This document shows positions 1 through 64,000 of a stretch of 64,000 nt of DNA, in pieces. Every line of letters starts with the position of its first letter. The first letter of the stretch is position 1. The stretch lies in NCBI RefSeq assembly GCF_014647115.1, contig NZ_BMOO01000001.1:248001-312000 (forward strand), written 5' to 3'. The notes below the pieces were generated by a model. It ran no database searches, was not told where the DNA came from, and worked only from the letters and a program-made list of their open reading frames with translations. Origin of the DNA: Halarchaeum rubridurum (lineage in GTDB: Archaea > Halobacteriota > Halobacteria > Halobacteriales > Halobacteriaceae). The position numbers and the translations under genes are program-made.

Positions 1-2075
<2,075 letters not shown>

Positions 2076-2184
2076 CTATGTGCCACGGTATCACACCCGG
2101 GTACATAGCGCTGACGCTCGCACGAACATCGGCCGGTGTCGGCAGATGGGCACGCTTTTCGCCGCCGCGCGTCCCCCTTTCCCT

Positions 2185-3540
2185 ATGACCACGCTCGCCT
2201 TCGACGGCCGGACGGGCGCGAGCGGCGACATGCTCCTCGGCGCGCTCGTCGCCGCCGGCGCGGACTCGACCGTCCTCGAACGCGTCGAGGACGCCCTCGA
2301 CGTCGCGTACGACGTGACGACCGTGACGAAACGCGGCGTTCGCGCCACCGCGGTGTCGGTCACGCACGGGGACGCGCCGGACGACGACCGCGGTGCGGAC
2401 GAACGCGACGACCACGAGCACGAACACGACGGGGGTCGCGGCCACACGCACGCGCACGACGACGCGGAGGGGCACGGTCCCACCCGGACGTACGTGGAGG
2501 TCCGCGCGCTCGTGGAGTCGATGGGGCTCCCGGAGGCCGTCGAGGCGGACGCGCTCGCGGTCTTCGAGGTGTTGGGGCGCGCGGAGGCCGCCGTCCACGG
2601 CACCGACCTCGACGACACGCACTTCCACGAGGTTGGGGCGGACGACGCCGTCGCGGACGTCGTCGGGGCGGCGCTCCTCCTCCACGACCTCGACCCCGAC
2701 CGAATCGTGACGACGCCCGTGTCCGCCGGGAGCGGCGAGGTGTCGATGCACCACGGCACCTACCCCGTCCCCGCACCCGCGGTCGTCGAAATCGCCGAGC
2801 GCGCGTCGTGGCACCTCCGGGGCGGCCCCGTCGAGACCGAGCTGCTCACGCCGACGGGCGCGGCGCTCCTCGCGCACTACGCCGAGGGCGTCGACGAGAC
2901 CCCGGCGATGCGCGTGTCGGAGTCGGGGTACGGCGCGGGCTCGACGAACCTCGACGAGCGGCCGAACGTCCTGCGCGCCGTCGTCGGCGAGGAGCGCGAG
3001 GACAGTGCAGAAAGCGAGGACGGGACTCACGGCGCGGCTCACGACGAACGCGTGGCGCGCGACGGCCTCGTCCGCGACGACGTCGTCGTCCTCGAAACGA
3101 ACCTCGACGACGCGCCGCCGGAGGTGCTCGGCGGCCTCCAGGACACGCTCGCTGACGCGGGCGCGCGTGACGTCTCCATCGTCCCGCTGACGATGAAGAA
3201 GTCCCGGCCCGGCCACCTCGTGAAGGTGATCGCGAAGCCCGCGGACGCGGGCGCGGTCGCGCGCCGCCTCGCGGAGGAGACGGGGACGCTCGGAATCCGC
3301 GAGACGGGCGCGCGCCACCGCTGGATCGCCGAGCGCGACTTCGAGACGGCGGAGATAGCGGTCGAGGGGGAGACGCACGCGGTGTCGGTGAAGGTCGCGC
3401 GCGACGCCGCGGGCGAGGTCTACGACCACAGCGCCGAGTACGACGACGCGGCGGCGGTCGCTGCCGAGACCGGGCTCCCGGTTCGGGAAGTGATGCGGCG
3501 GGCGGTCGAGGCCGTGCGCGCGGAGCGCGCGGGGACCTGA
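2185..3540 (+). CDS. larC: LarC-like nickel-pincer cofactor nickel insertion protein (DUF111)
   Basis: LarC inserts nickel into the pyridinium-dithiocarboxylate pincer cofactor used by lactate racemase and other LarA-family enzymes, in a CTP-dependent reaction. This 451-residue protein begins with the family signature FDGRTGASGDMLLGAL. Around residues 60-95 it has the typical His/Asp/Glu-rich metal-binding stretch (HEHEHDG...HTHAHDD). Further family motifs follow: TDLDDTHFHEVGADDAVAD, and the C-terminal block with ETNLDD and MKKSRPGH. ATG 2185 was chosen because the DGRTGASGDM motif follows at once and a T-rich box (GCTTTTCG, about 2155) lies about 28 bases upstream. No larA, larB or larE is visible in the window. 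Confidence 0.9.
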   Translation: MTTLAFDGRTGASGDMLLGALVAAGADSTVLERVEDALDVAYDVTTVTKRGVRATAVSVTHGDAPDDDRGADERDDHEHEHDGGRGHTHAHDDAEGHGPTRTYVEVRALVESMGLPEAVEADALAVFEVLGRAEAAVHGTDLDDTHFHEVGADDAVADVVGAALLLHDLDPDRIVTTPVSAGSGEVSMHHGTYPVPAPAVVEIAERASWHLRGGPVETELLTPTGAALLAHYAEGVDETPAMRVSESGYGAGSTNLDERPNVLRAVVGEEREDSAESEDGTHGAAHDERVARDGLVRDDVVVLETNLDDAPPEVLGGLQDTLADAGARDVSIVPLTMKKSRPGHLVKVIAKPADAGAVARRLAEETGTLGIRETGARHRWIAERDFETAEIAVEGETHAVSVKVARDAAGEVYDHSAEYDDAAAVAAETGLPVREVMRRAVEAVRAERAGT

Positions 3541-3557
3541 CGGCGGGGGACGCGACG

Positions 3558-4280
3558 CTACTGCCCCTCGTGGCGTTCGAGCGCCTCGTCGAGCGTCAGC
3601 TCCCCCGACGCGACCCGCCGCGCGAGGGCTTCGGTGATGGTGCGGTTCTCCGCGGAGCGCTCGCGCGAGCGCTGCTTGATGACGTCGAGTTCGCCCGCGG
3701 TCGGCTCGAAACTGCGCTCGCCGACGACCTCGCCAGACAGGCGCGCGATGTTGACGGCGGCGAGCACGTCGTCCATCCCGCGCGCACCCCGGCCGAGGTA
3801 GGGCGTCGTCCCGGTCTCGTCGACGAGTTCGACCGTCGCGTCGTCGAGGCCGTCGATGATGCGTGCGCCGTGGCGGCGCGCGCCGTCGCCGACGCGGACG
3901 AGCGGGTCGGGGGCGTCCGCGATCTCCGCCAGCACGACGTCGGCGGCGTCCTCCACGGGGACGTGGAAGACGGCGACGACGAGGTCACCGGAGAGGACGG
4001 CGATGCCGGGGCGCGGGCCGGGGTCGACGCCGACGACGGTCCGGCCGCCGCCCCGAAGGAGCGTCAGGGCCTCCTCGACGGCCGCGCGGGGGGCGTCCGG
4101 GTCCGCGACGACGACGTCGCAGGGGACGTCGAGGTCGTCCCCGGGGCCGGTGACGACGACGTCGGCGTCGGCGGGGAGGGGGGCGCCGGGTTCGACGGTC
4201 GTGAACGCGGCACCGCGCTCGCGGAGTTCGCCGACGACCTCGTGGTAGACCTCGAAGTCGGCGGTGGCGACGACGATCAC
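3558..4280 (-). CDS. RNase H/RuvC-like fold protein next to radB, function unknown
   Basis: This is a conserved-looking haloarchaeal protein of about 240 residues. Residues 1-75 read like a small Rossmann-type domain (VIVVATADFEVYHEVVGEL). A strand-loop VVGVDPGPRPGIAVL at about 80 then closely resembles the first catalytic strand of RuvC/RNase H-fold nucleases (hhGhDPGhxxxG), with Asp in the catalytic position. The C-terminal third is helical and charged. I prefer the GTG start at 4280: a TATA-like GGTTTTTGCC (about 4306-4312) lies 28 bases upstream, and the ATG at 4334 would sit upstream of that box. It is divergent from radB, which suggests a role in DNA repair or recombination. Nuclease activity is inference, since I cannot identify the other acidic residues with certainty. 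Confidence 0.75.
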   Translation of the reverse strand: MIVVATADFEVYHEVVGELRERGAAFTTVEPGAPLPADADVVVTGPGDDLDVPCDVVVADPDAPRAAVEEALTLLRGGGRTVVGVDPGPRPGIAVLSGDLVVAVFHVPVEDAADVVLAEIADAPDPLVRVGDGARRHGARIIDGLDDATVELVDETGTTPYLGRGARGMDDVLAAVNIARLSGEVVGERSFEPTAGELDVIKQRSRERSAENRTITEALARRVASGELTLDEALERHEGQ

Positions 4281-4395
4281 GGCCGGACGCAGGGCGAGCG
4301 CGGGCAAAAACCTTCCCGGGTGCGACCGGACCACGGGGGTGTCGGGGTCGCGGGCATCGGCGCGTTTTTCCCGGGCGGCGCGCTACTGACGGCCG

Positions 4396-5094
4396 ATGAG
4401 TGCACTGACGACGGGGTGCGGGCCGCTCGACGACCTCCTCGGCGGCGGGCTGGAGCGCGGGGCGGTCACGCAGGTGTACGGCCCGCCGGGTGCGGGGAAG
4501 ACGACCGTCGCGCTCGCCGCGGCCGCGCACGTCGCCGCGAACGGCGGGACGGCCGTCTACGTCGACACCGAGGGGCTCTCCCCGGACCGCTTCGAGCAGG
4601 TGCTCTCGGCGGTCGCGGACGACCCCGACGACGCCGCCGAGCGCATCGTCGTCAGCGAGGCGCGCGACTTCGACGAGCAGGCCGAGGCCGTGAAGGACGC
4701 GGAGGGATTCGCGGAGCGCGCGGACCTCGTCGTCCTCGACTCCGCGACGGGGTTCTACCGGCTCCGCCGGACCGAGGACGCCGGCGAGAACGGCGAGGCG
4801 CTCCGCGAGGTCGCCCGGCAGGTGACACATCTACTGTCGCTCGCGCGCAAACACGATCTGGCGGCGCTCGTGACGAACCAGGTGTACACCGACCCGGACG
4901 CCGACCGGACGCGCCCGCTCGGCGGGCACACCCTCGAACATTGGACGGCGACGGTCGTCAGATTGGAGCGCTTCCGCGGCGACGCCCGCCGGGCGGTCCT
5001 GGAGAAACACCGGGCGAAGCCGACGGGTGAACGCGCGCGCTTCGAGATCACGGACCGCGGCCTCGAAGCGCCCGCGGACGGAACCGACTTCTAG
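4396..5094 (+). CDS. radB: DNA repair and recombination protein RadB
   Basis: RadB is a RecA/RadA paralogue that assists RadA-mediated homologous recombination. The 232-residue length is typical, since it lacks the N-terminal helix-hairpin-helix domain of RadA. Walker A is GPPGAGKTT at residues 29-37 and Walker B is LVVLDS near residue 115. The RecA-type ATNQV-like segment appears as AALVTNQVYTD. The ATG at 4396 immediately precedes the CGPLDDLLGGGLERG motif that opens the core. The gene ends 4 bases into the convergent CBS-domain gene. It shares its upstream region with the divergent RNase H-like gene, so the two may be co-regulated. Confidence 0.95.
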   Translation: MSALTTGCGPLDDLLGGGLERGAVTQVYGPPGAGKTTVALAAAAHVAANGGTAVYVDTEGLSPDRFEQVLSAVADDPDDAAERIVVSEARDFDEQAEAVKDAEGFAERADLVVLDSATGFYRLRRTEDAGENGEALREVARQVTHLLSLARKHDLAALVTNQVYTDPDADRTRPLGGHTLEHWTATVVRLERFRGDARRAVLEKHRAKPTGERARFEITDRGLEAPADGTDF

Positions 5095-6248
5095 AGTTCG
5101 CCGAGCTTGCGGAGGAGCTGGCCCTGGTACTCCTCGTCAGCCTGCACGCCCTTCACTTCGAGGACGTTGCGTTCGAGCGTGTCGAGCGCCATGTAGTAGG
5201 CGTTGTCCGCGCCGTACCCCTCGCCCGTGCCGGCGATCTGGCCCTGGTTCGTCCGCAGGCGAATCTGACACTGGATGAGCGGCGTGCCCCGAAGGCGCTC
5301 TTTGTGCTCGTGGAAGCGCACGTGCGCGTGGCGGACGTGGAGCTTCGAGTACTTCTCGGTGACCTCCTCGATGCCCTCGCGGACGTCCTCGCGGACGAGC
5401 GTGTCGAGCAGGTCGATGTTCGTTATCTGAACGTCCATGTGCTCCTCCTCGGTGTAGGAGAGCGCGCGCAGCACGTCCGTCTTCGTGAGGACACCGGCGA
5501 CGGTGTCGGGTTCGTTCTCCGTCGTGACGACGAGGCCGGCGTAGTCGTTCTCCAGCATCGTGCGGACGGCGGACTCGACGCTGTCGTCGGGCCGGATCGT
5601 CTCGACGGGCTCGGACATGACGTCGGAGACCGGGAGGTCGAGCATCCGCTCGACTTCGCCGCGCCGGTCGCCGCGCGTCGTCTTCTCGATGTCGCGCGTG
5701 ACGAAGCGCACGAGGTCGTAGGTCGTCACGACGCCCGTGAGGTCGCCGTCCTCGTCGAGGACGGGGAGACGGGAGATACCGTGCTCGCGCAGGCGGTTGA
5801 TGACCGTCCCGACCGTGTCGTCCTCGTTCACGGTGACGACGTCGGCCGTGTAAATCTGCTCGACGGTCAGCGCGTCGAGGCTGTCGAGGACGGCCTCGAG
5901 GATGTGGTCCTCCGTGACGATTCCCCAGAGCTGGTCGGCCTCGAAGACGGGCGCGATCTTCGTGCCGCCCTCGACGAGCTTACGGGCGACGTCGCGGACG
6001 TCCTCGGTGCGTTCGAGCTTCGGCGCGTTCCCGCTCGGGTTGGCGATGGTGATCGCGCGCGTGTCGTCCTCGATGTGGGAGCTGAGGAGCTGTTTCTGGG
6101 TGATGACGCCCTCGTACTCCGCGCCGCCCGCGCGGGTGACGATGACGCCCTTCGGGTTCTCGTCCTCGAAGAGGGCCCGCACCTTCCCGAGTCGCTCCTC
6201 GGCGTCGACCTCGGTGTAGTCCTGCGTTGCGATATCGGAGATGTCCAT
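5091..6248 (-). CDS. Four-CBS protein with C-terminal hibernation-factor-like (S30AE/HPF) domain
   Basis: The protein has 385 residues. Residues 1 to about 265 form two tandem CBS pairs (Bateman modules), which usually bind adenine nucleotides or S-adenosylmethionine. Characteristic segments are TRAGGAEYEGVITQKQLL, PVFEADQLWGIVTEDHIL, LPVLDEDGDLTGVVTTYDL and GLVVTTENEPDTVAGVLTK. Residues about 270-385 start MDVQITNIDLLDTLVREDV. They continue through HAHVRFHEHKERLRG and GEGYGADNAYYMALDTLERN, a strong match in pattern to bacterial HPF/RaiA beta-alpha-beta-beta-beta-alpha proteins. I infer an energy-sensing ribosome-binding protein. CBS-containing ribosome-silencing proteins are known in archaea, but I cannot say this is one of them. 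A TATA-like CCTTTAGACC lies about 32 bases upstream of the ATG. Confidence 0.85.
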   Translation of the reverse strand: MDISDIATQDYTEVDAEERLGKVRALFEDENPKGVIVTRAGGAEYEGVITQKQLLSSHIEDDTRAITIANPSGNAPKLERTEDVRDVARKLVEGGTKIAPVFEADQLWGIVTEDHILEAVLDSLDALTVEQIYTADVVTVNEDDTVGTVINRLREHGISRLPVLDEDGDLTGVVTTYDLVRFVTRDIEKTTRGDRRGEVERMLDLPVSDVMSEPVETIRPDDSVESAVRTMLENDYAGLVVTTENEPDTVAGVLTKTDVLRALSYTEEEHMDVQITNIDLLDTLVREDVREGIEEVTEKYSKLHVRHAHVRFHEHKERLRGTPLIQCQIRLRTNQGQIAGTGEGYGADNAYYMALDTLERNVLEVKGVQADEEYQGQLLRKLGEL

Positions 6249-6383
6249 GTACCCGCGGAGTTGGCCCGGGAGGGTCTAAAGGGTTGTTGCAGGCACACGC
6301 GAAACCGCGTTTCGAGGGAGCGGCGCGACGACCCCCCAGACGGCGGGGAAAGCGGTTTCAGGCAGAGCGCGGTAGTAAGACCC

Positions 6384-6488
6384 ATGGGAGAACGTGTCTG
6401 TTATCGTGAATTCTGTCCGGACTGCGACGCCGCGCTCACGCACCGGGACGAGACCTGCCCGGACTGCGGCGCGGCCCTCGACGGGTAG
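6384..6488 (+). CDS. 34-residue two-knuckle zinc-binding microprotein
   Basis: This is a very short ORF with two CPDC knuckles (CPDCDAALTHRDETCPDCGAAL) that can coordinate one zinc ion. Such CPxCG-type small proteins are widespread in haloarchaea and several affect motility, biofilm or stress phenotypes; this one's role is unknown. The ATG at 6384 follows a T-poor but clear intergenic gap. It is oriented away from the CBS gene and followed by the gene-poor patch before tRNA-Val. Coding is supported by the perfect zinc-knuckle spacing and the G/C third positions. Confidence 0.75.
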   Translation: MGERVCYREFCPDCDAALTHRDETCPDCGAALDG

Positions 6489-6505
6489 GTACGCGTCGGG
6501 AGCGG

Positions 6506-6673
6506 TCAGGACGACGCCGCGACGTCGAAGCGCAGGCCGCCGTCGTCGGTGACGACGAGCGTCGCCGACGTCCCCCGTTCCGCGGCCGCTTCCGTGACCG
6601 TGACGGTCCGCACGAGGAGCTCGTCGTTCACGGAGAGGTGCCGTTCAACGACGATTAGACCGAAACGAACCAC
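6506..6673 (-). CDS. Possible 55-residue gene or 3' remnant of an older gene
   Basis: On the minus strand an open frame reads VVRFGLIVVERHLSVNDELL, then LVRTVTVTEAAAERGTSATLVVTDDGGLRF and stops at TGA. Its alternating hydrophobic/charged pattern and G/C third positions look coding. The only start is GTG at 6673. The frame stays open further upstream through the hairpin region, so this may be the tail of a decayed gene rather than an intact one. I recognise no family. Confidence 0.35.
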   Translation of the reverse strand: MVRFGLIVVERHLSVNDELLVRTVTVTEAAAERGTSATLVVTDDGGLRFDVAASS

Positions 6674-6685
6674 GGAGCTAGCGTT

Positions 6686-6840
6686 CGCGGCACGAGGGGC
6701 TCGAAGAGCCCGGTAGTGCCGCGAGTCACAGCGCGCGAAGCGCGCTGGCCGACGGACGACTAACGCGAACGAAGTGAGCGGCAGGAGTGAGGACGGCTTT
6801 TGGCCGAGCTTTCACGAGCGAAACCGTCGCTCTGCGACGG
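6686..6840. repeat. Three consecutive perfect hairpins in a gene-free patch
   Basis: Three inverted repeats lie in 155 bases. 6686-6693 pairs with 6716-6723 (CGCGGCAC/GTGCCGCG), enclosing 6697-6702 with 6706-6711 (GGGCTC/GAGCCC, loop GAA). 6729-6736 pairs with 6740-6747 (CAGCGCGC/GCGCGCTG, loop GAA). 6824-6830 pairs with 6834-6840 (CCGTCGC/GCGACGG, loop TCT). They are too regular for ordinary intergenic sequence. They could be cruciform sites, RNA hairpins or remnants of a mobile element. Confidence 0.7.
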
Positions 6841-6863
6841 GTGAGCGCGGTAAAAGTCGAGGG

Positions 6864-6881
6864 AGTGGGTTGGGGCGGATT
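6864..6881. repeat. 18-bp direct copy of the tRNA-Val 3' end (possible att scar)
   Basis: The sequence AGTGGGTTGGGGCGGATT is identical to 7003-7020, which covers the acceptor and T-arm 3' side of tRNA-Val. The similarity continues imperfectly (TGAACC after one extra base). Integrases of archaeal genetic elements commonly use tRNA 3' ends as attB, leaving such a repeat at the far end. Only 139 bp separates the copies and no integrase is present, so any element is gone or reduced to a scar. Confidence 0.6.
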
Positions 6882-6950
6882 GTGAACCACGGTCGGACGT
6901 GCTCGCTGGCGCTGCGCGCGACCTCCCTGATTCAAATCCACCCGGCCACG

Positions 6951-7001
6951 TTCGACGAACGACGGACTCCTCGCGTTGCTCGTCGTCGTTGTGTCGTCGA
7001 A
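6951..7001. repeat. Long imperfect inverted repeat abutting tRNA-Val
   Basis: TTCGACGA at 6951-6958 pairs with TCGTCGAA at 6994-7001, and the inner arms ACGACG/CGTCGT extend the stem. The stem ends two bases before the 18-bp tRNA repeat. In the direction of tRNA transcription it lies just downstream, so it could act as a 3' processing or termination hairpin. It could also be part of the scar. Confidence 0.5.
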
Positions 7002-7004
7002 AAG

Positions 7005-7079
7005 TGGGTTGGGGCGGATTTGAACCGCCGGCCTCCTCCATGTCAAGGAGGTGTCATAGCCTGACTAGACCACCAACCC
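7005..7079 (-). tRNA. tRNA-Val (GAC)
   Basis: The minus strand folds into a full cloverleaf of 75 nt. The acceptor is GGGTTGG/CCAACCC with discriminator A, the D-arm region is GGTCTAGTCAGGCTATGACAC, and the anticodon stem-loop is CCTCC-TTGACAT-GGAGG with anticodon GAC. The T arm is GGCGG-TTCAAAT-CCGCC. No CCA is encoded, as is usual in haloarchaea. A TATA-like AACTATACC lies about 48 bases upstream (about 7126). It precedes the divergent trp operon. Its 3' 18 bp are duplicated at 6864. Confidence 0.95.
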
Positions 7080-7190
7080 GCACGGCGTCGCGTGCTTCCG
7101 AACGCATCTCTTCGTTGTCCCGGGGTATAGTTGAAGGTTTCGAACCGGAGCCGCCGAGAGGGTGGTTCCCACCCGGGCGTCGCGCGACAG

Positions 7191-7238
7191 GCTTATACTG
7201 GTGTACAGACTTGTACATCGTAAGCCGAATTCGTACAC
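7191..7238 (+). promoter_or_regulatory. trpD promoter with phased TGTACA boxes
   Basis: A TATA element (TTATA, 7193-7197) is followed by TGTACA at 7202-7207, TGTACA at 7212-7217 and the near-match CGTACA at 7232-7237. The spacings are exactly 10 and 20 bp, so all lie on one face of the helix. They surround the expected start site (about 7221). TGTACA is the TRP-box core bound by the methanogen repressor TrpY. Its use here is an inference. A further palindrome ACACCGGTGT overlaps the third box. Confidence 0.7.
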
Positions 7239-7249
7239 CGGTGTCCACT

Positions 7250-8281
7250 ATGCAGGATTACATCGAACGCGTCACGGACGGGGAGGACCTCACGCTGGCA
7301 GAGGCACGCGACGCCGCGACGGCCGTCTTCGACGGCGCGAGCGACGCGCAGATCGGCGCACTGCTCGCCGGGTTGCGCGCGAAGGGCGAGACGGAGACGG
7401 AGATCGCGGGCTTCGCGCAGGGGATGCGCGACGCCGCCATCACCATCGACCCCGAACGCAGCCCGCTCGTCGACACGTGCGGGACGGGCGGGGACGACTA
7501 CGACACCATCAACGTCTCCACGACGTCCGCCATCGTCGTCGCCGCGGCGGGCGTCCCCGTCGCCAAGCACGGCAACTACTCCGTCTCCTCCTCCTCGGGG
7601 AGTTCGGACGTCTTAGAGGAGGTGGGCGTCGACCTCGACGCCGACCCGGCGGCCGTCGAGGACCACATCGAGAGCTACGGTATCGGGTACATGCACGCGC
7701 CCGCGTTCCACCCCGCGATGAAGGCCGTCATCGGCCCGCGGCGCGAGCTCGGGATGCGCACCATCTTCAACGTCCTCGGGCCGCTGACGAACCCCGCGGG
7801 CGCGGACGCGCAGGTCCTCGGCGTCTACGACCCCGACCTCGTGTCCGTCATCGCGAGCGCGCTCACGGAGATGCCCGCGGAGGACGCCCTCGTCGTCCAC
7901 GGCAGCGGCCTCGACGAGATAACGATCCACGACGAGACGGTCGTCGCGGAGGTCCACGGCGACGAAATCGAGGAGTACACGCTCACGCCCGCGGACCTCG
8001 GGCTGGAGCGGAGCCCCATCGACGCCATCGCCGGGGGGACACCGGCGGAGAACGCGGCGGACCTGCGCGGAATCGTCGAGGGCGACGTGACGGGCGCGAA
8101 GCGCGACGTCATCCTCGCCAACGCGGGCGCGGCGGTCTACGTCTCGGGGGAGGCCGACACGCTCGAAGCCGGCGTGGACGCCGCCCGCGAGGCCATCGAC
8201 TCGGGCGCGGCCGCCGAGAAACTCGACGCGCTCCGCGGTGCGGACGCGGACGCGGAGCGAAGCACGAGCGTGGAGCAGTGA
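7250..8281 (+). CDS. trpD: Anthranilate phosphoribosyltransferase
   Basis: TrpD transfers phosphoribosyl from PRPP to anthranilate, the second step of tryptophan synthesis, in the cytosol. The 343-residue protein has the glycine-rich PRPP loop VDTCGTGGDDYDTINVST (about residues 80-97). It also has KHGNYSVSSSSGSSDVLE and FNVLGPLTNPAGA, all diagnostic of the family. The start at ATG 7250 gives the usual helical N-terminus (MQDYIERVTDGEDLT). It leads the trpD-F-E-G operon, with 2 bases between its stop and trpF. The phased TGTACA boxes just upstream suggest repression by tryptophan status. Confidence 0.97.
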   Translation: MQDYIERVTDGEDLTLAEARDAATAVFDGASDAQIGALLAGLRAKGETETEIAGFAQGMRDAAITIDPERSPLVDTCGTGGDDYDTINVSTTSAIVVAAAGVPVAKHGNYSVSSSSGSSDVLEEVGVDLDADPAAVEDHIESYGIGYMHAPAFHPAMKAVIGPRRELGMRTIFNVLGPLTNPAGADAQVLGVYDPDLVSVIASALTEMPAEDALVVHGSGLDEITIHDETVVAEVHGDEIEEYTLTPADLGLERSPIDAIAGGTPAENAADLRGIVEGDVTGAKRDVILANAGAAVYVSGEADTLEAGVDAAREAIDSGAAAEKLDALRGADADAERSTSVEQ

Positions 8282-8283
8282 CG

Positions 8284-8958
8284 ATGGCCGGACGCACCCG
8301 TGCGAAGGTCTGCGGGCTGACGAACGCCGACGACGTCGCGGCGGCGGTCGACGCGGGCGCGGACGCCCTCGGGTTCATCGTGGACGTGCCGGTGGACACG
8401 CCCCGCGAAATCGACCCCGAGACGGCCGCAACCCTCGTCGCGGACGTCCCGCCGTTCGTCTCGACGGTGCTCGTCACGATGGCGGCCCCCGAGGACGTCC
8501 CGGCGCTCCACGAGCGCGTGGGGACCGACGCCGTGCAGGTCCACGGGGACGTCGACGCGGACGCGCTCGCCGCGCTCGCGGCCGACTGCGACGCGACGCT
8601 CGTGAAGACGGTGGACGCGGCGGCGCCGGAGTCGGCGCGCGCGTACGCCGACGTCGCGGACGCGCTGCTCGTCGACTCGACGGACGCGTCGGGCGCGGGC
8701 GGCACCGGGCGGACGCACGACTGGACGGCGACGCGCGACCTCGCGGCCGACCTCGACGTCCCCGTGGTCCTCGCGGGCGGGCTCACGCCCGCGAACGTCG
8801 CGGAGGCGGTGCGGACGGTCGAACCGTACGCGGTCGACGTCGCCTCGGGCGTGGAGCGCGAGGGCGGCGCGAAGGACCGCGACGCCGTGCGGTCGTTCGT
8901 GGCGAACGCGACGGGCGCGCTCGACGGCGTGGACGAGGAAGCGGAGGTGTCGGCCTGA
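8284..8958 (+). CDS. trpF: Phosphoribosylanthranilate isomerase
   Basis: TrpF converts phosphoribosylanthranilate to CdRP, the third step of tryptophan synthesis. It is a TIM barrel of 224 residues opening with RAKVCGLTNADDVAAAVDAGADALGFI, where CGLT carries the catalytic Cys. Near the C-terminus DVPVVLAGGLTPANVAEAV and AVDVASGVER form the phosphate-binding loops. It starts 2 bases after trpD. Its TGA overlaps the trpE ATG (TGATG), implying translational coupling. Confidence 0.96.
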   Translation: MAGRTRAKVCGLTNADDVAAAVDAGADALGFIVDVPVDTPREIDPETAATLVADVPPFVSTVLVTMAAPEDVPALHERVGTDAVQVHGDVDADALAALAADCDATLVKTVDAAAPESARAYADVADALLVDSTDASGAGGTGRTHDWTATRDLAADLDVPVVLAGGLTPANVAEAVRTVEPYAVDVASGVEREGGAKDRDAVRSFVANATGALDGVDEEAEVSA

Positions 8959-10538
8959 TGGCGTTCGACGTGTCGCGCGAGGCGTTCGTCGAGCGCGCGG
9001 CCGGCGACGGCCCGGGCGTCGTCTACGCCGAAGCCGAACTCGACGTCGACGTCACGCCGCTGGGCGCGTACGCGGCGCTCGCTGACGGCGACTACGGCTT
9101 CCTGCTCGAATCCGCGGAGAAGACCGCGGCCTCGGACCCCGGCGGGGCGTTTCGGCCGCGCGACGCGGCGGGGGACCGGCACGCGCGCTACTCGTTCGTC
9201 GGCTACGACCCGGACGCGGTCGTGAGCGCGACGCCCGAGGGGGCGACGGTCGAGCGGCTCGCGGACACGCGCGCGGCGGCGAGCGTGACGCCGGGCGACG
9301 GCGACGTCCTCGACCAGCTCCGCGGGGCGCTCCCGGACGCGGACCGCCGTGGCTTCCCGGAGAGCGAGCGCCAACTGCTCGATGGCGGCCTCGTGGGGTT
9401 CGTCGCCTACGACGCCGTCTACGACCTGTGGCTCGACGAGGTCGGCGTGGAGCGCCCGGAGACGCGCGTCCCGGACGCGGAGTTCGTCCTCACGACGCGC
9501 GCGCTGCGCTTCGACCGGGCGACGGGGACGCTGTCGCTCGTCTGCACGCCGGTCGTCGACCCGGCCGCGGACGACGTCGGGGCGCTCTACGACGACCTCG
9601 TCGCGGAGGCGGCGCGCGTCGAGCGCGCGCTCGCGGACGCGGACGAGCCGGAGACCGGCGGCTTCGAGCCGGTCGCGGAGCACGCGGGGCCGCAGGCGGA
9701 GTACGAGGAGGCGGTCGAGCGCGCCAAGACGGCGGTGCTCGACGGCGAGATATACCAGGGCGTGATCTCGCGGACGCGCGAGCACGAGGGCGAACTCGAC
9801 CCGCTCGGGCTCTACGCGGCGCTGCGCGAGATCAATCCCTCGCCGTACATGTACGTCCTGAAACACGGCGAGCGGACGGTCGTGGGTGCGAGCCCGGAGA
9901 CGCTCACGAGCGTCCACGGCGACGAGGTGCTGAACAACCCCATCGCGGGCACCTGCCCGCGCGGGACGAGCCCCGTGGAGGACCGCCGGCTCGCGGGCGA
10001 GATGCTCGCGGACGAGAAGGAGCGCGCCGAGCACACGATGCTCGTCGACCTCGCGCGCAACGACGTCCGGCGCGTCAGCGAGGCGGGGAGCGTTCGCGTC
10101 CCGGAGTTCATGCGCGTCCTCAAGTACAGCCACGTCCAGCACATCGAGTCGACGGTGACCGGCCGCCTGCGCGACGACCTCGACGCCTTCGACGCGATTC
10201 GCGCGGCCTTCCCCGCGGGGACGCTCTCGGGCGCGCCGAAGGTGCGCGCGATGGAGCTCATCGACGAGCTCGAACGAACACCCAGAGGCATCTACGGCGG
10301 CGGCGTGGGGTACGTCTCGTGGACGGGCGACGCGGACGTCGCCATCTGCATCCGGACGGCGACGGTCGAGCACGGCGCGGGCACGGACGGCGCGGACGTC
10401 GTTCGGGTGCGCGCGGGTGCCGGCGTCGTCGCGGACTCCGACCCGACGAGCGAGTACGAGGAGACGGAGAAGAAGATGGGGGGGGTACTCGACGCCCTCG
10501 ACGCGGTCACGCGGACCCCCGAGGAGGTCCGGCGATGA
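8958..10538 (+). CDS. trpE: Anthranilate synthase component I
   Basis: TrpE forms anthranilate from chorismate using ammonia from TrpG. The protein has 526 residues. The N-terminal anthranilate synthase domain carries the tryptophan-binding LLES motif (YGFLLESAE, about residue 45). The C-terminal chorismate-binding domain has GEIYQGVISRTREHEG, NPSPYMYVLK, GTCPRGTSPVED, LVDLARNDVRRV and FPAGTLSGAPKVRAMELIDELE. The final ATGA overlaps the trpG start by 4 bases. The retained LLES motif predicts feedback inhibition by tryptophan. Confidence 0.97.
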   Translation: MAFDVSREAFVERAAGDGPGVVYAEAELDVDVTPLGAYAALADGDYGFLLESAEKTAASDPGGAFRPRDAAGDRHARYSFVGYDPDAVVSATPEGATVERLADTRAAASVTPGDGDVLDQLRGALPDADRRGFPESERQLLDGGLVGFVAYDAVYDLWLDEVGVERPETRVPDAEFVLTTRALRFDRATGTLSLVCTPVVDPAADDVGALYDDLVAEAARVERALADADEPETGGFEPVAEHAGPQAEYEEAVERAKTAVLDGEIYQGVISRTREHEGELDPLGLYAALREINPSPYMYVLKHGERTVVGASPETLTSVHGDEVLNNPIAGTCPRGTSPVEDRRLAGEMLADEKERAEHTMLVDLARNDVRRVSEAGSVRVPEFMRVLKYSHVQHIESTVTGRLRDDLDAFDAIRAAFPAGTLSGAPKVRAMELIDELERTPRGIYGGGVGYVSWTGDADVAICIRTATVEHGAGTDGADVVRVRAGAGVVADSDPTSEYEETEKKMGGVLDALDAVTRTPEEVRR

Positions 10539-11119
10539 AGGTCGTCTTCGTCGACAACTTCGACTCGTTCACGTACAACCTCGTGGAGTACGTGAGCGAA
10601 CACCCCGGCGTCGAGACGGCGGTTCTGAAGAACACGGCGTCGCTCGCCGACGTCGAGGCCGAGGAGCCGGACGCGCTCGTCATCTCGCCGGGCCCGGGCC
10701 ACCCGAAGAACGCACGGGACGTCGGCGTCACCGCGGACGTCCTCACGGACCTGAGCCACGACGTGCCGACGCTCGGCGTCTGCCTCGGGATGGAGGCCGC
10801 GGCGTACGAGTACGGCGGGGCGGTCGGACACGCGCCCGCGCCCGTCCACGGGAAGGCCTACCCCGTCGAGCACGACGGCGCGGGCGTCTACCGGGACCTC
10901 GAACAGGGGTTCCAGGCGGGGCGCTATCACTCGCTCGTCTGCACGGCCATCCCGGACTGCTTCGACGTCACGGCGACGACGGAACACGACGGCGAGACGC
11001 TCCCGATGGGGATTCGTCACCGCGAGTACCCCATCAAGTGCGTGCAGTTCCACCCGGAGAGCGTGCTCACGGGCGTCGGCCACGACGTCGTCTCGAACTT
11101 CCTCGAATCGGTGCGCTAG
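10535..11119 (+). CDS. trpG: Anthranilate synthase component II (glutamine amidotransferase)
   Basis: TrpG releases ammonia from glutamine for TrpE. The protein is 194 residues, a single class I amidotransferase domain beginning VVFVDNFDSFTYNLVEYV. The oxyanion loop SPGPGHP, nucleophile elbow GVCLGMEAAAYEYGG and catalytic HPES (KCVQFHPESVLT) are present. The nucleophile elbow is unusual: most TrpG proteins read GVCLGHQ, but here HQ is replaced by ME. The catalytic Cys, His and Glu remain. It is the last gene of trpDFEG, and its stop overlaps the end of a convergent small membrane gene. Confidence 0.96.
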   Translation: MKVVFVDNFDSFTYNLVEYVSEHPGVETAVLKNTASLADVEAEEPDALVISPGPGHPKNARDVGVTADVLTDLSHDVPTLGVCLGMEAAAYEYGGAVGHAPAPVHGKAYPVEHDGAGVYRDLEQGFQAGRYHSLVCTAIPDCFDVTATTEHDGETLPMGIRHREYPIKCVQFHPESVLTGVGHDVVSNFLESVR

Positions 11120-11316
11120 AGGAACGTCGAGACGATCCAGAGCGCGCCGACGACGACGACGGCGAGCACGATGAGCTTCGAGGCGACGTTGAGCACGAAT
11201 TTCCCGACGACGACGGCGAGGAGCGCGAGGACCAGCGCGACGACGAGCGAGCCGAGGTCGCCCCCGGGGAGCCCGAGGACGAGCGGGAGCGCCGCGGTCG
11301 GTGTGAGTGGTGCCAT
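11116..11316 (-). CDS. Small two-helix membrane protein (66 aa)
   Basis: From the ATG at 11316 the protein reads MAPLTPTAALPLVLGLPGGD. Two hydrophobic segments follow, LGSLVVALVLALLAVVVGKF (about 20-39) and ASKLIVLAVVVVGALWIVST (about 45-64), so it is almost entirely membrane. It is conserved in style with other short haloarchaeal membrane proteins but I recognise no family. It converges on trpG with a 4-base overlap of stops. A longer upstream extension of the frame is rich in Arg and is unlikely to be translated. Confidence 0.7.
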   Translation of the reverse strand: MAPLTPTAALPLVLGLPGGDLGSLVVALVLALLAVVVGKFVLNVASKLIVLAVVVVGALWIVSTFL

Positions 11317-11711
11317 ACGGTGTCCGTCGGCGGGTGAGACGAAAAGTCTGGGGGCGGCCACGCGCCGCGACCGCCGGTGAGCACCGTCGTCCCCTCGGGT
11401 CGCCGGCGCGCGGCGGCGCGGGTCGTCGACGCGACGCGTGAAACTGAAAAGCCACGGAGGGCGGCCGAATCGACGCGCGTAGTCGGCCACTTTCACACCG
11501 CTTTACGAGGGGTTATGCCCCTCCCGCGAATACGGACGTAGCACGCGCGAGGCCGGTCCGGGTGTGAGTCGCTCACCACCGATGGCCGTGAACGGAAACA
11601 CTATGACCGGTCCGCCAGTAACGATTGGTCGTCTCGAACGACCCCTTACCACCCACTACCTATGAGCCCGAAACCCACCTGTACGTCACGAGCAGCACGG
11701 AGGCGCGACGC
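11317..11711. other. Intergenic region with inverted repeat upstream of ribonucleotide reductase
   Basis: This is 395 bases without a convincing gene. It holds one perfect inverted repeat, GAGGGG(TTATG)CCCCTC at 11507-11523, about 190 bases before the reductase ATG. I found no clear TATA box at the leaderless distance from 11712 and no match to a cobalamin riboswitch core. The frame is open for 29 codons upstream of 11712, but the segment does not resemble reductase N-termini. Confidence 0.55.
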
Positions 11712-14700
11712 ATGAGTTCGAACGACATCGGCGCGGACGAAGTCACCCTGCCCATCAAGCGCGTCGACGGCGACACGCTCGCCGAGCGGATGACCGAGAA
11801 CGCGTACAACAACATCCTGCCGGCGCGCTACCTCCGACAGAACGCCGACGGCGACCTCGTCGAGGACCAGGAGGACCTCTTCGTGCGCGTCGCGAAGAAC
11901 ATCGCGCTCGCCGAGGCCGTCTTCGAGGCCGAGAAGCAGGGCGTCGACGTGACCGTCACGCCCGACCAGGTGAAGCCGGACCACCCGCGCCGCGACGAAC
12001 TCGTCGCGGAGGTCTTCGGCGACGACGTCTCCCTCGACGGCGACGTCGAAATCGACCTCACGGAGGAGAACGTCAACAAGTTCGCCTACGAGACGGTCGT
12101 CCCCGAGCTCCCCGACGAGGTCCGCGCGCACGTCGAGGACACCGCGGAGCGCTTCGAGGGGCTGATGAGTCGGCTCGCCTTCATGCCGAACTCCCCGACG
12201 CTGATGAACGCGGGCGACGAGCTCCAGCAGCTCTCGGCGTGTTTCGTCGACTCGCCCGCCGACGATTTAACTGACATCCACCAGACCGCGAAGGAAGCGG
12301 CGGAAGTCTTCCAGAGCGGCGGCGGCATGGGGTACGCCTTCTGGCAGCTGCGCCCCTACGGCGACCCCGTCGGCTCCACGGGCGGCATCGCCTCCGGCCC
12401 GATGACGTTCATGGAGACGTTCGACCAGATGTGCGAGACCATCGCGCAGGGCGGCGCGCGCCGCGGTGCGCAGATGGGCGTCATGCGCATCGGCCACCCG
12501 GACGTCATCGAGTTCATCCACTCGAAGAACAAGGACGTCTCGCTGGCCCACTGCCTGAAGCTCAACGACCCCGACGACTACACGTACACGACGTTCGGCG
12601 AGGCCTTAGAGGAGGCCCGCGACCTCATCGACGAGGACGGCAAGGTGCCCAAACACCTGCGCAACGCCGTCGAGGGCCACCTCTCGAACTTCAACATCTC
12701 CGTCGGCGTCTCCGACGACTTCATGGAGGCGCTCCAGAACGGCGAGGAGTTCACCTTCACGAACCCGCGGACGGGCGAACCCCACATCGCCACCGCGGAG
12801 ACGAAGGAGATGTACTCGCGCTACGACCTCGGCGAGCACGTCGACGTCGGCGAGGAGTTCTCCATCCCGGCGGAGCTCGTCTGGGAGCGCATCGTCGAGG
12901 GCGCCCACGAGAACGGCGAACCCGGCGTCGTCTACCTCGACCGCGCGAACACGGAGCACTCCTTCGACGTCGAGGAACACCCCGAACACGAGATGCTCGC
13001 CACGAACCCCTGCGGCGAGCAGCCCCTGGAGGAGTACGAGGCCTGCAACCTCGGGCACATCAACCTCTCCACCATCGTCGCCGAGGACGCCCCCGACTGG
13101 CGCGTCTGGAGCGAGAACAACGACTACGACAGTCTGGAGGAGGGCATCTCGCGCTTCCTCGAGGAGGCCCTCGACCAGGAGGAGTTCGACTACCGCATCG
13201 AGACCGGCACGCGCTTCCTCGAAAACGTCGTCACGATGTCGGACTTCCCGGTCCCGGAGATCGAGGAGAAGGTCTCCGAGATGCGCAAGATCGGCCTCGG
13301 CATCATGGGCCTCGCGCAGCTCTACGTCCAGCTCGGGATGCGCTACGGCGACGAGCCCGCGAACGAGGTGGCGAGCCAGGTGATGCAGCACATCAACCAC
13401 GGCTCGAAGACCGCCTCCCACGAGCTCGCGGAGGAGCGCGGCTCCTTCGACGAGTGGGACAACTCGAAGTACGCGAACCCGACGGAGTACGCGGAGTGGT
13501 TCGAGCACCACACCGGCGAGGACCCCGAAGCGTACGCGGAGGGGTACGCGATTCGCAACCACAACACGACGACCATCGCGCCGACCGGTACGACGTCGAT
13601 GGTCGGCAACACCACGGGCGGCTGTGAGCCCATCTACAACGTCGCCTACTACAAGAACGTCTCCGACGACGTGCAGGGCGACGAGATGCTCGTCGAGTTC
13701 GACGACTACTTCCTCCGGACGCTGGAGGCCAACGACGTCGACGTCGAGGCGGTCAAGGAGGAAGCCCAGGAGCAGATGGCGAACAACGAGTTCGACGGCG
13801 TCTCCGGGCTCTCCACCGTCCCAGACGCCATCGGCGAGCTCTTCGTCGTCACCGCCGACCTCTCCGGCAAGCAGCACGCCGCGGTCCAGTGTGCGTGTCA
13901 GGACGGCGTCGACTCCGCCATCTCGAAGACCTGTAACTTCCCGAACTCCGCGTCCGTCGAGGACATGCGCGAGGTGTACGAGTACATCTACGAGCACGGC
14001 GGGAAGGGCGTCACCGTCTATCGGGACGGGACGCGCTCGAAGCAGGTCCTCACGACGCGCGCCGACAACACCGAGTTCAGCGACATGGAGGAGGACGAGG
14101 CCGCCGAGGCGATGCTGGAGAGCATCCGCGACACATTCGGCGACCTTGAGGGCTTCCTCGACAACGAGGAGGTCCGCGCGGCGGTCGGCGACGACGTCGA
14201 CGAACTCGTCGAGATCGACGTCGCCCCGGAGGGCGCACAGAAGCGTCCGCGCCCGGACGTCCTCTACGGCGTCACCCAGCGCATCGACACGGGCTACGGG
14301 AAGCTCTACGTGAACATCAACGAGGACGAGGCCGGCCGGCCGTTCGAGCTCTTCGCCAACATCGGCAACTCGGGCGGCTTCACGGCCTCGTTCACGGAAT
14401 CGCTCGCCAAGACGGTCTCGACGGCGCTGCGCGCCGGCGTCGACCCCGAAGAGATCGCGAGCGAACTCCAGGGCATCCGTTCGCCGAAGGTCGCCTGGGA
14501 CAAGGGCGAGCAGATAAACTCCATCCCGGACGCCATCGGCACCGCGATGCGCCGCTACCTCGACGGCGAGATCGACAAACAGGTGCCCAAACAGCAGAAC
14601 CTCACGGAGCTCGCGGAGGAGGACACCGAGGGCGTCGAGACGGACGGCTCGGGCGCGACGAGCGCGAACGCGAACGCGAGCGCCGACGTGGACATCGACG

Positions 14701-14894
14701 TCGGCGACGCCGCCTCCCCGAACGTCGACGTCGCCGAACCCGCGGAGAGTCAGTCCGCCGATGCCGACGACGCGACCGCGGACCTGCTCGCGGCCGGCGA
14801 GAGCCCCGAGTGTCCGGATTGCGGCGCGATGGACCTCTACTACTCCGAGGGCTGCAAGACCTGCCAGTCGTGTGGCTGGTCCGAGTGCTCGTAA
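11712..14894 (+). CDS. nrdJ: Adenosylcobalamin-dependent (class II) ribonucleotide reductase
   Basis: This enzyme reduces ribonucleotides to deoxyribonucleotides using a B12-derived thiyl radical, so it works with or without oxygen. The 1060-residue protein has an ATP-cone-like N-terminus and the barrel motif LMNAGDELQQLSACFV. Further motifs are GGGMGYAFWQLRP, NPCGEQPLEEYEACNLGHIN (radical-site Cys in NPCGEQ) and APTGTTSMVGNTTGGCEP. The C-terminal half has the vitamin B12-dependent reductase extension (GYGKLYVNINEDEAGRPFE), an acidic low-complexity linker of about 50 residues, and a terminal zinc ribbon CPDCG...CKTCQSCGWSEC that probably relays electrons. ATG 11712 is chosen because MSSNDIGADEVTLPIKRVDG matches the usual N-terminus. 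Confidence 0.96.
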   Translation: MSSNDIGADEVTLPIKRVDGDTLAERMTENAYNNILPARYLRQNADGDLVEDQEDLFVRVAKNIALAEAVFEAEKQGVDVTVTPDQVKPDHPRRDELVAEVFGDDVSLDGDVEIDLTEENVNKFAYETVVPELPDEVRAHVEDTAERFEGLMSRLAFMPNSPTLMNAGDELQQLSACFVDSPADDLTDIHQTAKEAAEVFQSGGGMGYAFWQLRPYGDPVGSTGGIASGPMTFMETFDQMCETIAQGGARRGAQMGVMRIGHPDVIEFIHSKNKDVSLAHCLKLNDPDDYTYTTFGEALEEARDLIDEDGKVPKHLRNAVEGHLSNFNISVGVSDDFMEALQNGEEFTFTNPRTGEPHIATAETKEMYSRYDLGEHVDVGEEFSIPAELVWERIVEGAHENGEPGVVYLDRANTEHSFDVEEHPEHEMLATNPCGEQPLEEYEACNLGHINLSTIVAEDAPDWRVWSENNDYDSLEEGISRFLEEALDQEEFDYRIETGTRFLENVVTMSDFPVPEIEEKVSEMRKIGLGIMGLAQLYVQLGMRYGDEPANEVASQVMQHINHGSKTASHELAEERGSFDEWDNSKYANPTEYAEWFEHHTGEDPEAYAEGYAIRNHNTTTIAPTGTTSMVGNTTGGCEPIYNVAYYKNVSDDVQGDEMLVEFDDYFLRTLEANDVDVEAVKEEAQEQMANNEFDGVSGLSTVPDAIGELFVVTADLSGKQHAAVQCACQDGVDSAISKTCNFPNSASVEDMREVYEYIYEHGGKGVTVYRDGTRSKQVLTTRADNTEFSDMEEDEAAEAMLESIRDTFGDLEGFLDNEEVRAAVGDDVDELVEIDVAPEGAQKRPRPDVLYGVTQRIDTGYGKLYVNINEDEAGRPFELFANIGNSGGFTASFTESLAKTVSTALRAGVDPEEIASELQGIRSPKVAWDKGEQINSIPDAIGTAMRRYLDGEIDKQVPKQQNLTELAEEDTEGVETDGSGATSANANASADVDIDVGDAASPNVDVAEPAESQSADADDATADLLAAGESPECPDCGAMDLYYSEGCKTCQSCGWSECS

Positions 14895-15050
14895 CCTGAC
14901 GCGACGCTGACGCGCGGTGCGTCGTCGTCTCTCCACTCTTCGCGTTCTCCACTTCTCTCCCGCTCTGCGCCCCGTCTCTCTCCCGTTCTTTCCTTCCCCG
15001 TCACGCGACGCACGCGTAACGCTCTTGGCCGCGACCCGCGAGAATCGGGT

Positions 15051-15197
15051 ATGAGCGACGCCGACGGGGCGAACGGCGGTCGCGGGGGTGGCGGACGGCC
15101 ATGCCCGATGTGCGAGCGGCCGCTGTACAAGCGCCACTGCAAGTACGTCTGCCCGAGCCACGGCGTCGTCTATGACTGCGCGGACACCTTCTGGTAG
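15051..15197 (+). CDS. 48-residue zinc-ribbon microprotein
   Basis: After a Gly/Arg-rich leader the sequence GRPCPMCERPLYKRHCKYVC is followed by PSHGVVYDCADTFW. It has Cys-x2-Cys, then Cys-x3-Cys-x2-His and a final Cys, giving a probable zinc site. The conserved-looking C-terminus (HGVVYDCADTFW) supports a real gene despite its size. The stop lies against the stop of the convergent VTT-domain gene. The function is unknown. Confidence 0.8.
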   Translation: MSDADGANGGRGGGGRPCPMCERPLYKRHCKYVCPSHGVVYDCADTFW

Positions 15198-15839
15198 TTA
15201 GCGCTCGCGCCACCACGCGTACGCCGGCCCGACGACGACGAGCACGCCGACGGCCGCGATGACGACGACGAGGCGGGGGTCGACGTCGACGGCCGAGACG
15301 ACGAACCGGTCGAGACCGGCACCGAGGGCGACGGCGGCGACGGTCCACGGGAGTTCGCCGAGGAGCGTACCGAGCGCGAACGCGCGAACGGGGACGCCAC
15401 CCGCACCCGCCGCACCGGAGACGGCTTCGGCGGGCGTGGGGACGAGGCGGGCGGCCGCGACGCCCCGGACGCCGCCCGTGCGCTCGAAGTACGCCGTGCT
15501 CCCGGCGGTGAGTCGCCCGAGGAGGCCGTCGGCGTCGGCCGGGAGTCGGCGGCCAGCGTAGTAGGGGAGGAGGCTCGTGGCGACCGCGCCACAGAGCGCG
15601 AGCGGGAGGCCGACGGCGAGACCGTAGCGGTAGCCACAGAGCGCGGAGAGGACGGTTATCGGCCACGCGAAGAGGGGCCGAATCGCGTAGAGGGCGACGA
15701 GGACGAGCGGGAACCACGGGCTCGTGAGGAGCGCGTGGACGCGGGCGAGCGCCGCCGCCGGCGAGACGAGGAGGGCCGCGGCGGCGACGAGCGCGACGGC
15801 GACGGCGGCGAGGACGCGCGCGCGCTGGCTCGGAGACAC
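15198..15839 (-). CDS. TVP38/TMEM64-type (VTT domain) membrane protein
   Basis: This is a 213-residue integral membrane protein of the DedA/VTT superfamily, whose members move or scramble lipids or affect membrane homeostasis. It has about five to six hydrophobic segments. The VTT signature region includes FAWPITVLSALCGYRYG, LPLALCGAVATSLLPYYAGR, then the AARLVPTPAEAVSGAAGAG and LLGELPWTVAAVALGAG loops that form re-entrant helices. It is convergent with the zinc microprotein, with adjacent stops. The substrate is unknown. Confidence 0.85.
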   Translation of the reverse strand: MSPSQRARVLAAVAVALVAAAALLVSPAAALARVHALLTSPWFPLVLVALYAIRPLFAWPITVLSALCGYRYGLAVGLPLALCGAVATSLLPYYAGRRLPADADGLLGRLTAGSTAYFERTGGVRGVAAARLVPTPAEAVSGAAGAGGVPVRAFALGTLLGELPWTVAAVALGAGLDRFVVSAVDVDPRLVVVIAAVGVLVVVGPAYAWWRER

Positions 15840-15924
15840 GCTCCGCGGCTACGCGAGCGGTGGGAATAGGTCTTCTTCTCCCGTCCGCAGGCGCTATGTG
15901 GCCGGCCGACCACAGGAACGCGTA

Positions 15925-16527
15925 GTGACGCGAGAGGACCCGGAGCGCGAGGGGCACGCGAACGGGGAGAGCGGCGGCGACGGGCGTGAACCGCCGGGCC
16001 GCGACGCCACGCTGAGCGACCCGCGGTTCCGCGCGGACGACGCGGATGGCGGGAGCGATGGGAACACGCGGGACGAATCGCGCGGGGGTGACACCCGGCA
16101 CGGCGCGTCGGACGAGCGGGACGAGCGAGCGCCGACCGAGGGCGAGCCGCGTGCGAGGGACGAAGTGCCCGCGGACCCCGACCCGGTCGAGCTCGGCGTC
16201 GCGCTGGTCGAGCGCCTGGAGGACGACGAACTCTCGATGGCGGCGTTGATGGACCGCGTGGAGACGGTGTCGACGCACCCGCGTATCGTCCGCGAGATAA
16301 TCGAGGCGGCGGAGGAGCGTGGGCTGATCGAGCGCGACGGCGCGACCGTCCGCCCGCAGGGCGGGGGCTACGTCCGCTTCGGGGCGGACGTCGTGACGAA
16401 GGAGGGGGAGTTCTCGTGTCGACGCTGCGGCACGGGGCTCTCCGAGGGGTACTTCATCAGACTCGACACGGGCGAAATCGGGCCCTTCGGTTCGTCCTGT
16501 ATCCGGAAGGTCACCGGTCGGGAATAG
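15925..16527 (+). CDS. Haloarchaeal DUF5830-type protein with CxxC zinc motif
   Basis: The conserved core (about 115 residues) starts near DPVELGVALVERLEDDELSM, a winged-helix-like region. It ends with EFSCRRCGTGLSEGYFIRLD and GPFGSSCIRKVTGRE, which supply three Cys for a metal site. The start is uncertain. GTG 15925 gives 200 residues with an acidic Gly/Asp/Arg-rich leader of about 80 residues. GTG 16165 gives 120 residues, closer to the size I expect for the family. The leader region has coding-like third positions, so I keep the long form with low confidence in the start. The last 17 bases overlap the convergent gene. The function is unknown. Confidence 0.75.
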   Translation: MTREDPEREGHANGESGGDGREPPGRDATLSDPRFRADDADGGSDGNTRDESRGGDTRHGASDERDERAPTEGEPRARDEVPADPDPVELGVALVERLEDDELSMAALMDRVETVSTHPRIVREIIEAAEERGLIERDGATVRPQGGGYVRFGADVVTKEGEFSCRRCGTGLSEGYFIRLDTGEIGPFGSSCIRKVTGRE

Positions 16528-17812
16528 CGTCGAGGGCGTCCGCGATGCGCTCGCGTTGCTCGTCGAGCGCGTCGAGTTGGGCGTCGAGCGCGCGGCGCTG
16601 GCGTTCGAGGGTGTCGCGTTGGGCCTCGACGCGGTCGCGTTGGTCCGCGAGGGCGTCCCGGGCGGCTTCGAGTTCGGCGACGAGCGCGTCGACGTCGGAT
16701 GCGTCGACCTCGGGTGTCTCGTCGCGGTCGGGAGCCGCGGGCGCGCCCGCCTCGGGGGTCGGCTCCCCGCTCCCGGCCGCGTTCGCGCCGTCGCGGGATC
16801 GGGGGGTGGTCGGATTCGGGTCGTTCAGGTGGTTCGTCGTCCCCGTATCGTCCACCGCGTGCGTGTCGGCGGTGCTCGCCTCCGTGACCGCGTGCGCGTC
16901 GTCAACTGCTCCCGCGTCATCAGCCGTCCCCGTGTCGTCCGCCGCGGCAGCACCGACTGACTCGGTCGCATCCGCGCTCGCGTTCGCGTTCGCGTCCCCG
17001 GTCGCACGCGCGCTCCGGTCGGGCGCGTGGCGGTTCCCGCCCGCGGCCGCGTCGGGGCGCGTGCTGCGCCCCTCGCCGATGACGTCGATTCCCGAATCCG
17101 CGAACGCGACCGCGGCGTCCCCGTCGTCGTCGGCCTCGGTGTCGTCGGCCTCGGAGTCGCCCGCGTCTTCCTCCTCACGCATCGCCTCGTGGAACGCGGC
17201 GCGTGAGGAGACGCCGTGCACCTCGTAGAGCGCGTCCTCGACGGTTTCGCGGACGTCGCGGAACTGCTCGTTCGGTACCTTGATGCGCTGGGTGCGCCCC
17301 GTCGTTTCGAGGACGAGCTGGCTCGCCACGCTCCCCTCCTCGGTGTCGAACCCCGTGACGTCCGCGTAGGCGATCTCGTCGTAGTCGGCGTCCCAGACGG
17401 CCGCGCCGACGTGGCGGACGAGGCGGCGGTCGGTGACGACGAGCGTGAGCTCGTTGAAGTGGTAGGTGCGGGAGACGGACTCGCCGGGGTCGGTGACGCC
17501 CGCGGCGTTCAGCACGCCCGCGAGGACGGGGTGGAGGACGTCGTCGACGCGGCCCGCGGGGACGACGACGGAGCGCTCGCCGTCGAGGCCGTAGTCGAGG
17601 GTGAGCGTCGCCTTCCGTCGGCCGTCCTCGACGGCGACGCGCTCGGCGTCGTGGCCGAATTCCTCGACGGACTCGCTGCTGAGCAGGCCGTCGGCGTGGT
17701 AGATAATCGTCCGGGTCGGCGTGACGAACAGGGCGTCGTCACCGCGGAGGGGTACGCGCGCGGCGACCGACTCGTCACCGAGCGCCGACGCGACGGCGGC
17801 GGGTACGTCCAT
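16511..17812 (-). CDS. PH-like domain protein with acidic linker and C-terminal coiled coil
   Basis: The protein has 433 residues in three parts. Residues 1-210 hold two related beta-rich modules resembling bacterial PH/GRAM folds (RGDDALFVTPTRTIIYHADG and NELTLVVTDRRLVRHVGAAV). Residues about 215-360 are a disordered Asp/Ala/Thr/Glu-rich linker. Residues about 365-433 form a strong coiled coil (ELEAARDALADQRDRVEAQR repeating into LDEQRERIADALDAI). No membrane segment is seen. The arrangement suggests a scaffold or membrane-surface protein, but no function is known to me. It overlaps the convergent DUF5830-type gene by 17 bases. Confidence 0.8.
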   Translation of the reverse strand: MDVPAAVASALGDESVAARVPLRGDDALFVTPTRTIIYHADGLLSSESVEEFGHDAERVAVEDGRRKATLTLDYGLDGERSVVVPAGRVDDVLHPVLAGVLNAAGVTDPGESVSRTYHFNELTLVVTDRRLVRHVGAAVWDADYDEIAYADVTGFDTEEGSVASQLVLETTGRTQRIKVPNEQFRDVRETVEDALYEVHGVSSRAAFHEAMREEEDAGDSEADDTEADDDGDAAVAFADSGIDVIGEGRSTRPDAAAGGNRHAPDRSARATGDANANASADATESVGAAAADDTGTADDAGAVDDAHAVTEASTADTHAVDDTGTTNHLNDPNPTTPRSRDGANAAGSGEPTPEAGAPAAPDRDETPEVDASDVDALVAELEAARDALADQRDRVEAQRDTLERQRRALDAQLDALDEQRERIADALDAIPDR

Positions 17813-17902
17813 ACGCCGTCGTGCGCACGACCGAGCATAAAATCGACGCCGTCGATTCGCCGCCGTGGGGCGTGCGTGCAGGTGGCACTACCGAAAGAGA
17901 AC

Positions 17903-17909
17903 TTTAATA
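17903..17909 (+). promoter_or_regulatory. TATA box of tRNA-Met
   Basis: TTTAATA sits 27-33 bases before the mature 5' end of tRNA-Met, the standard archaeal distance for initiation at or just before the tRNA. Confidence 0.75.
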
Positions 17910-17935
17910 CGCGACCTCCGACTATGGTCGGGTGA

Positions 17936-18088
17936 GCCCGGGTGGCTTAGTCTGGTCATAGCGCCGCACTCATAGGGTTCCGAGATTCGGTGCGGCAGCC
18001 ATTCGGTGGCTGTGCGTGTCCCCCGAGGCCCGCCGAGCCTCGAACCTGGGACATGCGGAGGCCGAGGGTTCGAACCCCTCCCCGGGCA
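17936..18088 (+). tRNA. Elongator tRNA-Met (CAT) with a 78-nt intron
   Basis: Exon 1 is 17936-17974 and ends after the anticodon CAT (17971-17973) and A37. Exon 2 is 18053-18088. The joined 75-nt tRNA has acceptor GCCCGGG/CCCGGGC with discriminator A, anticodon stem CCGCA/TGCGG and T arm GAGGG-TTCGAAC-CCCTC. The intron sits at the canonical 37/38 position. Its ends pair (GGTTC near the 5' end with GAACC near the 3' end), as needed for the bulge-helix-bulge motif cut by archaeal splicing endonuclease. Haloarchaeal elongator tRNA-Met is known to carry an intron of about this size. Confidence 0.93.
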
Positions 18089-18191
18089 TTCTACGAGGGA
18101 ACCACAGACCCCCGAGCGTCGGCTCCGTCCGTCGAGCGAGACACCGACTCGGACGGGAACGAGGGTGGTCGTCGTTCGACCTGACCGAGCG

Positions 18192-18617
18192 TCAGGGTAG
18201 GACGGTCTCTCGGACGTCGCCGACGAGCGCGTCGTGCTCGGCCTCCCACGCGTCCGCCTTCGTCCGCGCGATGTCCTCGACGACGCGCCCGACGCGGTCG
18301 CCGCCCGCGCCGAACTCCGTGTAGAGGCGCATGAAGTCCGCGGCGACGCCGTGTGCCTCGGAGAGGGACGGGACGGCGGCGAGCTCGAACGTCTCGATGG
18401 ACGTCTCGACTTTTCCGTACCGAACGTCGACCCGGTAGCCGCGCTCGTCGTCGGCGACGTCGACCGGGACGCGTGAGGGTGAGAGGACGACGCGCATCGG
18501 GTGGTCGAGGTGTTCGTACTCGACGACGGTGCGCGGGTCGTACTTCCGCCCGACGTCCTCCTCCCAGTCGGGGTCGTCGCGCGTCCAGTTCGGCGGGACG
18601 GTCAGACCGTCACTCAT
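18192..18617 (-). CDS. Conserved haloarchaeal protein, function unknown (141 aa)
   Basis: This is a soluble acidic protein with no transmembrane segment or Cys motif. It starts MSDGLTVPPNWTRDDPDWEED. A central beta-rich section (YEHLDHPMRVVLSPSRVPVDV, YRVDVRYGKVETSIETFELA) is followed by an amphipathic helical C-terminus. I recognise no family and infer no function. It stands alone between tRNA-Met and the next gene. Confidence 0.7.
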   Translation of the reverse strand: MSDGLTVPPNWTRDDPDWEEDVGRKYDPRTVVEYEHLDHPMRVVLSPSRVPVDVADDERGYRVDVRYGKVETSIETFELAAVPSLSEAHGVAADFMRLYTEFGAGGDRVGRVVEDIARTKADAWEAEHDALVGDVRETVLP

Positions 18618-18859
18618 GGTCCGTGGTTCTCGCGGCCCCGTGAAACCAGTACCGGCCCCGCCGACGCCGCGGTGACGGACGACATCGTGTCGCCGAGCGT
18701 CGGGCTCAGAGAAGGCGATAAACGGTTTAAGCGCCGCTCGACGGCTCGTGAAACGACTGGGGAGGCGAGTTCACGGCCCGCGGCGGCGTGAAACGAGCGG
18801 AACCATCGCGCCCCTATATGGAGCCGGGGGCCCACACGTCGAGTGAGGTCAGCCCGACC

Positions 18860-19102
18860 ATGTCGAACCAACCATTCCACGACACCCCGCTGCGTCGACT
18901 CGGCGAGCACGCGGAGGGGGTCGCCCTCCTCCGCAGACCGGTCGAGGCGCTCGGTTTCTGGAGCGCCATCGCCCTCCCGTTCCTCTACGTCCCGCTCGTC
19001 GTCAGCGGCCTGCAGACGACCGGAACGCGCTACGCGTTCGCGCTGCTGGTCGCCCTCCACGTCGTCGCGCTCGTCGTCGGCCGCGAGTACCACGCGGAGT
19101 GA
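18860..19102 (+). CDS. Small two-helix membrane protein (80 aa)
   Basis: The N-terminus is soluble (MSNQPFHDTPLRRLGEHAEG). Two hydrophobic helices follow: ALGFWSAIALPFLYVPLVV (about 30-48) and AFALLVALHVVALVVG (about 59-74), ending REYHAE. A TATA-like CTATAT lies at 18814-18819, predicting a short leader of about 18 bases. The function is unknown. Confidence 0.75.
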   Translation: MSNQPFHDTPLRRLGEHAEGVALLRRPVEALGFWSAIALPFLYVPLVVSGLQTTGTRYAFALLVALHVVALVVGREYHAE

Positions 19103-19151
19103 CCGGCCCGCCACGTCGGTCCGTCCAGTTTCGCTCGACGCCGGTCGTCCG

Positions 19152-19196
19152 CTCCGTTCCGTTCCACTCCGTTCCGTTCCACTCCGTTCCGTTCCG
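19152..19196. repeat. Three tandem 15-bp repeats
   Basis: CTCCGTTCCGTTCCA occurs at 19152-19166 and 19167-19181, and once more with a final G at 19182-19196. Each unit is itself built from CCGTT steps. It lies between the stops of a plus-strand and a minus-strand gene, so slippage there would be harmless. Confidence 0.85.
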
Positions 19197-19220
19197 TTCT
19201 CCACGCCGTCAGTCCGCTCG

Positions 19221-20165
19221 TCAGCCGTCGCCGACGCTACCGATGCGCGTGAGTTCCGCGCGTAGCGCGTGGCGCTTCAGGAGGCAGAAGCCCGCGAAGA
19301 CGACGAGGAACCCGAGCGCGGTCGTGACGTCGAGGGCTTCGCCGAGGAGCCACCAGCCGACGAGCGCCGCGGTAATCGGCGCGACGTACGAGACGAGGTT
19401 CACTTCGACGGAGCCGAGGCGCTCGTGGAGGTCGAAGTAGAGGAGGAAGCCGAAAGCGCTCGCCACGACGGAGAGGTAGGCGAGCGAGCCGAGCGCCTCG
19501 GCGGTGAGCGGAATCGTCTGTGGTTCGCCGAGCGCGAGGCTCGCGGCGTTGAGCGAGAGCGCGCCGAGGAGCATCGCCCACGCCTCCATCGTCGCCGGCG
19601 GGAGGCCGGTGTCGAGGCGCTCCGTGAGGACGCTCCCGAGCGCGAACGCCGCGGTCGCACAGAGGACGAGGAGCGTGCCGACGGCGTTCGAGTCGAGGAC
19701 GGCGGAGAGGTCGCCGCCGAGCACGGCCGCCGATGGGACGACGAGTATCGTGACGCCGACGAACCCACAGCAGAGCCCGAGGACGCCGAGCGGCGAGAGG
19801 CGGTCCTCCGTGAGGACGAGGCGGCTGAAGCCGGTCGTGAGGACGGGGCTGAGGCTGACGACGACGGCGGCCGCGGCGGCGGTCACGCCCGGGCGGGCCT
19901 CGCCGACGAAGAGGAACGCGTGGTAGGCGGCGATGAGGAGGACGCCGCCGACGGCGACGGCCAGCCACTCGCGGCGCGTCCGCGGCCGCCACCGGTCGGT
20001 CGTGACGACGGCGTACGCGAACATCAGGACGGCGGCGACGTCGAAGCGGAGCGCCGCGAAGAAGACCGGTGCGACGTGGGCGAGACCAGCCTTGATGGCG
20101 ACGAAGGCCGACCCCCACGCGACGGCGAGGACGCAGAACAGGAGGGCGTCGCGGTATCGGGACAC
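19221..20165 (-). CDS. EamA/DMT-superfamily permease
   Basis: This is a ten-helix inner-membrane transporter of the drug/metabolite superfamily (314 residues), built of two EamA repeats. The first repeat starts LFCVLAVAWGSAFVAIKAGL (about 8-27). The second includes GTLLVLCATAAFALGSVLTE (about 160-180) and ends GFLVVFAGFCLLKR. The SAFVAIKAGL pattern near the first helix is typical. Substrates of such carriers (amino acids, metabolites, toxins) cannot be predicted from sequence. It is a single gene, convergent with the upstream small membrane gene. Confidence 0.9.
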   Translation of the reverse strand: MSRYRDALLFCVLAVAWGSAFVAIKAGLAHVAPVFFAALRFDVAAVLMFAYAVVTTDRWRPRTRREWLAVAVGGVLLIAAYHAFLFVGEARPGVTAAAAAVVVSLSPVLTTGFSRLVLTEDRLSPLGVLGLCCGFVGVTILVVPSAAVLGGDLSAVLDSNAVGTLLVLCATAAFALGSVLTERLDTGLPPATMEAWAMLLGALSLNAASLALGEPQTIPLTAEALGSLAYLSVVASAFGFLLYFDLHERLGSVEVNLVSYVAPITAALVGWWLLGEALDVTTALGFLVVFAGFCLLKRHALRAELTRIGSVGDG

Positions 20166-20282
20166 GGCGACGCGAGACGCCGCGCTCCACTCAACGTTTC
20201 GATGCGAGCCGAGCGGCGCGGGCCGGCGCCGGATACGAGTCGGTGTCCGGCGTCGGGTTTGGGCCCGGATTCGGCGTCGGGT

Positions 20283-20804
20283 TCAGACTTCGGCGTCGGC
20301 GTCGGCCGCACCCGCCGTTCGCTCGCGATAGATGGCCCCGAGGACGTCCTGGCGGGCGATGATGCCGACGAGTGCGCCGTTCTCGACCACGGGGATGCGG
20401 TTCACGTCCTCGTCCTCGTCGACGAGGACGGCGAGGACGTCGTCGAGGGACGCATCCGGGCTCACGGTGCGCACGTCGGTCGACATCACCTCGCGGATCG
20501 GCCGGCCGGCGTTCTTCACGAGGTCGAGTTCGACGTCGAGTTCGTCCCACGAGAGGTCGAGGGCGTACGTCAGGCTCTCCAAAAAGGGCGGGAGGCCGAA
20601 GGGCACGTAGAGGGTGCGCTCGCTCGGCTGGAAGATGTCGACGAGGTCGTGCTCGGTGACGACGCCGACGAGGTCGGTGCCCTCGACCACGGGGAAGCCC
20701 GTGAAGTCGCGCCGTGAGAGCTTCGTCAGTACCTCGCTGATCTCGTCGTCGGGGGCGACGGTCTCGACGTCCGTCGTCATCAGGTCGCGGGCGGTGAGCG
20801 CCAT
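20283..20804 (-). CDS. Two-CBS (Bateman) domain protein
   Basis: This is a 173-residue stand-alone CBS pair. CBS1 spans about residues 5-60 (ARDLMTTDVETVAPDDEISE then GFPVVEGTDLVGVVTEHDL). CBS2 spans about 105-160 (IREVMSTDVRTVSPDASLDD then RIPVVENGALVGIIARQDV). The 45-residue spacer between them is longer than usual. Such proteins bind adenosine ligands and regulate partners. The ATG at 20804 starts directly at the first CBS domain. It is divergent from the RNase H-like gene. Confidence 0.85.
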   Translation of the reverse strand: MALTARDLMTTDVETVAPDDEISEVLTKLSRRDFTGFPVVEGTDLVGVVTEHDLVDIFQPSERTLYVPFGLPPFLESLTYALDLSWDELDVELDLVKNAGRPIREVMSTDVRTVSPDASLDDVLAVLVDEDEDVNRIPVVENGALVGIIARQDVLGAIYRERTAGAADADAEV

Positions 20805-20886
20805 ACGGGACACGTCGGCGGCCAGGGGTGGTAGTAGTTGCGGGGGCGGCGCACCGCTTAAGGCCCCGCGGGAGGTAGCCACCAAT

Positions 20887-21507
20887 ATGGCCACCGTGGG
20901 CCGGCGACGGCTACGTGAGCTGTTCGACGACGCACCGACCCCGCACATCGCTCACCACCCCCGGACGCACCACCGGGAGTATTACGTGGCGACGGACGGG
21001 TCGTTCGCCCCCGACGGCGGGGGTCTCGGCGTCATCATCGAGACGGGGAGCGGGGAGCGCGTCGCGCGCCTCGCCGTCCCCGACCCGGCCCCGGACAACA
21101 ACGTCGCGGAGTACCGCGCGCTCCACCTCGGGCTGGACGTGCTCGCGCACCGCGCGCCCGCGGACGCGAACGTCGGCGTCCTCGTCGACCACAGCGCCCT
21201 CGCGGGCGACGTGAACCTCGCGGTCCTCGCGGGCCGCGGTGCCGACTACCGCCCCGTGCGCGACGCCGCGGTGCCGGCGGGCGCGGCGAACCACTGGCGC
21301 GGCATCCGCGCGCGCGTCGCCGGCTTCGGCGAACTGCGCGCCGCCGACCTGCGAAGCGGCGAGAACCCCGCGCACGTCCTCGCCAACGCGCCCGAGGAGT
21401 ACGCGCACGTCAACGACGAACCGCCGCGCTGTCTCCTGCCCGGCGTCGGGTCCGAGGAGCCACAGATTCCGCCGCCGAGTCGGGCGAACCGCCACGCGGG
21501 GGATTAG
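20887..21507 (+). CDS. RNase H-like protein
   Basis: The 206-residue protein has an RNase HI-type fold. DGSFAPDGGGLGVII places the first catalytic Asp at about residue 37, NNVAEYRAL the Glu at about 75, and VLVDHSAL an Asp at about 101. This is the arrangement of cellular type 1 RNase H proteins. It could remove RNA from RNA-DNA hybrids. The C-terminus (about 150-206) is a Pro-rich tail without a known domain. The TATA-poor upstream region is shared with the divergent CBS gene. Confidence 0.8.
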   Translation: MATVGRRRLRELFDDAPTPHIAHHPRTHHREYYVATDGSFAPDGGGLGVIIETGSGERVARLAVPDPAPDNNVAEYRALHLGLDVLAHRAPADANVGVLVDHSALAGDVNLAVLAGRGADYRPVRDAAVPAGAANHWRGIRARVAGFGELRAADLRSGENPAHVLANAPEEYAHVNDEPPRCLLPGVGSEEPQIPPPSRANRHAGD

Positions 21508-21587
21508 GCGGCCCCCGAGCGACGCGAGGGGCCGCCGGACACGCGACCGGGGAGCGATAGCGACCCGTAAGCAACACGTTCGAGCGT

Positions 21588-21917
21588 CGCTCGGCGGCAA
21601 ACCCGGTGGGAAAACCGCGACCGCTTACTCGCCCTCCTCCTGCGCGTCCACCACCGCCACGCCCGCGAGGTTGACGATGTCGCACCCACCTTTCCCGCCT
21701 CGCGCCGCTCGGCGGCAAACCTGGTGGGAAAACCGCCCTCGCTTACTCGTCCTCCTCCTGCGCGTCCACCACCGCCACGCCCGCGAGGTTGACGATGTCG
21801 CACCCACCTTTCCCGCCTCGCGCCGCTCGGCGGCAAACCTGGTGGGAAAACCGCCCTCGCTTACTCGTCTTCCTCCTGCGCGTCCACCACCGCCACGCCC
21901 GCGAGGTTGACGATGTC
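21588..21917. repeat. Tandem 118-bp triplication of the malic enzyme 3' end
   Basis: Three copies lie at 21588-21705, 21706-21823 and 21824-21917. Each copy holds about 94 bases: the last 19 codons of the malic enzyme including stop, plus 37 bases beyond. The first two copies are each joined to the next by a 24-base linker (GCACCCACCTTTCCCGCCTC then GCGC). The copy at 21824-21917 is the genuine gene end. The other two encode stop-terminated shadow tails ([18 protein letters not shown] and the same with EEGE). Copies 2 and 3 differ by one base, so the event is recent or maintained. Confidence 0.95.
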
Positions 21918-24122
21918 CTTGACCTCGTCACCGCGCTGGATGACGTGGACGGGTTCGTCCATCCCGGTGAGCATCGGGCCGATGGCGTCGGCGCCACCGA
22001 GGCGCTGGAGGAGCTTGTAGCCGATGTTGCCGGCCTCAAGGTTCGGGAAGACGAGGCAGTTCGCCGGGCCGTCGAGTTCCGCGAAGTCGTAGGTGTCCTC
22101 GAGGATGTCCGCGACGACGGCGGTGTCGGCCTGCATCTCGCCGTCCACCTGGAAGTCCACGCTCGGGTCGTCGCGGAGCGCCGCGGCGGCCTCAGCGACC
22201 TTCTCCGTGCCCGCAGTCTCGACGCTGCCGAAGTCCGAGTAGGAGAGCATCGCCACGCGGGGGTCGACGTTGAAGCGCCGGGCGAGCGCGGCGACGTGCT
22301 CCGCGATTTCCGCGAGGACGTCCGCGTCGGGCGCGGTGTTGACCGTGGTGTCCGCGCAGAAGATGACGCGGTTCTTGAACGTCAGCATGTAGACGCCGGC
22401 GACGTGCTCGGCGTCGGGCGCGGTGCCGATGACCTGGAGTGGGGGACGGAGCGCCGAGGGATAGTGGTGGGTGAGGCCGGTGAGGAGGGCGTCGGCGTCG
22501 CCCTGCTCGACCATCACGCTCCCGAGGTAGTTCGGGTCGCGCTCGACGAGCTCGGTCGCCTCGCTGCGCGTGAGGCCGTCGCGCTTGCGGAGTTCGTGGA
22601 GACGCTCGGCGTACGCCTCGTAATCGGCGGCTTCGGGGTCGACGACCTCGGGGTCGAAGTCGAGACCGAGGTCGGTAATCGTCGCGTCGATGGTGTCGCG
22701 GTCGCCGATGAGGACGGGGTGGGCGACGCCCTCCTCGACCATCTGGGAGGCAGCGCGGATCATCTTCTCGTCGTCGCCCTCGCCGAGGGCGACGCGTTTC
22801 GGGTCGCTCTTTGCCTTGTTGAGGACGACGCGCATCATCTCGCGGCTCTTCCCGAGGCGGGCTTCTAAGCGTTCGCGGTACGCCGCGAGGTCGAGGTCCG
22901 TCCGGGCGACGCCGGACGCCATGGCGGCGTCGGCGACGGCGGGCGCGACCTCGAAGAGCACCCGCGGGTCGACGGGTTTCGGGATGATGTACTCGGGGCC
23001 GAACTGCAGGGGCTGGTCGCCGTAGGCCTTCACCACCTGGTCGGGCACGTCCTCGCGGGCGAGTTCCGCCAGCGCCTCGGCGCAGGCCACCTTCATGTCC
23101 TCGTTGATCTCGGTGGCGCGAACGTCGAGCGCGCCGCGGAAGATGAACGGGAACCCGAGCACGTTGTTCACCTGGTTCGGGTGGTCGGAGCGCCCCGTCC
23201 CCATGATGACGGTGTCGTCGCGGGCGTTCTTCGCGTCCTCGTACTCGATTTCGGGGTCCGGGTTCGCCATCGCGAAGATGACCGGGTTGTCGGCCATCGA
23301 GCGGACCATCTCGGGCGAGACGATGTCGGGGGCGGAGAGGCCGATGAAGACGTCCGCGCCCTCCATCGCGTCCGCGAGGTCGCCGTCGGGGACGTCGCGG
23401 GCGAACTCGGCCTTGTGTTCGTTGACGTCGCCGGCGTCGGCGCGCGACTCGGTGATGATGCCCGTCGAGTCGCACATCGTGATGTTCTCGCGCGTCGCGC
23501 CGAGCGAGACGTAGAACTTCGCGCACGCGATGGCGGAGGCACCCGCCCCCGAAATCGTGATGTCGACGTCGGCGACGTCCTTCTGGACGATGTCGAGGGC
23601 GTTGAGGAGGCCGGCACCGCTGATGATGGCGGTCCCGTGCTGGTCGTCGTGGAAGACCGGAACGTCCATGCGCTCGCGGAGGCGCGTCTCGATCTCGAAG
23701 CACTCGGGGGCCTTGATGTCCTCCAGATTGACGCCGCCGAAGGTCGGCTCCATCGCGGCGACCGACTCGACGAACGCGTCGACGTCGTGCTGGTCGAGCT
23801 CGACGTCGAAGACGTCGATGTCCGCGAAGCGCTTGAAGAGCACGCCCTTCCCCTCCATCACGGGCTTCGAAGCCTGCGCGCCGATGTCGCCGAGGCCCAG
23901 CACCGCCGACCCGTTCGACACCACACCCACCAGGTTCCCCTTCGCCGTGTAGCGGTAGGCGTCGGTCTCGTCGGCGTCTATCTTCCGGCAGGGTGCGGCG
24001 ACCCCCGGCGAGTACGCGAGCGAGAGGTCCCGCTGCGTGTTCGTCGGCTTCGTCGTCGCGATCTCCAGTTTCCCCGGGGGTTCGCGCTCGTGGTACTCCA
24101 GCGCGTCTTCGTCCAGTCCCAT
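21861..24122 (-). CDS. maeB: NADP-type malic enzyme with phosphotransacetylase-like C-terminal domain
   Basis: It decarboxylates malate to pyruvate with reduction of NAD(P). The 753-residue protein is the long MaeB form. Residues 1 to about 420 form the malic enzyme ([51 protein letters not shown], then a Rossmann segment [16 protein letters not shown]). Residues about 425-753 resemble phosphotransacetylase ([40 protein letters not shown]) and are usually regulatory, for example through acetyl-CoA. The ATG at 24122 is supported by a TATA box (TTTATAAT) 27 bases upstream. The 3' end is part of the tandem triplication, so the mRNA carries two extra copies of its own tail. Confidence 0.96.
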
Positions 24123-24145
24123 ACGCCACCCAGTGCTTTCAACGA

Positions 24146-24153
24146 TTATAAAA
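24146..24153 (-). promoter_or_regulatory. TATA box of maeB
   Basis: On the minus strand CTTTTATAATC is centred about 27 bases upstream of the maeB ATG, predicting a leaderless transcript. Confidence 0.75.
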
Positions 24154-24329
24154 GGCCGAGGACGACACACGTCGAAGACCGGGGGCGGGACGGGCCGCGA
24201 CGTCGGGCGGCGAGTGCGGTGTTCGTGTCGCTTGGCCGGCCGTTTCCGACCGATTTGGCGGTGGACCGTGCGGACGGCGTCGGTCCATGGGGAAAGCGTG
24301 TTAACCGCCGCGCCGAAAGTGGGGGTGTC

Positions 24330-25169
24330 ATGGACACCAGCGACCGACGGACGTACCTGAAAGCGACGGGGAGCGCCGCGGCGGCGCTCGCGCTCGCGGG
24401 CTGTACCGGCGGCGGTTCGGGCGACAACGGCGACGGCGACGGCGACTCCGGGAGTGGCGGCGAGTCGGGCGGGGACGTGACGACCATCACGCCCGGGACG
24501 GCGCCCGGCTTCCCGCCGTTCGAGATGAAGGAGAGCGGCGAGCTCGTCGGGTTCGACATCGACCTCCTCGCGGCGGTCGTCGCGGAGGCGGACGGCTACG
24601 AGCTCGGCTCGTGGCAGGAGTACTCCTTCGACTCGCTCATCCCGGCGCTCACCTCGGACAAGATCGACGTCGTCGCCGCGGGGATGTCCATCAACGACGA
24701 CCGCGACGAGACCATCGACTTCACCGACCCCTACTACAACGCCGACCAGGCCATCCTCGTCCGCGAGAGCGGCGACTTCTCGCCCGCGGAGCTCGCCGAC
24801 CTCTCCGGGCACAAGGTCGGGTCGCAGTCCGGGACGACGGGCGAGACGGTCTCGAAGAACCTCGTCGAGGAGGGGACGCTGAAGGAATCGAGCTACAACT
24901 CCTACGACAGCTACGTCTTCGCGGTGCAGGACCTCGAGAACGGCAACATCGACGCGATAATCCTCGACCTCCCGGTCGCCCAGACGTTCGCGGACCAGCG
25001 TCCGGTGTCCATCGCGTTCACCTACGAGACCGGCGAGCGCTACGGCTTCGGCGTCCGCGAGGGCGACGACGACCTCCAGTCGGCGCTGAACGAGGGGCTG
25101 GCCGCCGTGCGGGACTCCGGGCAGTACGAGGAGCTCCGCAACGAGTGGTTCGGCGGCTCGGACGAGTAG
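24330..25169 (+). CDS. Tat-exported lipoprotein, amino-acid ABC transporter binding protein
   Basis: This is a 279-residue solute-binding protein of the polar amino-acid family (SBP family 3). The N-terminus has a twin-arginine motif (SDRRTYLK) and a lipobox (LALAGC) with the lipid-modified Cys near residue 23. A Gly/Asp/Ser-rich linker follows. The mature domain starts FPPFEMKESGELVGFDIDLL, the family signature, and continues with VVAAGMSINDDRDETIDFTDPYY. A TATA-like GTTAACC lies about 28 bases upstream. It heads a four-gene operon with two permeases and an ATPase. The ligand is probably an acidic or polar amino acid, which the sequence cannot decide. Confidence 0.93.
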   Translation: MDTSDRRTYLKATGSAAAALALAGCTGGGSGDNGDGDGDSGSGGESGGDVTTITPGTAPGFPPFEMKESGELVGFDIDLLAAVVAEADGYELGSWQEYSFDSLIPALTSDKIDVVAAGMSINDDRDETIDFTDPYYNADQAILVRESGDFSPAELADLSGHKVGSQSGTTGETVSKNLVEEGTLKESSYNSYDSYVFAVQDLENGNIDAIILDLPVAQTFADQRPVSIAFTYETGERYGFGVREGDDDLQSALNEGLAAVRDSGQYEELRNEWFGGSDE

Positions 25170-25173
25170 ACCG

Positions 25174-25869
25174 ATGGCCGACCCGGTGTTGGCTCTCGGT
25201 GCGCTCTCCGCCGACTGGCGGTACGTCTTCGGGAACGTCGACTACCTCCTCGGCGGGCTGTGGGTGACAGTCGGGCTGACCGTCGCCAGCCTCCTCGTTG
25301 GCTTCGTCGCGGGCCTCCCCGCGGCGGTCGTCGAGGTGTACGGCGGGCGCTACAGCAGCGCGCTCGTGCGGAACGTCGGCGTCGTCCTGCGCGGGACGCC
25401 CATTGTCGTCATCATCATGCTCGCGTACTTCGCGTTCGGCATCTCGCCGGCGTTCCTCGCGGCGACGGCCGCCCTCGGGTTCCGTAGCGGCGCGTACCAG
25501 ACGCAGATATTCCGCGGCGCCATCGAGAGCGTCGACGGCGGGCAGATGGAGGCCGCGCGCGCCGTCGGCCTCTCGAAGACCCAGGCGGTCCGCCACGTCG
25601 TCCTCCCGCAGGCGCTGCGCCGGAGCGTCCCGGGCTTCCAGAACGAAGTGACCATCGTGCTCAAAGACACCTCCATCGCGTTCGCCATCGGTCTCGCCGA
25701 ACTGTTCACGAAGAGCGCCGACCTCTACCAGAGCATCGGGCACACGACGGCCACCTTCGAGCTCATCGTCTTCATCAGCGCGATCTACTTCGCGCTGACG
25801 TTCGTCACGAACCGCTCGCTCGAAGCGCTGAACGACGCCGTCGCCATCCCCGGGGGGAAGGGCCGATGA
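25174..25869 (+). CDS. Amino-acid ABC transporter permease (first)
   Basis: This is a 231-residue inner-membrane permease of the His/Glu/Gln/Arg family with about five helices. The early GGLWVTVGLTVASLLVGFVAG and VLRGTPIVVIIML segments are diagnostic. The EAA coupling loop reads EAARAVGLSKTQAVRHVVLP and contacts the ATPase. It starts 4 bases after the binding-protein stop and overlaps the ATPase gene by 4 bases (ATGA). Confidence 0.95.
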   Translation: MADPVLALGALSADWRYVFGNVDYLLGGLWVTVGLTVASLLVGFVAGLPAAVVEVYGGRYSSALVRNVGVVLRGTPIVVIIMLAYFAFGISPAFLAATAALGFRSGAYQTQIFRGAIESVDGGQMEAARAVGLSKTQAVRHVVLPQALRRSVPGFQNEVTIVLKDTSIAFAIGLAELFTKSADLYQSIGHTTATFELIVFISAIYFALTFVTNRSLEALNDAVAIPGGKGR

Positions 25870-26618
25870 GCGACGACCCGCTCGTCCGCGTCGACGACCT
25901 CCACAAGCGCTACGGCGACGAGGAGGTGCTGAAGGGCATCTCCTTCGAGATGGACCGCCAGGACGTCCAGGTGCTCGTCGGCCCCTCCGGCTCGGGGAAA
26001 TCGACCCTCCTGCGCTGCGTCAATCGGCTCACGGAGTTCCAGGGCGGCGAGATAACCCTCGACGGCACGCCCGTCACCGAGATGGACGTCGACGACCTGC
26101 GCCGGCAGGTCGGGATGGTGTTCCAGGACTTCAACCTCTTCGCGCACCTCACGGCGAAGGAGAACATCATGCTCGGGCCGCGCCGGGTGCTCGGAAAGAC
26201 CGAAGAAGAGGCCGCGGAGCGCGCGCTCGACGAGCTCGACCGGGTCGGACTCGCGGCCCAGGCGGACTCCTACCCGGCGGAGCTCTCCGGCGGGCAGAAA
26301 CAGCGCGTCGGCATCGCTCGCGCGCTGGCGATGGACCCGAAGCTGATGCTGTTCGACGAGCCGACGAGCGCGCTCGACCCCGAGCTCATCGGTGAGGTCG
26401 TGGAGGTGATGGAGGACCTCGCCGAGGGCGGGATGACGATGCTCGTCGTCACCCACGAGATGGGGTTCGCCCGCGCGGCCGCGACCGACATCATGTTCCT
26501 CGACCAGGGGCGGATCGTCGAGCACGGCCCGCCCGAGCGGCTCTTCGAGAACCCCGAACACGAGCGCACCGCACAGTTCCTCGAACGGCTCACGCGCCTC
26601 CACGGGGAGACGCGATGA
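25866..26618 (+). CDS. Amino-acid ABC transporter ATP-binding protein
   Basis: The 250-residue nucleotide-binding subunit drives import. Walker A is GPSGSGKST (about 40-48), Q-loop VFQDFNLF, signature LSGGQKQR (about 140), Walker B LMLFDEPTSALDP, and switch His VTHEMGFAR. It belongs to the GlnQ/HisP type. It sits between the two permease genes with 4-base overlaps on both sides, which implies tight coupling. Confidence 0.96.
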   Translation: MSDDPLVRVDDLHKRYGDEEVLKGISFEMDRQDVQVLVGPSGSGKSTLLRCVNRLTEFQGGEITLDGTPVTEMDVDDLRRQVGMVFQDFNLFAHLTAKENIMLGPRRVLGKTEEEAAERALDELDRVGLAAQADSYPAELSGGQKQRVGIARALAMDPKLMLFDEPTSALDPELIGEVVEVMEDLAEGGMTMLVVTHEMGFARAAATDIMFLDQGRIVEHGPPERLFENPEHERTAQFLERLTRLHGETR

Positions 26619-27583
26619 GCGCGGGGGAGGCCGACGGCGACGCCGACGCCGATGCCGGCGGCGGCGTCGCACCGGACGCCCGGACGGCCGGCCCGCGACG
26701 GTCGCGCGCCGGGACGCTGAAGTACGTCGCCGGGGCGGTCCTCTGGGGGTGGGTCCTCCTCCGCTGGGGGAACGACTGGCTCGGCGGCGTGTTCGTCCCG
26801 CGCGGGCAGGCGTTCGTCCCGCCGGCGACGGTCGCCGGGCTCGGCGACGCGATTCCGGTGCTGGCGGGGGTCGCGAACGGCCTCGCGTTCGCCGTCCACT
26901 ACCTCCCGAACCTGATGAACGCGATGTGGCTGACGGTCGTCCTGACCGTCGTCTCTATCACGCTCGGGTTCCCGCTCGCGGTCGCGCTCGCCGCCGCGCG
27001 CTCCTACGGCCACTACACGGGGTGGGCCGCGCTCGGCTTCGTCGAGCTCTTCCGCGGGACGCCGCTGCTCGCCCAGCTGTTCGTCCTCTACTACGGCCTC
27101 CCGTGGCTCCCCGCGTTCTTCCGAAACCTCCCGTTCGTCGGGGAGGGTATCGTCCCCGCACAGGCCGTCTGGGTGGCGGTCGTCGGCTTCACGCTCAACT
27201 CCGCGGCCTACCAGGGCGAGTACATCCGCGGCGCAATCGACAGCGTCGACCCCGGCCAGCTGGAGGCGGGGCGCGCCGTCGGCCTCTCGAAGCTCGGGAG
27301 CGTCCGGTACGTCGTCCTCCCGCAGGCGCTGCGTTACGCGATTCCCGGGTGGACGAACGAGCTCGTCTACCTCATCAAGTACTCCTCGCTCGCGGCGTTC
27401 ATCACCGTCCCCGAGCTGCTCTACCGGGCGCAGGCGTTCGCCTCGGAGACCTACCGGTACACGGAGCTGTTCGTGCTCGCCGGCGTGCTCTACCTCGGCC
27501 TCGTCGTCACGGCCTCCTCGCTGATGGGGTACGTCGAGGGTCGCGTGGCGATTCCGGGGTTGGGCAACGCCGAGGGCCGATAG
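26615..27583 (+). CDS. Amino-acid ABC transporter permease (second)
   Basis: This 322-residue permease is longer than its partner because of a hydrophilic Asp/Ala-rich N-terminus (about 1-30) and an extra hydrophobic segment before the core. The core has NAMWLTVVLTVVSITLGFPL, ELFRGTPLLAQLFVLYYG and the EAA loop EAGRAVGLSKLGSVRYVVLP. Two different permeases form the heterodimer channel expected for this transporter class. It is the last gene of the operon. Confidence 0.94.
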   Translation: MSAGEADGDADADAGGGVAPDARTAGPRRSRAGTLKYVAGAVLWGWVLLRWGNDWLGGVFVPRGQAFVPPATVAGLGDAIPVLAGVANGLAFAVHYLPNLMNAMWLTVVLTVVSITLGFPLAVALAAARSYGHYTGWAALGFVELFRGTPLLAQLFVLYYGLPWLPAFFRNLPFVGEGIVPAQAVWVAVVGFTLNSAAYQGEYIRGAIDSVDPGQLEAGRAVGLSKLGSVRYVVLPQALRYAIPGWTNELVYLIKYSSLAAFITVPELLYRAQAFASETYRYTELFVLAGVLYLGLVVTASSLMGYVEGRVAIPGLGNAEGR

Positions 27584-27644
27584 CGCCCCGACTCGGCGAC
27601 TCGGAAGTCCGAAACCATTTGTAGCGCCTCGTCGTCTCCACGCT

Positions 27645-28265
27645 ATGAGCGACGCAGACGCGAGCGCGGACGACTACGTCCGGACCGCGGAGGAGGTCGA
27701 GAACGCACGACAGGACGTCGTCGCCGTGAACAACGCCGACGAACCGCAGGGACTCGTCAACCGCCTCGACGCGCACACGGGCGACGGCGTCCGTCACCGG
27801 GCGTTCACCTGCCTCCTCTTCGACGAGGACGGACGCGTCCTCCTCGCCCAGCGCGCCGCGCGCAAGCGCCTCTGGGACACGCACTGGGACGGCACGGTCG
27901 CCTCCCACCCCGTCGAGGGCCAATCGCAGGTCGAGGCGACCGAGGCGCGCCTCGAAGACGAACTCGGCGTGACGCCCGACCAGTACGACGACCTCGAAGT
28001 GACTGACCGCTTCGAGTACAAGCGCCACTACCTCGACGAGGGCGTCGAGTGGGAGGTCTGTGCGGTCCTCAAGGCGACGCTCCACGACACGACGCTCGAC
28101 CCGGACGAGGCGGAGGTCGGCGGGGTCCTCTGGGCGGACTACGAGGACCTCTGGGAGAACCCGCGCCACTACCGGCAACTGCGTTTCTGCCCGTGGTTCG
28201 ACATCGCGCTCCGCCGCGACCTCACCGGCGAGGCGGACCCGGAGGCCGGGGGCCCGAGAGAGTAG
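27645..28265 (+). CDS. Isopentenyl-diphosphate isomerase-like Nudix protein lacking the active-site Cys
   Basis: The 206-residue protein has the type 1 IDI fold: VNRLDAHTGDGVRHRAFTCLL, then LLAQRAARKRLWDTHWDGTV. Type 1 IDI makes DMAPP from IPP for archaeal ether lipids. In E. coli the catalytic Cys lies in NSVCGHP. Here the aligned segment is GTVASHP, with Ala86 in that place. The second catalytic residue, Glu in the NEVC motif, is kept (VEWEVC, Glu137). It may use other Cys residues (Cys56, Cys139), act as a different Nudix enzyme, or need a partner. Because of this I give no symbol. Confidence 0.85.
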   Translation: MSDADASADDYVRTAEEVENARQDVVAVNNADEPQGLVNRLDAHTGDGVRHRAFTCLLFDEDGRVLLAQRAARKRLWDTHWDGTVASHPVEGQSQVEATEARLEDELGVTPDQYDDLEVTDRFEYKRHYLDEGVEWEVCAVLKATLHDTTLDPDEAEVGGVLWADYEDLWENPRHYRQLRFCPWFDIALRRDLTGEADPEAGGPRE

Positions 28266-28408
28266 CGTCGCGCCGAGCGCGAGCGAGGGGCGACGAATAC
28301 ACGAGCGGGGAGCGACGGGAAGCGCGAGGAGCGCGGCTTCCGAGCGAAGCGGTTTCTAAACGGGGAGCGGAGTACGAGGAGCAGGGGTCGCGACGGCGAC
28401 GGGACGCG

Positions 28409-28675
28409 TCACGAGCGCGTCGCCTGCACGGACCAGAGCCCGACGACGGCGAGGATGAGCGCGGGGACCATCGCAACGGCCATGTACGCGTTCCGGTAGC
28501 CGAGGAAGGAGGGCGGCCAGAGGTAGACGACGGTGGGTGCGACGAGGCCGGCGAAGACGAGCGTCGCGACGAGGGCCCACGATTGGCGGTCGTCGAGGCC
28601 CTCCTCGTCGTCGGCGACGGTGACGGGGTCGTGGAGGTACGTCCCGCGCTCGTCGTCGTCGCGCTCGCGTGCCAT
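28409..28675 (-). CDS. Small two-helix membrane protein (88 aa)
   Basis: A charged cytosolic N-terminus (MARERDDDERGTYLHDPVTV) is followed by two hydrophobic helices: WALVATLVFAGLVAPTVVYL (about 33-52) and AYMAVAMVPALILAVVGLWS (about 63-82). The ATG at 28675 is the first in a region of good coding bias. The function is unknown. It is divergent from the MoaB-like gene. Confidence 0.75.
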   Translation of the reverse strand: MARERDDDERGTYLHDPVTVADDEEGLDDRQSWALVATLVFAGLVAPTVVYLWPPSFLGYRNAYMAVAMVPALILAVVGLWSVQATRS

Positions 28676-28758
28676 ACGCGGCCGTACCGACCGCGAGCCC
28701 AAATCCCTGCCGGTCCGTGACGGACAACGGCTTTGTCGCTGGCGGGGCGAGGACGGAC

Positions 28759-29466
28759 ATGGTCGACTTCCAGTCGCGGGACACGCGGCGCGCGGACGAC
28801 GACGCGAGCGAGGCGGGCGGGAGTGAGAGTGAAGGGCACAGCGACGACGAACACGACCACGAGCGCGACGAACACGACCACGACGGGCATCACGCTCACG
28901 ACGTCGAGACGGTGTCAGTGGGCGTGGTGACGGTGTCGTCCTCGCGGGACGCGGACGACGACCCGAGCGGTGACGCGATTGCGACGCTCGTCGCGGACGC
29001 CGGTCACGAAGTGGCGGCGCGCGAGGTCGTTGACGACGACTTCGACGGCGTCCAGGGAACGGTGGACCGCCTCGTGCGCGACGGGGACGTGGACGCGGTC
29101 GTGACGACCGGCGGGACGGGCGTGACGCCGGACGACGTCACCGTCGAGGCCGTCCGGGCGCTCTACGACAAGCGCCTCCCGGGCTTCGGCGAGCTGTTCC
29201 GTCGGCTCTCGTACGACGACATCGGGACGCGCGTGGTCGGGACGCGCGCGACGGCGGGCGTCGCGGGCGGCGTCCCCGTCTTCTGCCTTCCGGGGAGCGA
29301 GAGCGCGGTCCGCCTCGGCGTCGCGGACGTCGTCCTCCCCGAGCTCTCGCACCTCGTCGGGCTGGCGCGACGCGGGGAAGCGGGGGCGGACGACGGACCC
29401 GGCGTGTCGCCGGAGGAGGGCGACGAGGAGGCAGCGGCGGGGAGCGGGGAGGCGGACGGCGAGTGA
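28759..29466 (+). CDS. MoaB/Mog-family molybdopterin biosynthesis protein with His/Asp-rich leader
   Basis: MoaB/Mog proteins adenylylate molybdopterin before metal insertion. The protein has 235 residues. Residues 1-45 are an acidic His-rich leader (DEHDHERDEHDHDGHHAHD), which may bind metal. Residues 48-200 form the MoCF-binding domain, with VSVGVVTVSSSRDADDD, VDAVVTTGGTGVTPDD (substrate loop TTGGTG) and KRLPGFGELFRRLSY. A further 35-residue acidic tail follows. It overlaps the next gene by 4 bases (GTGA). Confidence 0.9.
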   Translation: MVDFQSRDTRRADDDASEAGGSESEGHSDDEHDHERDEHDHDGHHAHDVETVSVGVVTVSSSRDADDDPSGDAIATLVADAGHEVAAREVVDDDFDGVQGTVDRLVRDGDVDAVVTTGGTGVTPDDVTVEAVRALYDKRLPGFGELFRRLSYDDIGTRVVGTRATAGVAGGVPVFCLPGSESAVRLGVADVVLPELSHLVGLARRGEAGADDGPGVSPEEGDEEAAAGSGEADGE

Positions 29467-30191
29467 CGTCGAAGGACGACGTCCGCGAGTCGGTGTGGGA
29501 CGCGCTGGAGGACGAGGGACTCGCGCGCTTCCCGTTCCCGCCGCACGGCCGCATCCCGAACGTCGCGGGCGCGGACGACGCGGCCGAACGGCTCGCCGCG
29601 ACGGACGCGTGGCGCGACGCCGACGTCGTGAAGGCGAACCCGGACGCGCCCCAACTGCCCGCTCGGCGGCGCGCGCTCCACGACGGCAAGACGCTCTACA
29701 TGGCGGTGCCGCGCCTGCGCGACCCCGAGTGCTTCCTCGAACTCGACCCCGAACGACTCGACCCCGAGGCGTACAACCGCGCGCCCGCGCTCTCGAACGT
29801 GGACGACTACGCCGAAGCCGTCCGCCCCGCGGCGCTGGGCCACGTCGACCTCGTGCTCTCGGGTAGCGTGGCGGTGAGCGAGGACGGCGCGCGCGTCGGG
29901 AAGGGCGAGGGGTTCAGCGACGTCGAGTTCGGCGTGCTCGTCGACCTGGGGCTCGTCGACGACGGGACGACGGTCGCCACGACGGTCCACGAGCGCCAGG
30001 TCTTCGAGACGGCGACGTGGCCGGTGGCCGACCACGACGTCCCGATGGAGCTCGTCGTCACGCCCGAGCGCGTCGTCGAAACCGACGCGCCGTACGCGCG
30101 CCCGTCGGGGGTCGACTGGGACGCCGTGAGCGCCGAGGACCGCGCGGAGATACCGATACTCGCGGAGCTGGCGGCCGGGCGCGACCGATAG
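29463..30191 (+). CDS. 5-formyltetrahydrofolate cyclo-ligase family protein (MTHFSD-like)
   Basis: The 242-residue protein resembles the MTHFS-domain family (VKANPDAPQLPARRRALHDG and TLYMAVPRLRD). The ATP/folate loop GARVGKGEGFSDVEFGVL takes the place of the usual GxGxGYYD. Whether it makes methenyl-THF or has another substrate is unclear, and haloarchaeal C1 metabolism uses folates. The GTG start overlaps the MoaB-like stop by 4 bases, so the two are co-translated. This context hints at a link between pterin-type cofactors. Confidence 0.85.
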   Translation: MTSKDDVRESVWDALEDEGLARFPFPPHGRIPNVAGADDAAERLAATDAWRDADVVKANPDAPQLPARRRALHDGKTLYMAVPRLRDPECFLELDPERLDPEAYNRAPALSNVDDYAEAVRPAALGHVDLVLSGSVAVSEDGARVGKGEGFSDVEFGVLVDLGLVDDGTTVATTVHERQVFETATWPVADHDVPMELVVTPERVVETDAPYARPSGVDWDAVSAEDRAEIPILAELAAGRDR

Positions 30192-30221
30192 TTTATCCGA
30201 CAGGCCGCCGAAACGTGTGGT

Positions 30222-30506
30222 ATGTCCTCGGACGGCGCGGACGCGGCGACGGGGGAGGACCGGGAGGCGGCGGACGGCCCGGGTCCGGCCGCGTGTGCCG
30301 TTCGGGATGCGGCGCTCGACGCGCTGGACGACGCGCCGCGGTGTGCGGTCTGTCCCGCCGGTGCCGACTTCTACCTCTACGAGGCGGGGCGCGTCTCGAC
30401 GTTCGTCTGCTGGGAGCACGTCAGCCCGTACGCCGCGGACGTGAACGGCACGCCGGCGGACGCCGAGCGGCCGATTGCGGTCCCGCTCCCGTCGTTCACC
30501 GAGTGA
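30222..30506 (+). CDS. Small Cys-containing protein, function unknown (94 aa)
   Basis: After an acidic leader of about 25 residues the core reads CAVRDAALDALDDAPRCAVC, then FYLYEAGRVSTFVCWEHVSP. Cys-x2-Cys and Cys-x2-His pairs suggest a zinc site. It starts 30 bases after the folate-ligase-like gene and may be in the same transcript. Its last 11 bases overlap the convergent gene. I recognise no family. Confidence 0.7.
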   Translation: MSSDGADAATGEDREAADGPGPAACAVRDAALDALDDAPRCAVCPAGADFYLYEAGRVSTFVCWEHVSPYAADVNGTPADAERPIAVPLPSFTE

Positions 30507-30831
30507 GGTCGGCGAGAACGCCGCGGAGGAGCGCGAGCGGGAGCACGGCGTTCGCGGCCGTGTAGGCCGCCGTGGCGACGACGCCGACGCCTGCGCCGAG
30601 CGCGGCGAACGCGAGCGTCGCGTCGACGGTCTCGGTCGACGGACGCAGGCGCGCACCGAGCCGTGACGCGACGCGGACGGGAGACGAGAGCGACGGTCGC
30701 GGCACGCGCGCGAGCGAGCGGAACGCGGCCGTGACGGCGGCGCGCGACGGGGGAGACGGCCGCGGCACGCGCGGGAGAGACGGGCGTGACGGAAGCGACG
30801 GCCGCGACGGCAGCGACGGGAGGGAGACCAT
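30496..30831 (-). CDS. Basic/proline-serine-rich protein with hydrophobic C-terminus (111 aa)
   Basis: The N-terminal half is a repeated Pro-Ser-Leu-Arg pattern (MVSLPSLPSRPSLPSRPSLP), unusually basic for a haloarchaeal protein. The C-terminal half has hydrophobic stretches (TLAFAALGAGVGVVATAAYTA and AVLPLALLRGVLA). It follows the 108-residue gene by one base, as in an operon. The repeats may reflect expansion of a simple sequence. It is a real gene with moderate confidence. Confidence 0.55.
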   Translation of the reverse strand: MVSLPSLPSRPSLPSRPSLPRVPRPSPPSRAAVTAAFRSLARVPRPSLSSPVRVASRLGARLRPSTETVDATLAFAALGAGVGVVATAAYTAANAVLPLALLRGVLADLTR

Positions 30832-30832
30832 C

Positions 30833-31159
30833 TCAGTCGAGCGTCGGGGTGAGTTCCTCCGCGACGGCGGTGACGGGGAGGACGTCCGGGTGGACGGCGA
30901 AGTCGAGTTGGCCGCGGACGAACTCGGGGACGGAGTCGTCCGTGTACGCGACGGTGCGGAGGTCGGGGTTGACTTCGAGGGCGACGGGAATCGCGGTGGC
31001 TTCGGCGACGTCCGTGACGACGAGGAGGTCGGCGGTCTCGATGCCGGCCTCGCGGAGGCGCTCGCCCGAGGCGACGCCTTCGAGGCGGGTGATACGCGCG
31101 CCACGGGTTTCGAGGGCGTCGCCGAGGCCGCGGTCGGGACCGACGATGACGACGTTCAT
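30833..31159 (-). CDS. Small Rossmann-like (TrkA-N-like) protein, 108 aa
   Basis: It starts MNVVIVGPDRGLGDALETRG, a beta-loop-alpha nucleotide-binding opening. LLVVTDVAEATAIPVALEVN and VAYTDDSVPEFVRGQLDFAV follow, as in the second half of an NAD-binding TrkA-N domain. It is probably a one-domain relative of RCK proteins. The partner is unknown. It is the first gene of a two-gene unit with the Pro/Ser-rich gene. Confidence 0.75.
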   Translation of the reverse strand: MNVVIVGPDRGLGDALETRGARITRLEGVASGERLREAGIETADLLVVTDVAEATAIPVALEVNPDLRTVAYTDDSVPEFVRGQLDFAVHPDVLPVTAVAEELTPTLD

Positions 31160-31202
31160 GCGCGGAGATAGGCGCGAGCGCGTAAGAAGGTGACGAGAGC
31201 CC

Positions 31203-31517
31203 TCACTCCATCGGCCCCATCGTCGCCGTGAACACCGCGACGTCGTCGCCCTCGTTGCGCGCGCCGTGCGCGACGCCGCGCTCGAACGCGACGACGCCGG
31301 GCGCCGAGACGCGTTCCTCGTCCTCCTCGCGCACGACGACGACCTCGCCGTCGAGGACGTGGAAGACGTTCGTCTGCTCGGGATGTTCGTGCGCCTCGAC
31401 TGCCGCGCCCGGCCCGAGCGCGAACGCCTTCACGAGCGAGTCCGGCGTGTAGTGGAGTTCGGTCGTCACGACCTCGCCCGCGTCGGCGTCGGTGTCGACG
31501 TCGTCGTACAGGTCCAT
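31203..31517 (-). CDS. Cupin-domain protein (104 aa)
   Basis: This is a single cupin barrel. The first motif is GAAVEAHEHPEQTNVFHVLDG (His-x-His plus Glu) and the second is APGVVAFERGVAHGARNEGD. Together they provide a probable metal site of three His and one Glu. The function of such short cupins is not predictable. It is a single gene. Confidence 0.85.
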   Translation of the reverse strand: MDLYDDVDTDADAGEVVTTELHYTPDSLVKAFALGPGAAVEAHEHPEQTNVFHVLDGEVVVVREEDEERVSAPGVVAFERGVAHGARNEGDDVAVFTATMGPME

Positions 31518-31620
31518 ACCGTGCGTATCGGCGGAGACGGGGAAAACGTGGCGGCGATGCGGCCGCGGACGTGGCGGCGGTGCGGGAAGCGGTGCGGCCG
31601 CGGAACTCACACTGTTCCCA

Positions 31621-31657
31621 CCGCGAGCGCTCCGCGCTCGCGGGAGTTTTTCCTCCC
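31621..31657 (-). terminator. Perfect hairpin downstream of guaAb
   Basis: CCGCGAGCGC (31621-31630) pairs perfectly with GCGCTCGCGG (31634-31643) around a 3-base loop. A second small stem GGGAG/CTCCC with a T-run loop adjoins at 31642-31657. It lies about 55 bases beyond the guaAb stop, so it could shape the 3' end of that transcript. Hairpins are not required for archaeal termination. Confidence 0.45.
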
Positions 31658-31712
31658 GTGCTTTTTCGGGGAGGGGTCGCCGAAGGCGACCCGACGAAGT
31701 AACGGGCGGGGT

Positions 31713-32630
31713 CTACTCGTACTCGATGGTCGCCGGGGGCTTGTGCGTGACGTCGTAGACGACGCGCGAGCAGTCCTCGACGGTGCCCGTGATGCGCGAC
31801 TGGAGGCGCTGGAGGGTCTCCCAGTCGAGTTCCTGGGCGCGAGCGGTCATGCCGTCGCGGGACTCGACGGAGCGGACGGCGACGACGTGGCCGTGCACGC
31901 GGTTGTCGCCCTTCACGCCGGTGGCGCGCCCGAGGACGGCGGCGAAGGCCTGCCAGGGGTCGTACTCCTCCAGTTCGTCCTCGACGATGGCGGTCGCCTC
32001 GCGGGCGACGCGCACCTTCTCGGGGGTGACTTCGCCGACGACGCGGACGGCGAGACCCGGGCCGGGGAACGGCATGCGCTCGGCGATTATCTCCTCCAGG
32101 CCGAGGTGGCGTGCGACCTCGCGGACCTCGTCCTTGTAGAGGTCGCGCAGGGGTTCGATGAGGCCGTCGAAGTCGACGACGTCGGGGAGACCCCCGACGT
32201 TGTGGTGGCTCTTGATGTTGCCCTCGCTCTCGATGCGGTCGGGGTAGATGGTGCCCTGCACGAGGTAGTCGGCGTCGACCTCCTCGGCGACGGTCTCGAA
32301 CTCCCGGATGAACTGCTCGCCGATGACGTGGCGCTTCTCCTCGGGGTCGGTGACGCCGTCGAGCTTCTCGAAGTACCGATCGGAGGCGTCGACGACGCGG
32401 AGGCGCTCCATGTAGCCAAAGACCTCCTCGATCTCCTCCGTCTCGCCCTTGCGCATCAGACCGGTGTCGACGTAGACGGGGACGAGCTGTTCGCCGACGG
32501 CCTCGTAGGCGAGCGCGGCCGCGGTGGAGGAGTCGACGCCGCCGGAGAGGGCGATGATCGCGGTCGAATCGCCGAGTTCCTCGCTTATCTCCGCTTTCGC
32601 CTCCTCGACGAAGGATTCGACGTCGACCAT
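31713..32630 (-). CDS. guaAb: GMP synthase subunit B (ATP pyrophosphatase)
   Basis: This subunit adenylates XMP and aminates it to GMP with ammonia from the separate amidotransferase subunit, which is not in the window. The 305-residue protein has the PP-loop LSGGVDSS (about 29-36). The GMP synthase dimerisation domain carries [35 protein letters not shown] and the C-terminal [16 protein letters not shown]. Its ATG overlaps the pyrG stop by one base, linking GTP and CTP synthesis in one operon. Confidence 0.96.
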
Positions 32631-34276
32631 TACTGCGTCACCTCCGTTCCCGCGGCGACGTCGGCGCGCTCCATGACGGCGTCGAGGAAGCCAACGAAGG
32701 GCGGGCTCGCGCGACTCGGCCGGGAGCGGAACTCGGGGTGGAACTGCGTCCCGAGGAAGAACGGGTGGTCGTCGCGCTCGACGATTTCCATGCGGTTGCC
32801 GGCGTGACCGGAGAAGGTGAGGCCGTCCTCGGTGAGCCGGTCGATGTACTCCGGGTTCACCTCGTAGCGGTGGCGGTGGCGCTCCGTGCACTCCGTGGCG
32901 TCGTAGACGCGTTCGGCGAGCGTCCCCTCGTCGATCTCGGTGACGTGCGCGCCGAGGCGCATCGTGCCGCCGAGGTCCTCCAGGTCGTACTGCTCGGGCA
33001 GGAGGTCGATGACGGGGTGGGGCGTGTCCTGGTCGATCTCGGCGGAGTGTGCGCCCTCCAGCCCGACGACGTTCCGGGCGTGCTCGACGACGGCGAGCTG
33101 GAAGCCCAGACAGAGCCCGAGGAAGGGGACGTCGTGCTCGCGGGCGTAGCGGACGGCGTCGATCTTCCCGCGGGTGCCGCGCGCGCCGAAGCCGCCGGGG
33201 ACGACGACGCCGTCCGCGGTCCGCAGGCGCTCCTCGTGCTCGTCGGTCATCTCGTCGGCGTCGACCCAGTGGACGTTCACGTCGACCTGCTTTTCGAGGC
33301 CGGCGTGCTTCAGCGACTCGTGGATGGAGATGTAGGCGTCCTCCAGGGCGTACTTGCCGACGAGGGCGACGTCGACTTCTCCCTCCGCGTCGCGGGTGAC
33401 GATGTCGCGCCACTCGGTCGAGCGTTCGTCCGCGGGGAGGGCGTCCTCGGCGATGGCGAGGCGCTCCATGACGTACTCGTCGAGCCCCTCGTCTTCGAGG
33501 ACGAGCGGGACGTGGTAGATGTCCTCGACGTCCGGGTTGCTGAAGACGGCCTCGGTGTCGACGTCGCAGAAGAGCGCGATCTTCTCGCGGACGTCGTCGT
33601 CGAGTTTCTCGGGGTTGCGCCCGACGAGGATGTCCGGCTGGAGACCGATCGAGCGCAGTTCCTTCACGGAGTGCTGGGTGGGCTTCGTCTTCTGCTCGCC
33701 GTTCTTCGAGTTCGGGACGAGCGTGACGTGCGTGAAGAGGAGGTCCTCCTCGTCCTGCTCGTGGCTGAACTGCCGGAGCGCCTCCAGATAGGGCATCCCC
33801 TCGATGTCGCCGACGGTGCCGCCGATTTCGACGATACAGACGTCCGTGCCGCGAGCGGCCTCGCGGATGCGGCGCTTGATGTCGTCGGTGACGTGCGGGA
33901 TGACCTGCACCGTCTTCCCGAGGTAGTCGCCGGCGCGTTCGCGCTCGATGACCTCCTGGTAGACCTTCCCGGTCGTGACGTTGTGGTCGGAGGTCATGTC
34001 GACGTCGAGGAATCGCTCGTAGTTCCCGAGGTCGAGGTCGACCTCGCCACCGTCTTTCAGTACATAAACCTCACCGTGCTGGTAGGGGTTCATGGTGCCC
34101 GCGTCCACGTTGAGGTACGGGTCGACCTTGACGGCGGTGACGTCGAAGCCCGCGTTCGTGAGGAGGCGACCGAGGCTCGCGGCGGTGATGCCCTTCCCGA
34201 GGCCGGACATCACGCCGCCGGTGACGAAGACGAACTTGTTCCCCAGCTCGGGGTCGTATCCGGTCTCCTGCGGCAT
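32630..34276 (-). CDS. pyrG: CTP synthase
   Basis: It aminates UTP to CTP using glutamine. The protein has 548 residues. The N-terminal synthetase domain starts [20 protein letters not shown] (P-loop GLGKG) and has the allosteric/UTP segment [20 protein letters not shown]. The C-terminal class I amidotransferase has nucleophile elbow [18 protein letters not shown] and [25 protein letters not shown]-like TTTTGA lies about 25 bases upstream of the ATG. It is the first gene of pyrG-guaAb. Confidence 0.97.
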
Positions 34277-34441
34277 ACCGCGTCTGCGGCCGAAACGGTC
34301 AAAACGGTTTCGGAGGCGTCCGACACGTGCGGGGTGCTACCACGACAGAAAGTGACGCAATTCTGCGGACGTTCGTCCACCGAAGGCGGCCCGTAGTGCC
34401 CGTAGCCGCAACACTAACAGCGCGCCGCTCGACCCCCGAGT

Positions 34442-35464
34442 ATGAGCGAGAGCGACACCATGCGCGCGGTCGAGGTGCCCGAGGCGGGAGCCGACTTCGA
34501 CGTCGTCGAGAAACCGGTCCCCGAACCCGACGCCGACGAGGTCCGCATCAGCGTCGAGGCCTGTGGCGTCTGTCACAGCGACGAGATGACGAAAGAGGGG
34601 GTCTATCCGCGCATCGAGTTCCCGCGCGTCCCCGGCCACGAAGTGGTGGGCCGCATCGACGCGGTCGGCGAGGACGTCGAGGAGTGGGAGGCGGGCGAGC
34701 GCGTCGGCGTCGGTTGGCACGGCGGGCACTGTTTCACCTGTGACGCCTGCCGTCGCGGCGACTTCATCAACTGCGAGCACGCCGAGGTGACGGGCCTCGA
34801 CTTCGACGGCGGCTACGCCGAGTACACCGTCGCGCCCCACGAGGCGCTCGCGGCCGTCCCGGACGAGCTCGACGCCGCGGACGCCGCGCCGCTCCTCTGC
34901 GCGGGCATCACGACGTTCAACGCGCTGCGCAACAGCGACGCCCGACCCGGCGATCTCGTCGCCGTGCAGGGCGTCGGTGGCCTCGGCCACCTCGGCATCC
35001 AGTACGCCCACGCGGCCGGCTTCGAGGTCGTCGCGCTCTCGCGTGGCACCGAGAAGAAGGAGCGCGCCCTCGCCCTCGGCGCGGACCACTACGTCGACAC
35101 GGAGGCGACGGCGGCGGCCGAGGAACTCCAGGAGCTCGGCGGCGCGAGCGTCGTCCTCGCCACCGCGCCCTCCGCGCCCGCCATCGAGTCCGTCGTCGGC
35201 GGCCTGGGTGCCGACGGCGAGGTCATCGCGGTCGGCATCCCCGGCGAGCCCGTCGGCGTCCACGCGGGCGCGCTCGTCGGCGTGCGCGGCTCCGTCTCCG
35301 GGTGGGCCTCCGGGACCGCGCGGGACTCCCAGGACACCCTGGAGTTCAGCGCGCTCCGCGACGTCACCCCCGAGATAGAGACGTTCGACCTCGGCGACGC
35401 CCAGGACGCGTACGAGAAGATGCTCGCGAGCGAGGTCCGCTTCCGCGCCGTCCTCGAACCGTAG
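34442..35464 (+). CDS. Zinc-dependent medium-chain alcohol dehydrogenase (first copy)
   Basis: The 340-residue MDR enzyme has catalytic zinc ligands in CGVCHSD (Cys44), GHE (His66, Glu67) and PLLCAG. The structural zinc lobe is GHCFTCDACRRGDFINC (Cys97, 100, 103, 111). The NAD(P)-binding motif is GVGGLGHLG. The CHSD motif with His next to the ligand is typical of alcohol oxidation with a proton relay. It has a paralogue immediately downstream (54-bp gap). Long stretches are nearly identical in DNA between the two. Confidence 0.93.
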   Translation: MSESDTMRAVEVPEAGADFDVVEKPVPEPDADEVRISVEACGVCHSDEMTKEGVYPRIEFPRVPGHEVVGRIDAVGEDVEEWEAGERVGVGWHGGHCFTCDACRRGDFINCEHAEVTGLDFDGGYAEYTVAPHEALAAVPDELDAADAAPLLCAGITTFNALRNSDARPGDLVAVQGVGGLGHLGIQYAHAAGFEVVALSRGTEKKERALALGADHYVDTEATAAAEELQELGGASVVLATAPSAPAIESVVGGLGADGEVIAVGIPGEPVGVHAGALVGVRGSVSGWASGTARDSQDTLEFSALRDVTPEIETFDLGDAQDAYEKMLASEVRFRAVLEP

Positions 35465-35518
35465 GCACGCGACGCCCCTTCCCCGAGGTCTTTTCTCGCG
35501 GCCCGCGAAGAAACGTGT

Positions 35519-36544
35519 ATGACAGACGAGACGATGCGCGCCGTCGTCGCCCCCGAGGAGAGTGCTGCCTTCGAAGTCGTCGAGAAGCCGGTCCCCGAAC
35601 CCGAGCGCGACGAGGTCCGCGTCGCCGTCGAGGCCTGTGGCGTCTGCGGCGGCGACGACGCCGCCCGGGAGGGTCACGCCTACGGCGGCGGGCTGACGTA
35701 TCCGCGCGTCCCCGGCCACGAGGTCGTGGGGCGCGTGGACGCGGTCGGCGAGGACGTCGAGGAGTGGGAGGCGGGCGAGCGCGTCGGCGTCGGCTGGCAC
35801 GGCGGGCACTGTTTCACCTGCGAGGCCTGCCGTCGCGGCGACTTTCACTCCTGCGCGCACGCCGACGTGATGGGCGTCCAGCGCGACGGCGGGTGGGCCG
35901 AGTACACCGTCGCACCCCACGAGGCCGTCGCGAGCGTCCCCGAGTCGTTCGACGCCGTCGAGGCCGCGCCGCTCCTCTGCGCGGGCCTCACGACGTTCAA
36001 CGCCCTGCGCAACAGCGACGCCCAGCCGGGCGACCTCGTCGCCGTCCAGGGCGTCGGCGGCCTCGGCCACCTCGGTATCCAGTACGCTCACGCGGCCGGT
36101 TACGAGACCGTCGCGCTCTCGCGTGGCACCGAGAAGAAGGAGCGCGCCCTCGCCCTCGGCGCGGACCACTACGTCGACGCGGAGGCCGAGGACCCCGCGG
36201 CGAAGCTCCAAGAGCTCGGTGGCGCGAGCGTCGTTCTCGCCACCGCGCCCGCCGCGCCCGCCATCGAGTCCGTCGTCGGCGGTTTGGGAACTGACGGGCG
36301 CGTCGTCGCCGTCGGCGTCCCCGAGGAACCCGTCGACGTCCACGTCGGCGCGCTCGTCGGGACGCGCGGCGCAGTCGAGGGGTGGGCGTCGGGGACCGCG
36401 CTCGACGCCGAGGAGACCCTCGCGTTCAGCGAGCGCCGCGACGTGACGCCCGACGTCGAGACGTTCGACCTCGCGGACGCGGAGGAGGCGTACCAGCGGA
36501 TGCTCGACTCCGACGTTCGCTTCCGCGCGGTCCTCACGCCCTGA
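35519..36544 (+). CDS. Zinc-dependent medium-chain alcohol dehydrogenase (second copy)
   Basis: This is a 341-residue paralogue of the upstream gene. Catalytic ligands are kept (CGVCGGD with Cys43, GHE with His68), but His of CHSD is Gly here. The loop that follows (AREGHAYGGGLTYPRVPGH) is longer and Gly-rich, so the substrate pocket differs. The structural Cys lobe (GHCFTCEACRRGDFHSC) and the NAD-binding GVGGLGHLG are the same. A TATA-like GTCTTTTCTC lies about 28 bases upstream, so it can be transcribed separately. The 3' end overlaps the convergent hydrolase gene by 11 bases. Confidence 0.92.
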   Translation: MTDETMRAVVAPEESAAFEVVEKPVPEPERDEVRVAVEACGVCGGDDAAREGHAYGGGLTYPRVPGHEVVGRVDAVGEDVEEWEAGERVGVGWHGGHCFTCEACRRGDFHSCAHADVMGVQRDGGWAEYTVAPHEAVASVPESFDAVEAAPLLCAGLTTFNALRNSDAQPGDLVAVQGVGGLGHLGIQYAHAAGYETVALSRGTEKKERALALGADHYVDAEAEDPAAKLQELGGASVVLATAPAAPAIESVVGGLGTDGRVVAVGVPEEPVDVHVGALVGTRGAVEGWASGTALDAEETLAFSERRDVTPDVETFDLADAEEAYQRMLDSDVRFRAVLTP

Positions 36545-37151
36545 GGCCGTCGGCGAGAAAGCCGGCGAGGAGGTCGGCCGCGTCGTCGGCGCGGCCCGCG
36601 AACCCGTGCTCGGCGTCGAGCGTCGTCACGGTCGCCCCCACCGAGTCGGCGGCCGCGGCCACGGGCCGCCAGTCCGCCGTCGCGTCGCGTTCACCGACGA
36701 CGAGGCGGAGCGGAGCGTCGATGTCGGCGAGCGCCGCGACGACGTCGAGGTCGCCGTCGTCCCCGTCGAGCGATGCGACGGGTGCGAGGAGCGCGACGCC
36801 GCGGAGCGGAACGTCGACGCTCGCGGCGGCGAGCGCGGCGACCCCGCCGCCGAAGCTGTAGCCGCAACAGCCGACGCGGTCGTAGCGTTCGTGCGCCCAC
36901 CGGCAGGCGTTGCGCGCGTCCTCGCGCTCGCCGTGGCCCCGGTCCCAGTCGCCGTAGTCGAACCGGAGGCACGCGACGCCGCGGGCGACGAGGGCGTTGC
37001 CGACGGCGCGGAGGCGTGCGTCGTCGCGACGGCCGCCGTACTGCGGGTGGGGCGGGCACGCGACGACGCAGGCGTTGCTCCCGTCCGGGGGTTCGTCCAG
37101 CGTCGCCACGACGCGCCGCGCGCCCGGCACGAGCACCGTCTCACCGGTCAC
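36534..37151 (-). CDS. Alpha/beta hydrolase (dienelactone/phospholipase-like)
   Basis: The protein is about 205 residues, with an oxyanion region VVACPPHPQYGGRRDDARLR, nucleophile elbow CCGYSFGGGVAAL (GYSFGG with Ser), an Asp in APLRLVVGERDAT and a His in LDAEHGFAGR, giving a full Ser-Asp-His triad. The HPQYGG opening is typical of the short bacterial/archaeal hydrolases related to KANL3/Tex30. The start is uncertain: GTG 37151 (VTGETVLVPG) fits the fold, and other GTG codons lie just upstream. The substrate is unknown. Confidence 0.85.
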   Translation of the reverse strand: MTGETVLVPGARRVVATLDEPPDGSNACVVACPPHPQYGGRRDDARLRAVGNALVARGVACLRFDYGDWDRGHGEREDARNACRWAHERYDRVGCCGYSFGGGVAALAAASVDVPLRGVALLAPVASLDGDDGDLDVVAALADIDAPLRLVVGERDATADWRPVAAAADSVGATVTTLDAEHGFAGRADDAADLLAGFLADGLRA

Positions 37152-37204
37152 ACCCACGACACCGCGGGTGAGGACTATTAGCCTTCGGCCCACTACGTCG
37201 GGCC

Positions 37205-38083
37205 ATGGGTCTACTCTCGCGCGCCTCCTACGTCGTCCGCTCGAAGCTCAACGCGGTCCTCAATCGGGCGGAGGACCCGACGGAGACGCTCGATTACTCG
37301 TACGAACAGATGCGCGACGAACTGAAGGACGTCGAGCGCGGGCTCGCGGACCTGGTCGCGCAGAAGAAACGCCTCGAAGTGCAGCGCGAGCGCCTCCAGG
37401 AGAACGTCGAGAAGCACAACGAGCAGGCGCGCGAGGCGATGCGACAGGACCGCGAGGACCTCGCGCGACGCGCCCTGGAGAAGAAGCAAAGCAAGCTCGC
37501 CAGCATCGAGGAGATGGAAGAGCAGATCGCGTCGCTCGAATCGACGCAGTCCGACCTGGAGGAGAAGAAGAGCCAGCTCCAAGAGCGCATCGAGCGCTTC
37601 CGCACGAAGAAGGAGACGATGAAGGCGCGCTACGAGGCCGCGGAGGCGCAGAACCGCGTCTCGGAGGCGATGACGGGCGTCGGCGACGAGATGGCGGACG
37701 TCGGGCGCGCGGTCGAACGCGCCGAGGAGCGCACGGAGGAGATGGAGGCCCGCGCGGCCGCGATGGACGAACTCACCGAGCGCGGCGTGCTCGAGGACCA
37801 GTTCAGCGACGAGGACGCCATCGACCGCGAGCTCTCGGCGGGCCGCGCGGACCGCGAGGTCGAGGCGGAACTGGAGACGCTGCGCGCGGAGCGCGGGACG
37901 GACACGTCGAAGGGCACGGAGCGCGAGACGAACGCGTCGGCGTCGGAGGCGGCGAGCGATGAGACGGACGCGGCGAGTGACACGGCGGACGCGGCCGTCG
38001 AGGAGTCGAACGTGGACGAGTCGGCCGTCGAGGCCGAACTCGAAGAACTCCGCGAGGAAGAGGAGGACGACTCGACGGCGTAG
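37205..38083 (+). CDS. PspA/IM30 (Vipp1)-family protein
   Basis: PspA/Vipp1 proteins are ESCRT-III relatives that coat and repair membranes under stress. The 292-residue protein begins with the amphipathic helix GLLSRASYVVRSKLNAVLNR. NRAEDPTETLDYSYEQMRDE follows, and then about 150 residues of coiled coil (DLVAQKKRLEVQRERLQENV...). An acidic Ala/Asp/Glu-rich tail of about 80 residues ends in ELEELREEEEDDSTA. A TATA-like CTATTA lies about 27 bases upstream. A membrane-protein gene follows after 45 bases and may act with it. Confidence 0.92.
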   Translation: MGLLSRASYVVRSKLNAVLNRAEDPTETLDYSYEQMRDELKDVERGLADLVAQKKRLEVQRERLQENVEKHNEQAREAMRQDREDLARRALEKKQSKLASIEEMEEQIASLESTQSDLEEKKSQLQERIERFRTKKETMKARYEAAEAQNRVSEAMTGVGDEMADVGRAVERAEERTEEMEARAAAMDELTERGVLEDQFSDEDAIDRELSAGRADREVEAELETLRAERGTDTSKGTERETNASASEAASDETDAASDTADAAVEESNVDESAVEAELEELREEEEDDSTA

Positions 38084-38128
38084 CGACGGCCACCACCGCT
38101 TTTGGCGTCGCCGGCCGTCGGTCACGCC

Positions 38129-39211
38129 ATGTCGGGAGCCGACGACCAGCCGAGCGACACGATGCGCGAGCGCGTGCCGGAAAACAGCCGGAAGTTCTGG
38201 TTGCTCCTCGACGCCGACCGGTGGCTCGTCGCGGGGGGAATCGTCGGGTCGGTGTTCCTCGCGCTCGTCGCCGCGGGCCTCCTCCACCCGACGCCGGCGC
38301 ACACCCTGTTGACGACCGGCGACCCCCTTGAGACGCTGTATCAGGCGCTCGTCGGCTCGACGATCACGGGCGTGACGCTCGTGTTGACGCTGAGCCAGCT
38401 CGTCCTCTCGCAGGAGCAGGGGCCGGTGGGCGACCAGCGCGAGCGCATGGAGGGCGCGATGTCGTTCCGCGAGGACGTCGAGGACGTCATCCGGGAGCCG
38501 GTGAGCCCCGCCCAGCCCTCGGCGTTCCTCCGCTCGCTCGTGAAGCTCACGAAGCGCCGCGCGCAGGCGCTCCAGGACGCGGTCGAGGGAATCGACGACG
38601 ACGACCTCACCGACCAGGTGGCGACGTACGTCGAGAACCTGGAGGGGAACGCGGAGACGGTCGCCGAGAACCTCGAGGGCTCGCAGTTCGGCGAGTTCGA
38701 CGTCGTGTTCTCCGCGCTCAACTACAACTACTCGTGGAAGCTCTACGCGGCTCGACGCATCCGCGCGGAACACGCGGACGCGCTGACGGAGCGGGCGACG
38801 GACGCCTTCGACGAACTCATCGAGGCGCTCGAACTGTTCGGGCCGGCGCGCGAGCACTTCAAGACGCTCTACTTTCAGTGGGAGCTCGCGGACCTCTCGC
38901 GGACGGTGCTCTACGCGTCGGTGCCAGCGCTCGCCGTCGCGGTCGGCTCGTTGCTCTTCTTCGACCCGAGCGGCGTCTCGCGCGGCTGGGTCGCGCTCGT
39001 CGTCGCCGCCTTCACGGTGTCGGTGACGCTGACGCCGTTCGCCATCCTCCTCGCGTACATCCTGCGCATCGTCACGGTGACGAAGCGCACGCTCTCCATC
39101 GGCCCGTTCATCCTCCGCGAGACGGACCGCTCGCGCAACCTCGACTGGGGCGAGACGGAGGCGACGAGCGGCGAGAGTCCGGGCGTCGACGGCGATAGTG
39201 ACAAGAACTAA
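38129..39211 (+). CDS. Four-helix membrane protein downstream of pspA
   Basis: The 360-residue protein has two N-terminal helices (WLVAGGIVGSVFLALVAAGL about 33-52, and ALVGSTITGVTLVLTLSQLV about 73-92). A soluble helical domain of about 150 residues follows, then two C-terminal helices (VLYASVPALAVAVGSLLFF and WVALVVAAFTVSVTLTPFAI). A short tail is rich in Asp/Ser. No transporter motif is seen. A box CTTTTGG about 27 bases upstream suggests its own leaderless promoter, yet the spacing to pspA (45 bases) also allows co-transcription. It may be a membrane partner of PspA (inference). Confidence 0.75.
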   Translation: MSGADDQPSDTMRERVPENSRKFWLLLDADRWLVAGGIVGSVFLALVAAGLLHPTPAHTLLTTGDPLETLYQALVGSTITGVTLVLTLSQLVLSQEQGPVGDQRERMEGAMSFREDVEDVIREPVSPAQPSAFLRSLVKLTKRRAQALQDAVEGIDDDDLTDQVATYVENLEGNAETVAENLEGSQFGEFDVVFSALNYNYSWKLYAARRIRAEHADALTERATDAFDELIEALELFGPAREHFKTLYFQWELADLSRTVLYASVPALAVAVGSLLFFDPSGVSRGWVALVVAAFTVSVTLTPFAILLAYILRIVTVTKRTLSIGPFILRETDRSRNLDWGETEATSGESPGVDGDSDKN

Positions 39212-39240
39212 CACGATACGCGAGAGACGTACGAACAATC

Positions 39241-39678
39241 ATGTACGACACCGTGCTCGTCCCGACCGACGGGAGCGACACGGCCGGGGAGGGAGTCGAC
39301 CACGCGCTCGACCTGGCGGCGGCGCACGACGCGACCGTCCGAGCGCTCAGCGTCGCCGCGCCGGGCCTTGAGGCCGCGGCAGTCGACGGCGGTGGAAGCG
39401 TCAGGTCCACCACGGGAGCGGCGCGAACGGCGAGCGAACGCGCCGCGAGACGGGTGGCCGACGCCGCGGAGGAGCGCGGGCTCGACGCCACGTGCGCCGT
39501 CGAGCGCGGGGTACCACACCGCGTCATCCGCTCCCACGTCCGCCGGCACGACGTCGACGTCGTCGTCATGGGGACGCACGGCCGGACCGGAATCGCGCGG
39601 GCCCTCACGGGGAGCGTGACCGAGCGCGTGATTCGCCGCGCGGACGTCCCCGTCGTCACCGTCCGCGAACGGGCGTGA
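39241..39678 (+). CDS. Universal stress protein (UspA family)
   Basis: This is a 145-residue single Usp domain. It has MYDTVLVPTDGSDTAGEGVD at the start and the ATP-binding signature GTHGRTGIARALTGSVTERV near residues 110-130, so it probably binds ATP. It follows the membrane protein by 29 bases. Its 3' end overlaps by 23 bases the convergent HPP-family gene. An HPP-Usp fusion occurs elsewhere in the window (53232-54740). Confidence 0.93.
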   Translation: MYDTVLVPTDGSDTAGEGVDHALDLAAAHDATVRALSVAAPGLEAAAVDGGGSVRSTTGAARTASERAARRVADAAEERGLDATCAVERGVPHRVIRSHVRRHDVDVVVMGTHGRTGIARALTGSVTERVIRRADVPVVTVRERA

Positions 39679-40180
39679 GAGACGTGATACGGCACCGCGC
39701 GGCGTCGAGACAGAGGAGGGTGAGGACGCCGCCGCAAAAGACGAGGACACCGCTCGCCCGCCCGGGAATGCCGAGCGCGAAGATGAGAACGGTCGCGTAC
39801 GCGGGCGCGTGGCGGGCGTCGAGCAGCGTCATCCCGACCGTCGCGGCGACGACGGCGACGACGACCGCCGCGACCTGGTGGAGGCCCGTCGCGGTGTGCG
39901 GGAGGAGCCCGAGTCCCGCGAGCGGGCCGACGAGGACGCGGACGGCCGCGAACGCGACCGCGACGCCGACGACCTGTCCGAGAACCACCTCGCGGGCGAG
40001 CGGCCGCCACGACCGCTCGCGCTCGCGGGCGACGAGGACGTACGCGGAGGGGCCGAGGCTCGGCAGGAGGAACGGGAGACCGGTGAGCCACGCGAGCAAC
40101 GCGAGCGGTCCGAGGAGGACGGCGAGCGCGGCGGCGTCACGGAAGCCGAGCGCGTCACCGAGCGCGTCACCGCCGGCCAT
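39656..40180 (-). CDS. HPP-family membrane protein
   Basis: The 174-residue protein has four to five hydrophobic helices and the HPP family pattern: LPFLLPSLGPSAYVLVARER, REVVLGQVVGVAVAFAAV, then VGMTLLDARHAPAYATVLIF. HPP proteins include nitrite transporters of plants and cyanobacteria, and other members are uncharacterised. It is 5 bases downstream of thrS in the same direction. It is also convergent with the Usp gene with overlapping ends, so Usp and HPP are physically linked here. Confidence 0.85.
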   Translation of the reverse strand: MAGGDALGDALGFRDAAALAVLLGPLALLAWLTGLPFLLPSLGPSAYVLVARERERSWRPLAREVVLGQVVGVAVAFAAVRVLVGPLAGLGLLPHTATGLHQVAAVVVAVVAATVGMTLLDARHAPAYATVLIFALGIPGRASGVLVFCGGVLTLLCLDAARCRITSLTPVRGR

Positions 40181-40185
40181 CCGAG

Positions 40186-42117
40186 TTAGCGGCCGGCGAG
40201 GAACGTCGGTTCGAGGTGTTTCTGCGCGACCTCGCGTTCGAGGTGCTGGCGGAACTCGGGGCGCGAGACGTCGTTGGCCTCGCGCTCCATGCGGTCCCGG
40301 ACGCTGATCTCGTTTGCGGCCTCCTCGTCGCCGCCGACGATGACCATGTAGGGGACGCGGTCCTCGTGGGCCTGCTGAATCTTCTTCCCGATGGTCCACG
40401 AGCGGTCCTCGACCTCGGTCCGATAATCGCCGAGTTCGGCGGCGACCTCGCGGGCGTAGTCGAGGTTGTCGTCGCTGATCGGCAGGACGCGCACCTGCTC
40501 GGGGGCGAGCCACGTCGGGAACTTCCCGTTGAAGTGCTCGATAATCACGCCCATGAAGCGCTCGAAGCTCCCGAGGAGCGCGCGGTGAATCATCACCGGG
40601 TGGTGTTCCTCGTTGTCCTCGCCGACGTACGTCAACTCGAGGTTGCGCGGGATGTTGAAGTCCACCTGCACGGTGCCGATGGTCCACTCGCGCCCGAGGG
40701 CGTCGCGGGCGTCGATGCCGATCTTCGGGCCGTAGAAGGCGGCCTCGCCCTCCTCGACGTCGTAGTCGAGGTCCTCCTCACGCATGGCGTCGATGAGCGC
40801 GTCCGTCGCCTGCGTCCATATCTCCTCGCTCCCCATCGCGCCCTCGCCGCGCGTCTCCAGTTTGTAGAGGACGTCGAGGCCGAAGTGGCCGTAGATGTCC
40901 TCGATGGACTGGAGGATCGAGAGGATTTCCCCCTGAATCTGGTCGGGGCGGACGAACGCGTGGCCGTCGTCCTGCGTCAGCCCGCGCACGCGGAGGAGCC
41001 CGGAGAGCTCGCCCGACTGCTCGTTGCGGTAGACGTTCCCGAACTCGGAGAAGCGAAGCGGGAGGTCCCGGTAGGAGTGGGTGTTCGAGTCGTAGATGTG
41101 CGCGTGGTTCGCGCAGTTCATCGGCTTCAGGCCGTACTCGGTGTCGTCTTGCTCCCACGCGAACATCTCGCCGTTCTCCGTGAACGTCTCGTAGTGGCCC
41201 GTGGGCTTCCAGAGGTCCGTCTTGTTCAGCTCGGGCGTGCGGACCTCCTCGAAACCGAGGTCGTCGTTCTTCTCGCGGACGTACTCCTCGAGTTCGCGTC
41301 GAATCGCCATCCCGTTCGGGTGATAGTGGACGCAGCCCGGCGAGTGCTCGGGGATGCTGAAGAGGTCGAGTTCGCGCGCGAGCTTGCGGTGGTCGCGCTC
41401 CTCGGCCTCGGCGAGCATCGCGAGGTGGTCGTCGAGTTCGGCCTGCGTCCCGAAGGCCGTGCCGTAGACGCGCGTGAGCGTCTCGTTCTCCTCGTCGCCG
41501 CGCCAGTAGGACGCGGAGATTTCGAGCAGCTCGAAGCCGCCGATCTCGCCCGTCGACTCGACGTGCGGGCCCTTACAGAGGTCCTGGAACTCGCCCTGCC
41601 GGTAGAAGGAGACGGTGTCCTCGCCCGCGGCCTCCCCTTCGAGGATGTCGCGCTTGAACGGGTTGTCGTCGTAGTACTCGAGGGCGTCCTCGCGGTCCAT
41701 CGTGACGCGCTCGACGTCGAGGTCCTCCTCGATGATGGCCTCGGCCTCCGCCTGAATCTCGTCGAGGTCGGCCTCGTCGAGGTCCACGCCGTGGACGTCG
41801 TAGTAGAAGCCCTCGTCCGTGTAGGGGCCGATGGTGAGTTTCGCCTCGGGGTAGAGGCGCTGGAGGGCCTGTGCGAAGACGTGCGCGGCCGTGTGGCGCA
41901 GGACATCGAGGTACTCCTCGGAGGAGTCCGTCACGATCTCGATCCGGCAGTCCTCGGTGAGGGGGTCGTCCTTCGAGACGAGTTCCCCGTCGACGACGCC
42001 GGCGACCGTGTCGCGTCCGAGGCCCTCGCCGATTCGGTACGCGACGTCCTCGACCGTCTCCCCGGCCTCCGCGTCGAGTTCGGAGCCGTCGGGGAGCGTG
42101 ACCGTAATCTCGCTCAT
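40186..42117 (-). CDS. thrS: Threonyl-tRNA synthetase (bacterial type)
   Basis: The class II synthetase charges tRNA-Thr. The 643-residue protein has a TGS domain (1-60), an editing (SAD) domain with [11 protein letters not shown] and [10 protein letters not shown], and a catalytic core with motif 2-like region and zinc ligands in MNCANH. An anticodon-binding domain ends it. Having the TGS plus HxxxH editing domain is the bacterial architecture, unlike the archaeal-specific editing domain of many other archaea. A TATA-like GCTTATGTGG lies about 28 bases upstream of the ATG. Confidence 0.97.
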
Positions 42118-42353
42118 GGGCCGTGATACGGCCAACGCCCCACATAAGCGTGTCCGTCCGGCGACACCCCCGGTCGAGGGGACGCGCGACCCGCGACGCG
42201 CGACACAGGACTCGACGGCGGCCGGCGCGGGCCGGAAGTTGAAACGCGATGGCGCACCCAGCGCGGCGTATGCTCTAGGTCGAGCGCCCGCGGCGGCCAC
42301 CGCGAACCGGTGGCGCGGCCGTCGACGGGAGCGCAGCGCCACCCGTTCGCCAC
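42118..42353. other. Intergenic region before the epimerase gene
   Basis: This gap of 236 bases between thrS and the DgcA-like gene holds only the thrS promoter (TATA-like near 42147). I see no further gene, RNA or repeat. Frames crossing it have poor coding bias. Confidence 0.5.
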
Positions 42354-43394
42354 TCACTCCGCCAGCCGCGCGCCCGTCCCCGGCCGCTCGACGGCGTCGA
42401 GGGCGATCCGCCCCTCGGGCATCGGCACGCCCTCATAGGGGTCGTCGGCGAGGAGGAGCGACCCGTCGAGGTCCGCGTAGTCGACGAGCGGCGCGAGGTG
42501 CGCCGCGGCGGCGATGGCGGCGTTCGTCGACACCATGCAGCCGAGCATTACGTCGAGCCCGCCGGCGCGGGCGGCGTGAATCAGCCGTCTGGCTTCGCTC
42601 GGCCCGCCGCACTTCATCAGCTTCACGTTCGCGATGTCCGCGATTTCGGCCACCTCGGAGACGTCAGCGAGCGTGACACAGGACTCGTCGGCGGCGACCG
42701 GGAGCGCGCCGTGCTCGCGGACGAAGCGCATCCCGTCGGGGTTCTCCGCGGGGACCGGCTGCTCGACGAACTCGACGCCGTGATCGGCGAGCCACGCGGT
42801 GTTCGCGACGGCCTCGCGGGGCGTCCACGCCTCGTTTGCGTCCACGCGGAGCGTCGCGTCCGGCGCGGCCTCGCGGACCGCCGCGACGATCTCCCGGTCG
42901 CGCGACGTCCCGAGTTTCACCTTCAGGGTCCCGTAGCCCACGGCGACCGCATCGCGGGTCTTCGCGCGCATCCGCTCGGTGTCGTCGAGCCCGATGGTGA
43001 ACGACGTCTCGGGTGCGCTCGCGGGGTCGAGCCCCCAGTAGCGATAGAGCCGCATGTCGGCGCGCTTCGCCGCGAGGTCGCAGCAGGCGATGTCGACCGC
43101 GGCGCGCGCGGCCGGGTTGTCCCGGACGACGTCGGCCATCGCGGCCGCGAGCCGCTGGTGGTTCGCCGGGTCGCCGACGCGCTCGACGGCCGCGAGGAGG
43201 TCGGGGAGGACGGCTTCGACGGTCGCGGGCGTCTCGCCGTAGTGCGCGGCGGGCGCGGCCGCGCCGACGCCGGTGTGGTCGCCGTCGGTGACGCGAACGA
43301 CGACGTTCTCGGCGGTCGCCGAGGAGCCCCGCGAGATACCGAACTCGTGTTCGAGCGGGAGGGAGAGGCGCTCGAACTCGGTGGCGAGGCTCAC
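42354..43394 (-). CDS. Dipeptide epimerase / N-acetyl-D-glutamate racemase-like enzyme (DgcA-like)
   Basis: This is an enolase-superfamily enzyme of 346 residues. The catalytic KVK (TLKVKLG, Lys158/160), metal ligands Asp185 (VDANE), Glu211 (VEQP) and Asp236 (ADES), and a distal Lys in NVKLMKCGG match the L-Ala-D/L-Glu epimerase subgroup. It overlaps the DUF1611 (DgcN-like) gene by 4 bases. In marine bacteria the adjacent DgcN and DgcA acetylate D-glutamate and racemise N-acetyl-D-glutamate. I infer the same pathway but the exact substrate is unproven. Confidence 0.85.
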
Positions 43395-44404
43395 AGTACC
43401 GCGTCGAGGATGGCGTCGGGCCCCTGCCGAATCGGGTCGGCGGCGGGCAGACCGAGCGCGTCGGCGTACTCCTCGACGGCCGCGTCGGCGGCGGCGTCGT
43501 CGTCGACGGTGCGGGTGTTCAGCGCGCCCGCGACGATCTCGCTCCCGCCGACGGGCGCGGCCAGCGACTCGTGGAGGTCGACGAAGTCCGGGATGGTGGG
43601 GAGGGCCTGGCTGAAGCCGTGGAAGCGCTCGCGGTCGGTCGCGTGGCAGAGCACGAGTTCGTCCGCCATCGAGCCGTGGAGGATGGCCGTCGAGACGCCC
43701 GAGTAGGCGGGGTGGGCGATGCTCGCCTGCCCCTCGACGAAGAGGTAGTCGTGGTCGTTCCCGCGTTCGAGAATCAGCTCCTCGACCGCGCCGGCGGCGA
43801 AGTCCGAGACGACGCGGTCGATGGGGTAGCCCCAGCCCTCGGCCATGATGCCGGTCTGGCCCGTGGGGACGACAGCGGCGTCGACGCCGCGCTCGCGGGC
43901 GGCCGCGACGAGCTCGAACGTCGTCGTCATCTTCCCGACGCTACAGTCCGTCCCGACGGTGACGATCACGGTCGCGTCGACGCTGTCGGCGACGCCGTCC
44001 GCGACGCCGAGGTCGGTCGGCGGCCGGCGGACGTCCCAGAGCTCGCAGCCGTGTTCCTCGGCGAGGGTGCGGAATTCGTCGTCGTCTTCGAGGAAGTAGT
44101 GGAGCCCGGAGATGACGTCGCAGCCGCGTTCGAGGGCGGCGCGGACGTCGGGTCGCCACGACTCGTCGAAGCCGCCGCCGATGGGCGAGATGCCGACGAG
44201 GAGGGCGTCGAGCGGTTCGTCGACCTCGCTGAGCGACGCGACGATGGGCGCGTCGGGGAGGGAGGCGTCGCAGTCGGCGACGCGCTCGCCGTCGCGGTCG
44301 CGGTCGAGCACGGCGACAACGTCGTGCGTCCCGTAGCGGAGGACGCCGGTCGCCGTCTTCGCACCGTCCGGGAACTTCTCGTGCGCGAGAATGGCGATAC
44401 GCAT
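43391..44404 (-). CDS. DUF1611 P-loop protein, DgcN-like (D-glutamate N-acetyltransferase family)
   Basis: The protein has 337 residues. The N-terminal Rossmann-like domain ends about residue 130 (LDALLVGISPIGGGFDESWR, then VISGLHYFLEDD). The C-terminal P-loop domain has VTVGTDCSVGKMTTTFELVA (Walker A about 145-155) and VPTGQTGIMAEGWGYPIDRV. The family includes DgcN, reported to N-acetylate D-glutamate. It is the first gene of the two-gene unit with the DgcA-like epimerase. Confidence 0.85.
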   Translation of the reverse strand: MRIAILAHEKFPDGAKTATGVLRYGTHDVVAVLDRDRDGERVADCDASLPDAPIVASLSEVDEPLDALLVGISPIGGGFDESWRPDVRAALERGCDVISGLHYFLEDDDEFRTLAEEHGCELWDVRRPPTDLGVADGVADSVDATVIVTVGTDCSVGKMTTTFELVAAARERGVDAAVVPTGQTGIMAEGWGYPIDRVVSDFAAGAVEELILERGNDHDYLFVEGQASIAHPAYSGVSTAILHGSMADELVLCHATDRERFHGFSQALPTIPDFVDLHESLAAPVGGSEIVAGALNTRTVDDDAAADAAVEEYADALGLPAADPIRQGPDAILDAVL

Positions 44405-44449
44405 ACGGTATCGGTGGTGGGAGGGCGATTTAACGGTTACCAGACGGCG

Positions 44450-45364
44450 CTACAGGGAGTGATAGGGGACGGTCCAGAAGTCCCGCGCGGCGGCCGCGAG
44501 GGCCTCACGCGGGTCGCCGCTCGCGTCCGAGGGCGCGCGGGCGTCGGCGTCGAACTCCCCGAGGAGCGTCGTCTGGCCGGTGACGTAGCAGGCGTCGTAG
44601 CCGTATTCGTCGTCGAGGGCGGCGAGGGCGTCGCGGGCGTCGTCGAGGTGCTCGTCGATCTGGCTCTCGCGGCGGCGCTCGAAGCGCGACTGGGAGAAGC
44701 CGCCCTTCGAGTGTTTGGCCTTCACGTCGCTCTCGAAGCCCTCGGCGTGGACGCGTTCGACGGCGTCGCCGGTCGCGTCGTAGACCCCGACGGCGAACAG
44801 GTCGGCGCGGACGAGCGCGAGGGCGTATCGACCCGTCGGCGCGAACCACGAGCGCTCGAGGCGGAAGGCGTCGCCCCACTCGCAGAAGGCGTCGGGGGCG
44901 AGCGGCGGGGCGAGCGTCGCGGCGACGAGCTCGGCGTCGTCGACGCAGACGAGGCAGGGCGCGGCGCGCTCGACGAGCGGCGCGCGCTCGCCGAGGGCGT
45001 CGCTCACGGGGTCGGGAACGTCGTGTTCGTCGACCACCATCGCGGTGAGCGCGCCCTCGGGGTCGGTCTCGACGCCGCCGAGACGGGCGAGCACGTCGTC
45101 GAGGCGCGCGCCGTGGAGGGCCTCGCTCGCGCGGTAGTCGACGCTCGCGGCGTCGCCGCCCTCGGCGCGCTCGACGCGGTCCTCCAGTTCGGCGATACGG
45201 TCCTCCAGGCGGTTGACCTCCTCCTCGGCCTCGTTGCGCGCGGCGACGGCCTCGCGGCGGCGCTCGCTCTCCGCGTCCAGTTGCGCGCGGAGGGAGTCGG
45301 TCTCGTCCTCCAGTTCGGCGATCCGTTCCTTCAGGGAGGCCCGACCGAGGAGTCGATCCAGCAT
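44450..45364 (-). CDS. Vms1/eRF1-fold (VLRF1) protein with N-terminal coiled coil
   Basis: The 304-residue protein has a coiled coil at residues 8-70 (LKERIAELEDETDSLRAQLD and onward). A VLRF1-like domain then carries KAKHSKGGFSQSRFERRRES at about 215-235. This GGFSQ loop with the following basic helix resembles the catalytic loop of Vms1/ANKZF1, which cleaves peptidyl-tRNA on stalled large subunits. The rest of the domain (LALVRADLFAVGVYDATGD, ACYVTGQTTLLGEF) fits the eRF1 middle-domain fold. It is therefore a candidate archaeal ribosome rescue factor. The coiled coil could bind the ribosome. Confidence 0.8.
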   Translation of the reverse strand: MLDRLLGRASLKERIAELEDETDSLRAQLDAESERRREAVAARNEAEEEVNRLEDRIAELEDRVERAEGGDAASVDYRASEALHGARLDDVLARLGGVETDPEGALTAMVVDEHDVPDPVSDALGERAPLVERAAPCLVCVDDAELVAATLAPPLAPDAFCEWGDAFRLERSWFAPTGRYALALVRADLFAVGVYDATGDAVERVHAEGFESDVKAKHSKGGFSQSRFERRRESQIDEHLDDARDALAALDDEYGYDACYVTGQTTLLGEFDADARAPSDASGDPREALAAAARDFWTVPYHSL

Positions 45365-45408
45365 GTCCCGAACGCGGGCCGGGCGGCGCTTAGGGGTTCC
45401 GGCACCCG

Positions 45409-45744
45409 CTACACCGCGCCGACCTCGAAAAGCCGTCTGGCGTGGCCGGGGCGGGCGAGCAGCACCTCGGCGAGCGCGGGCGGGTTGTCGACGCCGGCGT
45501 CGTCAAGGGTCTCTCGCGGGACGACGAGGGTGTCCGCGGGGACGTCCGCGTCGCCCTCGACGCGGTAGTGTCGGGAGCCGACCTTCATCACGAGCGGGTA
45601 GTCGGTGCGCGCGAGCCCCTCGCCCGCGTACACCTGCTCGTTGACGCGTTCGTGTTGGCGGCGCTGGAGCGCGGCCGTGCCGTCGTCGGACGGTTCGACG
45701 TAGAGCCGTCCGAGGTAGTAGCCGGTCGAGAACACCTCGAACAT
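45409..45744 (-). CDS. DUF5802-type conserved haloarchaeal protein (111 aa)
   Basis: The sequence starts MFEVFSTGYYLGRLYVEPSD, then NEQVYAGEGLARTDYPLVMK and HYRVEGDADVPADTLVVPRE. It is soluble, beta-rich and without Cys. I recognise it as a haloarchaeal family of unknown function (DUF5802, from memory). It is divergent from the HTH regulator, and T-rich boxes on both strands in the 94-base gap suggest shared control. Confidence 0.75.
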   Translation of the reverse strand: MFEVFSTGYYLGRLYVEPSDDGTAALQRRQHERVNEQVYAGEGLARTDYPLVMKVGSRHYRVEGDADVPADTLVVPRETLDDAGVDNPPALAEVLLARPGHARRLFEVGAV

Positions 45745-45838
45745 GTGTGTTATACTCTACCACGGCAGGGCAAAAAGCCATCGGCGATGTCGGGCACTGC
45801 GCTACCCTTTTGAGCGCGTGGCGACAACTCTCTCCCGT

Positions 45839-46585
45839 ATGGACTCCGGGGCACTCCTCGACCTCCTCGGCAACGAGAACAGGCGTCGCATCCTGCGCCT
45901 CCTCGCGCGCAAGCCCTGCTACGTCACCGAGATCAGCGAGTACCTCGGGGTCTCCCCGAAGGCCGTCATCGACCACCTCCGCCGCCTGGAGGAGGCGGGG
46001 CTCGTCGAGAGCCGGACGGACGAGAAACGCCGGAAGTACTTCCACATCGCGCGGAACCTCCGGCTCGAAGTGACCGTCTCGCGCCACGGGTTCGGCGCGA
46101 AGTCGGCCTACCCGGCGAGTCGCGACCTCGACCTGACGCGCTGTCACCACCTCACCATCGACGGCGTGGCCGACGCCACCGGCGGCGCGGACGGGGACGA
46201 CGCGGAAAGCGGGGACGCGACCGACCCGGGCGACGGCGACGCGAGTGAAACGAGCGACGACCCCGGCGACATCGCGTCGCTCGCCGACGAGCTCGCGGAG
46301 CTTGAGGACTTGGAGCGCGAGCTCTCGCTCGCCCAGCGGTGGGTGCAGGGCCGGCTCGCGGACGTCCGGGACGACCTCGCGGAGACGCTGGAGGCCGACG
46401 GCCACGAGGGGCTCTACGCGGAGGTCGTCGCGGCCGTCGCGGACGGCGAGGGGAGCATCGAGGCGCTCACGCGCCGGGTCGACGCCCCCGCGGAGGTCGT
46501 CGAGCACGCCGTCGGCGACCTGCTCGAACGCGACGTCCTCGAACCCGACGGCGACGACGGGTGGCGCGTCACAGACTCCGCGTGA
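45839..46585 (+). CDS. ArsR-type winged-helix regulator with coiled-coil C-terminus
   Basis: The 248-residue protein has an N-terminal winged helix at about 1-75 (LLDLLGNENRRRILRLLARK; recognition region VTEISEYLGVSPKAVIDHLR). A middle domain contains a small Cys/His motif region (LTRCHHLTIDG), followed by an acidic linker. A helical region then begins ELEDLERELSLAQRWVQGRL. A second winged-helix-like region ends the protein (IEALTRRVDAPAEVVEHAVG). It may bind DNA as a dimer. Its target could be the divergent DUF5802 gene. Its last 17 bases overlap the convergent membrane gene. Confidence 0.88.
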   Translation: MDSGALLDLLGNENRRRILRLLARKPCYVTEISEYLGVSPKAVIDHLRRLEEAGLVESRTDEKRRKYFHIARNLRLEVTVSRHGFGAKSAYPASRDLDLTRCHHLTIDGVADATGGADGDDAESGDATDPGDGDASETSDDPGDIASLADELAELEDLERELSLAQRWVQGRLADVRDDLAETLEADGHEGLYAEVVAAVADGEGSIEALTRRVDAPAEVVEHAVGDLLERDVLEPDGDDGWRVTDSA

Positions 46586-47072
46586 GGCCGTCGCGTAGGT
46601 CCCGCCCGAAGTAGTACCCCAGCACGCCGACGAGCGCGCCGATCCCGGCGACGACGAGGCCGAACGCGACGCCGGAGCGCGCGAGGTAGTCGACGGTGAT
46701 CGGGAGGAACGCGGACGTGAGGAGGCCGAACAGGACGCTGCCGACGGCCGCGAGCGCCGCGGCGAGCGCGACTTCGACGTAACACCGCCGAGCGGAGGCG
46801 ACGCCGAGCGCGAACGTCGCGGCGCCGAGGCCGACGAAGCGCGTTAGCGACCCGACGAGCGGGACGAGGCCGCCGACGAAGAGGCCCACGCCGGCGAGGA
46901 CGAGCGCGAGGAGGAAGCGACGCGGCGAGAAGAGCCGTCGGGCGCGCGCACGGAGACCGCCGGGGCGTGCGCTGGTGCCGTCGGTACCGGCGGGGTCTCG
47001 GGCCGGGTTCGCCCCGACGCGCTCGCTCGCGTCGCCGGTCCCACGGTCCCCGAGCGGGTCGTCGCGCGACAT
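46569..47072 (-). CDS. Four-helix membrane protein (167 aa)
   Basis: After a charged, disordered N-terminus of about 50 residues come four hydrophobic helices: FLLALVLAGVGLFVGGLVPLV, FVGLGAATFALGVAS, VALAAALAAVGSVLFGLLTS and VAFGLVVAGIGALVGVLGYYFG. The last is followed by GRDLRDGLTRSL. I recognise no family. It is divergent from gatD. Confidence 0.75.
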   Translation of the reverse strand: MSRDDPLGDRGTGDASERVGANPARDPAGTDGTSARPGGLRARARRLFSPRRFLLALVLAGVGLFVGGLVPLVGSLTRFVGLGAATFALGVASARRCYVEVALAAALAAVGSVLFGLLTSAFLPITVDYLARSGVAFGLVVAGIGALVGVLGYYFGRDLRDGLTRSL

Positions 47073-47172
47073 ACCCGTTCGTGCGCGGGCGGGACGTATG
47101 GCTCTTGTCCCGACCCGTCCGCACGGCGGGCGAACGGATGGTTTCAAGGTCGGCGACGCGCGACTCTCAGCC

Positions 47173-48435
47173 ATGCACTCAGGGGACCGCGTCCGCGTGG
47201 AACGCGACGGACAGGTGAACGAGGGCGTGCTCCTGCCGTCCTCGACGCCGGAGCACCTCGTGGTGAAACTGGAGAGCGGCTACAACGTCGGCGTCGAGCG
47301 CGAGGGCGCCGACGTCGAGGTGCTCGAATCGGACGTCTACGCCATCGACGGCAACGCGAGCGAGGGGGAGAGCGAGGGCTCTGCGGTCGCCTTCGACGAG
47401 GACCTCCCCACCATCGCGCTCATCAGCACGGGCGGGACCATCGCCTCCACCGTCGACTACCGCACGGGCGCGGTGACGGCGCAGTTCGACGCCGAGGACG
47501 TCCTGCGCGCCGTCCCGGACCTCGCCGGCCGCGCGAACTACCGGGGGCGCGTCGTCGCCAACATCCTCTCCGAGAACATGGACCCCTCCATCTGGCGCGA
47601 GCTCGCGGAGGCCGTCCGGGAGGAGATCGAGAACGGGGCGGACGGCGTCGTCGTGATGCACGGGACGGACACGATGCAGTACTCCGCCTCCGTGCTCTCC
47701 TTCATGCTCGACACGCCTGTGCCCGTCGTGTTCACGGGGAGTCAGCGCTCCGCGGACCGGCCGTCGTCGGACAACGTCATGAACGCCGTCTGTGCCGTCG
47801 AGGCCGCGAAGGCCGACGTCGCCGAGGTGATGGTCTGCATGCACGCGACGCAGTCCGACGACCGCTGTGCGCTCCACCGCGGGACGCGCGTCCGCAAGGG
47901 CCACACGTCGCGCCGCGACGCCTTCGAGACCGTCGACGGCACCCCCATCGGCCACGTCGACTACGACACGGAGACGGTGACGTTCGACGGGACGGCGGAC
48001 CTCGCCGCGCGCGGCGACGCCGACCTCTCGCTCGACCCGGCGCTCGAACCCGACGTCGAACTCGTGACGTTCACGCCGGGGATGGACCCCGCGTTCCTCG
48101 AAATGCTGGAGGGCCGCGCGGGCGTCGTCGTCGAGGGGACGGGGCTCGGGCACGTGAACTCGGAGCTCGTGGACGTGATAGACGACCTCACGGACGCCGG
48201 GACGACGGTCGTGATGACCTCGCAGTGTCTCGGCGGCCGCGTCTGTGACCGCGTGTACGACACCGGGCGCGACCTCCTCGATGCGGGCGTCGTCGAGGGC
48301 GAGGACCTCCTGCCGGGGACGGCGAAGACGAAGCTGATGTGGGCGCTCGCCAACACGGACTCCCCCGCGGAGGCGATGCGGACGCCGCTCGCCGGCGAGC
48401 TGAGCGAGCGCTCGGTGCCCGAGTCGGCGCGGTAG
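47173..48435 (+). CDS. gatD: Glutamyl-tRNA(Gln) amidotransferase subunit D
   Basis: GatD is the asparaginase-like subunit of archaeal GatDE, which converts Glu-tRNA(Gln) to Gln-tRNA(Gln). The 420-residue protein has a short beta-barrel N-domain (1-75: GDRVRVERDGQVNEGVLLPS) and then the L-asparaginase fold. Catalytic Thr occurs in ISTGGTIAS and in VVMHGTDTMQYSA, with VFTGSQRSADRPSSDN in between. The ATG at 47173 begins at the barrel. gatE is not in the window. Confidence 0.96.
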   Translation: MHSGDRVRVERDGQVNEGVLLPSSTPEHLVVKLESGYNVGVEREGADVEVLESDVYAIDGNASEGESEGSAVAFDEDLPTIALISTGGTIASTVDYRTGAVTAQFDAEDVLRAVPDLAGRANYRGRVVANILSENMDPSIWRELAEAVREEIENGADGVVVMHGTDTMQYSASVLSFMLDTPVPVVFTGSQRSADRPSSDNVMNAVCAVEAAKADVAEVMVCMHATQSDDRCALHRGTRVRKGHTSRRDAFETVDGTPIGHVDYDTETVTFDGTADLAARGDADLSLDPALEPDVELVTFTPGMDPAFLEMLEGRAGVVVEGTGLGHVNSELVDVIDDLTDAGTTVVMTSQCLGGRVCDRVYDTGRDLLDAGVVEGEDLLPGTAKTKLMWALANTDSPAEAMRTPLAGELSERSVPESAR

Positions 48436-48540
48436 GGGATTCAGTAGACGGAGGGAACGAGGCGGCGCAGGCAGTTCGGGTGCGCGACGACGTCGCCGCG
48501 GGCACAAGGGTCATCCGGGCGTTCCGCGTATCGGTCGCGC

Positions 48541-48921
48541 ATGAGCGAACGCGAGCCGACGACGGCGCTCGTCGAGCGTCTCCGGGAGGCGTACGGCGAC
48601 GGGCTGCGGGCGGTGGCGACCTACGACCGGGAGGGATACACCGTCCACTATCGGGACGCGGCCGTCACGGCGGCGTACGACGACCCCGACCTCGACGCGA
48701 TTTACGAGGACGTCGTGCTCGGCGACGTCAATCGGGGGTTCGAGGAGACGCTGTTCGACGACCTCGGCGACGTCGAGGGAAAACTCAGGCTCTTCGCGGA
48801 CGGGACGGTCGCGCACTTCTGGCCGCGCTCGGACGACGCGGGGGTGTTGGTGGCGTTCGACGGGAGCGTGGACGTCGCCGTGCGCACGCTGCACGGTATC
48901 GTCGGCGAACACTACGGGTGA
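48541..48921 (+). CDS. Conserved haloarchaeal protein, function unknown (126 aa)
   Basis: The sequence begins MSEREPTTALVERLREAYGD and continues LRAVATYDREGYTVHYRDAA, DPDLDAIYEDVVLGDVNRGF and DVEGKLRLFADGTVAHFWPR. It is an alpha/beta soluble protein that looks like a small sensor-type fold (inference from pattern only). It is a single gene between gatD and samp1, convergent with samp1. Confidence 0.75.
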   Translation: MSEREPTTALVERLREAYGDGLRAVATYDREGYTVHYRDAAVTAAYDDPDLDAIYEDVVLGDVNRGFEETLFDDLGDVEGKLRLFADGTVAHFWPRSDDAGVLVAFDGSVDVAVRTLHGIVGEHYG

Positions 48922-48931
48922 CGCGTAGCGT

Positions 48932-49195
48932 CTAGCCGCCGCTGACGGGCGGGAAGAGCGCGAGTTCGTCGTCGGGCGCGGCGTCGTCGGCGAGCGACGC
49001 GTCCGCGCCGTTCCGCAGGAGGTTGACGTGGTCGTAGAGCGTCCCGTCGTCGGCGAGGACGCGCTCGCGCAGCGCCGGCCGGTCGTCGAGGAGGGCCTCG
49101 AGGGCGTCCCCGACCGTCGCGTCCGCCGGGACGGAGACGGTGATGCGGTCGTCGCCGGCGACCTCCGCGAGGTCCGCGAACAGCTTCCACTCCAT
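48932..49195 (-). CDS. samp1: Ubiquitin-like small archaeal modifier protein SAMP1
   Basis: This is an 87-residue beta-grasp protein of the MoaD/SAMP1 type, starting MEWKLFADLAEVAGDD and ending FPPVSGG. The C-terminal diglycine is adenylated and thiocarboxylated by UbaA, then used for protein conjugation or for sulfur transfer to molybdopterin. The N-terminus MEWKLFADLAEVAG is nearly identical to Haloferax volcanii SAMP1 as I recall it. In that species samp1 supports molybdoenzyme activity. It is a single gene. Confidence 0.95.
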   Translation of the reverse strand: MEWKLFADLAEVAGDDRITVSVPADATVGDALEALLDDRPALRERVLADDGTLYDHVNLLRNGADASLADDAAPDDELALFPPVSGG

Positions 49196-49231
49196 ACGCG
49201 CACTGTGGGCGCGCGCGGTATCAGGCTGTCG

Positions 49232-50455
49232 TCAGGCGTCGCCCTCGCCGTGGTCGGGCGCGCCCGCGCTGGCGGCGGCTTCGGCCTCGCGGACGGTCTC
49301 CGGGCGGGCGACGAGGTAGAGGACGTCGCCGACGGCGAGCGGGCGGGCGCGCGACGGGATGGGGTCGACCGGGCCGTCGGCGGGCCGGACGGCGGCGACG
49401 GTCGCGCCGACGTCGCCGACGGTGCCGTCGGCGAGCGCGCTCCCCTCGCGGACGGTGACGGTCGCCATCGTCTCGTCGGCCCCGCGGAGGACGGAGGCGA
49501 ACTGCCGGTCGGCACCGGGGTCGCTCGGGAGCGTGAGGAGCCGATAGTCGCCGCCGGCGATTCGCTCGGCGTCGGCGGCGTCGAGCGCGAGCGTGACGAC
49601 GTCGTCCGAGACGCCGCGCAGTTCGCCCGTGGCGACGCGCTCGGCGGTCGGCTCCGTGCGCCAGACCTGCACGACGTCGCCCGGGCCGGCGTCGTTCGGC
49701 GGGTCGGCGCGGACGGCGACGGCACCCATTCCGGGCCCGAGCGTCGGGCCGATACCGGCGAGGCGGGTGCCGACGGCGAAGTATTTCACCGCGCCGCTCG
49801 CGTCGAGGTCGACGTCGACGTAGCCGACGTCGTAGTCGTCGCGGAGGCGGGCGGCGACGCGCGCCTCGAGGTCCGCGACGGTGAGCCCGCGCGGGAAGAG
49901 CAGCGTCTTGTTCGCCATCTTCTCCTTCGTCTCCTCGCTGACCGGGTCGTAGCCGTCGACGTCGTCTATCTCGTCCGGAATCTCGACGGCGACGACGCGG
50001 CCGACGGCCTTGACGAGCTGGCCGACCTCGCCGTCGACCTCGCGGGTGCCGAGGAACGCGAAGGTCTCGACGGCGAGGCGGTCGCCGCCGCGCGCGCCGG
50101 GCGCGCCGAGCGCGACCGCGACGGCGAACGCCGCGAGGTTGAACACGATCTCGCTCGGGTCGAACACCGCGGCCTGGTTGGCGACGACGGACGCGAACGC
50201 CGTCTTCGTGTTCAAGTAGAGCGCGACGCCGGAGAGGCCGGCGAACGTCCCGAGCGCCGTGTGCGCGGTCTGCCGGAAGTACCAGCGGTAGACGGCGCTG
50301 ACGACGACCGCGACGAGGAAGCTGAAGACGCCGAGACCCGCGATACGGAGCGCACCGCGTGTCAACACGCCGACGTAGTCAACCGCCCCGCCCTGGAGCG
50401 GGAGGGCGAGCGCGGCGGGCGTGGAGGCGAGGGCGGACGTGGGGACGGCCATCAC
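49232..50455 (-). CDS. Membrane protein with TrkA-C (RCK_C) domains, downstream member of pair
   Basis: The 407-residue protein has three hydrophobic N-terminal segments (IAGLGVFSFLVAVVVSAVYR about 38-57, ALGTFAGLSGVALYLN, and IVFNLAAFAVAVALG). A cytosolic part of about 270 residues follows. It ends in an RCK_C-like domain (VTVREGSALADGTVGDVGAT, then PLAVGDVLYLVARPE). There is also a middle module with LEARVAARLRDDYDVGYVDV. It overlaps the next upstream gene by 4 bases (50452-50455). The pair likely forms a regulatory membrane complex, possibly for K+ (inference). Confidence 0.8.
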   Translation of the reverse strand: MMAVPTSALASTPAALALPLQGGAVDYVGVLTRGALRIAGLGVFSFLVAVVVSAVYRWYFRQTAHTALGTFAGLSGVALYLNTKTAFASVVANQAAVFDPSEIVFNLAAFAVAVALGAPGARGGDRLAVETFAFLGTREVDGEVGQLVKAVGRVVAVEIPDEIDDVDGYDPVSEETKEKMANKTLLFPRGLTVADLEARVAARLRDDYDVGYVDVDLDASGAVKYFAVGTRLAGIGPTLGPGMGAVAVRADPPNDAGPGDVVQVWRTEPTAERVATGELRGVSDDVVTLALDAADAERIAGGDYRLLTLPSDPGADRQFASVLRGADETMATVTVREGSALADGTVGDVGATVAAVRPADGPVDPIPSRARPLAVGDVLYLVARPETVREAEAAASAGAPDHGEGDA

Positions 50456-51699
50456 GCGACCGCCTCCTCGAAGGCCGTCAGTTTCTCGCGCGTCCCGACG
50501 GCGAAGCAGTCGTCGCCGCCGGAGACGGCCGTGTCACCCCGCGGGGCGACCGTCCACGAGCCGTCGTGGCGGAGCGCGATGACGGCGACGCCGTAGGCGT
50601 CCCGGACGTCCGCGTCGCCGAGCGTCGTCCCGTCGAGCGGGCCGCCGGCGCGGACGGTGAGCCGCCGCACGCGGTTGCCGGTCCGCCGGAGGAGGGAGAG
50701 CAGTTCGAACTCGCGGCGCGTCCCGCGGGCCGTGACGACGACTGCCCCCTCGCTCGCGGCGACGAGCGTCTCCGCGCTCGCGCGGTCGGTGGCGACCGTG
50801 ATTCGGCCCTCGCCGCCGGTCGTGACGGGCGCGGCGGTGCGGGCGGGCGTCTCGGCGTCGGTACCTCCGTCGGTCGCCGCGGGCGTCGATTGTTGCGCTT
50901 CCTCCTCGTCGGGGTCGACGCTCCGCGCGGCGACGACCGTCCCGGTGCAGTCGCCGGCGTCGGTGTGGAGCGAGACGACGTCGCCGCGCGCGACGCCGGT
51001 GGGGACGAGCGCGTTCACGGAGACGGCACGGTCGCCGCGGGGGACGCGCTTCGAGACGCCCGACAGCGGTGGGGCGACGACGACGGTGGCGCGGGCGCGC
51101 TCGTCGATGCGGACGTCCGCGTCCGCGACGTCGAACTCCGCGCGGAGGCGCTCCTCGAAGCGGCGTTCGAGTTCGGCCAGCGGGAGGTCCGCGGGGAATG
51201 TCCAGTCGACCGCGGCGATCTCGGCGCGCAGCGCCTCGGGGAGCGGCGGGTAGCCCTCCATGTCGCCGACGGCGCCGACGACGGGGACGCGGACCTGCCC
51301 GATGCCGCCGACGAGGTCGACGACGTCGCGCGAGAGGGTGCGCGCGCGGAGGCGCTTGAGCGAGAAGTGTTTCGGGAGGCTCGCGCCGAGCGCGTCGCCC
51401 TTCGCGTGGGCGTAGAAACAGCCCATCAGGACGACGACGAGCGCGGTGACGAGCGCGACGCTGTTGGCGGACTGGAGGACCGTCGTGTCGTTGAAGGCCA
51501 TCAGTCCGCCGTTGATGCCCGCGATGGCGATGCCGAGGACGACGACACCGAACGCGGGGATCGTGAGCCCCGTGATGTACTTGAAGACGAAGCCGAACCC
51601 GAAGCAGACGAGCGCGGGGATCACGCCCGTGAGGAGGCCGAGATAGACCCCGAGGAGGACCTGCATCGGGAACGACCCCGTTGAGAGACCGAACGGCAT
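50452..51699 (-). CDS. Membrane protein with TrkA-C (RCK_C) domain, first of pair
   Basis: The 415-residue protein begins MPFGLSTGSFPMQVLLGVYL. Three N-terminal helices follow (LLTGVIPALVCFGFGFVFKY; LTIPAFGVVVLGIAIAGING; SVALVTALVVVLMGCFYAHA). The soluble region has the same order of modules as its neighbour: LERRFEERLRAEFDVADADV, then a linker, and a C-terminal TrkA-C domain (LDGTTLGDADVRDAYGVAVI). The gene pair therefore looks like an old duplication. It is divergent from the K+ channel gene. Confidence 0.82.
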   Translation of the reverse strand: MPFGLSTGSFPMQVLLGVYLGLLTGVIPALVCFGFGFVFKYITGLTIPAFGVVVLGIAIAGINGGLMAFNDTTVLQSANSVALVTALVVVLMGCFYAHAKGDALGASLPKHFSLKRLRARTLSRDVVDLVGGIGQVRVPVVGAVGDMEGYPPLPEALRAEIAAVDWTFPADLPLAELERRFEERLRAEFDVADADVRIDERARATVVVAPPLSGVSKRVPRGDRAVSVNALVPTGVARGDVVSLHTDAGDCTGTVVAARSVDPDEEEAQQSTPAATDGGTDAETPARTAAPVTTGGEGRITVATDRASAETLVAASEGAVVVTARGTRREFELLSLLRRTGNRVRRLTVRAGGPLDGTTLGDADVRDAYGVAVIALRHDGSWTVAPRGDTAVSGGDDCFAVGTREKLTAFEEAVA

Positions 51700-51740
51700 A
51701 CCCCGACCGTGGTGCGGGGTGGGTAAATCGGTACCGCCGC

Positions 51741-51911
51741 GACCCGGCGGCGCGCACCTCGTGTGCGCGTCTCCGGTCGCGGCCCGCGGTCGGTTCGGAG
51801 CGGTGGGTCAGGAGTGCGGGGCAGTGGGTCAGAGGAGTGCGACGCCGTAGTGCGGTTCGACCCGGCGGCGCGCACCTCGTGTGCGCGTCTCCGGTCGCAG
51901 CCCGCGGTCGG
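51741..51911. repeat. 53-bp direct repeat with internal hairpin in a divergent promoter region
   Basis: 51741-51793 is repeated at 51859-51911 with one mismatch and a period of 118 bp. Each copy carries CGCGCAC(CTCGT)GTGCGCG, a 7-bp stem with a 5-base loop. The unit between also has a shorter repeat (GTGGGTCAGGAGTGCGG / GTGGGTCAGAGGAGTGCG). It lies in the gap between the divergent TrkA-C genes and the K+ channel, so it may affect both promoters. Confidence 0.9.
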
Positions 51912-51960
51912 CGACGACGCCGCCCGCCCGTCGCCGCGCGTCGCGGACGCGTCGCGCTAC

Positions 51961-51967
51961 GTTTATA
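51961..51967 (+). promoter_or_regulatory. TATA box of the K+ channel gene
   Basis: GTTTATA is centred about 28 bases before the ATG at 51993, predicting a leaderless mRNA. Confidence 0.75.
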
Positions 51968-51992
51968 CGCCGCGCGCCCCCCCCGCCCCGGT

Positions 51993-53183
51993 ATGGCCCG
52001 CACGAACCGGCGGCTGCTGTCGTCGCGCGCCGCCGTGTTGCTCACGTCGCTCGTCGCCGTCCTCTCGGTGGTGACGGGCGTCGTGAACATCCTGAGCCCG
52101 CAGTTCGGCCCGTACGTTCCGGGTCCGGTCCAGCAGGTCGCGGGGTTCACGGGGACGCTCACGGGCTTTTTGATGGTCGTCTCGGCGCTCGGGATGCGCC
52201 GGGGCCTCCGCGCGGCGTGGTGGTCGACGGTCGTCCTCCTGCCGGTGACGGCGGCGCAGGGGCTCGTGCAGGTGTCCGTCTACTCGGTGCCGCTCGTCGT
52301 GCTCTCGCTCCTCTCGCTCCCGACCGTCGTGTTGACGCGCTCGCGCTTCGACCGGGAGCTCTCGCTGTCGACGAGCCAGATCACCGCGGCGCTGGCGCTC
52401 GCGGGCGTCCTCGCGTACGGTACCGTCGGGACGTACGCCCTGCGCGACGGCTTCCCGGGCGTCTCCTCGCTGCTCGACGCCTTCTACTACACGCTCGTGA
52501 CGGCGAGCACGGTCGGCTACGGCGACATCACGCCGAAGACGGAGATGGCGACGCTGTTCTCGCTCTCCGTGCTCGTCCTCGGCGTCGCCGGTTTCGGTAT
52601 CGCGCTCAGCACCCTCCTCGGCCCCGCCATCGAGGCGCGCTTCGCCTCCGCACTCGGACGCATGACCCAATCACAACTCGAATCCCTCGAACACCACGTC
52701 ATCGTCGCCGGCTACGGCGAGCTGACGGAATCGATACTCGAAGAGCTCGGCGACGACCACGAGTTCGTCGTCGTCGTGAAGGAGCCGACCACCGCCTCGG
52801 CGCTCCGCGAGCGCGGCTTCAACGTCCTCACGGAGGACCCCTCGGACGCGGCGTCGCTCGACCACGCGGGCATCGACCGCGCGGACGCGGTCGTCGCGGC
52901 GACGAACGACGACGGGCAGGACGCTCTCGCCATCCTGACCGCGCGCCAACTCCAGCCCGACGTGCGGATCGTCGCGGCGGCGACCGAGCGCGAGAACGAG
53001 GAGAAGCTGCGCGCCGCGGGCGCGGACACCGTCATCAGCCCCGCGGTCATCGGCGGTCGCCTCCTCGTGCAGTCCGCGCTCGGCGACGAGCACGCGGAGG
53101 AGACCGCAAAACAGGTGACGGAGGGCGAGGAGCCGGGCGGGTCGCCGGAAACGCAGTCGGACGAAGCGGCCGACGGGAACTGA
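51993..53183 (+). CDS. Ion channel with TVGYGD filter and RCK (TrkA-N) domain
   Basis: The 396-residue protein has several N-terminal helices, then a pore loop with the K+ selectivity filter TVGYGD (about residues 173-178) and inner helix LFSLSVLVLGVAGFGIALST. The RCK_N domain starts HHVIVAGYGELTESILEELG (about 234). DDGQDALAILTARQLQPDVR and VISPAVIGGRLLVQSALGDE follow. The last Gly of the usual GxGxxG is Thr here (GYGELT), so nucleotide affinity may differ. No RCK_C follows, only an acidic tail. It is a potassium channel gated by a cytosolic ligand. Confidence 0.93.
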   Translation: MARTNRRLLSSRAAVLLTSLVAVLSVVTGVVNILSPQFGPYVPGPVQQVAGFTGTLTGFLMVVSALGMRRGLRAAWWSTVVLLPVTAAQGLVQVSVYSVPLVVLSLLSLPTVVLTRSRFDRELSLSTSQITAALALAGVLAYGTVGTYALRDGFPGVSSLLDAFYYTLVTASTVGYGDITPKTEMATLFSLSVLVLGVAGFGIALSTLLGPAIEARFASALGRMTQSQLESLEHHVIVAGYGELTESILEELGDDHEFVVVVKEPTTASALRERGFNVLTEDPSDAASLDHAGIDRADAVVAATNDDGQDALAILTARQLQPDVRIVAAATERENEEKLRAAGADTVISPAVIGGRLLVQSALGDEHAEETAKQVTEGEEPGGSPETQSDEAADGN

Positions 53184-53231
53184 CGGGGCCGGCGGGCGAA
53201 GTCCGGGGGAGCGGAAAGCCGCGCGTCCCGG

Positions 53232-54740
53232 CTAGCGCGTGTGGACGACGGCGACGTCCGTCTCGATTTCGCGGGTGCGCTCGAACGCCGCGGGGACGCC
53301 GATGCGTGCGCCCCGGGAGGGTTCGCCGAGGACCACGAGGTCGTAGTGGGACTCGGTGCGCGCGAGGAACTCGCCGAGGGTGGCCCGGGAGACCCGGGTC
53401 TCGCAGCGTGCGTCCGTCGTCTCGGTGAGGTCGGCGAGCATGGACTCGGCGTCGCGCCGCGAGCGCTCGTCGCCGATGCAGGTGCAGACGCTGACGGTGC
53501 CGGCGCGGCCGGCGAGGCGCTCGGCGTAGTCGACCATCGCGTGCGCCATCGGGCCGGCGCCGCGGACGGGCACCATCACGCGCTTCCAGTCCGTGCGGTC
53601 GTGTTTGGCGTCGAAGGCGACGGCGTCGACGTCGCTGCGGAAGAGGTCGCGCACGAGGCGCGCGGGCGTCCCGTCGGCCTCGTGGTCGAGCGGCGTGGCG
53701 ACGAGGTCGCAGTTGGCGTCGCGCGCGACGTCGAGGAGCGTCCCGGCGGAGAGGTCGGGTTCGACGGAGACGACGACCTCGCAGGGGACGCCGACGCGGG
53801 TCTCGATGCGGGCGGCGCGGCGTTCGAGGTCGGCGGCGGCCTCGTCGGCGGCGCTGCGTTCGGCGAGCTCGCGGACGTCCGCGTCGTCGCCGACGTCGGG
53901 GTTCTCGGTCCCGAGGTCGACGTCGCCGCGTTCGTCGAGGATGCGGCGTTCGGCGGCGGCGATGGCCTCGTCGTCGACGACGTCGAGGAGGACGACCTTG
54001 CCGGCGTCGTGCGCGGCGGCGAGGCGCGCGCCGAACATCGCGGTCTGTGCGCCGCGGTCGTCGCGCACCGGCACGAGGACGTGGTCGTCGGCCTGCGTGG
54101 TCGAGTAGAGGTAGCGCGCGCGGCGCTCGTAGAACTCGCGGCGCCACACGACGAAGACGACGGCGATGAGGCTCGTCGAGAGCGCGACGGTGACGACGTA
54201 GACGACGGAGGTCGAGACGGCGATTCCGGCGACGTCGAGGAAGCGTCCGGGGTCGGTGAGGAGGACGAGGAGCGCCGTGGAGAACGCGCTCGGCTCCTCG
54301 AGGTCGAAGACCCACGTGAGGACGCCGGTGAGGAAGATGGCGAGCGCGGCGGCCCACGCGTGGACCTCCCAGAGGACGGCCCCGCTCCCGGTCGGGGCGG
54401 CGAGGAGCGCGGTGACCTCGATGGCGACCCACCCGCAGAAGGCCCCGAGGCTCAGGCCGCCGACGAACTTCCACGGGTTCGCGTACGTCCCCTCGGGGTG
54501 GGCGAACAGCGTGTACGTCCCGGAGGCCAGCGGCGGGAAGAGGAGGAAGGAGACGAGCTGGAGCTCGTTCGAGAGGAGCGTGACGAAGCCGATGAGGAGC
54601 GGGACGAAGACGAGGACGGAGGCGTGCGTGAGGTTGCTCGTCTCCGCGAGCCAGTGGCGCGCGTCGTTCGAGCGGCGGCGTTCGAGCGCGGCGGCGCGCC
54701 GCCGGACCGCACGGAGGCGTCGCCGCAGCGACTCGATCAT
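53232..54740 (-). CDS. HPP membrane domain fused to two Usp domains
   Basis: The protein has 502 residues. Residues 40-195 hold the HPP-type helices (LVFVPLLIGFVTLLSNELQL, LLFPPLASGTYTLFAHPEGT, FVGGLSLGAFCGWVAIEVTA, FSTALLVLLTDPGRFLDVAG). The cytosolic part has two Usp-like domains (HVLVPVRDDRGAQTAMFGAR and RVMVPVRGAGPMAHAMVDYA, the latter ending VLGEPSRGARIGVPAAFERT). The fusion joins the same two protein families that lie next to each other at 39241-40180. It may sense energy state at the membrane. It is convergent with the K+ channel, 48 bases away. Confidence 0.88.
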   Translation of the reverse strand: MIESLRRRLRAVRRRAAALERRRSNDARHWLAETSNLTHASVLVFVPLLIGFVTLLSNELQLVSFLLFPPLASGTYTLFAHPEGTYANPWKFVGGLSLGAFCGWVAIEVTALLAAPTGSGAVLWEVHAWAAALAIFLTGVLTWVFDLEEPSAFSTALLVLLTDPGRFLDVAGIAVSTSVVYVVTVALSTSLIAVVFVVWRREFYERRARYLYSTTQADDHVLVPVRDDRGAQTAMFGARLAAAHDAGKVVLLDVVDDEAIAAAERRILDERGDVDLGTENPDVGDDADVRELAERSAADEAAADLERRAARIETRVGVPCEVVVSVEPDLSAGTLLDVARDANCDLVATPLDHEADGTPARLVRDLFRSDVDAVAFDAKHDRTDWKRVMVPVRGAGPMAHAMVDYAERLAGRAGTVSVCTCIGDERSRRDAESMLADLTETTDARCETRVSRATLGEFLARTESHYDLVVLGEPSRGARIGVPAAFERTREIETDVAVVHTR

Positions 54741-54823
54741 GTGACGTGCGGACGGACCCGGTCGGTTTTGCTCTTTCGTCTATCGGACGGACGCCGAGCG
54801 CGGTGACGGACGCGAACGGCGAC

Positions 54824-55552
54824 TCAGGCGAGTTCCGTCGTCGCGTCGAGCGCGATGCGGATGGCGCGGGCGACGTTGTTCTTCGCCTTCTCGGGGAGTT
54901 CCGACTCGGAGTCGGCGCCCTTCTGGGTGCCCTCGACGAGGTTGCCGTCGGCGGTGCAGATGGCGCCGGCGCGCAGGCCGCGGCGGCGCGCGAGCGAGAA
55001 GAGCGTCGCGGCCTCCATCTCGACGGCGAGGAGGCCGGCGTCGTTCCACGACTCGACGTAGTCCTCCGTCTCGTTGTAGAAGGCGTCGTCGCTGACGAGG
55101 GGGCCGACGTGGACGTCCTCGTTTCGGGCCTCGGCGGCGTCGACGAGCGCGGAGAGCGCGTCGTAGTCGGGGACGGCGGGTATCTCCGCGGCCTCGTAGC
55201 GCTTCGTCGTCCCCTCCTCTTTGGCCGCGCCGGTGGCGACGATCATGTCGCCGATTTCGATGTCGGACTGGAGCGCGCCGGTGGTGCCGACGCGGAGGAA
55301 CGTCTCGACGCCGACGTTCGCCAGTTCCTCGACGGCGATGGCGGTGCTCGGACCGCCGATTCCCGTGGAGCATATCGTGAGGTCGACGCCCTCGTAGGTG
55401 GCGTTGACGAGCGTGTACTCGCGGTTCGACGACACCTCGACGGGGTCGTCGCAGTGGTCGGCGATGCGCTGAACGCGCCCGGGGTCGCCGGGGACGAGCG
55501 CGATATCGTTCACGTCGCCCTGCTCGACGAGGAGGTGGGGTTGCTTGGCCAT
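54824..55552 (-). CDS. Uridine phosphorylase-family nucleoside phosphorylase
   Basis: This enzyme splits nucleosides with phosphate in salvage. The 242-residue protein has ALVPGDPGRVQRIADHCDDP (phosphate loop), NREYTLVNATYEGVDLTICS, STGIGGPSTAIAVEELANVG, FLRVGTTGALQ and the base/ribose motif AVEMEAATLFSLARR. It fits the PNP/UDP family 1; uridine is the likeliest substrate but adenosine or others are possible. The ATG at 55552 begins at the conserved N-terminus. Confidence 0.92.
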   Translation of the reverse strand: MAKQPHLLVEQGDVNDIALVPGDPGRVQRIADHCDDPVEVSSNREYTLVNATYEGVDLTICSTGIGGPSTAIAVEELANVGVETFLRVGTTGALQSDIEIGDMIVATGAAKEEGTTKRYEAAEIPAVPDYDALSALVDAAEARNEDVHVGPLVSDDAFYNETEDYVESWNDAGLLAVEMEAATLFSLARRRGLRAGAICTADGNLVEGTQKGADSESELPEKAKNNVARAIRIALDATTELA

Positions 55553-55598
55553 ACGGGAGTCGTCGCGCGAGGGCGGCAAAAAGCGTGCGGACCGCGGG

Positions 55599-56408
55599 TC
55601 AGGGCGTCGCCACGGTGAAGAGGAGGAGGTTGTGCGCGCCGGGGCCGAGACCGACGGCGGCGACGAGCGCGAGCAGGAGGAAGCCCTCCGTCGGGGCCTC
55701 CCGGACGTAGTCGGCGAGGAGGACGACGACGGCGACGGCGACGACGAGTTTGACGACGATGAACAGCCAGCCGACGCCGAGGACGGGTGCCGTGGGGAGG
55801 CCGGCGGCGAACTCCATCACGAGGCGGGAGAGCGGGGTCTGCTCGCCGAAGCCGAGGACGTCGACGCCGACGGCGGTCGTGGCGGCGTCGAGCGCGTGGC
55901 CGAAGATGACGAGCGCGCCCGCGCCGTCGACGGTGCGCGCGTCGGCGAGGCGGAGGCGGCGGAGGCCGACCCAGCAGACGGAGCCGAGGAAGACGGCCAT
56001 GAGGAGTGCGAACAGGGGCCAGAGCGGCGCGAGCGAGTCGTGCGCCGTGCCGTAGCGGACGGCGAGCGCGACGGGGACGGAGAGCGCGAGGAGGCCGACG
56101 CCGGCGAGCACGCGCTTCGGCGAATCGGTTCGGCGCGCGCCGAGCCAGACGGCGACGGCGACGACGAACGTGGAGCCGTAGACGGCGGGCGCGGACGCGA
56201 ACGGCGTCACCGCGGCGGGGAGGAGGCGGAGTTGGTGACAGACGTAGGCGGCGGAGCCGAGGGCCATCCAGGGCGCGAAGGAGAGGACCGTCCGGTCGGT
56301 GAGCGGCGGGCGCTCGCGGGCGAGGGCGAACGCGGCGACGAGCACGCCGACGAGCAGGACGGCGAGCGCGGGCAGCGGCGGCACCGTGAAGCCGGACGGG
56401 AGCACCAT
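55599..56408 (-). CDS. DUF63-family polytopic membrane protein
   Basis: The 269-residue archaeal membrane protein has about seven helices. The conserved-looking parts include MALGSAAYVCHQLRLLPAAV, IFGHALDAATTAVGVDVLGF and SRLVMEFAAGL. The His-Asp pair in GHALDAATT, inside a membrane helix, is a family hallmark. The function is unknown. It is followed after 46 bases by the nucleoside phosphorylase gene and may be co-transcribed. Confidence 0.85.
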   Translation of the reverse strand: MVLPSGFTVPPLPALAVLLVGVLVAAFALARERPPLTDRTVLSFAPWMALGSAAYVCHQLRLLPAAVTPFASAPAVYGSTFVVAVAVWLGARRTDSPKRVLAGVGLLALSVPVALAVRYGTAHDSLAPLWPLFALLMAVFLGSVCWVGLRRLRLADARTVDGAGALVIFGHALDAATTAVGVDVLGFGEQTPLSRLVMEFAAGLPTAPVLGVGWLFIVVKLVVAVAVVVLLADYVREAPTEGFLLLALVAAVGLGPGAHNLLLFTVATP

Positions 56409-56550
56409 AGTCGTAGCCCGAGGGTGCCGGGAGTGAAAGCGTTACCATCCGGGGTGCGACGCGTGCCGGCGGGGGACGCGCCGGGTCGCGTCGAGCGCGC
56501 GCCGCCCGAAGCGCGGGGCTTTTGGCCGTCCCACGCGAAACGCGGACGAG

Positions 56551-57804
56551 ATGGCCCGGTACCACATCGAGACCTACGGGTGCACGTCGAATCGCGGCGA
56601 GAGCCGCGAGATCGAGCGACGGCTCCGCGACGCCGGCCACCGGAAAGTCGAGGGAGCCGGGGCGGCGGACGTCGCCATCCTCAACACCTGTACGGTCGTG
56701 GAGAAGACGGAGCGCAACATGCTCCGCCGGGCGGAGGAGCTCAGCGAGGAGACCGCGGACCTCTACGTGACGGGCTGCATGGCGCTCGCGCAGGGCGGCG
56801 AGTTCGAGAGCGCGGACGTCGACGCCGAGGTGCTCCACTGGGACGAGGTGCCGGAGGCGATCACGAACGGCGAGTGTCCGACGCCGACGCCGGACGCCGA
56901 GCCGATACTCGACGGCGTCATCGGCATCCTCCCCATCGCGCGGGGCTGCATGAGCAACTGCTCGTACTGCATCACGAAGCACGCGACGGGGCGCGTCGAT
57001 TCGCCGCCGGTCTCCGAGAACGTCGAGAAGGCCCGCGCGCTCGTCCACGCCGGCGCGACGGAGATACGCATCACCGGCCAGGACACGGGCGTCTACGGCT
57101 GGGACGACGGCGAGCGCAAGCTCCCCGAGCTCCTGGAGCGAATCTGCACGGAGATAGAGGGCGACTTCCGCGTCCGCGTCGGGATGGCGAACCCCGGCGG
57201 CGTCCACGGCATTCGCGAGGAGCTCGCGGAGGTGTTCGCCGAACACGAGAAACTCTACAACTTCCTGCACGCGCCCGTCCAGTCCGGGAGCGACGACGTG
57301 CTCGAACACATGCGCCGGCAACACCGCGTCGAGCAGTACGTCGAGATCGTCGAGACGTTCGACGACCACCTCGACGAGTGGACGCTCGCCACGGACTTCA
57401 TCGTCGGCTACCCCACGGAGACCGACGCCGACCACGAGATGTCGATGGCGCTCCTCCGCGAGACGCGCCCCGAGAAGATCAACGTCACGCGCTTCTCGAA
57501 GCGCCCCGGGACGGACGCCGCGGACCTGAAGGGCCTCGGCGGGACGCTGAAGAAGGAGCGCTCGAAGGCGATGAGCGAACTGAAGCGCGAGGTCGTCGGC
57601 GACGCCTACGAGGCGATGGTCGGCGAGGAGCGCGACGTCCTCGTGACCGAGCACGGGACGGGCGACTCCGTGAAGTGTTACGACGAGGCCTACCGCCAGA
57701 TCGTCGTGCAGAACGCCGACGAGCACGGCCTCGAACCGGGCGACTTCGCCACGGTGACCGTGACGGGCCACCAGACGATGTACGCGTTCGGCGAACCCGT
57801 CTAA
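56551..57804 (+). CDS. tRNA t6A37 methylthiotransferase (MtaB/CDKAL1 type)
   Basis: This is a radical-SAM enzyme that adds a methylthio group to t6A at position 37 of tRNAs that read A-starting codons. The protein has 417 residues. The N-terminal MTTase domain carries Cys11 (TYGCTSNRGES), Cys47 (NTCTVVEKTE) and Cys76 (VTGCMA), which hold an auxiliary Fe-S cluster. The radical SAM motif is CMSNCSYC (Cys133/137/140). HAPVQSGSDDVLEHMRRQH follows. The C-terminal TRAM domain (about 360-417) binds tRNA. It starts 142 bases from the divergent DUF63 gene. Confidence 0.94.
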   Translation: MARYHIETYGCTSNRGESREIERRLRDAGHRKVEGAGAADVAILNTCTVVEKTERNMLRRAEELSEETADLYVTGCMALAQGGEFESADVDAEVLHWDEVPEAITNGECPTPTPDAEPILDGVIGILPIARGCMSNCSYCITKHATGRVDSPPVSENVEKARALVHAGATEIRITGQDTGVYGWDDGERKLPELLERICTEIEGDFRVRVGMANPGGVHGIREELAEVFAEHEKLYNFLHAPVQSGSDDVLEHMRRQHRVEQYVEIVETFDDHLDEWTLATDFIVGYPTETDADHEMSMALLRETRPEKINVTRFSKRPGTDAADLKGLGGTLKKERSKAMSELKREVVGDAYEAMVGEERDVLVTEHGTGDSVKCYDEAYRQIVVQNADEHGLEPGDFATVTVTGHQTMYAFGEPV

Positions 57805-57813
57805 GGGTAGGGG

Positions 57814-58731
57814 TTATCGGCGGCCGCCGAGCAGGCGGTCGGCGTCGCGGTCCTCCTTCCACTCGCCCATCTCCTTGGGGTCGACGTGGACGAAGACGTC
57901 GTCGACCTCGGGCATCGCGCGGATGTCGCGGACGACCGCGGACTCGATCTCGTGGGCCTCGAAGAGCGTGAGGTTCCCCTCGACCTCGATGTGGAGGCTG
58001 ACGTCGACCTCGGGGCCGACGTAGTGGGCGACGACGTCGTGTGCGCCCCGGACGCGGTCGTGGGCGAGGGCGCGTTCGAGGATCTCGCGGCGCAGGTCCT
58101 CGGGCGGGGCGGCGCCGACGAGGTAGTTGACGTTGTCGCGGACGATCTCGTAGCCCGTGTAGAGGATGCCGAGCGAGACGAGGCCGGCGGCGACCGGGTC
58201 GAGGAGGGGGTAGCCGGCGGCGGCACCCGCGACGCCGACGAGCGCCGCGGCCGCGGTGAGGATGTCGTTTCGGTTGTCGAGCGCGGCGGCGACGAGCGCC
58301 GGGGAGTCGTGGCGTTCGCCGACGCGCCGGCAGTACCGGTAGAGGCCGTACTTGGCGACGGCGGAGGCGAGGAGGACCGCGACGCCGGCCACGCCCGCAG
58401 AGCCGCCGGACGCGCCGGTGAGGACGGCGGTCGTCGCGTTGTAGAGGACGGTGACGCCCGCGGCGAAAACCCCCACGGCGACGAACAGCGAGACGAACGG
58501 CTCGATGCGCTCGTGGCCGTGCGGGTGCTCGAAGTCCGCGGGCCGAGTCGTGAGGTAGAGGCCGCCGAGGACGACGAGGCTGTAGAGGGCGTCCGCCCCG
58601 CTGTTGACCGCCTCGGAACCGACGGCGAGGCTCCCCGTGTACCACCAGACGCCGCCCTTGGCGAGCAGGAGGGCGACGTTCGCGGCGAGCACGACGACGC
58701 CGGCGCGCCGCATCGCGGTCTTCCGGTCCAT
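57814..58731 (-). CDS. Cation diffusion facilitator transporter
   Basis: The 305-residue CDF protein has six helices and exports divalent metal by proton exchange. Family motifs are GSEAVNSGADALYSLVVLGG (TM2 metal residues), FEHPHGHERIEPFVSLFVAV (loop signature) and ALDNRNDILTAAAALVGVAG (TM5). The C-terminal cytosolic domain (about 205-305) has the ferredoxin-like fold with HIEVEGNLTLFEAHEIESAV. Zn, Mn or Fe is possible. Its stop faces the methylthiotransferase gene, 9 bases away. Confidence 0.93.
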   Translation of the reverse strand: MDRKTAMRRAGVVVLAANVALLLAKGGVWWYTGSLAVGSEAVNSGADALYSLVVLGGLYLTTRPADFEHPHGHERIEPFVSLFVAVGVFAAGVTVLYNATTAVLTGASGGSAGVAGVAVLLASAVAKYGLYRYCRRVGERHDSPALVAAALDNRNDILTAAAALVGVAGAAAGYPLLDPVAAGLVSLGILYTGYEIVRDNVNYLVGAAPPEDLRREILERALAHDRVRGAHDVVAHYVGPEVDVSLHIEVEGNLTLFEAHEIESAVVRDIRAMPEVDDVFVHVDPKEMGEWKEDRDADRLLGGRR

Positions 58732-58779
58732 CCGTCGGGGGTTGCGCGTCGCCGAGTAAGTGCGTTGCGAAAGTTCGAC

Positions 58780-59328
58780 TCAGTCGAAATCGAGGACGAC
58801 CGCGGCGTCTTCGCCCTCGACGCGTGCGTCGGGCTGGGCGGCGAACGCCTCGTGGAGCGCGTCGTACGTCTCCGCGAGGCCCTCGACGACGACCTTCGTG
58901 TCGGAGACGACGGGCATGAAGTTCGTGTCGCCGTCGTAGCGCGGGACGACGTGCGTGTGGAGGTGGTCGTCGATGCTCCCGCCGGCCGGCCCGCCGCCGA
59001 GGTTCAGCCCGGCGTTGTAGGCGTGGGGCTCGAAGGCGGCGTCGAGGGCGTCGAAGGCGCGCTGTTTCAGGCGAGCGTGGTCGAGGAGGACCGCGTCGTC
59101 GAGCGCCGCGTAGTCGCCGCCGTGGACGCGCGGGATGACCATCAGGTGCCCGGGGTTGTACGGCGCGTTGTTCAGGAGGACGAAGGCGTGCTCGCTCTCC
59201 GCGACGACGAGGTTCTCGCGGGCGTCCGCGCGCTCGGGGAGTTCGCAGAAGACGCACTCCTCGACGCCGGGGTTCTTGTCGTCGCGTTTCACCCACTCGA
59301 TGCGCCACGGGGCGAACACCTGGTCCAT
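58780..59328 (-). CDS. HIT-family hydrolase (Ap4A-type)
   Basis: The 182-residue protein has an N-terminal Cys-x2-Cys (EECVFCELP), NPGHLMVIPRVHGGD and the histidine triad DDHLHTHVVPRY (His-x-His-x-His). HIT proteins of this length cleave dinucleoside polyphosphates or AMP-lysine-like bonds. It starts MDQVFAPWRIEWVKRDDKNP, characteristic of the Ap4A-phosphorylase-like group. The 48-base gap to the CDF gene suggests they might be co-transcribed. Confidence 0.9.
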   Translation of the reverse strand: MDQVFAPWRIEWVKRDDKNPGVEECVFCELPERADARENLVVAESEHAFVLLNNAPYNPGHLMVIPRVHGGDYAALDDAVLLDHARLKQRAFDALDAAFEPHAYNAGLNLGGGPAGGSIDDHLHTHVVPRYDGDTNFMPVVSDTKVVVEGLAETYDALHEAFAAQPDARVEGEDAAVVLDFD

Positions 59329-59466
59329 ACGGGGACGCTCGGCGGGCCACCGGAGGTAGTTTTCGGAAGCGCGAGAGTGGCACGATGCGGGGCGGTTACA
59401 CGCGCTGAACAGAGAGGAGGGGGTTTTTGTGTACGTAGTGAGTCGTGAACAACGAGGGTGGTTCCG

Positions 59467-59667
59467 ATGGCAAGCAAAACACCTCGTTCCGATGGTATGG
59501 CGGAATCGTGCGGAAACTGCGGCAAGGAGACGCCTCACGCTGTCTCCGTCGAACTCAAGACTGAGTCCGACAAAGAAGAGAACGCCGAGTTCTCGCGCGA
59601 ACCGTACCGCGTCGCGAAGTGTCGCGTCTGCGGTACGAAGACGTCTACCCGGATGAACAACGCGTAA
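59467..59667 (+). CDS. Small zinc-ribbon protein (about 66 aa or less)
   Basis: Two Cys knuckles, ESCGNCGKETPH and AKCRVCGTKTSTR, flank a beta-rich middle (SVELKTESDKEENAEFSREP), giving a zinc ribbon that may bind RNA or protein. Three in-frame ATGs exist at 59458, 59467 and 59497. The last (MAESCGNCGKETPHAVS, 56 aa) fits the compact family form, so the start is uncertain. It is the haloarchaeal family sometimes labelled DUF7835 (from memory). Confidence 0.8.
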   Translation: MASKTPRSDGMAESCGNCGKETPHAVSVELKTESDKEENAEFSREPYRVAKCRVCGTKTSTRMNNA

Positions 59668-59755
59668 AACGACGCGACGATCCGTCGTCGATCCCCCTCA
59701 TAATTTATCGACGACGTCAGCGATTCCCCCCTTTCGTTCGACCGACCAGCAGCGC

Positions 59756-60652
59756 TTAGCGTTCGGTCGTAATCTCGTAGCCGTCCTCGGTGACGATGAC
59801 CGTGTGTTCGGCCTGCGAGACGAGTTCGCCGTCCGACTCCTTGAGCACCGGGTACGAGCGGAGGACGCCCTGCGTCTCCAGACGCTGAACGGCCATGTCC
59901 GCGCGTCGCGTGTCGAGCCACCGCTTTGCGAACGGGAGTTCCTGGTACTCCTCGCGGACCGTCTCCAGGACCTCGCGGGCCCCCCGGTTGCGCACCGAGC
60001 GGTCGTCGACGAGCGAGTAGATTTCCGTCTTCGACCCCTCGGTGACCTTCCCGGAGCCCGTCGTGGCGAACGGCTCGATGGCGAGGACGTCGCCGGCTTC
60101 GAGGACGGTGCCCCGATCGGTCCCGCGGTTCGGCACGCTCGGGTCCGTGTGCGCGTCCCACCGTTCGAGGCCGTGTCCGGAGAGGTTCACGATTGGCTGG
60201 TAGCCGTAGGCCTCGACGACGTCCGCGACCTCCGCGCCGATTTCGCCCGTGTGCGCGCCCGCCGCCACGACGTCGAGACCGGCGTCGAGCGCCTCCTCCG
60301 CGGCCTCCTTCAGCTCGGGATTCCCGGAGAGGTCGACGGTGCGCGCGGCGTCCGCGATGTAGCCGTCGACGTGGACGCCGACGTCGAGGCAGACCATCTC
60401 CTCGCCGAACGTCGTCTCGTCGTCGCCGTGGGGCGAGGCGTGACTCGCCTCCTCGTCGACGCTGATGTTCACGGGGAACGCGGGCTTCCCGCCGAGTTCC
60501 TCGATGCGCGCTTCCGCGAACTCCGCGACGTCGAGTTGGCTCGCGCCGACCTCGACGCGCGCTTCCGCCTCGTCGAGCACCTGCGCGAGGATCGCGCCCG
60601 CCTCGTGGTACGTCTCGTACGCCTCGCTTCCGAGTTCGACGGTGTCCGTCAT
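59756..60652 (-). CDS. map: Methionine aminopeptidase (type II)
   Basis: It removes the initiator Met from nascent proteins. The 298-residue protein has metal ligands in CLDVGVHVDGYIADAARTVD (Asp-x10-Asp type), His in VNLSGHGLERWD, Glu in LAIEPFATTGSG and Glu in QAEHTVIVTEDGYEI. The inserted helical segment near residues 190-230 is the mark of the archaeal/eukaryotic type II form. The start ATG 60652 is supported by the family N-terminus (VELGSEAYETYHEAGAILAQ). Confidence 0.96.
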   Translation of the reverse strand: MTDTVELGSEAYETYHEAGAILAQVLDEAEARVEVGASQLDVAEFAEARIEELGGKPAFPVNISVDEEASHASPHGDDETTFGEEMVCLDVGVHVDGYIADAARTVDLSGNPELKEAAEEALDAGLDVVAAGAHTGEIGAEVADVVEAYGYQPIVNLSGHGLERWDAHTDPSVPNRGTDRGTVLEAGDVLAIEPFATTGSGKVTEGSKTEIYSLVDDRSVRNRGAREVLETVREEYQELPFAKRWLDTRRADMAVQRLETQGVLRSYPVLKESDGELVSQAEHTVIVTEDGYEITTER

Positions 60653-60793
60653 GCCTCGGAGTTGGCGGCCCCCCGAGAAAGGGATTGTGACCCGCCGCGG
60701 ATGCGTCCGTACACCTATATACCGGTCTAGTTACCTATTAGCAACCGCTTAACGGGGTCGAGGCGATACGTCGGATACCGACCGGGGACACAC
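60653..60793. promoter_or_regulatory. Divergent promoter region map / metallophosphoesterase
   Basis: It holds CTATATA at 60715-60721 and a second T/A-rich stretch (TTACCTATTAGC, 60731-60742) before the metallophosphoesterase. On the minus strand CCCTTTCTC near 60682 is about 30 bases before the map ATG. This is enough for two divergent promoters. Confidence 0.5.
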
Positions 60794-61480
60794 ATGCACG
60801 CGCCACCACAGTTCGGCGACCGCGTGGAACCGCACCACCAGCGCCTCTCCTTCGACGACGACGCGGACGTCTACGTCGTCGGGGACGTCCACGGGAGCCG
60901 CGAGGCCCTCGACCACCTCCTCGACGCGCTCGCCCTCGGACCCCGCGACCGCGTCGTCTTCGTCGGCGACCTCGTCCGAAAGGGGCCGGACAGTCCCGGC
61001 GTGATCGACCGCGTGCGCACCGACGACCGGCTCGTGAGCGTGCGCGGGAACAACGAGCAGAAGGTCGTCCGCGGCGAGAAGGACCCCGACTGGCTCCGCG
61101 CGGGCGACCGTGACTATCTCGCGTCGCTCCCGGTGGCGATCTCCTTCGCGGACGCGCTCGTCGTCCACGGCGGCGTCGACCCCGAGCGCCCGCTCGCCGA
61201 TCACGGCGTCGAGGAGCTGTTGACGATGCGCGCACCCCACGGCGACGGCTACGACGGCCCCTTCTGGTACGACGACTACGACGGTCCCCACCGGGTCTTC
61301 TTCGGCCACACCGTCCACGCGGAGCCCGTCGTCCGCCCGCACGCGGTCGGCCTCGACACCGGCTGCGTCTACGGCGGCGCGCTCACCGCCTACGACTACC
61401 GGACCGATCGGTTCGTCGCGGTCGACCCGGAGACGACCCACGAGGAGCGCAGCGAGTCGAAGATCGTCACCCCGGCCTGA
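60794..61480 (+). CDS. Calcineurin-like metallophosphoesterase (PrpE/ApaH-like, variant motifs)
   Basis: The 228-residue protein has VVGDVHGSREALDHLLDALA (first metal Asp/His). GDLVRKGPDS stands where related phosphatases have GDLVDRGPDS. RGNNEQK replaces GNHE, so the catalytic His is Asn. Later His residues in VVHGGVDPERP and FFGHTVHAEPV are present. Related enzymes hydrolyse Ap4A or phosphoproteins. Loss of the catalytic His suggests altered or low activity. It is 22 bases upstream of ppk and in the same operon, so a role linked to polyphosphate or nucleotides is likely. Confidence 0.85.
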   Translation: MHAPPQFGDRVEPHHQRLSFDDDADVYVVGDVHGSREALDHLLDALALGPRDRVVFVGDLVRKGPDSPGVIDRVRTDDRLVSVRGNNEQKVVRGEKDPDWLRAGDRDYLASLPVAISFADALVVHGGVDPERPLADHGVEELLTMRAPHGDGYDGPFWYDDYDGPHRVFFGHTVHAEPVVRPHAVGLDTGCVYGGALTAYDYRTDRFVAVDPETTHEERSESKIVTPA

Positions 61481-61502
61481 GACGCCACAGTCCACGAGAC
61501 GC

Positions 61503-63788
61503 ATGCCGACGACAGAGACATCTCCACCGACCGGACCGGAGCGCTACCTGAGCCGCGAGCTCAGCGAACTCGCCTTCCAGCGCCGCGTGCTCCACGAGGC
61601 GACGGACGACCGGAACCCCCTGCTCGAACGGGTGAAGTTCCTCGCCATCCTCACGCAGAACCTCGACGAGTTCTTCCAGAAGCGCGTCGGGCAACTCGAA
61701 CTGCAGGTCGCGGCGGGCGTGACGGAGCGGAGCGCGGACGGCCGCACGCCCGAGGCGGAACTCGACGAGGCCATCGAGCGTGCGACGGCGCTCTGCGAGC
61801 GGCAGGCGGCGTGCTACCGCGACCTCGTCGACGGCCCGCTCGCCGAGGCGGGGATCGAGATCGCGGCCTACGACGACCTCGACTCGGCGGCGCGGGCCGA
61901 CCTCCGCGAGCGCTTCGAGTCCGACGTACTCCCGATCCTCACGCCGCTAACGTTCGATCCCGCACACCCGTTCCCGCACATCTCGAACCTCAGCCTCTCC
62001 ATCGCCGTCTCGACGCGCGACGACGCCGGCGAGGACGACCTGACGTTCTCCCGAGTGAAGGTCCCGGGCAACCGCCCGCGGCTCCTCAACGTCGAGGGTG
62101 GGACGTTCGTCCCGATCGAGGGCGTCATCCGGCACAACCTCGATCTGCTCTTCCCGAACACCGAGATCGTTGACCACTCCGTCTTCCGCGTCACGCGGAA
62201 CGCGGAGGTGGCGGCGGGCGCGGACGACCCCGACGACCTGACGAGCCGCGTCGAGACCCTCCTCAGAGAGCGGCGGTTCGCCCGGGTGGTCCGCCTCGAC
62301 GTCGAGGCCGGCACGCCCGAGCGCGTCGTCGACCTCCTCCAGGACCAACTCGGCGTGGGTGAGCGCGAGACGTTCCGCCTCGACGGCCTGCTCGACTACC
62401 GGGGGCTGATGGCGCTCACGGACCTAGACCGGCCCGGGCTGAAACTCGACTCGTGGGAGCCCCGCGAACACCCGCGCCTCCCGGACACCCGGGAGTGCGA
62501 CGTCTTCGAGACGATCCGCGAGAAGGACGTCCTCGTCCACCACCCCTATCACTCGTTCCGGAAGACCGTCCAGCGCTTCCTCCGGGAGGCCGCCCGCGAC
62601 CCGGACGTCCTCGCCATCAAGGCCGCGATCTACCGGACGGCGCGGGACTCCGAGGTCGTCGAGGCGCTTATCGAGGCGGCGCGCAACGGCAAGCAGGTCG
62701 CGGTGATGGTCGAACTCACGGCGCGTTTCGACGAGGAGAACAACCTCCGGTGGGCGGACCGGCTGGAGGAGGAGGGCATCCACGTCGCCTACGGCACTAT
62801 CGGCTACAAGACGCACACGAAGACGGCGCTGGTCGTCCGCGAGGAGGACGAGGGGGTCCAGCTCTACTCGCACGTCGCCACCGGCAACTACCACGCGGAG
62901 ACCGCGGAGCGCTACGAAGACCTCGGGCTCCTCACGGCCGACCGCGAGATCGGTGACGACCTCGTTCGGCTGTTCAACTACTTCACGGGCCACTCGCTCC
63001 ACGAGCGCTACGAGGAGCTGTTGATCGCACCGACGACGATGCGCGAGCGCTTCGTCGAGCTGATCCGCCGCGAGGCCGCGCACGCGGAACGCGGCGAGGA
63101 CGCACGGATCACGGCGAAGATGAATCGCCTAGAGGACCCCGACGTGATCGACGAGCTGTACGCGGCCTCGCAGGCCGGCGTCGAGATCGACCTGCTCGTC
63201 CGGGACGTCTGCCGGCTCCGCCCCGGCGTCGAGGGACTCAGTGAGACGATCAGCGTTCGAAGCGTCGTCGGGCGGTTCCTCGAACACTCGCGCATCTACC
63301 GCTTCGAGAACGCGGCGGCGCGGGCGGAGCCGAAGGCGGCCGGCGACGGTGGCGGCGACGATGTGACTGGTGGTGGAAACGGTGAGACTGGGGGCGACGA
63401 TGTGACTAGCGACGGCGGCGGACGAGACGAGGACAGTCGGGCGTACTACATCGGGTCCGCGGACTGGATGACGCGTAACCTCGACGAGCGCGTGGAGGCC
63501 GTCGCGCCCGTCCACGACCCCGACCTTCGGGCGACGCTTGACGACGTGCTGGCGACGCTGTTCGCGGACAACCGCAAGGCGTGGGTGATGTCGGGCGACG
63601 GGACGTACGCCCTCGAACACCCGGCCGACGGCGACCCGGTCGTGAACGCCCAGGAGACGCTGATGGCGCGGGCGGCCGAGCGCGCGCCGTCGCGGGCCGC
63701 GGACTCCGAGGAGCCGACACGCCGGCTGACGCCGGAGGAGCTGAGCGAGGCCGTCGTCTCGGGGGCGCGGACGGAGGACGACGACTGA
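61503..63788 (+). CDS. ppk: Polyphosphate kinase 1
   Basis: PPK1 makes inorganic polyphosphate from ATP reversibly. The 761-residue protein has the N domain (RYLSRELSELAFQRRVLHEA, FLAILTQNLDEFFQKRVGQL), PHISNLSLSIAV, HPYHSFRKTVQRFLREAA, and the phospho-His loop LYSHVATGNYHAETAERYED. The second phospholipase D-like domain carries VRDVCRLRPGV and VVGRFLEHSRIYRFENA. Just before YYIGSADWMTRNLDERVE there is a 35-residue Gly/Asp-rich insertion with GGDDVT repeated twice, absent from standard PPK1. The C-terminus is longer than usual (acidic tail). It follows the metallophosphoesterase by 22 bases. Confidence 0.95.
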   Translation: MPTTETSPPTGPERYLSRELSELAFQRRVLHEATDDRNPLLERVKFLAILTQNLDEFFQKRVGQLELQVAAGVTERSADGRTPEAELDEAIERATALCERQAACYRDLVDGPLAEAGIEIAAYDDLDSAARADLRERFESDVLPILTPLTFDPAHPFPHISNLSLSIAVSTRDDAGEDDLTFSRVKVPGNRPRLLNVEGGTFVPIEGVIRHNLDLLFPNTEIVDHSVFRVTRNAEVAAGADDPDDLTSRVETLLRERRFARVVRLDVEAGTPERVVDLLQDQLGVGERETFRLDGLLDYRGLMALTDLDRPGLKLDSWEPREHPRLPDTRECDVFETIREKDVLVHHPYHSFRKTVQRFLREAARDPDVLAIKAAIYRTARDSEVVEALIEAARNGKQVAVMVELTARFDEENNLRWADRLEEEGIHVAYGTIGYKTHTKTALVVREEDEGVQLYSHVATGNYHAETAERYEDLGLLTADREIGDDLVRLFNYFTGHSLHERYEELLIAPTTMRERFVELIRREAAHAERGEDARITAKMNRLEDPDVIDELYAASQAGVEIDLLVRDVCRLRPGVEGLSETISVRSVVGRFLEHSRIYRFENAAARAEPKAAGDGGGDDVTGGGNGETGGDDVTSDGGGRDEDSRAYYIGSADWMTRNLDERVEAVAPVHDPDLRATLDDVLATLFADNRKAWVMSGDGTYALEHPADGDPVVNAQETLMARAAERAPSRAADSEEPTRRLTPEELSEAVVSGARTEDDD

Positions 63789-63976
63789 CCGGGACGGCCG
63801 CGGGAACGACCGAGCGGCGACCCGGTGACGACTGAGTGACGAGGCGAAACGACGGCCGCGGGACTCCCCGAGAGGGGCCGCGGCGAGCGTCGGCGACGGC
63901 GGCGCGACCGGCCCCGAGCGGGCGCGGAACGAAAACAGCAGTCCTTTTAGGCGTTCGCCGGAACGCTCCGAACGAG
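63789..63976. other. Intergenic region with promoter of the next gene
   Basis: This gap of 188 bases after ppk contains a TATA-like CTTTTAG at 63944-63950, 30 bases before the next ATG. I see no further gene or repeat. Confidence 0.6.
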
Positions 63977-64000
63977 ATGAGCTACGAGTACGAGCAGATC
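63977..64000 (+). CDS. Start of an unidentified gene, cut by window end
   Basis: Eight codons (MSYEYEQI) start at the ATG 63977, about 30 bases after a TATA-like box, as for other leaderless genes here. This is too short to identify. Confidence 0.6.

Follow-up and report, generated by a model that had tools for sequence, protein, structure and literature searches.

Helically phased TGTACA boxes at haloarchaeal trp promoters, probable operators of a TrpY-family repressor

Introduction

The literature searched does not establish how haloarchaea regulate tryptophan synthesis, and the promoter of the trpDFEG operon of Halarchaeum rubridurum raises the question in concrete form: a series of TGTACA-like hexamers follows its TATA box in 10-bp phase. 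Do these hexamers form an operator, and what would bind it? TGTACA is the consensus of the TRP boxes of Methanothermobacter, and work with Haloferax volcanii routinely uses the tna promoter, which tryptophan induces. In Methanothermobacter, TrpY acts through TRP boxes to repress trpEGCFBAD and is autoregulated, and haloarchaeal homologues of TrpY were described in 2019 as unexamined (PMC6737238). We found no description of TRP-type boxes in haloarchaea in the literature searched, most subscription papers lying outside it. An earlier reading of the H. rubridurum promoter, made from sequence only, had proposed that a TrpY-like or convergent repressor controls the trp genes of this haloarchaeon by blocking the start site. 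Here we follow up that proposal by comparative sequence analysis.

Results

Positions below are those of the window, the whole 64-kb stretch of H. rubridurum DNA that was analysed. The TATA box of the trpDFEG promoter (TTATAC, 7193..7198, plus strand) is identified by the sequence and by an alignment of 81 trpD loci. Behind it lie two palindromic TGTACA boxes without strand, box 1 at 7202..7207 (about -20 to -15 from the predicted start) and box 2 at 7212..7217 (about -10 to -5), and, in the 5' leader, CGTACA at 7232..7237 (box 4, likewise strandless), recognised from the sequence and a Markov comparison. These three boxes, at 7202, 7212 and 7232, had been placed exactly by the sequence-only reading, which overlooked a further in-phase box, TGTCCA at 7242..7247 (box 5, strandless, one mismatch to TGTACA), adjoining a Shine-Dalgarno-like GGTG motif. 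The sole unoccupied slot of the array, slot 3 (AAGCCG, 7222..7227, plus strand), coincides with the expected transcription start. A nearly invariant A stands at +20 from box 1, about 26 bp from the TATA centre; since this is the usual distance to an archaeal transcription start, we predict that transcription begins at 7222 with a 28-nt leader, which puts the boxes at about -20, -10, +11 and +21.

The operon downstream, all on the plus strand, begins with trpD for anthranilate phosphoribosyltransferase (7250..8281; TIGR01245, 427 bits, cut-off 199) and continues with trpF for phosphoribosylanthranilate isomerase (8284..8958), assigned by its operon position and by a match to NF002298 (E 6.9e-51) that, at 173 bits, is below the cut-off of 215. 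The genes for the two components of anthranilate synthase follow, trpE for component I (8958..10538; TIGR01820 TrpE-arch, 577 bits, cut-off 512) and trpG for component II (10535..11119; NF041322, 355 bits, cut-off 320). A tRNA-Val (GAC) gene at 7004-7079 on the minus strand is divergent from the trp promoter. The same large gene (11625-14894 in the window) lies 3' of trpDFEG in most haloarchaeal loci (L048-L127) and is apparently a ribonucleotide reductase gene, a name given by eye. A regulator adjoining the trp genes was rejected as a candidate, the trpD neighbourhoods consisting of trpDFEG and the conserved downstream gene with no conserved regulator.

Taken alone, the hexamer TGTACA is weak evidence because it is not significantly enriched in the window (4 exact copies observed, 1.36 expected). 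The arrangement is another matter. Scored over slots 0, 10, 30 and 40, the array has 2 mismatches in 24 positions; the second-best place in the 64 kb has 9, and the best match in 6 million positions of order-3 Markov sequence has 7, with none lower. In the whole 2.8-Mb genome the trpDFEG promoter is the only place with the exact pair TGTACA-N4-TGTACA. The phased trpD array is far beyond chance.

We next compared 80 named haloarchaeal trpD loci, drawn from a scan of the genome collection. Nearly all of them bear the array, the Haloferax trpD promoter included. Phased pairs with at most one mismatch number 29 in the 100 bp 5' of trpD versus 0 in 813 kb of flanking sequence; with at most two mismatches they are present in 71 of the 80 promoters, and only 3 pairs fall elsewhere in the loci. 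The corresponding p-values, 6e-59 and smaller, overstate the evidence because the genomes are related and the counts are not independent, but the lack of the pattern elsewhere in the same loci does not depend on the kinship of the genomes. The boxes upstream of trpDFEG are thus retained in close relatives; their absence there, which the sequence-only reading had named as the outcome that would speak against it, was not seen.

The helical register of the array is equally well defined. Counted without any alignment, box-like hexamers at trpD stand 10 bp (73 pairs), 30 bp (58), 20 bp (32) or 40 bp (21) apart, 184 pairs in all, and every other distance accounts for at most 6 pairs. In the alignment of 81 loci, which is anchored on boxes 1, 2 and 4 so that the anchoring itself accounts for part of the occupancy there, a hexamer with at most one mismatch to TGTACA fills the slot of box 1 in 69 loci, that of box 2 in 67 (exactly in 37) and that of box 4 in 45; for box 5 the count is 26. 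The TTW core of the TATA box begins 9 bp 5' of box 1 in 69 of the 81 loci. At offsets of -20, -10, +5, +15 and +20 from box 1 no aligned trpD locus has a box; these empty offsets, like the pair distances, are independent of the anchor. Slot 3 may nevertheless keep a half-site, since an A and a C within it are nearly invariant (information content 1.9 and 2.0 bits). The boxes, their phasing and their conservation are accordingly established by direct comparison.

Phased boxes were also found 5' of trpCBA, where the sequence-only reading had suggested looking for them, in a register different from that of trpD. In trpC promoters, aligned on their three slots, the boxes occupy slots 0, 10 and 20, with the TATA box at -3 and the ATG at +29; the slots end 3 bp 5' of the ATG, and Haloferax, Halobacterium, Haloarcula and others are alike in this. 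Pairs are 20 bp (26 pairs) or 10 bp (15) apart. By its sequence layout the trpC array again spans the region from TATA box to start. The first codons of trpC (ATGGACG or ATGAACG) contain TGRACG, a degenerate box that adds a fourth member in the same 10-bp phase (L016:8952-8960; L128-L157).

Searches of 243 haloarchaeal genomes indicate how specific the targets are. A strict trpC-type pattern, YGTRCA-N4-TGTACA-N3-ATG, gave 18 matches and its reversal none; the 18 comprise 11 trpC genes, 1 trpB gene and 6 copies of an NSS transporter gene from one genus. The exact pair TGTACA-N4-TGTACA occurs at 43 sites, versus 6 for the reversed pattern, and the 30 sites inspected lie at trpD (24), the NSS transporter (2) and other places (4). 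The closest PDB relative of this transporter by sequence is 4us3 (E 4e-60), well ahead of LeuT and the serotonin transporters; we take 4us3 to be MhsT with tryptophan bound. The MhsT-like protein is a candidate tryptophan importer under the same control. In the six genomes of that haloarchaeal genus (L220-L225) the phased pair stands 3 bp 5' of the transporter ATG. Within H. rubridurum itself, only trpDFEG and trpCBA were recognised as promoter-placed members of the regulon; further members were sought among the other pairs with two mismatches and rejected, these being intragenic or 5' of unrelated reading frames.

Which protein could read these boxes? A search of the H. rubridurum genome for ACT domains yielded one HTH-ACT protein, of 166 residues, encoded at G000:C4:355746-356234. 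It is a TrpY homologue of the kind that the sequence-only reading had suggested seeking: it matches NF053754 (TrpY_fam) with E 1.3e-67 and 227 bits against a cut-off of 180, over profile positions 5-163 of 163. Its ACT domain is recognised by Pfam with E 1.6e-5, though at 25 bits versus a cut-off of 27, and the HTH part of the architecture is read from helices and conservation only. An AlphaFold2 model (mean pLDDT 87.6, pTM 0.58) has an N-terminal helical part and a C-terminal ACT domain, whose relative placement is uncertain because of the pTM; a fold search with this model retrieved the regulatory or ACT domains of IlvN, homoserine dehydrogenase and PGDH. Across 22 sequences, the putative recognition helix, VDRRVVD, hardly varies. 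Of 243 haloarchaeal genomes 237 encode TrpY, and none of the 205 good-quality ones lacks it; for the phylum Halobacteriota the count is 238 of 247 (200 of the 203 of good quality). Membership of the TrpY family and its universality are thereby established, and the HTH-ACT fold is predicted. The HTH_10 family (PF04967) was discarded as a source of regulator candidates, its 15 copies being uninformative.

The genetic setting of haloarchaeal trpY differs from that in Methanothermobacter. A trpY gene adjacent and divergent to the trp operon is a feature of the methanogen; no named haloarchaeal locus has trpY near trpD, and in 20 other genomes trpY has no trp genes in its vicinity. A trpY promoter that itself bears boxes likewise belongs to the autoregulated Methanothermobacter circuit rather than to the definition of the family, and none of 30 haloarchaeal trpY promoters has phased boxes, so that autoregulation of haloarchaeal trpY through such boxes was dropped.

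The pattern is not confined to haloarchaea. Other families of the phylum supplied 20 trp loci, each 17 kb long, which contain 13 pairs with one mismatch or none; every one of these is in the 250 bp 5' of the first trp gene, against 0 in the 334 kb elsewhere (p 2.7e-24). Fifteen additional loci gave three more such trp promoters (L308, L311, L317) and several with two mismatches, among them phased box-like pairs 5' of a trpB-like gene that is itself upstream of trpE (L314, L315, L318). Two families deviate. Family f26 has complete trp clusters without boxes in two draft genomes and no TrpY above the cut-off. The methanogen family f21 has TrpY and no phased boxes near the trp cluster in 3 loci (L305-L307), so that in this family either the motif or the role of TrpY would be a different one. 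The joint loss of TrpY and boxes in f26, one event in two draft genomes, is suggestive only, because f21 lacks boxes both with and without TrpY. Taken together, the distribution of the boxes makes the phased TRP-box switch appear old and shared across this archaeal phylum.

Discussion

Judged from these comparisons, the array is almost certainly a functional operator of the trp pathway, and TrpY is likely to be the protein that binds it. It is probable that the two make up one switch, a TRP-box operator at which a tryptophan-sensing TrpY repressor blocks initiation. The unlinked TrpY-family regulator would act on the arrays when tryptophan is plentiful and bound to its ACT domain; TrpY dimers would then occupy palindromic TGTACA boxes set 10 bp from one another, all along the same face of the DNA. 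Once filled, the array would mask the promoter immediately 3' of the TATA box, over the start and on into the leader, and RNA polymerase would be barred from initiating there. The same TrpY would control trpCBA and, in one genus, the MhsT-like transporter. The placement of the boxes is consistent with such a block at the start. The earlier proposal of a TrpY-like repressor blocking the trp start thus draws support from the presence of TrpY, the trpCBA boxes, the relatives, the other families and the geometry; what we infer is that TrpY is the protein bound there, that it responds to tryptophan, that it represses, and that it does so by blocking initiation.

Other explanations have to be weighed against a TrpY repressor. 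An origin of the array in chance or base composition, to which the unenriched lone hexamers might point, has a negligible probability, being ruled out by the conservation at haloarchaeal and other trp loci and by the Markov null model. It is also very improbable that the conserved leader is an RNA element, an attenuator or riboswitch, with the DNA boxes as a by-product. The conserved stretch does run into the 5' leader and overlaps the Shine-Dalgarno-like GGTG; however, no Rfam family matches the trpD leader (only the neighbouring tRNA reached the cut-off), the conservation includes boxes 1 and 2, which are not transcribed, the 10-bp period is that of a DNA palindrome, and the boxes recur at trpC, whose predicted transcript is almost leaderless.

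Nor do we favour the idea that the boxes are real tryptophan-pathway operators bound by another regulator, of the Lrp/AsnC type or undescribed, with TrpY acting elsewhere. This is unlikely, although TrpY homologues differ in function among lineages (PMC6737238), f21 has TrpY without boxes, and the presence of TrpY barely discriminates because the protein is near-universal in the phylum. Against it stand the A+T-rich motifs of the Halobacterium FFRPs, nAAn{1-5}TTn (PMC4177876), which are unlike TGTACA and do not describe the boxes found here. The family f26, without both TrpY and boxes, also argues for TrpY. We know of no regulator family except TrpY that binds TRP boxes. The sign of the control is a further point. 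A TrpY that sits on the boxes mainly as an activator or weak modulator, rather than as a tight repressor, is improbable on our estimate; bound downstream of the TATA box, over the start and in the leader, a protein normally blocks, and archaeal activator sites are usually upstream of BRE/TATA. Two reports lean the other way: in Thermococcus the regulator Tar, which serves this pathway too, is an activator (PMC6737238), and the Haloferax volcanii trpCBA promoter is described in PMC13147458, which cites Large et al. 2007, as not tightly regulated. Mild control of trpCBA through the array is compatible with this description; absence of control is not.

With a TrpY repressor as the preferred reading, the haloarchaeal system can be set beside known ones. 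Like Methanothermobacter thermautotrophicus (trpY-trpEGCFBAD, trpB2), haloarchaea have a TrpY-family HTH-ACT regulator and TGTACA boxes that overlap trp promoters, binding being predicted in the haloarchaeal case, and the boxes 5' of the trpB-like gene in the non-haloarchaeal loci L314, L315 and L318 resemble the trpB2 target. In contrast to the methanogen, the haloarchaeal arrays have 3 to 5 slots across TATA box, start and leader, at two separate operons. The homologue from Thermococcus kodakarensis, TkTrpY (TK1227), is 42% identical to MtTrpY but does not bind its own trp promoter and does not regulate trp (PMC6737238); it is thus a TrpY homologue that experimentally is no trp regulator, whereas haloarchaeal TrpY is accompanied by conserved trp-promoter boxes. 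Tar (TK0271) of the same organism is likewise an archaeal regulator of aromatic amino-acid genes, but activates three aromatic operons (PMC6737238), while the predicted haloarchaeal targets are trp genes and one transporter only. With the bacterial TrpR operator the parallel is a tryptophan-dependent block of a trp promoter, a functional analogy only.

These results would extend the known TrpY/TRP-box system rather than found a new class. What is new is a different circuit, with an unlinked trpY and a boxless trpY promoter, and a distribution wider than that described in the literature searched, which suggests an early origin and a broad spread for a mechanism known from a single methanogen. 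The haloarchaeal TrpY branch gains specific predicted targets, an operator and a geometry in the genetically tractable Haloferax. A bolder extension, which we consider possible but doubtful, is that TrpY with its phased TGTACA array already served as the tryptophan switch in the ancestor of all Halobacteriota, its helical register kept nearly constant while operon order, neighbourhood and promoter register changed; in haloarchaea, five slots centred on the start would form a track along which dimers polymerise, with repression graded by the slots filled and the last slots hiding the ribosome-binding site.

Two isolated sites were noted in passing. One haloarchaeon (L035) has TGTTCA-N4-TGTACA-N4-AGTACA 5' of a putative HTH regulator gene, which may be chance, and another (L272) has an exact TGTACA pair behind the TATA-like GTATAAAA.
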